Under the pieces are notes generated by a model. It was not told the DNA's origin. It did no database searches and was given only the letters and a program-made list of their open reading frames with translations. A DNA stretch of 64,000 bases from Peromyscus leucopus (Eukaryota > Chordata > Mammalia > Rodentia > Cricetidae). The DNA is taken from assembly GCF_004664715.2 (NCBI RefSeq), contig NC_051074.1, forward strand, positions 19,922,558-19,986,557, written 5' to 3'. A program made the position numbers and the translations under genes. Within the stretch, counting starts at the first letter, position 1. Each line of letters opens with the position of its first letter. Shown here piece by piece: positions 1 through 64,000 of this stretch.

Positions 1-2028
1 TTATTAAGACCATTTAGAAATTTGTCTACAACCACCAGTGTCCAACTTGATGAACCAATGAGTTTTATTGGGGTCACTTAGAAGAATATGTGTGAGGAGT
101 TCCTTACAGGAGCAGAAATGACTCAAAGATGGCTGCATCACCTAAACCCAGTCCAGTATAGGTGACAGCTCACCAAAGCTGGGAACTGGACTGAAACCTA
201 CAGTCAGCTCCAACAGGCTGGAGGGTGTCCTCTCCAGATGTGTCGGTGGGTTGGAGGCGTTCCCAGGCAGTTCAGCATGACTTTGTTCCTTCCAGGCAGT
301 TCCACTGGTCTCTGATCTTTCAGACAGCTGGGCTTGTCAGGAGAGCCAATATGGCCAGGCTTTACTGTTTATATACTTTTCGGGAGGGAGGGGCATAATG
401 GATATGGTCAGTTTCAGGGACTTCCTGAAGCTATTTTGGGTTGTTTACTTCCCGTCTTAGGGAGCTTCGCTACAGTGTTTCACGTCCCCTGAACATACTT
501 TTTGTTTTACCTCCCTGTAAACATTCTGTCTTCAGAAGTTTCCCTCCAAAGTGGAAGGTTTTAATCTAGGTAGAAACTACTACACAACCGTATTTCTTTG
601 AAAGTAAGGAATAGGAAGGGACTGATCTCTGGTTTTGTTGATACATTTGTTAACCACCCTCTCCAGAATGAGACAGGATGACCGTTGCCCGGCTCCAGGG
701 TAAGCACCACAAAAGTCAGGAAAGTAACTGGCTTTAATGCCACTGATGGAGAGGTCCACGGCCCCTTGCGGGGCTTTTCCTCTTCTCTGCAGAGCCTTTG
801 ACAATGGGGGAGGGAACGACCGGTCCTCCTGTCTGCGCCCAAGGTCCCTGCCCATCAAAGTGATGAGCCCTCAAGGGAGCATGCCATCTGGGAGCTGTGC
901 TTGCCTGGGGGGATTAATTTTGGTCCGGCCTCACCTTTAAGCCTCAGAACCCCACTTGACTACCCCGGCAGGAGGTGGGGGTAGGAGTGGGGTGGGAGGG
1001 GGGCTGCAAAGGAGATGGTGGAAGTGATGGGGAGAATGAGAATGAGAACCAACTTGGGAGAGCAGCTCACCGCACAAAAACAGCAGGTACCCCAGCCGTG
1101 CCCTGGGTGTCTGGCTGCCAAATCCGGGAACAGAAGACCTGCCTGTACCAAGCTGGTGCCTGAGAATCTGATGAAAAGCCCAGGCACCCCCTCCAGGTGC
1201 CTTTCCACTGATCTTAACAACCGGCATCCTCCTCTTTAGGCAGGTCACACTTGCAAATGAAAGCATTCCCTGGCTTTGCACGGTGAACATTCAGTTCTTT
1301 GATCAGTTCCACAGCTGCACTTGACGGAGAATGTCCTGTGTCCATGGGAATCAGTGGCCCAGGATCAAGGCGGTGACCAGAAGCCAGGGGGAGAGAAGGG
1401 GCTGGGGACCGGACTCTAGGTAGCTGCCCGATGGCCTCGGCTCTGCCAGTCAAAGGCTTTCCGATCTAACATTCCAATTCAAACTTCAACAGGAGACAAT
1501 GGAGTGAATCTGAATGTTCCCCCCCACACACACACACACCTACCATCCAAACATGACAGACCAAATCTGGAGAGTTTTCGACACCCACAGCCTGGCAACC
1601 CAGAGTAAAAAAATAAAAAAAAAAATAAAAAAAAAAATACAAACCTCCTGCACAATACACACTTTTAAAAAGTATTTTTAGTTTCTCCCTTGAAGTGACA
1701 TTTTACTTTACTCATTAAAAACATTTAACTGTCAGCAAAGGTTCAGGCCTGCGACGACGACGACATTCTGGAACTCCTATGAAACAGTCTGCTTAGCTCT
1801 TTGAGACAGTGAAGAGCTCCATCTGACTGTGTTTGCCGAGAGTGTAGCAACTCGAAAAGCACAGGATGGGTGTAAGCCAAACCTGCTCTTCTCAAGCATG
1901 TCGGGAGTTTATGTGTAGGCTGTCGGGCACATACATTCGTCTGGTAAAGGTACATTGTCCCCCATGGGGCTCACTGGTATCTGTGGAGGGAAATGGCAGA
2001 TCCAAACCAAATAACTTGAGCAGATTTA
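1..2028. other. Intergenic DNA, no gene seen
   Basis: The first 550 bases read like a dispersed rodent repeat ('gagttttattggggtcactt') that I cannot name. The rest shows no coding signal. There is a small (CA)n at about 1528 and A-rich runs at 1605-1640. Open frames here are short and antisense pairs of each other. Confidence 0.6.
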
Positions 2029-2100
2029 ATATATATTTATATTAATTTAATTAATATTAATTAAAATTAATTTATATTAATTTAATTAATTTAATATATA
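2029..2100. repeat. AT-only tract with short inverted taatt/aatta units
   Basis: About 70 bases of almost pure A/T made from ttaatttaattaat-type units, immediately before a reversed B2. It could form hairpins. Confidence 0.85.
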
Positions 2101-2234
2101 TTTATTTTTTATGTGTACGAGTGCATTGCCTGCATGTACATATATATGCACCATGTGTGTCTAATTCCCTTGTGAACCTGGGTCCTCTGCTAGAGCAGCG
2201 AGTGTTTTAAACTGCTGAGCCATCTCTTCAGCCC
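2101..2234 (-). repeat. B2/B3 SINE, reverse
   Basis: Ends aactgctgagccatctcttc-agccc, the reverse of the tRNA-like B2 head. Confidence 0.8.
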
Positions 2235-2404
2235 CTGAGAGACTTTTACTGTTTTTTAGATGTATTTATGATGGTACGGGCAGCGCTGGGAACTGGCAGG
2301 AAAGCCTCTAGGCCAGGTCTAGGCCTAAGGTCAAATGCCGCAGATCTTGGAACCCAGGAGGAGTCCCATAGAGTACCCCCTAGCCCAGAGTGTCCACTCT
2401 ACCC

Positions 2405-3125
2405 ATTGTAGATGAATCCTAATTGGTCTTAATAATAAAAACCCGGAGTCAGGCATAGGGGTAAATGATAGGAATTCCAACCATGCCCCCCCCCCATGGT
2501 TGCACATGCCCCGCGGGACACTTAGTCATTTTCAGGTCATATGTCCTGAGTGACCCATGACCCCGTGGCTGTGTGTTTGCATAATCTCAAGGACGTGACC
2601 ATGTGATCTATGTGCATGGGTGGAACAGCCACGTGGGCCTGGGTCAGTGTGTGCAGGTGCGACTTGGCCTTTAAAAGCCGGCCCCCATGTTCCCCTTCCC
2701 CCTTCACACACGTGTCCTTTCAGCAGGCCTGATCACATCTATCCTTTTCTCCTCATCTTAATAAAACTCTTGTCAGTGGATTCTGTCATGTTTCGTGACT
2801 TTTCCTCACAGGGTAAGAGTGCCGCAAAAAACCATCAGTAAATGCTGAAAGATCAGAGAGACAAAGGAGCAAGCAACAGCCGCTTCTTACCTCTACTGAA
2901 TCCTCCGATCAAAAAGGGCTGAGCTCCTGTCTCCACCCAGCCTTATCACTTCCTCTCTCTGCCCAGCCATATCACTTCCTGTTTCCTCCTCCCAAGTGCT
3001 GGGATTAAAGGTGTGTGCCACCACTGCCTGGCCTCTAGTGGCTAGCTCTGGACTCTGATCTCCAGGCAAGCTTTGTTTGTTAGAGCATAAACAAATATCA
3101 CCACAACCCACCTTCCAATCTCCCA
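2405..3125 (+). mobile_element. LTR-like dispersed repeat interrupted by another LTR
   Basis: The left part (2405-2465) holds aataataaaaacccggagtc. The right part (2838-3125) holds gctgaaagatcagagag, a reversed B1-like 'gtgctgggattaaaggtgtg' module and 'gttagagcataaac'. The two halves join cleanly if the insert at 2466-2837 is removed. The family is related in layout to the other LTRs here. Confidence 0.5.
2466..2837 (+). mobile_element. Solo LTR with 5-bp target duplication
   Basis: Begins TGATAGGAATTCC and ends AAACCATCA, flanked by gtaaa on both sides (2461-2465 and 2838-2842). It contains a TATA-like tttaaaag near 2670 and AATAAA at about 2760, then a short U5. TG/CA ends and a precise duplication support a solo LTR; the class is not certain. 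Confidence 0.85.
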
Positions 3126-3678
3126 TCTGTACCTCTTACTGGACAAATGCCACCAGAAGCCCAAAGGCAAGTGTGGCTTAAGAACTCTAACTCAGTACAC
3201 ATGGCACAGAGCAAAGGCTAGACAGGGATCCTATGGCTTCAGGAAGGTATGCATCCAGCTAACAAGGAGAATCTAGGTTCCTGATGGTGGACTGCTCGTA
3301 GCCATCTTATCATTCATCTTCTCACTAGGCAAATGGAGCACATAGGAAACATGTGACCCGTGATCATCTCAGGGAGCTAGGGACAAAGTTGAAGCAAAAG
3401 AAACATCAGAGTAAAAGCTGAGCTGTGTAGGGCATGGCAGAGTGCCGCCATTATGGGCACGCAGAGAGGAGAATCTCTAGGTATGCTTTGGAGAGTGGGG
3501 AGAGTGGGCTCTGGAGGGAAGAACCAGGGGATTTTTAAGAAACCAGAGTGCAGGGCCGCATGGCCATCTTGAAGTCAGCACCAGCCAAGTAATGTTTTTG
3601 TTTGTTTAAATTCTGACATTACTAGGAGACAATCATAGAAAACTCCCTGATCCTCTGGCTCTTACAGTATTTCCACCC

Positions 3679-4056
3679 TGCTGTGGGATGGTCTGTATGT
3701 CAAATTACTCTGATTGGTCAATAATAAAACACTGATTGGCCAGTGGCTAGGCAGGAAGTATAGGCGGGACTAACAGAGAGGAGAAAAGAACAGGAAGGTG
3801 GAAGGAGTCACTGCCAGCCACCACCATGACAAGCAGCATGTGAAGATGCCGGCAAGCCATGTGCCATGTGGCAAGGTATAGATTTATGGAAATGGGTTAA
3901 TTTAAGATATAAGAACAGTTAGCAAGAAGCCTGCCATGGCCACACAGCTTGTAAGCAATATAAGTCTCTGTGTTTACTTGGTTAGGTCTGAGTTGCTGTG
4001 GGACTGGCGGGTGACAAAGATTTGTCCTGACTCAAGGCAGGAAAACTCTAGCTACA
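3679..4056 (+). mobile_element. Solo LTR with 6-bp target duplication CCACCC
   Basis: Starts TGCTGTGGGATGGTCTG and ends aactctagctaca, flanked by ccaccc at 3673-3678 and 4057-4062. It has a CCAAT-like 'gattggtcaataataaaa' near the start. A 6-bp duplication points to a class II (ERVK-like) element. Confidence 0.9.
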
Positions 4057-4078
4057 CCACCCCCTCTTCTACAATGTT

Positions 4079-4205
4079 CCCTGAGCCTTCAGGGGCCTTT
4101 GTGCATGTGCCAAGGAGTGGTACAGCTGGGTCATATGGTAGATTTATAGTTAGCTCTTGAGGATTCTGCACACCGATTTCTATAGTGGCTGCAACCATTT
4201 GCAGC
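4079..4205 (-). mobile_element. Short L1 ORF2 3' fragment, reverse
   Basis: The plus strand reads gctgggtcatatggtagatt ... tcttgaggattctgcacacc-gatttctatagtggctgc, the reverse complement of the L1 ORF2 end. Confidence 0.75.
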
Positions 4206-4601
4206 GGGTCCTAGTGGAAGCCTAGAGGTTGGCTGAGGCACAGGCACAGGTGGCCGGACCAGGCTGAGCCACTGCATGTGGGACTCAAGGTAGATTTAGC
4301 AAGATGGGGAGATCAGGGAGACCCCCTGGGGGCTAGCAAGTTGTTGTTGTTTTTTTTTTTCCAATGAATTCCAGGACTATAAGCTAAGTTTAAATACACA
4401 TACCACTTTTATAGAGTACTTAACAATGTGTCAGCCATATCACATATATCTCACTGAAGCCATAAACCCCTGCTAAGTAGTATGTTTCCCATTTTATGTA
4501 TGAAAACAAAATCCCAAAAGGTGAAGCATCCTATTGAAAATCACAGATCAAATGGTATAAGATCTAAGTTTCAAAGCCATTGACCTAAGTAGTAAGAACA
4601 T

Positions 4602-4855
4602 GGATTGGAGATGTAGCTCAGCTGGCCCAGTGTTTGCTTAGAATCCACAAATCCCTAGGTTTAAGGCTCGTATTTGATCCCCACCATCCCGTAACTGGGG
4701 GTGGTAGTATTATAGGTAGTAACTATAATCCTCAGGAGGTGGACACAAGAAGACCAGGAGTTCAAGATCATCCTTGATCACAGTTAGTCAAGACCTTGAA
4801 CTAGAGATGATGTCTCAAGAGAAAAAACAAACAAACAAAAACAAAAATCCAAAAG
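4602..4855 (+). repeat. B4 SINE
   Basis: An ID-like tRNA head (ggagatgtagctcagctggc) joined to a B1-like body (gaggtggacacaagaagacc-aggagttcaag) and an A-rich tail with caaacaaacaaa. Confidence 0.75.
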
Positions 4856-5435
4856 CCAGTTGTAAGAACGTTGGAGGGCTTAGCCATGGTGTCCGTTGGT
4901 GTAGGGCAGACTTCTCAGTGGTATCCTTGAGTGTTGTCAGATGCCCGAAGTTGATGCTCCCTGGTTAACAAGCTGCCTGAGCTGTAGAACAGGCTCATGT
5001 TTTCACAAGCACTGTCTCCATTTAGCTGTAGCGTCTGCCGCTGGGAAAGTCGGGTTAGCTGCTATCTTTATGACATGTTTAAGACCCTCTAATGATTCCT
5101 CACTGCGTTTAAAGTTCCATACATTGTTAGAAGGAGTGATCTGGCCCTTCCTACCTCTCATTTGAGCTCTTAGGCCTGATCACTTTCTTATTCTTCAACT
5201 ACACTAGATTTTTTTTTTTTCTTCTGTTCTTTAACAGTTATTCCTTGTGACAAAGGTTAAGTGACATGTTCCTCTGGTCAAGTATCCTTTTCCCCTAGAT
5301 TCCATAAATTGAGTCTTTTTGTTTTTCAGTCTCAGTAGAAATGTTCTGTCCGAGGATCCTTTTCTGACCATGTCCTGTAATGCCTGCTCCCCCATTCCCC
5401 CATGACCCCTGCTGTACCTCCAGTGCCTTGCCTGG

Positions 5436-6344
5436 TGTAGTGGTTTGAATAAAAAAGGCCCCCATAAGCTGATAGGGAGGGGCACTATTAGGAGATGTGG
5501 TTATGTTGGAGTAGGTGTGGCTTTGCTGGAGGAAGTGTGTCACTAGGAGGCGGGCTTTGAGGTGAAAAATGCTCAAGCCAGGTCTAGTGTGACTTTCACT
5601 TCCTGCTACCTGCGGATCCAGATGTAGAACTTGTGGTGATATATTGTGTACCCTAATAAACTTATCTGGGGATCAGAAGACAGAGCCAGCCACTAGATTA
5701 GACATAGAGGTCAGACAGTGGTAGCACACACCTTTAATCCTATCACTCGGGAAGCAGAGATCTGTCTGGATCTCTGTGAGTTCAAGGCCACACTGGGAAC
5801 AGAGTCAGGCAGTGGTGGCACACACCTTTAATCTCAGCACTTAAGATCTCATGCCTTTGTTTGGGAAGCACACATACCTTTAATCCCAGGAAGTGACATG
5901 GCTGGGTGGAGAACAGTATATAAGGCATGCAGAGACAGGAACTAAGCAGCAGTTCGACTGAGACCCTCAGGGCTGAGGATTCAGGCTTTCAGTCTGAGGT
6001 TCGTGGAAACAGGATCGGCTGAGGAGTTGGCAAGGAGAGGTTGGCTGTGGGTTCTCCTGTTTCTCTGATCTATCAGCATTCACCCCAATATCTGGCTCCG
6101 TTTTTTTTGTTGTTGTTGTTATTTTTTGTTTTTTTATTAGTAAGACCTTTAACAATTCATGTTATAAGAACGCTCAGCTCTTTCTCCAGCGCCATGTCTG
6201 TCTGTGTGCCACCATGCCACCCACCCTGACAATAATGGGCTAAACCTCTGAAACTGTAAACCAGCCTCAATTAAATGTTTTCCCTTATAAGAGTTGCCGT
6301 GGTCATGGTGCCTCTTCATAGCAACAGAAACCCTAACCAAGACA
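5436..6344 (+). mobile_element. Older LTR-type repeat, split by a later solo LTR
   Basis: Begins TGTAGTGGTTTGAATAA, continues ggcccccataagctgat and ends ccctaaccaagaca, with TG/CA ends. Flanks cctgg and actgg (5 bp, one mismatch) fit an ERVL/MaLR-type 5-bp duplication. A copy of the same family lies in reverse at 18728-19087. I do not assign a family name. Confidence 0.65.
5632..6166 (+). mobile_element. Solo LTR, class II ERV, nested in the older LTR
   Basis: Starts TGTGGTGATATATTG after agaac(t) and ends gttata before agaac(g): a 5-bp exact or 6-bp near-exact target duplication. It carries AATAAA near 5652, two B1-like modules, a TATA-like gtatataagg at 5917-5926 and the U5 phrase tattagtaagaccttt. 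Same family as 11708-12170 and 63636-64000. Confidence 0.85.
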
Positions 6345-9300
6345 ACTGGTCTTGTATTTATTATCTACCCATCATTATATGACCCTTCCTCTTAGTTACT
6401 TACTCTTTCCACATGATAGTTGAATGCTTTCATTATTTTATGAAATGCTGGGTCATCCCATGCTTTGACCACTGCCTGCCTAAATGTTTACCAAAGGAAC
6501 AAATGATGTCATAAAGATGAACTCAGAAGAAATTAGCAAAATAGTACTGAATGGTCATCTACCACTTAAGTATTATTTTCACTTATGCTTTACTATGAGA
6601 AAAGAGAAGTTCAAGTTGTTCCACCAACAGAGCAGGAATAAAATATACACCTTTGACTCCATGTCCACTGGGTTTTCCAATCCACTAGTACAGCTGCTAT
6701 GATTTATGGCTGTGATTCTGAGGTCTCAAGTACAGTGGCTTAAATATAAGACAAATGTTCTTTTCTCTTGCATGTTAGCACAAAAGTACACTTTGTAATT
6801 TCCTAGAGAGCAGACAGGGAGAAAGGGGAGCCAGCCCCTGACACTTTATGATCAGGAAGTCCTATGACCCACCCTCAAAGTGCTAATGAAGAAGAGCTGG
6901 CATATGTAACAGCTAGTTTAGAAAATATGAACAAATTAAAACTGCAGATTTTAGCACTAACAGTCATAAGATGAGACTAAATGTGGGCACAATCAGCAGT
7001 CTCTGGCTTTGTAGCAGCCCCAGCAGAGAAAGGCCATTATCCTCTTCATTTTACATGAAGCTTCATTCATTTCTAGTCAACCTTAGTGAAATGGTCTTCA
7101 CTATTAATGAAGGAGCAGAACTTGCAGCAAGATGGCTACTGGCCCCATTTGATCACTTATTTTGGTGGATCACACACATGCACATGTTTAGATTGTCTTT
7201 ATCTCATTTTCCATCTTTGGAATGTCATCTAGTCTTGACCTCTTAGAGAGGTTTTAACTGCCAAGGACAGGAAGTAAGAAGACTTGAGTGCCCAGGTGCT
7301 GGGGCTCTGTCTGGCTTCTTAAGGGCTTAGCTCACCTCCTCTGTGTGTACTGGACTACTGGCAAAGATGCCTTCATCAGGGCCAGTGTGTTCTAATATGG
7401 CAGGACATGGGTCTCAGGTACACAAAATAAAGTAAGAATCTCTGGCTGCTGGCCAACAATAGTAGCTCCAATGTCCACAGGTCGTCTTTGTTAGGATAAT
7501 CCTTGCTTACAACTATTGTCACAGTATAATCATTAGAAGAGCCCATCTCAAGAAGGCCCTAATTTGGGTAAGTTATACGGTCACCCTGCCAACATGCCTG
7601 TTTCCATTGGTACTCAATGTCAAAAACATTTGGGGCAAAAAGTGTGGAGATGTTGACAGACCAATGGATGAGCAGGATGCATGGCTAAACACTACCCCTG
7701 GATCTGATTCCCATTGGAAAGGCCCATGAGAAACTGCTTAATATTCCCGAGTTCAAATGAACAATCATTCCTTTCCTCTGGATAAACCCAACAATCTAGG
7801 AGTCAAGGTTAATTTGATGATAATTCATTCCTAGATGAACAAACAGCATGAAAATGTCTCATGTAGTGTTTTATGTTGCAGAATCATCAATGATTAAAAT
7901 GTCCAGGAACAGAAGCCTGCATAGTCACAAATTATTCAAGCCACAAAAGACTTTATAAAATTCAATCTAAAAGAGGCATTCCATAAATAACCCGGAACTC
8001 ATCTATTTCATGCCTGTGCCCTTTGCTTGCAATGACATTCCCATTTTTCAAAATTATATTGAGTTCTTCTATACATGGACTTTCAGAAAAGTTTCCTGTT
8101 AATCAAAATTTACTCAATTTGTAGCACAACAAGTCTATTCCCCAAGGGTCACTACCGACACATCTTTATGATCCTGACCAAAATATGTTCTAGGGGGAGA
8201 TTTGTAAAGTAACAGTCCTCAAGAAACTTGAAGGTGTAGAATCAGATAGAATTGAAAATCAACACATAAAACAATCGGCAGGTTCTTAAAGTTGGAATGA
8301 AATGAGATATTCACTAAGAAAAAAAGAAAAGAAAAAGGCTACTTAAATACATTTAAAATAGAAGCCAGAATTTCTTAGTAAATGATAAAAACAAACCAGC
8401 TTGATAGGATTTAATGAAATTAAAACCCATTCATATTTTGGCATTACTTTAAAACAAAATTATGCTTCAGCAAATACTGTGCATCATTTGATTTTTTTTG
8501 GGGGGGGCAGCTCTCTCCAACATCACTTCCATCCACCTCGTGAAATCCTGCATCTGTCACATCACTTACTTTACACTTTCCAGGCATTCATGGGGACATT
8601 TTAACAAATCCTAGGAGCCTAAGCAAAGTCATTTGTATAATTTGTGAGAATCAACACCAGTAAATAATGTTATTAGAGAATACTTTTATGATTTAGATAA
8701 TAGCTTTCTTTTAGTACCACGCCCCCCCCCCTTATCAATAAGGACAGTGGCAAGACCTTAGATAATGGACCCTGAGTAGCAAGGATTCCCTTAGTAATTG
8801 TGTATCTGATAAATGTAACTGTAACTTGATACATGATTTTCACATGATTGTAAAAAGTATCGTGTTCAACAGGAAAATGTCCGCACTTCATGGGCCTTCT
8901 GAAGGAATTTTCTTCAACCTTTGACATCTAAGTATTCGTTTTGAGTACTTAGCACACTCCATGGCTGACTCTCAACTCCAACAACTAGTTCTACGGTCTT
9001 CTTGGTCTCAGACCGGCAAACCGAAGAAAACTTCCAGGGAGCCAGAGAATCCTGCGCACACTTTGCAAGCACACACTCTTAGGGAAGGCAGCCATGTGTT
9101 TCCTGGGATTCCCAGGAGTTCAGACCCGCAGACCTCACATACTCGCACAAGGTTTCGAATGTCGGTGCTAGTGTTCACATCCCAATTTCTCACTGGGAAC
9201 GAAGTGGAAGATGGGATCAGAGCAAAGGGAAATGATTGCAAACGATTACCTGCAACCAGAGTTGAAGTGTCAATTAATAAATGTCATATCAATAAATACA

Positions 9301-9921
9301 ATAAATAATACATGTACTCTATCAGGCAGCCTACTTCCCAGAAGCTCCTGGAAACTTAGTTTGAGAAAAACTATAGGTTTTTGTTGTTTTAAGTTTATCA
9401 CTTCAGGAGCGACAAAAGCCATATTGAAGATCTAATGATTCGTGTACCACTGTGGATCGTGACAGAGATATTGGGCACACAGCGGAATCTATTCCCAAGG
9501 GTCTGAAGCACAAATAAGCCACCACTACACTGTATTAGCAAGTGACTGTGATTGAATCGTGGCAAATATCGGGGTAGAAAGACAGGCAGCAACCTATGTG
9601 ATGGACAGAGCAAGCTGGCTTCCTGTGAAGAGCAGACCCACTGATTCCTGAACCCTGGAATCACCACAGCTGCCACTTCGTCCAACACTAAGTGCTGAAG
9701 CAGCTGTGTAGACACCTCAGTATGGCATTCTTATAATGGCAAACACAAGGAAAGAAAAATGTTATAGGGATGGATCCCGTCCATTTTCCTGGGTCTTTAG
9801 AATATGATATACTCCAAAGATCTCAAACTCACGTCTTCATCAGAAATGGGACAGTGGGAAATCCATACAAGAGCACTGTGCTAAGGAGCCCTGACTCATG
9901 AGCTGTAGTGTTTGTGAGGAG
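6345..9921. other. Intergenic DNA, no gene seen
   Basis: AT-rich with no recognised SINE and no conserved reading frame. A G-run lies near 8500 and a C-run near 8722. The 115-codon frame at 8961-9308 has no family resemblance and is fully overlapped on the other strand. Confidence 0.6.
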
Positions 9922-10035
9922 GGAATCTGAGACAGGATTTTACTATGTAGCTCAGGCTGGCCTTGAATTCATGATCCTACTATCTCAGCCTTCTGAGTGC
10001 TGGGATTATAAAGGTGCAATACCATGCTGAACTTG
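9922..10035 (-). repeat. Old B1 SINE, reverse
   Basis: Carries gagacaggattttactatgt, ggctggccttgaattc and gagtgctgggattataaagg. Confidence 0.8.
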
Positions 10036-10284
10036 CAAAACCTTAAACAATATTTAGCAATGCATGTGTAAGGCATTTTTAAGAAAAAAATTATACATTT
10101 AAGAATCATAGCCAAATAGAGCCTATCTATCTTTTGGCATGAACTTTGAGAATTTCATGGAAAATGTAATGCAGGTTACTACAGATGCTAATTTAAGTCA
10201 TATCAAAGGCATGGAAACATATTCAAGTCATCTACAGAGTTACTACCCAAGCCATAGGAAGTAAGGGGTTTGGTTTTTATTGTT

Positions 10285-10437
10285 GTTTTGTTTCACTTTT
10301 GGTTTTGTGATGGGGTCTCCTGTGTCACCTTGGAACTCTCTAGACCAGGCTAACCTCAGACGCAGAGATCTGCCCATCTCTGTCTCATGAGTACTGGAAT
10401 TAAAGGCACGCACCACCACACACAACAAAACTGAGAA
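10285..10437 (-). repeat. B1 SINE, reverse
   Basis: Carries gatggggtctcctgtgtcac, agaccaggctaacctcag and ggaattaaaggcacgcacc. Confidence 0.8.
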
Positions 10438-10686
10438 CGTTAAAGAACTCTGAGAGAGCAAATGTGCTGGACTATCAACAGACCATACTTCATGACAGAC
10501 AGGAACTCCAGGCAGCACTATGAGAAGTGTATGGGTAAACGAAGCTTGGGTTACTAGGTTGAGTACATATCTACCTGTCTTTAGATGGAAATTAAATATA
10601 AATATTGGCAACTGACAATCCAAAGGCATTACTTCTTCTTGCTGAACTGAACTTATTTAAACACGTTTCCAAAAATTACATCAAGA

Positions 10687-10855
10687 TGGGGGTTGGAGAG
10701 TTGGCTCAGCAGTTAAGAGCACTTGTTGCTCTTACACAAGACCCAGGTTCAATTCCCAGCACCTGTATGGTGGCTCACAACCATCCATAACCACAGTTCC
10801 ATGGAAGCCAACTCAAGTGATGCACAAGATGCAGGCAAAACACCCACACTTATGA
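10687..10855 (+). repeat. B2 SINE
   Basis: Carries gggttggagagttggctcag, gttcaattcccagcacc and tggctcacaaccatcc with the B2 body. Confidence 0.9.
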
Positions 10856-11114
10856 AGTTATAAGTGTTGCAGCTCTAAGGTGAAAGGTATGTATCCTGGC
10901 AGTCGGGAGCCAAGGAATACCACAATTCCTACTGCACAAGAGACTTACTGGCTAAGTCACAAGAGGGTGGCTGCCTCTGCTCGGGGTGAGAAACAGTAGA
11001 GAACTATGTGGAAAACAGGCTTTCAGGAGTTCTTGGGGACAGAATTTTCCAGGGTAGAGATTTCCAGGGTGGAGATTGGTGGTATTTCAAGTCCTGAGCT
11101 TAGGCGGGCTCAGA

Positions 11115-11352
11115 GATTGGTAGGTTTTCAAGCTCAGGGACTGGTGGGTTTTCAAACTCAGGGAATGGTGAGTTTTTGAGCTCAGGGATTGGGGTATTTT
11201 CAAGCTCAGGGATTGGTGAGTCTTTGAGCTCAGGGATTGGTAGGTTTTTCAAACTCAGGGATTGCTGGGTTTTTAAGATCAGGGATTGGTGGGTTTTTCA
11301 AGCTCAGGGATTGGTGAGTTTTTCAAGCTCAGGGATTGGTGGGTCTTCAAAA
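11115..11352 (+). repeat. Minisatellite, 25-26 bp unit, about 9.5 copies
   Basis: Unit of the form gattggtgggttttt plus caagctcaggg. Copies differ by point changes and a one-base length difference. A B1 begins just to its right. Confidence 0.9.
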
Positions 11353-11360
11353 TTTGGAAG

Positions 11361-11509
11361 GGCTGGATGGTGCACACCTATAATCTCAGCACTCAGGAGG
11401 CAGAGGCAGGTGGATCTCTGTGAGTTCGAGGCCAGCCTGGGCTACCAAGTGAGTTCCAGGAAAGGTGCAAAGCTACACAGAGAAACCCTGTCTGGGAAAA
11501 AAAAAATAC
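11361..11509 (+). repeat. B1 SINE
   Basis: Carries ggctggatggtgcacaccta, gaggcaggtggatctctgtg, gaggccagcctgggctacc and the cricetid-style caaagctacacagagaaacc, then an A-run. Confidence 0.92.
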
Positions 11510-11707
11510 CAGAAGGGAGCTTGGACTTTTTACCCTACAAAAGTAAAATAAATAAATAAATAAATATTTTTGAAAAATCACATCATAAAGAAGTAAAAGA
11601 AGTAAACAGTCTCAAGGGAAATGTGCAGGTTCTTCATATCCTATAAGAGTGGAGAATTAGTTCCTTGTTTTCCCAGCATTTACCTCCCTTGCTTAATATA
11701 TGTTCCC

Positions 11708-12170
11708 TGTGTTCCCCAATCTATTATGCACCCTAATAAACTTATCTAGGATCAGAGAACAGAACAGCCACTAGACAAACATAGAGGCCAGAAAATGGTG
11801 GCACACGCACTTTAATCCTAGCATTCAGGAGGCAGAGATCCATCTAGATCTCTGTGAGTTCAAAGCCACACTGGAAACAGTCAGACGTGGTGACTCATGC
11901 CTTTAATCCCAGAAAGTGATGGCAGGAAGCAGAAAGGTATATAAGGCGTGAGGACCAGGAACTAGAGCCTGGTTAAGTTTTTAGGCTTTTGAGCAGCAGT
12001 TCAGCTGAGATCCATTTGGATGAGGATACAGAGGCTTCCAGTCTGAGGAAACAGGATCAGGTGAGGTAGCTGTAGCTTGTTCTGCTTCTCTGATCTTCCA
12101 GCATTCACCCCAATACCCCTGGCTTCAGGTTTGATTTTTATTAATAAGACCTTTTAAGATTCGTGCTACA
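11708..12170 (+). mobile_element. Solo LTR of the same class II ERV family
   Basis: Starts tgtgttccccaatctatt, has ctaataaacttatctaggat, B1-like modules, tatataagg near 11938-11946 and ends ttattaataagacctttt ... gctaca. No clear target duplication was found. Confidence 0.8.
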
Positions 12171-13781
12171 TGGAATCTTCCACTGAATGGACCCCTTCCC
12201 CACAGTCAGGGCATAGGTCTCTGTCTAAGCATAAACACAGGGCAGCATTAGTCATGGCCCTCTTCAGTCACTATGACTCAGAAGGGAATGGATGTGACCA
12301 ACCAACGTGGGAAAGCAGGCAGTGATCCTACTGACCTAGGTGAAGATGGCTGAATTATTTTCTGTTTATTTCAGCCCCACAAGGGAGGTGAGGATGGAGC
12401 TGAAGACGTTATCTTGAGGAGAGAACAGATAGTTGACAGTCATTTGAAAGAACCTGAGAAGAACACAACTGAAAACTGAAGAGAAATTGAATCCCAGTGA
12501 CATCACTAAGCCTTAGATTTAGCTATTCCTGGAGCAATCTGGTCCCAGGCCACCCAGCTATGTAAGCCTATCCATGTCCTGCTAATGGCCAGCTTGGACT
12601 CATCCTTCTGGCACTTGGAGCTGAATTATCCCCGCTAATTACAGGTACCTTGCTTAGAACTGCTGCTGTGGATTTTGGAGAACACATTTCAGGTCAAGTG
12701 CACCAGGCAGCTGCCCCTTGCTCAATTTCAGAGAAGCAGATGAGAATAACAAACACTGGCACCGTTGAATCACATGACCTCAGGACACCACTCAGAGACG
12801 ACTGATCAATGATTTGCTGCCCTTGGACTTGATTGAAGAGTGTATACTCTTGTTCTCTGGGATCAAGTTCTGGGCAGTGAAACTTTGGAAGAGAAATTTT
12901 TCAAAGGAACTGCTGATGTTCACTGTAGGCTCCACCAGCAAATCCAACCTGAAAATGGGATTTAGATGGGTCGTCTGAAGAAGATCTCATGAAGATTTCA
13001 TCCTGGCACTATTCCCAGTCAACATGGACCAGTGGCTAGCAGGGAAGCTTTCGCTGTATTTTTATAAAATTGTGAGGCACTTTTCATTAAATCTGTTACA
13101 AATATGGATTTTTAGAATAAGGGTTCACTACTTTGGTTCACTAGCTTTGATTTCTACAGTGTTGAAGATGCAGGATGTTGATAACTGGACTTATTTCTAA
13201 GAGATTAATTAGAGTCTCACAAAGTTGTTCCTCACTGATAACCCGGGAAAACGTGCTGTATCTTCTAATTTCCACAGGGATGTCTGGGAACCTGGGGACC
13301 ACTGTGATGACTGGATCCAGCCAGGGGCTTCTAGAACTTTCAACAGACTTCTAACTTCTCCCCTACACTTGCCACAAAGTATAACTCCCATTCTCATTTA
13401 GATCACTTGGATCCCTCGCACTGACAGCCCAGCAGGTTATTAGCCACACCTGAAGGTGATTCAGCTCCTTCAATTGAACGTGAAGCTCAAGACAGGGGGA
13501 AGAGGATGTTTAGGGGCAAAATGTTTCTCTTTGGAGAATGTCAGATTGGGTCGGAGAAGTAAAGGAGAAAGTGACGTGTGTCAAGGCTCTGCTTCCATCA
13601 ACCAGCCGGCAATCCAGTCCTTCGAAATCCGTGTGTCACAGCCAACAACTGCTATGTAATGTCAGTGGCTTTCACAGGTCGGTGTTTGTTCATATCCTGT
13701 AATAATCTTAGAGGCGAGCAGACTAGATTTGTGAGGCACCACCTGCACAAATTGAGGTTCTGTCAGAGGAAGGATGTGATA
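12171..13781. other. Intergenic DNA, nothing recognised
   Basis: SINE-free for 1.6 kb between a solo LTR and a B3. No long frame or clear splice signals could be tied to a protein. Confidence 0.55.
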
Positions 13782-14068
13782 ATGGCTGGAGAGATCGCTC
13801 AGCTGGTAAAATGTTCTCCGTACAAGCAAGAGGACCTGAGTGTGTTCTCCATCGCCCACATAAGAAGCTGGGGTGCTGCCATGGGCCTAGAATTCCAGAC
13901 ACATAATGGTTCTTGGGACTCACTAGCTCATCTGCCTAATACGCGGTCCCATCAAGATACCCTGCCTCAAAGACATGAGGCAGATGGCTCCTAAGGAATG
14001 ACACCCAGTGTTGACATCAGGTCTCCACACAGATGCATACACACTAGCACATAACACACACACACAGT
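13782..14068 (+). repeat. B3 SINE
   Basis: The head atggctggagagatcgctca is followed by a B3 body and a (CA)n tail. Confidence 0.8.
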
Positions 14069-14127
14069 GCTGAGTGGGTACTAGAGACAGTAAATAGATT
14101 CTTCAGTGCAGGGCGTTTACCTGTAGA

Positions 14128-14566
14128 TGTAACCAACCGTCTTATTAAATAAGAAACACAGAACCAATGTAAAAGAGAAAGTCAAGAGGTCAGAGCTCAG
14201 AGCTAAAATCTCACCCTTCCTCCTGCGGTGGTCCTAGCTCTCCGAAAGAGAGCTACTTCCTGTGTGTATGTCTTTTCATAGTCTTTTTGTTCTGCTTTGT
14301 CATTGGTTGTAAACCCAAACACGTGACTGCCTCATCACTGCCTGTATGTACAGCCCCCCAGGTCTTAAAGGCGTATGTCTCCAATGCTGGCTGTATCCCT
14401 GAACACACAGAGATCTACCTAGTTCTTCTACCAAGTGCTGGGATTAAAGGTGTGTGCCACCACAGCCACACTCTTGCTATGGCTCTAATAGCTCTGACCC
14501 TCGGGCAACTTTATTTATTAACATACAATCAAAATCACATTTCAGTACAATTAGAATACCACCACA
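14128..14566 (-). mobile_element. Antisense LTR of the family that forms the ERV's 5' LTR
   Basis: Read on the minus strand it starts TGTGGTGGTATTCTAATTG, has aataaataaagttgcccgag, an embedded B1-like 'cacacctttaatcccagcac' module, and ends cttatttaataagacggttg-gttaca. The same U5 end abuts the primer binding site at 62.3 kb. The 5' boundary could instead be at about 14590. Confidence 0.75.
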
Positions 14567-15349
14567 TTTACCCGCCAACCCCACAGCTCCCCAGAGTTTT
14601 CTTGAGTTCGAGCAGTAGGAAATATTAGATAGAAGATTTAGATTGTGGAGATAATAAATAAAGGTATATAAAGATATATAATAAATAAAGATAGAAAATA
14701 AAGGACAGGTTCGAGAGGGCCTGGAACCCATTCCAATGGGCCCTGACTGTCTCTGCCCCTGGGTATTGATAGAGATGCCAAGGGTTGGAGCCAAAGACCT
14801 CCCCCCAGCACAGCCAAGTGCAGACCATCTCAGACACTCAGGCACTCAGGCCCATGGTCCTAATCATCCTCTCTATGTGGACCTGCTGGGTAAAGCCACG
14901 AGGAACCCGAAAATAGGCTCCCACACTTTATAGCTGAAGGACAATTAAGTGAGAGGCCAAATGTAGGGGAAAAAACAAAAACAAAAACACCCAACCCAAA
15001 TCAAACAAATGAACCAAAACCAGAGAGGTTTTGAACCCTGTCCTGACCCCCAAGCCACTGTTTCCCTCATTACAATAAAACTAAATGAGCTACCACTGAG
15101 GACACAGATAACTGAAGGGTAGGGGACCAACCGAGGGCTGTCCATTTGCACCTTCCTCCTCGGGGAGCCAGTAGCTACAGCCACCACTGTCAACACCGTG
15201 GTTTTTCTCTAATTTGGTCTTGATGTCTCTCACTGAAGAGTGGCTATCCTCTCTCTAGCACAGCAGCAGGAAATGCTTCTGAACATGTGTGCCTTCCGCG
15301 GGACACTTCCTTATGCTGGCTGAACTTGGTGTGGAATACACCCCGACCT
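14567..15349. other. Intergenic DNA, no gene seen
   Basis: Flanks the antisense LTR. There is an A/T-rich 'aaagatatataataaataaa' patch at about 14670 and an acaaaaacaaaaac patch near 14970. No coding match. Confidence 0.55.
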
Positions 15350-15422
15350 GCCTGAGGCTAGGATTGAGCCCAGGGCCATGCTCATGCTAGGCAAGCACTG
15401 GGTCACTGAGCTTTACTTCAGC
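15350..15422 (-). repeat. ID/B4-type SINE fragment, reverse
   Basis: The plus strand has gagcccagggccatgctcat-gctaggcaagcac and cactgagc, the reverse of an ID head. Confidence 0.65.
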
Positions 15423-15430
15423 TGCATGAA

Positions 15431-15656
15431 CGTTGTTTACACTGGTACACACTTTCGCAGATCTTGTCCAACCAGGAGAGTTTCATGAAGCTTGTTTACA
15501 CTGGTACACACCTTTGCAGATCTTGTCCAACCAGGAAAGTTTCATGAAGCTTGTTTACACTGATACACACCTTTGCAGATCTTGTCCAACCAGGAAAGTT
15601 TCATGAAGCTTGTTTACACTGATAAACACCTTTGCAGATCTTGTCCAACCAGGATA
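15431..15656 (+). repeat. Tandem repeat, 59-bp unit, four copies
   Basis: The phrase gtttacactg recurs at 15435, 15494, 15553 and 15612, exactly 59 bp apart. Each unit continues acacctttgcagatcttgtc-caaccagga. Copies 2-4 are nearly identical and the array decays on both sides. Confidence 0.93.
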
Positions 15657-16267
15657 CCAAACTAGTCCCTCTAGGGGAGCTGTGACCAGGAGAGTTTGGA
15701 TCTGGGTGTGTTAGGCCACATAGGCAGGGGATCACAACAAAATACACGAAATAAGAAGAATTCTATCACTGACAGGTCCAGAAGAAAAGCGGGGTACCAC
15801 TGTGGGCTGATAAGTCCAGGCAAGAAGGAGCTCACACAGTGGGGGGGAGGGGGGCATAGGAGGGCCCCTGGACCATTGTCCCTGTCCTCATGTCGTGAGC
15901 TTCACTCCTCTGGCTTCCCAGGATTGCAGATTGGCTAGGATGGGACGACACACGAGAAAGGAGGGTCTGTTTAATATAACTCCAGTGCTGCCAATAGGCC
16001 TGACACGGCCCACAGCTCTGGGGTGTGCTGGCTTGGAGCTGAGATGAGACACAAACAGGCTCCATTCCAAATCTGCATTCAGGGAGAGGGTGTTTTCAGG
16101 GGCCCAAGGGGCCAGGTGTGGCTGGGTTTCAAATAACTCCTGTCAGATCTAAAAATAGATGCCGAGGCAGCAGCTATATTAAACAAATTTATGATACTTG
16201 CCTAACATAAAGTTAAATGTCGCATCTTTCAAGGGAACACATTTGCATTGACTTGTGTTCAGTGCCA

Positions 16268-16532
16268 GCAGAGGTGGGCATGCAGAGGTGGATGTGCAGA
16301 GGTGGGCGTGCAGAGGTGGGCGTGCAGAGGTGGGCATGCAGAGGTGGGTATGCAGAGGGGGCATGCAGAGGTGCACATGCAGAGGTGCACATGCAGGGGT
16401 GGGGATGCAGAGGTAGGAATGCAGAGGGGGCATGCAGAGATGGGCGTGCAGAGGTGGACATGCAGAGGTGGGCTGCAGAGGTGCGCATGCAGAGGTGGGT
16501 ATACAGAGGCGGGCATGTAGAGGTGGACATGC
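16268..16532 (+). repeat. Minisatellite, 14-bp unit, about 19 copies
   Basis: Unit gcagaggtgggcat with variants (gtgcac, gggggc, ggacat). It is G-rich on the plus strand. Because the unit lacks stops in every frame it produces several long meaningless open frames. Confidence 0.93.
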
Positions 16533-16729
16533 ATTCCTATTTATACAAAAGTCTTCTTTTTAGTCACCGTCACCAAAGTCTACAGGGAACTAGTGAGGTA
16601 GTCAGGAAGCCACTGAGGGGTATGTGTGCACACACACATATATGGGAAATAAGGGTCCTACTAAACATCAGATTAAAAACTCAGCCCTTGAATTCCTGTG
16701 TAAATCGGGTTTTGCTGATATTTTAAATT

Positions 16730-16884
16730 TGTGTATGAGGGGAAGGGGCTGGTATGTGCACGTGGGTGATGGTGAAAGCCAAAATGGATCCCATGAAGTG
16801 GAGCGTGAGGTGGGTATGAGCTGTCTGATGTGTGTGCTGGGAACTGAACTTGAGTCTTCTCCACAGAGACATCTCTCCATCCTC
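16730..16884 (-). repeat. B3 SINE, reverse
   Basis: Has gtgtgctgggaactgaactt-gag and cagagacatctctccatcct. Confidence 0.7.
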
Positions 16885-16997
16885 CCACACCCTGTATTTC
16901 AGCCAAGAGTTTGGAAAAGGAGGATCATGAAAAGTGCGGCTATGATGCTCTTCCGAATTTGTTGATCCAATTTTACATTTTTGACTTTTTTTGTGGT

Positions 16998-17068
16998 GAT
17001 GGGAATCAAACCTAGAACCTTGCAGATACTAGGTAAATACTCTAGCACTGAGCTACATCCTGGCCCTT
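16998..17068 (-). repeat. ID/B4-type SINE fragment, reverse
   Basis: Has gggaatcaaacctagaacct-tgcag and cactgagctacatcctggcc. Confidence 0.65.
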
Positions 17069-17544
17069 TGATGATATGTTATTCAGTAATAAGAGTATGA
17101 AGGCAAATGACTTCCATGAGCATGTTACATTTTCTCTCTGAATTTTAAAAGTGGTCCAATCAAGAATGGCTAAAGATAAGGTGACAACTGATAAAAACAT
17201 ATTTTATGTTAATTTCTAAATTGAGTTTGGAGTCAACCACAAAGTACATCATAAATAGCTCTATTTTTGCTGGTGGTACTTTTTACCCTTTTGGTTCTTT
17301 GGCTCTTGGTCTTCTGGGGGCCCACCACCCAGATCCCAAATAAATCAAATACACAGAGGCTTATTCTTAATTATAAATGCCTGGCCTTAGCTTGGCTTGT
17401 TTCTTGCCAGCTTTTCTTAAATTGTCCCATCTACCTTTGGCTTGGTTTATCTTTCTCTATTCCTGTATACCTTTTTTTTACTTCTTACTCTGTGTCTGGC
17501 TGTGTAGCTGGGTAGCTGGCCCATAAAGTCCTCCTTCCTCTTTG

Positions 17545-17640
17545 ATCTTCCCTCTTCTTCCTCCTCTTCCTCCTCCTCCTTCTTCTTCCTCCTTCTCCTC
17601 CTCCTCTTTCCTCCTCTTCCCCTTCCTCCTCCTTCTGCAG
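17545..17640. repeat. Polypyrimidine (TCC/TTC) tract
   Basis: Nearly pure C/T on the plus strand with irregular ctt and cct triplets. It gives spurious Ser/Pro- and Glu/Arg-rich frames. Confidence 0.9.
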
Positions 17641-17921
17641 CAAGTAGTTAACCTTTTCTCTTTGCTGGCAGCTTCCAAAAAAACCCAGCATCCTTCTCCC
17701 AGTCCCCACTTTAAAAAACCCTTGCTACATGTGGTTCCTCCCTACTGCTTCCTGTCAGCTAATTGCTGACTCAGCCTCCTGCTCAATGGTTAATTTTTTT
17801 TTAACCAAACACATCTTTGAATTGTTAACAAAAGCAGTAGGAAAAAATGCAACACATTTAAAAATAACATTCCACAACACTCTATCATCTAGATCTATTT
17901 GTAACTCCCAACCTGTCTATC

Positions 17922-18299
17922 TGTAGGAAGATAAGACTCAAACTAGTTGCCAAGGCATACACATAACGTACTTCCTTATGAGCCAACCTGGAGTCTGCCT
18001 GAGGGCCTAGCAACAGGCAGTCAGAGGTCCTGATTGCCCAACCAATGACGGGTAACCACACAATGTCAATGGATCAGACACTGTCAGAGGTTCTGATTGT
18101 GCCTAGCCAATGAGGGGTGACCACACAATGTCTCCAGATTGTTTCACAGGCTGGGTGCTGGGAAAAGAGTATATAAGGTTTCCCCATTGCTGAATAAATG
18201 AGCCTGCTGTTTGCCTTTCACCTGACTCCCTGTGTCTGTGTTGCTGATGCTGTGCCTTCCCACCCTCTCCCCTGACGGAGCCCTTAGGACCCAGCAACA
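17922..18299 (+). mobile_element. Solo LTR with 6-bp target duplication and duplicated CCAAT block
   Basis: Begins TGTAGGAAGATAAGAC and ends gacccagcaaca, flanked by tctatc at 17916-17921 and 18300-18305. The U3 has two copies of a block of about 48 bp (18020-18067 and 18083-18132), each with CCAATGA and accacacaatgtc. These are followed by TATA gtatataagg (18169-18178) and polyadenylation signal aataaa about 15 bp later. Confidence 0.9.
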
Positions 18300-18727
18300 T
18301 CTATCCCCCCTGAATGCTTTAAAGTATACATTTCCAACAGATGGGGCCTTCTCTGGATACAACCACAGCACAAGTGTCAGCAATCAGGAAATCCCCGCCG
18401 GTCCAACCCTAGCAGTGAACCCTCAGCCCTCAGAGCACCTATTCTCCCAACTGTGTTTTCATAGCCAAAGGCCCCAGCTCCAAATCACACACTGGGTTTC
18501 CAGTTGCTCGGGTCCCTTTGGTTTCTTATTTCAGTGCATTCATCCTGTAGGGCTTTCCTTGGGTTGGGACTGTCCTGCTGTGTCCCCAGCGATACTATGA
18601 TGGTGTGTCTTCAGCAGAAGTGTCAAGAGCCCATGTAAGTGCCAGGAGGCCTACCACCATGTGGCTCAGGATTTCCGAGTGTCTCACTGTTTGCGATGTT
18701 TCTTCACTGTGACCATGTGAGTAAGTG

Positions 18728-19087
18728 TGTCTTACTTTTCTATTGCCATGCAGAGACACTGTGACCAAGACAACTTACAAAAGAAAGCATTTAATTGGAG
18801 GCTTGCTTACAGTTTCGGGGGGAGCGTCCATCCATGACCACCATGGCAAGGAGAATGGCAGCGGGCAGGCAGGCATGGTGCTGGAGCAGCAGCTGGAAGC
18901 TCGCATCCTACCAGCAAGTCGGAAGCAGAGAGAGAGCCAACTGGGAATGGTGTGGGATTTGGAGACATGAAAGCCCCTCCCTGCCCACCCGACACAGCAC
19001 CTCCAACAAGGCCACACCTCCTAATCCTTCCAGAACAAGCATTCAAATATATTCACTTATGGGGGCCATTCTCATTCAAACCACCGC
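18728..19087 (-). mobile_element. Reverse copy of the LTR-type repeat seen at 5436-6344
   Basis: Plus-strand order is tgtcttacttttctattgcc ... ggccacacctcctaat ... tatgggggccattctcattc-aaaccaccgca, the reverse complement of the 'tgtagtggtttgaat' family. No duplication was seen at its ends. Confidence 0.6.
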
Positions 19088-21014
19088 AGGGGATGTCTGC
19101 CGGATGTTCTCATTGTAAAGTTCATCTTCATGCTTGGGAAGTTAGTAAGCACGGAAGGGGAAATCTTTAAAAATTATTTTAAGATCTCATTCATTAAGCT
19201 TAATTTATCCACTTATTTATTTATATCTGAATAGACTACTATTTTGTTATAATAGTTTATTGTTACTTTTTAGCCTGATTTACAAACCGTTCCCACTTTT
19301 GCTATCTTCTGGGCGTGACAGCTGATTTTTTGGTCATTTCCTTTTCTGGTCCAGGATGTGTTCGGATAAGTTTTGCTTTCTTGACCCAGCTCTGTAATCA
19401 TCTTTCTTCAATAAACCCCGATTCCTTTTAGTGGAACCACTAAACAGTCCTGAGATGCTATAACTGTCACAGTGAACAGAGGCAGACACTACATGTGTGT
19501 ATGTGTGCGGGGGGGATGCACATACAATCTATATTTGCATGTATATTACTGAAAATCACGGATTCACACCGATCTCCTTCCAGCTCAACACCCCAAGGCT
19601 TATTCTAGTTCCCCCTCTCCACATCTGCGGCACCTGGGACTGATAATGAAAACAAAAATCGCTATTCTACATCATTAATTCATTCATTCACTTCATCAAA
19701 TCCCCTGCACGGTGCCAGCCTCCTCTTCTGCCACTCCCAGGCACTCCCCTGTACCCCCTTCAGTCCAGCTATACCCTTTGCACGGGGCTGTCCCAGGTAC
19801 ACGATGCCCTTCTCACCCCATATGGCTCTGATACCTGTGGTGGGCTGCTCTCCGTGGGGCCTGAATGCTGAGCTCATCTCCTGTGCGCCTTCTCACCTAG
19901 CCTGGGTGCCAGCTCCAGCCCGTGGGCTCCCCTCGCACTGGTCTGCACACGTGCCTTGCCACCCTATTGGGTGGCTTTATTTTGGCACTAAATTTTTATT
20001 TTTGAAGTAAAGTTAAAAAACAGATTGGGTGCTGAGTACAAGTCACACTCTTTGTAAAGACAGGAAAGGAGAGAGGGGATTCCTGGTCAATAGCCTTGTG
20101 CTCTTTGGTGCTCCTGGCTCTGGACAAGGGGTTAAGGGATTGTGCATGCCTTAAAGTAGATCGCAGTCCAGTAGAAGCGACTTTCCTTAAGGGGTGAGGA
20201 GGTCAATAGTATGAGAAAAGACTTCTATTGGCCTAGGCTAGGCACAGTTGAAGGGCCGTATCAGCCTGGAACCTCAATACCAACTGCATCGTCCCATTGT
20301 GAACGACTGCATACAACCTCTGGGGGCCCCATGGCCTCCTAGTGCATGAATCTGACTCTCCCCAGAGCCTGAGCAACTTGACCCTCAAAGATATTTCTCC
20401 TCTGCTGCATACAAGATAACCTCGTAGGCAGCTTCATCATTTATTTTCAGAGCTTTGAAAATAAATTTGTGCTTGCGTTTAGAGCACTATTTAAATAGAG
20501 GCCCTGCTGCTTAGGAGAGTGGATTTAAATATTATTCATGAGTTCTGTGAGAATCTGGGTGATGATTTTATCCTGGGCAGAAATTTCAAATGATTATACA
20601 GGAAAACATGAGATTTTAAAAAAGTGTGTTTACTCACAGGCTTAGGAAGTGAAAGAAGTTTGTGTTAGTGGGCTGGGAGTTGCATTTTAGCCGGCCTTGG
20701 CACACCACCAGCAGGCAGAGACTACGCAGTAGGGACAGGCTCCTCCCTAAGTCAAAGCTGTCCCGGCCTGATGACCTCCCACCAACCCCAGGAAATAAGC
20801 AACCTAGGAGCTGGGCGCTGTCTCTTTCCCCAGAGGGGGTAACGCCCGATTGTTTAGAAACATACTTATTTTTCTAAAAGATGGGGGCGTTTCTTGACTT
20901 CTAAAAAACAGGTCTTGAAACCAGGTAAAACAACCCGAGGTTGGGACAAAGTCTGAGCTCCCAGCTTCTACCGAGTGAAATTCCGGAGGGCAGGGCATTC
21001 CCTGGAGTTCACGA
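19088..21014. other. Intergenic DNA, no gene seen
   Basis: No recognised repeat apart from a few AT-rich patches. The stretch near 20400-20560 is AT-rich and could be an old repeat. No coding match. Confidence 0.55.
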
Positions 21015-21316
21015 GCCCCGCCTCTCCAGTGTCCCGCCTCTCCAGTGTCCCGCCCCTCCAGTGCCCCGCCCCTCCAGTGTCCCGCCCCTCCAGTATCCCG
21101 CCTCCCCAGTGTCCCGCCTCTCCTCCTGCCCCTCCAGTGTCCCGCCCCTCCAGTGTCCCGCCCCTCCAGTGCCCCGCCCCTCCAGTGTCCCGCCCCTCCA
21201 GTGTCCCGCCCCTCCAGTGCCCCGCCCCTCCAGTGTCCCGCCCCTCCAGTGTCCCGCCCCTCCAGTGCCCCGCCCCTCCAGTGCCCCGCCCCTCCAGTGT
21301 ACCGCCTCTCCAGTGC
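21015..21316 (+). repeat. GC-box minisatellite, 16-bp unit, about 19 copies
   Basis: Unit cccgcccctccagtgt or ...gtgc, with one irregular 28-bp step near 21116. The last base alternates t,t,c through the middle of the array, suggesting a 48-bp higher-order unit of three. Most units hold ccgcccc, the core of an Sp1/KLF site on the minus strand (ggggcgg), and one CpG. Confidence 0.93.
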
Positions 21317-24249
21317 AGATCACCAGCCGCCCTAACTGGATTGCTACTGGGGCTCAAGACTGGACAAGTGACATCATAACTGGGTGTCCCTGGGCATTGG
21401 AATAACAGAGAATTTGGGAAATTTTGAAACCCCTTACACAGACCCAACACTTGTAGTTTATTTCATTCTGATCAACGAAGGAAAAGTGACTTTCTAGGCG
21501 AAGCAGCCCTGAATATGGCAGGATTCAAAGAGATGGGGTGGGGGACGAACTGGGAATCCTGACAGGGCAACCTGTGTCTATCAGGGTGTCTTATAAAAAA
21601 AATTAGCGAACTATTAGTGATTATTTCTAGACAAAAAAAAAAAAAAAGCCCATTGTGTGAAGTCTTTGAAATCCAAACACACAAGGCATAATTGCAGTGG
21701 ATTAATTTTGCTTCAAGAAATAAGAAAGATCGCACAAATCCCTCTGTGGTTTTCTAATGACTTTGGTAGAGAAATTAAGCAATCTTCCTCCAAACTGTAG
21801 TGTGCATAAGAATCTCCCAGGAACCTGCTTAGAATGCAGTTCTGAGCCCCATTTCTAGGGCCCATTCCAAATGCCTACTGAGCATACTCTGGGGGAGGGG
21901 AAGGCAGCAGGGACCCAGGCCAGGGCTGCTTTGCGAGCCCAGCCAGGTGAACCCGATGCCTGCCTGTTTAAAGGTAGGCCATGCTTCCTCTGGAAGGACA
22001 AAACCCTAGAGAACTGTGTTACAACAGCAAATGTCATAATCCAAGCCTGCTCTTAAATCCCCTTAGTTTAACCCGTCTTTTGCTTAGATGCTCAATTTTA
22101 TGAACTCTAACGACAGGGCCTATGTTTATGATGTGTCTGCTCTTCTCCTCAGGGCATTCCACATGTTCTGTCCACTCTTTGTGTCTCCCTGGTCTTCCTG
22201 GACACGCCCGTGAGAAGCTCCATTTTGTTTGGCTTTTCACTTTATCATCATCGTTCTGCTTCTGGTTTTGCTGTGCGCCTCTTGAAGGTGTTTGACTTAC
22301 GAGTGTCTGCTCTTGTGATCCTCCTCTAGCTCAGAGCATCAGCCTCAGAGTAGAGCTGGGAAGGGTGGGGAAGCCGTGGGGTTCATTCAGTCCAGATTCT
22401 GATGGACGCCCAGGGGACTCTGTGTGTGTGTGTGTGTGTGTGTGTTCACGCACGCGTGCGTGCGTGCGTGCGTGTTCAAGCGCCCATGTTTGTATAAGGT
22501 TGTTATGAAAAGCAAACAAGCATGAACAAACAAGAGTCGTTCTGAGCTCAGAGCGGAGCTTATGAAGTTAAAGGAGGTAAGCTCCGAGGACTGTTGAAGG
22601 AAAAGATGTAAATCAAAATACCCGCCCCCTCCCGGGGGGCAGGGGACACCTAGAAAAATGACAGTACCTACCTTGTCAACTGCTTATTGTTGAGATCTCG
22701 GAGGATTCCGAGGGAGTAACACCTCTCTGTCCTCATCAGATTGGACAATGATGAGGGGTAAAGGAATGAGCAGCAGACGGTGGCCAATAATAGTCTTGTT
22801 GCTGACCACAGCTGATAGTGTGATCGGCCTTGGTGGAGGTGAAATAAAGAGCAGCCGACAGGTGTCTCCAGAAGCCGGACTGTTCTTTTAATCAGAACAG
22901 GTGGAGGACACCAGTGTCTCCCTGGGAGTGGAGACTGTGCATGTGGCACAGAGTGGGGGAGGGGCTGGGGTTTTATAGTGTGGGGGAGAGGGGGTTGGGA
23001 GGATTTTTGGGGATGGGAATTCCATCTGCAGGTGAGTTGTTCCCCTGCAGTCTCAGAGTGGTGGATAGCAATGCAGGCTGGGATGCAGATCTTCTATCAG
23101 AAGGTTGCGTGGGTGGGGGAGTGGGGTGTGGCTATTAGATGAGGGTGGGGGGGTGGCGGTCCTGACAGCCCACAGGTTTTCAGTCCACCTGTGACTGTTA
23201 GGTCATTCATTAGCCTTTCAGACAGAGAAACGGCTCATTTTAGTGGGTACATGCTCTTCTCCGGGGCTTCCTTAGGCCCAAATTTTCTGTTAGCTTTCTA
23301 CCTATATGCTCCATTTGATGGCAAAACTCATAAGCATGTGAGGTATTAGTTTGCCAATGGAGGCCTGGAACAAATGGGAAGAAGTGTGGGTGTATTTATG
23401 GACTCAGCACATGGGAGGAGTGTTCCTGCTGGCCAAATGTCATCGCTTGCTCTCCAGGGTCCAGGCACCATTTATTCATGTTTTTTATTATGTGCACGGT
23501 TCCTGATTAATTTCCTATTTCCCACAATGAATTTAGAAAAGTCTGTTTCATATGGGAATACCACAAGCCTTCTTGCCACTGTAGATGCGCGACAATTTAA
23601 TGCTGGTTACATCATCACTCACGGCCCTCTATCACCACCCTGTTACTTCTGAGTAATGGCTTCCACGGCTCTATCAAAGGTGCGCTGTGCCCCACTGATA
23701 ATGGCCACCTCTGTGAGCCTTAGCCCGACTATGCAGGAAAATGTGAGCAGTCACTCAGGCTCTACCCTTGCTAAGTGGGCAGGTCTGACTCTCACAGCAT
23801 AAACAAAGTAGCCTTGCTTCCGACTGCAGCCTCACTTGAACTCCCTAGACTGTGTTCGCTCCTCGCATGTGATTCTTCCCCACGCCGGCTGCCCCTGGCT
23901 TCCACCGGTGTCGCGAGCACAGAGGAGTAAATGGAGACGAGTCATCCTTGATGCACAAGGAATACGAGCTGCATATCCGTTTAACTAAGGCAGCCTACGA
24001 GGGGGCAGGAGAGGACACGGACGGACGGGGCCCACCAGTACAGGGAGCGATGGGTTTTTGTAGCCTGGGATGAGTCAGGACCACACGCTGGAGACCACTT
24101 AGAGGGGTGGGTGGGTGACAGCCCTCGGTGTTAGCATTGGGAATGGTAAACACAGGATAAAGGGCATTTTCTGCCTTCTGAGTGCTGTACACTTGAGGTG
24201 GGACTTGGGTGACACCGGCCTGCACACAGGATAGAGACTACATTATCAT
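21317..24249. other. Intergenic DNA, no gene seen
   Basis: Holds the GT/CGTG microsatellite and a G-rich stretch near 22950-23160. Frames of 60-90 codons overlap on both strands and match nothing I know. Confidence 0.55.
22421..22475 (+). repeat. (GT)n followed by (CGTG)n microsatellite
   Basis: About eleven GT dinucleotides, a short break, then cgtgcgtgcgtgcgtg. Confidence 0.9.
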
Positions 24250-24620
24250 AAGTCATGACCGCACATGCGCAGTTCAGGAGCTAAGCAAAGGGTCTGGCGT
24301 CTTATGTCGTCTGTGTGCGCTGGAGACTGTGCACGCGGCGTGGTCACACAACCAGCACATGCGTGGTGTAGCTCCGTAAGCCTGCCTGGGCATGTTCACC
24401 GGGAAACCTTAAAAAATGGAACCAGGCCCCCACCCTCTCTCTCTGTTCTGCTCTCTCTCCCCCATCCCACCATCTTTCTCTTTGCTTTCTGCACACGCGC
24501 TCCTTCCCAGGCTTGATTCTCTGGTACCCCCCACCCACCCCTGTTCCTCCTAATAAAGCTCTGAAACTGATACTGGGTTCTGTTGGGACTGTGACCATGA
24601 CCTTTCCTCGCGGTAACCAG
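24250..24620 (+). mobile_element. Probable solo LTR, IAP-like layout
   Basis: Has cgcacatgcgcagttcagg, a pyrimidine-rich ctctctctctgttctgctct stretch, then cctaataaagctctgaaact and a short U5 with tgttgggactgtgaccatg. The order resembles class II LTRs such as IAP. The ends and target duplication were not resolved. Confidence 0.55.
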
Positions 24621-27130
24621 CGCCGTTTATCATTCATTTCAATAAGGCCCCAAGAACTCTGTGGCCAGGGTGGAAACAGGTCAACATCAAGCTCTGGCAT
24701 TAGGCAGCCAGGCTAAACCTAAGGCAGAGGCCCTTTCTCACTCTCCAAGAGAGCGAAGGCGGACCTGAGACAGGCATGGCAGTGTGTGCCTCCCAGTGCT
24801 CCCTCGAGTCAGCCCGGGAGAAGAGAGGTAGGAGAGGCTGCGTCCCAGCAGAGGAATCCGGCCAAGTGGACGGACACCTAAGGACAGAGAAGTGTTCCCA
24901 CCCTGAACGGACTCTAAGAACATCATTCATATTAACACAAACCTCATAACCCGGAAACATACGTCCTTTCTGTCCCTGTTGTACTGGGGAGGCGACAGGC
25001 ACAGGAGATTGGGTAGAGACCAACAGAACAACCCTCAATTTGCATTTCTATTTGAAAAAAAAAAATCTAGGTGGGTGAAGCTCATCTTCACTTTTGTGGG
25101 CCTCATCCTTGACATTAACAGGATGCCAGAGAATGCTGCTACGCAATTTACAAGGCAAACCGCTCCTTTCCTTGTCTCTTAAAAAAAACTCAGCAGGGTT
25201 CCTGCTTCAGGGCCGTGAAGCAATCACAGCTCCCAGGGATTACTAATCAGTGCTGTTGTCTTTAAAGAGCTGGAAATTCCACCCTGTACCTCTGTTTTCA
25301 TAAAGGGCCAGCTGAATAGCAAGCGCTTGGAGAGAAAGGCCTTTGTTTCCGCACCCAAGCCTCGGAACTTAAATCTGACACACACACACCCCCACCCCCG
25401 GGAAGGAAGCAGAAGAGTTCCCTAGGGCTTCCTTCCTGTGCGCACTTCGTCTCGGAACAGGTTGTAGGAGGGCAGGCTCCGACTCGCACGTAGCCCTTTT
25501 CTAATCTAACCTTGGCTGCTGCTCGACTCACCGGAGGAGGATGACAATGGCTAGGTACATAGTGGGCTTTTGACTTACTGGAAACCACATGTCTGCAGTC
25601 AGAGGCTGCAGATTCAAGTCCCAGACGCAGAATTTTCTGTGACTGTGATCTCAGGCAAGCCACTGGTGCCTTCATCAAGTAGCTAATAAAACAGTGTGAT
25701 CTATGTCCTTAATTTTTTTACTGGATCTAAGTACAAAGCAGTCCAGGAACAGACAAATCACTTCTGCCAAGGTGCTTTGGCAACGCTCTCAAAGCCTCCC
25801 GTGGTATCTGCTATTGGAGACGAGGGGGCTCCGGGTATCCATTAACCTAATTGGTCTGCGACCTAGACCAATTAGGACAGGGCAAGATAGGTAGAGTGGA
25901 ATTCCTAGGCAGGAGGCAAACACAACAAAAGTTATGAGCACTGGATGGAATCCTTCTGTAAGGGCGACATAACTGATTGACTACTACTATAATCTGTTGG
26001 TTCCTTTTGGAGGTCATCTGATTATCTCCACCTAAAAATTTTTGTTAAGATTAACTAGGATGATACATGTCAAAACGACTTTAAAATAAGCTCAGTGTAT
26101 ACACCCAATACATGTTAATGTCAATTATTTTTTTCAACCTTCCTGTCCTTTACAATCAAATGGCTTTACAAAATGGCTAAGAGAGGCTCAGCTGTCCTTT
26201 CCGGTAATGGCTTATGCAAGCATCCTAAGGATGTCCATTTTTTGGTTAGCACCCCCCTCCACACCAGGCCCAGCTAGCTCCCTTCTCACTACTGCTGGCC
26301 TTTACAAGCACCCTTGCACAGTGGCAGAGTTGGTGACTGGGGTTTGTTTTTGGACGTCTTCTGAGCAACAAGCATTGTTGTTTTGTATCGTCTTTTCAAA
26401 GATACCCTTTCAGAAGCAGTCTTAAAGACATGCATTGGTCCCCTCAGGCTGGGCGACAGATCTGTTTCCTGGCCAGATAATGCCATGCTCTAGGCAGGTT
26501 TGTCAGTGGCTACCTCAGAAGAATGGGTTTCCTAAGCTGGTTTCCTCAGTTGTGACACAAACTATTGCCAATGACCTTCACATCATCCTTACGATCAGAT
26601 GGGGTAAAAGCAACTGATGCAGTTACGATACTTGGGTACTTGGGCCAGGAGAAGTAAGCCCCCCCCCCAAGGTGTCACATATTTTGCTCGAATCTAGGAC
26701 CCTTCAGAGTTCCTGACAAGGCGTGGGGAGACCTCACTGGAGCAGCAGGGTGGTGGCTGTAACGCGTCAGAACATCGGTTATGTGGTGTGCTGCAGATCT
26801 GATAGCTGGTGTAATGCACTGGTCGAAGCCAGTGGGTGTGTGTCCACACAGCTTCTTCAGCAGCCGAGAGAGCCACAGTGGAGGCAGTCTAGCAGTTTCA
26901 GAGGTGTTTACTCCTCGTGAAGCCTTTAGGTAAGGCAGTCTGTAGGGAACTGCTGTGTTGGTGGTCACTAAAACTTTCCCACGAGAAGAATCCTGCCAGC
27001 GCTGTATCAGAACTGTCTAGCTATGTGAAAATGTCTTAGAGCAAAGGGAGGTGCGAAAGGTTAAAAAGTAACGCGCATCAGATGAAACCGAAACCCTGGC
27101 TTCTCTCCCAGTCGCATTGCCCAAAAAAGA
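24621..27130. other. Intergenic DNA, no gene seen
   Basis: GC-richer than its surroundings, with a C-rich patch near 25385 and a C-run at 26661. The 126-codon minus-strand frame at 25678-25298 matches no family I recognise. Confidence 0.55.
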
Positions 27131-27297
27131 TTTTTTTTTTTTTTCCGAGACAGGGTTTCTCGGAGTTAGCTTTGCGCCTTTCCTGGAACTCACTCTGTAG
27201 CCCAGGCTGACCTCGAACTCAAGAGATGCGCCCGGCTCTGCCTCTCGAGTGCTGGGATTAAAGGCATGCACCACCACCGCCTGGCTAAAAGAAATTC
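27131..27297 (-). repeat. B1 SINE, reverse
   Basis: A T-run then gagacagggtttctcgg, gctttgcgcctttcctggaa, gtgctgggattaaaggcatg and a matching end cgcctggc. Confidence 0.93.
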
Positions 27298-27520
27298 TTT
27301 TTAAGTGTCGTGGCTGTGAGACATCATGGCTCCTGGAAGGTGTATGGGGAAGAGATCTCCGGCCTAGCAATGGGTCTTTTAGCTTCGGGTGCGCTCTGGT
27401 AGCTAACATCCCTTTGGGGGAAACAGCACTTAAGTGGTCTCCCTTCTTTGGTTGTTTTTAGCTTGGGTAACCACACAACATCCTCTAAGGCTCTGAGTAC
27501 CAGGTACTAACCCAGAATTC

Positions 27521-27701
27521 TTTTATTTACTTATTTTTATGTGCATTCGTGTTTTGCCTATATGTATATCGGTGTGGGGGGTTGGATCCTGGAGTTGTAT
27601 ACAGATAGTTGTGAGCGGCCACGTGGGTGCTGGGAATTGAACTCGGGTCCTCTGGAAGCGCAGTCAGTGCTCTTAACCACTGAGTGATCTCTTTAGCTCC
27701 C
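27521..27701 (-). repeat. B2 SINE, reverse, with diverged target duplication
   Basis: Has gtgctgggaattgaactcgg and cttaaccactgagtgatctc. Flanks cagaattctt and cagagttctt look like a decayed duplication. Confidence 0.88.
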
Positions 27702-29365
27702 TAAAACAGAGTTCTTACAGATGAGATCCTCCTTACTACCTAGGGCCAAGAGCTGGCGCTACATGCAGTCTTCTCCCTACAACAGACTAGGCATTCGGTA
27801 AATATTTAGTAAGTGACTCGGGTAACGTTATGTAAATGATAATTTGTTGGCTTTGGTGATGGTTCTTGACAGATTCAGGTAAGATGACGGTTTGATATGT
27901 TCTATGTATTATTTTCCCCAAATTTATCACCTTAAACGTCTAGACATGTTGTTTCAGGTGCTATTTATTCATTTAGATGTGGGTTGCAACCAAGTCCCCT
28001 TGTTACTTTTCTTCAACATTTTCTTCAATCAAAGCTGAGACAATACTTTGCTTTCCAGACAAGACTGACTTTGGAAGCCCCGTACTCCCAATTTTACTTG
28101 CTTTACGTGTGAATTTAAACTAAGCCAAACCTCTGCGATTGAGGAGAAACCAAACCTAGACCACTGAAATACCAGGCTTGGACGGCCTGGGTCTAGCCAA
28201 GAATAAGACTACCCATTGAGCAAGCTCTGGGTTTGACTGAGAGACCCTGCCTCAATGAGTAAGATGGAAGAGCGCCTGTGGATGACAAGTGCAGTTACAC
28301 ACCCTCCCTACACACACACCACAGTATATGAAAACAGGGGAGCTTTTTAAAGATATCCCAAGTCATACAGACAGTTGTTACAATACATTTGTAGTATGAT
28401 TACTATACTGACTGACTGGCCTTGTAGCATCGACTCGGGATAGGTTTACTGTGTTCTTTTTCAGTCAGGTCTTGGTTGCCTAACCGGACAGCAGGATGCT
28501 ACACATCTGTGGCCAGAGACAGTCTCTTAGAAATAAATGAATAAATAATATGAATCCCAGTCATCAGGCAAAGGCAGGAAGGTCTCATCAGTGCATAAAT
28601 GACTAAAAAATGTGGTTCACGAACCAGAACATCACTGAAATTTTGGTTAGCAGTATAAAAATGGCTATGGCACAATATAATGCGGTCATCCTTCTTTATC
28701 TACAGAAGACAGGTTCCAGGGCACCTGTGGATACCAAAATCTCCAGCTGCTCAACTCCCCCATAAAACATAGTATATGATTTACATGTATCACTCATCAT
28801 CCCTACATTATTTAAAATACCTATTACAATGTAACATCAAGGAATAGTGATCAGAAAGCAAGCCTACAAATGCTCAGTAAAGATTTATTTCCTTGTAAGG
28901 TTATTTCATTAAAGACAATCCGACCACATCTCACAGGATGAAGTAACTGACGCAGACCAGGGAGGTGGTGTGAAGCAGAAAGACCAGGGCTCTTAGGTCG
29001 TCTCTGGGACCTTTCAGATTTATCACGAAGACCAGTTACAACAGGGGGCTAAATATGGGCTTACTAGCCCTTAGTTAAGGGCTTTGTCTATAGGGTCTGT
29101 TAAAATGTACGTGGGCTCAACGATGAATCCTGTAAGTAAATGCTGTTAAGTCAAAAGAAAAGAAATCATAATGGCTGGCAAAATTTCTCTTGCTGACAAT
29201 GAGTTTAAGAGTAGTTTCCTTTTAAAAATAAGAGAAAGACCTCTTCATCAATTTTCACTATAAAAATTCTGACCATGAGAACATATAACAAGTAGCCAAA
29301 TTCTTATTATTTTTACTGCGTTATCCAAGCCTTTTAGTAAAATTCAATTCTTTTAAAGATTAAAA
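27702..29365. other. Intergenic DNA, no gene seen
   Basis: No recognised repeat or coding match; moderately AT-rich. Confidence 0.55.
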
Positions 29366-29557
29366 AAATATTTTTATTTATGTTATGTGTCCATGTGATT
29401 GCACGTCATGTGTGTGAAGGTGCCTGTAGAAGCCAGGAAAGGGCACTGAAAACCCTGGAGCTGAAGTTACAGGCAACTGTGAGACCTGCCATGGATGACC
29501 ACTGGTCTTCGGGAAGAGCAGTAATGCTCTTAACTGCTGAGTCATCTCGTGGGGCTC
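29366..29557 (-). repeat. B2/B3 SINE, reverse
   Basis: Has gaagagcagtaatgctctta-actgctgagtcatct near the right end. Confidence 0.78.
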
Positions 29558-31349
29558 AAATTTTATTTTACTTAATAAGGTTTTCCTGTCAAAATTTTCC
29601 AGTCCCTGGGGTGATTATGACACATTTACAATTTTCTATGTGCAATGCTCATCACACTCCAAAGGCATTGCTAAAAGCAACGACGGAAACCAAGCACTTA
29701 ATATTCCCATCAGGATTGCACATAAACAAAAAAAATGTTTCAAACTTTTACTCATGGACAACAGTACAGAAGCTAATTAGATTTATCACTTTATAGCAAA
29801 ATTAGAAGCCGAGTAATTATGTGACTTGTTAACATCATATTATTTCAAAGATAATTTCTGAGCAGGGAAAAGGTAGGTTCCAGAAATGAACTTGACACTG
29901 AAGACTTATCAATTCTAAAACAGCCTACTGAACAGATGGCATATGAGCAACAGGAAACCGAGTTTGCAGTTTTGTTAAGAAGGAGGCATTTCCAGCTGAC
30001 TTCCTTCCCTTTCTTAATTTAGTACACTAGCAGATTAAACTAATTTCAAAGACATCTTTGAAACATGGCAAAAATGTTCTGGTGTCTTTTCCAGGAAAGG
30101 CTGGAATGACTACACACGGTGACAATGGGTAGTTAGGCGTACGACAAGTGCCAACTAGAGGGCTGTCTATAGTGACCTCCGGGGCTCTGTAGTCCATCTC
30201 CATCAGTGACCTCAGACAACAGATAATGAAACAAACCAATAAACCCCACCCAACATGGACAGTAAGCGTCATCAAGACTGGAGCTGACAGAGGCTGAGAG
30301 GGTGTTTCCACGGTAACAGCAGTGAGGATGAGTGTGGCCCTTCAGTTAGGTTATGAAGAAACTAAGTCAAGAGTAGACACAGGCTTGATGGCAATGCCCA
30401 TGAGTTCTTTGGCCATGCCATACGCTTGCCTAAGAATGAGGACACAACTCACCGCACCTACACCTTCAGAATAATTTTGAAATTGGCAAAATGTCCCTGA
30501 ACCGTGTATTTTAGTTAGATTACAGAAGAACTGTTTACTTTGTGAGCAAACATTTTAAGTCAATGATGAGCCAGCCTTAGACTGGTCTGGATCAGATATC
30601 ATGGGACATTTAAAACCATGAAGCCTGAGGGAGGACACGAAGAGCTGGGCACACAGAAGAGATGTGTGCTATCTACAGAGGTCTGAACGACGCTGTTTTT
30701 ATAGAGAACTCCTGCCTTTTCGGGGGTACAAGGTGGCTGCACCAGCCATGGCTGGACAAAGACGACGCCACTTTGGAAGTGCGTCTGCACTCCAGCAGGG
30801 GCATATGCACGCCCACCACTGTCATTCCTAACTCTGACTGCACTGCTCTAGCCTGTTGATTAGGAAAACAGGATTCTAACCCTCTATACAAATTTAGTTT
30901 TTGTCGACTTTAATATGTGGACATAATCTACTATCCAACTGACTCCGAAATAAGCCCTGAACCCTAAGAGATCATTCTCAATGGGCATATTTGACAGCAG
31001 TTCCGCACTGAGTTGGAGACAGCCACTCAAGTGAAGCACCACAGAACTTTCTAGTGTTTCCACGGTCTAAGTCAGCACAGGAGCCAGGCTCTGCAGAAGA
31101 CTGTCAGCAGGCAAGGGCAACAGCTCTTCCTTCAGGGCCTCTGCAACAGCACAAGGCCGCCAGCTGCCTCCCTAAGTGATCTACGCAGCCCTCTAGAGTC
31201 CTTTAGAAAAAGAAAACCCTGTCTGCTCAGTCTAGAGTCCTTTAATAGTTGTGAACTTTGTTATTGACTCTAAATCCTTCAAGGATTATGCTATAGAAGT
31301 GATGGGATTACACAATTAAATATTAGAAATGACCACCGGGTATATCCTG
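29558..31349. other. SINE-free flank downstream of Pja2
   Basis: No transposon or coding frame recognised. Together with the 3' UTR it forms the longest insertion-free block of the window. It may contain the true transcript end or downstream regulatory sequence. Confidence 0.5.
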
Positions 31350-33746
31350 TTTATTGTTTATGATTTACACGGAAAATGGTGGGCTGGGATTGTAGAACAA
31401 TAAACCAATCATTACAGTTAGACCTGGGCTTTTGAAAACCTTGCATTCCATTTTAACAGCTCATATATATTTAACAGCTTATATATAAATCCATATCACA
31501 AATAATCTTAAAAGTTAGTTAGCTTAGAGATAAACTAAGAAACACAAAAGAAATCCACATGAGTCTAACTTTAAATATCAGCATTCATCTTACAAGAAAT
31601 AAGAAAATGTTCAAAAAATTAAAATTATTAGGCCAAGTCACAACAACAAAAAAGAAATAAGATAAATGGCATTTTATCAATATTTTTACTATTTCTAATT
31701 TACCTTCATATATTCTTAACTTTTCAAAAGGATCCAAGATAAGATCAAATAATACATTGGGGTCTGAACTTGTCAGCCTCAGCTTATACTGGCTTCTTAC
31801 CGTGAAAGTTCTAAAACTTCATTTTTCTTTTTAAAAAATTTAAAGCAAGTCTCATTCAGCATTCTCCTTCACAGCAGCTGTGTAGACAGAGTCGGGAGCC
31901 AACAATGAAGGACACTAACAGATGGGAAGCAAAAAGTACAACAGCTATCTTACGTTCAACTCTCTGGTTGAGTTTGGAACCAAACCTCGTAACAACTGGC
32001 AGAGAATAGCTAAATCTTAATAGGCAAAGAAGAAATATTTTCTTTGGGACAGCTGCTATCTAGGAGAATAAAACCAAGGTCCCTTAATACTGACTAAACC
32101 TAACATGTGGCTTGTTACAAAGCAATCTGCAGCAATGTAAGTTTAATCAGTAAGTGCCACAACTCATCAACAGTACATAAAAGAAAACAAACAAACAAAC
32201 CACACAATCCACAAATTTCCACAGTACACACAGGAGAACTAATGTTAATCTGGTATGACTTCTTGACACTAACTGATCATCAGTGAAATATGGCATGGAA
32301 GGATCACAGAATAGAAAACAAGCAGATTAGTTTATACAACGTTGTCTATATACATCGGAAGGAAGCATGCTAGCTAGAGCAACATTAAGGCCTGAATGTA
32401 AGCATCCAAAGTCACAGAAGCCCCAGAGAACCCCGAAATTACAAAGTCACCACAGTACTTGCATGCAATGTTCACTTTTGTTTTACCCATAAAAGGATAC
32501 ACAGTATTTTGCTGTAAATACCAGCCACATTTACAATATATGCAAAAATCAGAATGCAAGTGTTATGTTTTTTATATTTAAGCCTCAAATGTGCCAACAG
32601 TGAAACTTCATTTACTTTTAAGAATGGAGGAAAAAAGAACGAATATAAATACTCAGAGATATTACACAAATGAAATGAAACTGTATTGAAACACTCCCGA
32701 AACTAGATGAGCGGTGGACCAGGTAGACGTGCACTCACTGTGTGCTCTGGTATTGTACCTTCTAAGCCATTGTTCTCTAGTGTGGACATCAGGCCTCATC
32801 TGTAAGCTACCTATTACACCGTGTCTGTATAGACTTGCCTACTCCATGTGGTCACCTAAAAGCTGTGTAATTTTTATTCGGGGTGATATAGTTACAAACA
32901 TGACCATGTGCAAATCTTCAGACCTTCTAAAATATTTCAGAAACCAAACTACCTTAAACTAACTACATCTAACTTCTTCAACAAGTATGTCAAGAGTGTT
33001 CTGGACCTTCAAGTATTTAACAAGTAGAAGCGGATTGGGTAAGGGCTTAGATAGTGTTTCATAAGGCCAAACACATGTAACTGTGCCAAGCACTGAGCAC
33101 ATCAGATTATTCACATACCTCACTAACCTTTCTTTAAACACATCCAACGTTCATTGAATATTTTATTACCTAACCAACTCAGGAGGTTTACATCTAAGAT
33201 GTAAAGTTCTTCCGGTGTTCTGGTCAAAGCTGTAGTCTTTGTTTGGCATTCTGAAAAGCTTTAATCTTAACCTTCTCAGTATTATTATAAACCAAGAGGT
33301 TTCGATGTAGCAAAAGCAAAGGGACCAGTGAAAAAGCATGCTTTAGAATTCAATTTATTTTCAACGAAACCAAATTTTACTACTGTTGTGATCACAGTCT
33401 TCACATCTGATGTGGATAGGAGAGCTTATTTTATGATCTCTTAGTGGCAGCACTTCAGACAGAACTAGTAACATATGCCACAGAGATGACTACAGACTTT
33501 ACAATGAACACCAACATATTCAACTAAAGAAAATGGATGCACTGCTTGAACATTCAGCTTGAAAATGTTTAGTATGTTCTGCAAACCTAAATTCAGTTTA
33601 GAAAGGTTAATATTCTCTTTCTAAACTATGGCATATACTATATATAGCATTTTAAATATATTTATATATAATTATTTGCACATCAGATTTAGAAGAAATT
33701 TGCAGATTACTGTGATAGAATCCAGATCGCATTTCAATGTTACGCT
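31350..33746 (-). other. Pja2: Probable Pja2 3' untranslated region
   Basis: AT-rich sequence directly after the stop codon with no SINE, LTR or L1 insertion, unlike DNA on either side. A minus-strand AATAAA lies at 31350-31355, with T/G-rich sequence downstream in the transcript. Other minus-strand AATAAA copies occur near 33158 and 33354 and could give shorter transcripts. A 3' UTR of about 2.4 kb fits my memory of the mammalian mRNA. The distal end is an inference. Confidence 0.45.
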
Positions 33747-61779
<28,033 letters not shown>

Positions 61780-61781
61780 TA

Positions 61782-62213
61782 CTGAAAATATAAATTAAAT
61801 TAAAGAAGGTCAGCAATGACCTTCACTATGGCAACAAGTTGGGGAAAAAGTGCTTCAACAAATATGCTATTACTTACTAAACTATATACCACTGAACAGG
61901 TGTCTTGTTTAAATGGTGTAGTGATGACAAGAAACAACTAAATAGTTATGCCCTGAAGCCTAGGGTCAGATTAAATTCTCTAAAACGAAATAATCACAGG
62001 AGAAATCAAACACATGCTATTCCATCTTCTAAATTACAAATGGATATTATAAATTAAGAAAAGCCACCATTTAAACAACTTGAATATTAATTCACCTTTT
62101 ACTAAACAGTACAGTATTATATGCAAATATACTAAATTTGCTTAGTCAATTATTATATAATCTATGCAAGAATAGGGTATTTCCTCACAGTACACAGTAT
62201 AATCAATAAATGA
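61782..62213 (-). other. Pja2: Start of the upstream Pja2 intron
   Basis: Begins (in gene sense, ends) at the ttttcag acceptor. No upstream exon was recognised between here and 64000, so the promoter and first exon(s) lie outside. Confidence 0.75.
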
Positions 62214-62307
62214 AAGTTTTCTTTAGCTCTGAGCTCTGACCTCTTGGCTTTCTCTTTTACATTGTTTCTGTGTTTCTTATTTAATAAGACGGTTGGATAC
62301 ATCAACA
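62214..62307 (+). mobile_element. 3' end of the 5' LTR of the Tgfbr1-carrying ERV
   Basis: The sequence agctctgagctctgacctct ... cttatttaataagacggttgg is the same as the U5 end of the antisense LTR at 14128-14566. It is followed by a two-base spacer and the primer binding site. Only about 95 bp of this LTR is recognisable; its U3 and R parts are missing or too diverged to see. Confidence 0.75.
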
Positions 62308-62309
62308 TC

Positions 62310-62327
62310 TGGCGCCCAACGTTCGTG
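62310..62327 (+). promoter_or_regulatory. Retroviral primer binding site, Lys-type
   Basis: The 18 bases tggcgcccaacgttcgtg begin with TGGCGCCCAAC, the 3' complement of a lysine tRNA as used by class II (beta-type) endogenous retroviruses. The last bases depart from the GTGGGG seen in HERV-K. Confidence 0.8.
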
Positions 62328-62397
62328 TTACGAATTCATGAAAAAGCTGCTTGCCTGTGGCCTTGTGAGCCCCAGCTCAGGCCCAAGCTACACTCAG

Positions 62398-62495
62398 CCG
62401 GTTGTGGTGGTGCACGCCGGTAGAATTTGCTGAAGGAGACAGAGGCAGGAGGATCCCGAGTTTGAGCCGGCCTAGGAGGCTTGGGAGAAGCTTTG
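62398..62495 (+). repeat. Degenerate B1-like segment within the ERV
   Basis: The run ccggttgtggtggtgcacgcc ... agacaggggcag-like ... gagtttgagccggcctagg keeps B1 order (A-box-like start, gaggcaggaggatc, gtttgagcc) but is heavily diverged. It lies between the primer binding site and the Tgfbr1 ATG. Confidence 0.6.
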
Positions 62496-62527
62496 GCCCG
62501 GACTGAACCACAAACAGTTGTGGGACC

Positions 62528-62815
62528 ATGGAAGCAGTGGCTACTGCTCCACATTGCCAGCTCTTTCTCATCATGTTGGTGACTGCAGTGATGCTGCTAC
62601 CTGGGACGAAGGGTTTACTGCTGCTGATTCAGAGAAGAATTGCCAGGACCATCGTGTTACAAGAAAGCATCGGCAAAGGTCAGTTTGGAAAAGTTTGGCA
62701 AGACAAATGGTGGGGAGAAATTATTGTGAAGATTTTCTGTTCTAGGGAAGAATGTTCATGGTTCCGAGAGACAGACATTTATCAGACTGTGATTGCTCCA
62801 AACCACAGAGGAGGC
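62528..62815 (+). pseudogene. Tgfbr1: Tgfbr1 (TGF-beta receptor type 1) mRNA fragment carried inside an ERV
   Basis: The open frame from ATG 62528 reads as three Tgfbr1 pieces joined in frame. The first is a signal-peptide-like start (MEAVATAP ... LLPG), to about 62608. The second is the kinase N-lobe start from [18 protein letters not shown] through [14 protein letters not shown] and [11 protein letters not shown], to about 62792. The third is IAPNHRGG from the activation segment, to 62815, followed by 23 adenines. The extracellular ligand-binding domain, transmembrane segment, GS box, catalytic HRD and DLG motifs and C-lobe are absent. QES and APNHR favour TGFBR1 over ACVR1B (QEI and APNQR). 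No introns are present and one codon is lost before VKIF. It cannot be an active kinase. It sits between a retroviral primer binding site and polypurine tract, so capture or insertion by a retroelement is inferred. Confidence 0.88.
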
Positions 62816-62838
62816 AAAAAAAAAAAAAAAAAAAAAAA
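62816..62838 (+). repeat. 23-base adenine run after the Tgfbr1 fragment
   Basis: An uninterrupted A-run directly following GAGGAGGC. It may be a retained poly(A) tail from L1-mediated retrotransposition or an expansion of the parental ACAAAAAGG. No clear target duplication was seen around the fragment. Confidence 0.85.
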
Positions 62839-63621
62839 GTCTACAGGAAACCATGACCATGCCTAACAGTGACTTTGAAATCTTCAAAAAGATGACAGGA
62901 TCCTACAACGATGATTCCACATGGACTATGATAAAGCCATTAAGCCGATTAACACCATGGAAAAATCGACTTTGGACTACAAACTGGTCAGGACAATTTC
63001 GAGAGGACTAGCTGAGATGATACAGCCTGACAGACTACTCGAACAAGGACTTGAAACAAGCCCTGAACTTTCCTTTTATGCAAAGACTAGACAAATGATA
63101 CAGGACTTGATGATTAACCCCAAAATTTTCTTTTCAAGATTCCCTAAAGATATCTTCACCCCTAGAAAGCAAAAAGAAAAAGAGAATATAGATATGAGAT
63201 AGATCATCGAATCTACTCTGAGAAAAAAGATAAAGAAATAATAGGATAAATAGGTAGATCATTGAATCTACACTGAAGAAAAAGGGGAAGATATAAAAAT
63301 GACAAAAGGTAGATGAATGAATCTATTATGAAAAGAAAAGAGAAAGAATATGGATATGATAAGATAAAAAGGGAGATTATGGAATTTACTTTTAAAAAGG
63401 AACTACTTGTTTTAAATAAGATAAGTAATGAAAATTTTTTGGTCTGAGTTTATCAGATGTTACTGGACTGGACATTGTTAATATATATAATGGAGTTTTT
63501 ATCTGAATCTGTCAAATGTAAATGGACTAGACATCATTAATGTAATTTTTGTCTGTATATATTGTATATACTTATTAGATAGTTTTTCTTGTATTAGTTA
63601 TAAGCTTTTTTAATTTTAGAC
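62839..63621 (+). other. ERV internal tail of unknown origin
   Basis: Starts with gtctacaggaaaccatgacc and contains a 94-codon open frame (62921-63202: MDYDKAIKPINTMEK ... FFSRFPKDIFTPRKQ) that I do not recognise, with no viral motif visible. After it come A-rich lines with a repeated 'tagatcat(c/t)gaatctac' phrase about 60 bp apart (near 63200, 63260 and 63310) and two 'ggactgga/ggactagacat' lines before the polypurine tract. It reads like non-coding retroelement leader or tail. Confidence 0.55.
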
Positions 63622-63635
63622 AAAAAGAGAGGAGA
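63622..63635 (+). promoter_or_regulatory. Polypurine tract of the ERV
   Basis: The sequence aaaaagagaggaga sits immediately before TGTGGGGG, where the 3' LTR starts. This is the usual plus-strand primer position. Confidence 0.8.
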
Positions 63636-64000
63636 TGTGGGGGTATTGTGTCCCCCAAAATATTGTGTATTCTAATAAATTTATCTGGGGTCAGAGAACA
63701 GACAGCCACTAGATACAAAGGCTAGAAAATGGTGGCACTCACACCTTTAATCCTAGCATTCCAGAGATAGAAATCCCTCTGGATCTCTGTGAGTTCAAGG
63801 CCACATTGGAAACAGCCAAGCATGGTGACACGCCTTTAATCCCAGAAAGCCAACCTTTAATCCCAGGGAGTGGTGGTAGAAAGCAGGAAGATATATAAGG
63901 CGTGAGGGCAAGAAACTAGAGGCATTTGGCTAGAAGATTTTGGCTGGTTAAGCATTCAGGCTATGGAGCAACACAGTTCAGCTGAGACCCATTCCAGATG
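63636..64000 (+). mobile_element. 3' LTR of the ERV, cut by the window end
   Basis: Starts TGTGGGGGTATTG after the polypurine tract and matches the solo LTRs at 5632-6166 and 11708-12170: aataaa-tt-atctggggtcag near the start, two B1-like 'cacacctttaatcc' modules, a TATA-like atatataagg at 63891-63900, then 'gttcagctgagaccca'. The U5 end and any target duplication lie beyond 64000. Confidence 0.88.

What the first reader, a model, noticed from the sequence alone, without database searches (positions are those of the whole stretch)
62214..64000. Endogenous retrovirus carrying an in-frame, intronless Tgfbr1 fragment between its primer binding site and polypurine tract
Seen: LTR tail, Lys-type primer binding site, Tgfbr1-like frame from 62528, A-run, tail, polypurine tract and LTR, in one orientation. 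The Tgfbr1 part joins the signal-peptide segment directly to GLxLLxQR, the start of the kinase N-lobe. As I recall the human gene, exon 1 ends at codon 33 and exon 4 starts at codon 192 in a compatible phase, so this join looks like an exon 1-to-exon 4 splice. A second join (after YQTV to IAPNHR) is not at a boundary I know. Host-gene capture by a replication-defective retroelement is the classic route of transducing retroviruses and is rare for a receptor kinase. If the family is multicopy, it has spread a secreted or truncated receptor fragment through the genome.
Basis: partly seen in the sequence, partly recalled or inferred. Interest (0 to 1): 0.85.

Follow-up and report, generated by a model that had tools for sequence, protein, structure and literature searches.

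The report
Retrovirus family carrying spliced Tgfbr1 mRNA
A repeated defective retrovirus in what is very probably the white-footed mouse genome carries a spliced piece of the host's own TGF-beta receptor gene, so it looks like a mammalian case of a virus that picked up a host message and then multiplied.

Summary
Window 62216-64000 (continuing to about 64161) is one copy of a multicopy LTR element: 5' LTR remnant, Lys-type primer site, leader, spliced Tgfbr1 segment, A-run, 3' viral region, polypurine tract, LTR. Of 20 fetched copies (hits chosen for the Tgfbr1 segment), 19 have the leader before it and 19 an LTR after it; 10 have exact 6-bp duplications outside the whole element, the window copy included. 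No duplication hugs the window's Tgfbr1 piece. Against the host gene the first join is an exact exon 1-to-exon 4 splice; the segment starts in the 5' UTR and ends at or within a few bases of the exon 6 end. The second join is an in-frame 114-codon deletion with a 2-nt overlap, at no exon boundary. Proteins without that deletion occur in Peromyscus and Neotoma; 7 of 9 Scotinomys proteins read share it exactly. The capture is thus old. The frame drifts neutrally and lacks the ligand-binding part, so it is probably a passenger. Host mRNA capture by ERVs is known; I found no paper on this case. Copy number, helper and 3' route remain open.

The parts
62216..62221 (+). 6-bp target-site duplication GTTTTC (left copy); right copy lies just outside the window after the 3' LTR
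62222..62307 (+). 5' LTR remnant, last 86 bp of LTR type B (95% identical over 85 bases to a solo LTR at 14121-14565, minus strand)
62310..62321 (+). primer binding site TGGCGCCCAACG (Lys-type, type recalled)
   Evidence: motif found in 17 of 20 copies
62322..62475 (+). untranslated leader; its second half looks like a B1 SINE (resemblance recalled, no library search)
   Evidence: leader matched, in whole or part, in 19 of 20 copies
62476..62527 (+). Tgfbr1 5' UTR, CpG-depleted
   Evidence: alignment to L056; CpG count
62528..62612 (+). Tgfbr1 exon 1 coding part, to the exact exon end
   Evidence: host exon 1 ends GACGGAGG followed by gtgagc
62613..62793 (+). 5' part of Tgfbr1 exon 4, from its exact first base
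   Evidence: host acceptor gtatgtag then GTTTACC
62792..62839 (+). 3' end of Tgfbr1 exon 6, its terminal A-rich end grown into an A-run; overlaps exon 4 by AT at the deletion join
   Evidence: host exon 6 ends GTAGGCACTAAAAG then gtacac
62840..63621 (+). viral 3' internal region; its longest window frame has no Pfam match and no homologue found
62528..62866 (+). 112-codon open frame: signal-peptide part, kinase N-lobe fragment, Lys run
63622..63635 (+). polypurine tract AAAAAGAGAGGAGA
63636..64000 (+). 3' LTR, type A (continues about 161 bp beyond the window end)

Best explanation
This is a non-autonomous endogenous retrovirus family whose internal region was replaced by a spliced host Tgfbr1 message. 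Shown: the element has LTRs, primer site, polypurine tract and 6-bp duplications; the host part here is 5' UTR, exon 1, part of exon 4 and the end of exon 6, joined exon 1 to exon 4 exactly, and ending at or very near the exon 6 donor. Inferred: a provirus lying downstream of exon 6 (for example in intron 6) in sense orientation gave a chimeric RNA in which exon 6 was spliced to a viral 3' splice site and polyadenylated in the viral LTR; exons 2-3 were skipped; the RNA was packaged by a helper, and a template switch near its 5' end added the viral leader and primer site. An internal 114-codon deletion came later, at a 2-nt overlap. The short form then multiplied by using Gag and Pol of a relative, most likely a mysTR-type betaretrovirus-like ERV. 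The Tgfbr1 frame is a passenger.
For: Multicopy. In the 20 fetched copies, which were hits of a query holding the Tgfbr1 and middle pieces, the leader lies before in 19 and an LTR after in 19. Exact 6-bp duplications outside the element in 10 of 20: L010, L013, L015, L023, L024, L027, L028 with two full LTR-A, L025 with a short 5' LTR, and the mixed-LTR copies L009 (the window) and L011. The exon 1-4 join is exact and the 3' end lies at the exon 6 donor within the blur of an A-run. Exons 2-3 lie between in the gene and were found in 0 of 20 element loci. Proteins with the same exon 1-4 join and without the internal deletion: P0047, P0048, P0053 (Peromyscus), P0027, P0044 (Neotoma), P0030 (unnamed). 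A host R reads Q (once H) in 13 of 13 proteins with a residue there, of 15 compared, three of them copies from this genome, consistent with one capture. Private changes in 40 copies are N 47, S 12, stop 1, shared changes N 21, S 10, so no protein-level constraint is seen; neutral fractions are.
Against: No leader, middle, tail or LTR-A match was found in Tgfbr1 intron 6 today. The 3' end sits in a homopolymer of variable length, so its place is uncertain by some bases and a template switch on an A-rich stretch would look alike. No helper or autonomous relative was compared. LTR context of the longer versions and of the Scotinomys and Neotoma copies was not seen. The shared R-to-Q change is a CpG transition (CGG to CAG) and could recur. 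Two of 20 copies have a different LTR type at the 5' end and 5 of 20 no recognised 5' LTR. Two copies with partial LTRs (L014, L020) show no matching duplication.
Confidence: 0.75

Rival explanations
1. An L1-made retrocopy of a short Tgfbr1 transcript inserted into an ERV, and the compound element then multiplied as one unit.
For: There is an A-run at the 3' end of the Tgfbr1 segment, and L1 is the usual maker of intronless copies. P0048, from this genome's contig C9, might be a separate old copy of the long form; its surroundings were not seen.
Against: The segment has no exons 7-9 and no 3' UTR, and ends at the exon 6 donor. In the window copy no direct repeat longer than 5 bp flanks the piece, no better than shuffled sequence (P 0.73), though an old duplication could have decayed; other copies were not tested for this.
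Confidence: 0.15
2. Capture by template switching during reverse transcription in a particle that held a Tgfbr1 mRNA and a viral RNA, with the 3' switch at an A-rich stretch near the exon 6 end rather than by splicing.
For: The join lies in an A-run of variable length, roughly 15 to 30 or more bases; the later internal deletion also used a short overlap. Only 3 of 38 copies keep the C of host GGCAC before the A-run, and 7 of 38 lack the G after it.
Against: The last identifiable host bases are those of the exon 6 end, and 31 of 38 copies have a G after the A-run as in host AAAAG.
Confidence: 0.35
3. The Tgfbr1 frame is kept because its product helps the element, for example by disturbing TGF-beta signalling in the germ line.
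For: 36 of 40 copies start with ATG and stay open for at least 93 codons; 42 rows are predicted Scotinomys proteins. Host-to-window comparison over exon 4 gives pN 0.111 and pS 0.194.
Against: Private changes in copies are N 47, S 12, no excess of silent changes. The 40 copies were the best-scoring hits, which favours intact ones. The product lacks ectodomain, membrane segment and kinase C-lobe, and no Pfam domain was recognised in it.
Confidence: 0.07

Closest known systems
Non-autonomous mysTR-related ERVK subfamilies of the deer mouse (PMC10089650: abstract, section 7 and passages read)
   Same: High-copy defective ERVs in Peromyscus, with internal sequence replaced by what the authors call a nonhomologous sequence.
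   Different: The main text holds no word beginning with 'tgf', 'captur' or 'kinase'; the source of the replaced sequence is not named in section 7. I could not compare sequences, and the supplement was not read.
CrocERV29 with KIT-ligand and CrocERV31 with nectin3 (PMC4299795: section 15 and passages read)
   Same: Host mRNA captured inside an endogenous retrovirus and inherited.
   Different: Passages give nine copies with a whole KIT-ligand frame and six nectin3 insertions, with purifying selection reported; here part of a receptor kinase, a neutral frame and more copies (40 scored).
FAM8A1 transduced by a human endogenous retrovirus (title of Jamain 2001 and one sentence seen in PMC6987440)
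   Same: A mammalian host gene inside an ERV.
   Different: Paper itself not read; copy number and joins not compared.
Maize Bs1 (passage in PMC7264820)
   Same: An LTR retrotransposon that transduced host gene parts.
   Different: A plant element with sequences of different host genes.
Transducing oncogenic retroviruses (RSV Src, named in PMC4299795 section 15)
   Same: Cellular kinase sequence between viral ends.
   Different: Those are exogenous and encode a working kinase; this fragment has only part of the kinase N-lobe.

Membership tests
LTR retroelement / endogenous retrovirus | Two LTRs, primer binding site, polypurine tract, short target duplication | tested here: met
   7 of 20 copies have two full LTR-A and exact 6-bp duplications; primer site in 17 of 20; the window copy has duplications but a truncated, different 5' LTR
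Non-autonomous ERV | No gag, pro or pol in the copies | tested here: inconclusive
   Internal region of the window copy is about 1.3 kb; two window frames (62528-62863, 62921-63199) have no Pfam match; short remnants not ruled out
mysTR-related ERVK subfamily | Sequence similarity to mysTR in the region before the 3' LTR | not tested
   No mysTR sequence was at hand; the paper on mysTR is not held
Host-gene-transducing retrovirus | Processed host transcript inside the proviral ends, moved as one unit | tested here: met
   Exact exon 1-4 join against the host gene, in multicopy LTR-bounded elements
Host-gene-transducing retrovirus | Chimeric RNA packaged and reverse transcribed | not testable with these tools
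   No transcript or particle data
L1 processed pseudogene | 3' end of mRNA with poly(A), target duplications around the copy | tested here: not met
   Ends at exon 6; in the window copy no flanking repeat above 5 bp
Functional TGF-beta receptor decoy | Ligand-binding ectodomain | tested here: not met
   Exon 2-3 protein found in gene locus L057, in 0 of 20 element loci

The most novel reading that the evidence does not exclude
Host-message capture by splicing was the birth event of a dominant class of defective retroviruses in these rodents: the unexplained 'nonhomologous' interiors of high-copy non-autonomous ERVs in Neotominae are host mRNAs, joined at exon ends to a viral 3' splice site, and this Tgfbr1 family is one of the most successful.
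Probability: 0.25. Interest if true: 0.82.

Novelty: new variant of a known kind. Interest (0 to 1): 0.66.

Why it matters
Host-gene capture is the step that makes transducing retroviruses, and PMC4299795 (section 15) calls it relatively uncommon. Here many copies, longer relatives and the intact host gene are all present, so the order of events (exon skipping, capture, internal deletion, spread) can be read and dated. It also suggests a concrete source for the replaced interiors of defective ERVs that are abundant in Peromyscus, and a caution for annotation: some gene models named 'TGF-beta receptor type-1-like' in these species may be parts of this family.

Tried and rejected
Papers: ten searches, of which 5 and 44 asked for Tgfbr1 or a TGF-beta receptor with ERVs; none of the papers listed is on a Tgfbr1-carrying ERV, by title and abstract start. 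The library holds only openly licensed papers and lists were capped. Exon boundaries could not be taken from papers and were read from the gene instead. Viral contig scan with the frame: 5 pattern matches, none confirmed. The 93-codon frame 62921-63199 has no homologue found and no Pfam match. Viral remnants in the fetched Tgfbr1 stretches: none for the middle or tail; a 24-base leader match, short LTR pieces, a longer LTR-B-like stretch in L053 and an antisense LTR-A-like stretch near exon 8. First codon count used a wrong frame and was replaced. One search failed by a script error and was rerun. The protein tree is too short to rank long and short forms and was not used for that.

Full report
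What is there. The window lies in a 2.475-Gb assembly at contig C12. From 62216 on the + strand the sequence shows a 6-bp duplication, an 86-bp LTR remnant, a primer binding site, a leader, Tgfbr1 sequence, an A-run, a 3' region, a polypurine tract and a 3' LTR. The LTR runs to about 64161 and is followed by the same 6 bases, GTTTTC.

The family. A DNA search with 62528-63300 gave 40 scored matches, all covering the whole query at 96-100% identity, out of 3078 first-look candidates. The tool calls such counts lower bounds for repeats; the unscored candidates may include other things. I fetched 20 of the 40 with flanks. They were chosen by a query that holds the Tgfbr1 and middle pieces, so those two are present by construction. 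Not by construction: the tail follows in 20 of 20 (cut short in L021, split in L012), the leader precedes in 19 of 20 (not found in L019; partial in L012, L018, L026) and an LTR follows in 19 of 20 (not in L021). The primer site was found in 17 of 20. At the 5' end, 13 of 20 have LTR-A in whole or part, 2 of 20 (the window copy and L011) LTR-B, and 5 of 20 neither. Seven have two full LTR-A and exact duplications (L010, L013, L015, L023, L024, L027, L028); L025, L009 and L011 have exact duplications with a short or different 5' LTR. L016 has the same six bases two bases further out. L020 and L014 do not match. The other seven were not assessable that way.

Age. Eleven LTR pairs, three of them only parts of LTRs, differ at 0.18% to 5.4% of sites. 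At an assumed rate of 4.5e-9 per site and year (my assumption) this spans about 0.2 to 6 million years, so the family moved until recently.

The host gene. One answered protein search placed Tgfbr1 exons 7 and 8 on contig C2. Stretches upstream held exons 4, 5 and 6, exon 1 in a CpG island and exons 2 and 3. The host exon 1 ends GACGGAGG|gtgagc; exon 4 begins after gtatgtag with GTTTACC. The element reads GACGAAGG|GTTTACT at 62612/62613. This is an exact exon 1-to-exon 4 splice. Host similarity runs on upstream of the ATG into the 5' UTR to about 62476. CpG count over the 5' UTR and exon 1 stretch is 27 in the host and 3 in the element, as expected for a methylated repeat.

The second join and the end. 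The element's exon 4 part stops at GTGAT and continues with ATTGCTCC of exon 6, sharing AT. By the alignment to 1py5 this drops 114 residues (342 nt) in frame and is no exon boundary. The host exon 6 ends GTAGGCACTAAAAG|gtacac. The element's ending was read in 38 of 39 loci examined: GGAGGCA, a long A-run, in 31 of 38 a G, then mostly TC; 3 of 38 keep the C of host GGCAC. So the last host bases are those of the exon 6 end, blurred by the A-run. I read this as an exon 6 end joined to a viral 3' splice site; the A-run leaves room for a template switch there.

Relatives. A protein search with the window frame gave 45 rows: 42 from Scotinomys teguina, two from Neotoma lepida (P0027, P0044) and one unnamed (P0030). 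I read 12 of the 45, nine of them from Scotinomys. All nine have the exon 1-4 join; seven have the same exon 4-to-6 join and two (P0011, P0016) lack a few more residues there. Three (P0008, P0011, P0016) run on into the same viral 3' region (DFEIFKRMTGS against DFEIFKKMTGS). The Neotoma and unnamed proteins have the exon 1-4 join but keep the stretch between the two parts, with gaps of their own. A search with P0027 added P0047 and P0053 of P. californicus and P0048 of P. leucopus, without that deletion; 120 of 1041 matches were listed. P0048 aligns to human TGFBR1 with one single-residue gap from the join to IAPNHRV. Peromyscus, Scotinomys and Neotoma are all Neotominae. The simplest order is capture of exons 1-4-5-6 at or before the base of Neotominae, then the internal deletion before Peromyscus and Scotinomys parted. 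This is inference: no DNA around the other species' copies, or around P0048, was seen.

Function. 36 of 40 copies keep the frame for at least 93 codons, but these are the best-scoring hits. Private changes in them are 47 amino-acid, 12 silent, 1 stop, and shared ones 21 and 10; the neutral expectation is about 65:29:6, so there is no sign that the protein is kept. Host against window over exon 4 gives pN 0.111 and pS 0.194, at most weak constraint on the way. The product would have a signal peptide and part of the kinase N-lobe, without ectodomain, membrane segment or C-lobe. I regard it as a passenger; what the element needs for spread are its LTRs, primer site, leader and polypurine tract (established retroviral biology).

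Known or new. ERVs with captured host mRNAs are known (PMC4299795; FAM8A1 through PMC6987440). The deer mouse study describes high-copy non-autonomous ERVs with replaced interiors (PMC10089650, section 7), but its main text has no word beginning with tgf, captur or kinase. Whether this family is one of their subfamilies was not tested. I therefore call it a new variant of a known kind.

Noticed in passing
window 62222-62307 and L011 about 2317-2746: Proviruses with different LTR types at the two ends (B at 5', A at 3') yet exact 6-bp duplications outside (GTTTTC; TTGGGT). This suggests recombination between two packaged RNAs before integration, and that an LTR-B family was co-packaged.
   Followed up: partly
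window 14121-14565, minus strand: Solo LTR of type B, 445 bp, with GGTAAA on both sides.
   Followed up: partly
window 11708-12170 and 5641-5837: Diverged LTR-A-like stretches (about 79-83% identity) on the + strand, probably old LTR remnants.
   Followed up: no
L022 3034-5060: A copy that starts inside the LTR at position 311 and ends at LTR position 500 followed by a poly(A) run: looks like an L1-made copy of the element's transcript, and would place R at about 311-500. L021 starts at the same LTR position.
   Followed up: partly
L025 2745-4765: A copy with only 143 bp of 5' LTR but an exact AAAAAC duplication, as if plus-strand synthesis had started inside the LTR.
   Followed up: no
L048 1679-2084: LTR-A-like sequence in antisense beside Tgfbr1 exon 8 (about 80-84% identity).
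   Followed up: no
proteins P0047, P0048, P0053: Public gene models named TGF-beta receptor type-1-like in Peromyscus carry the exon 1-4 join and lack exons 2-3; they may be relics of this family rather than receptor genes. Their surroundings were not seen.
   Followed up: partly
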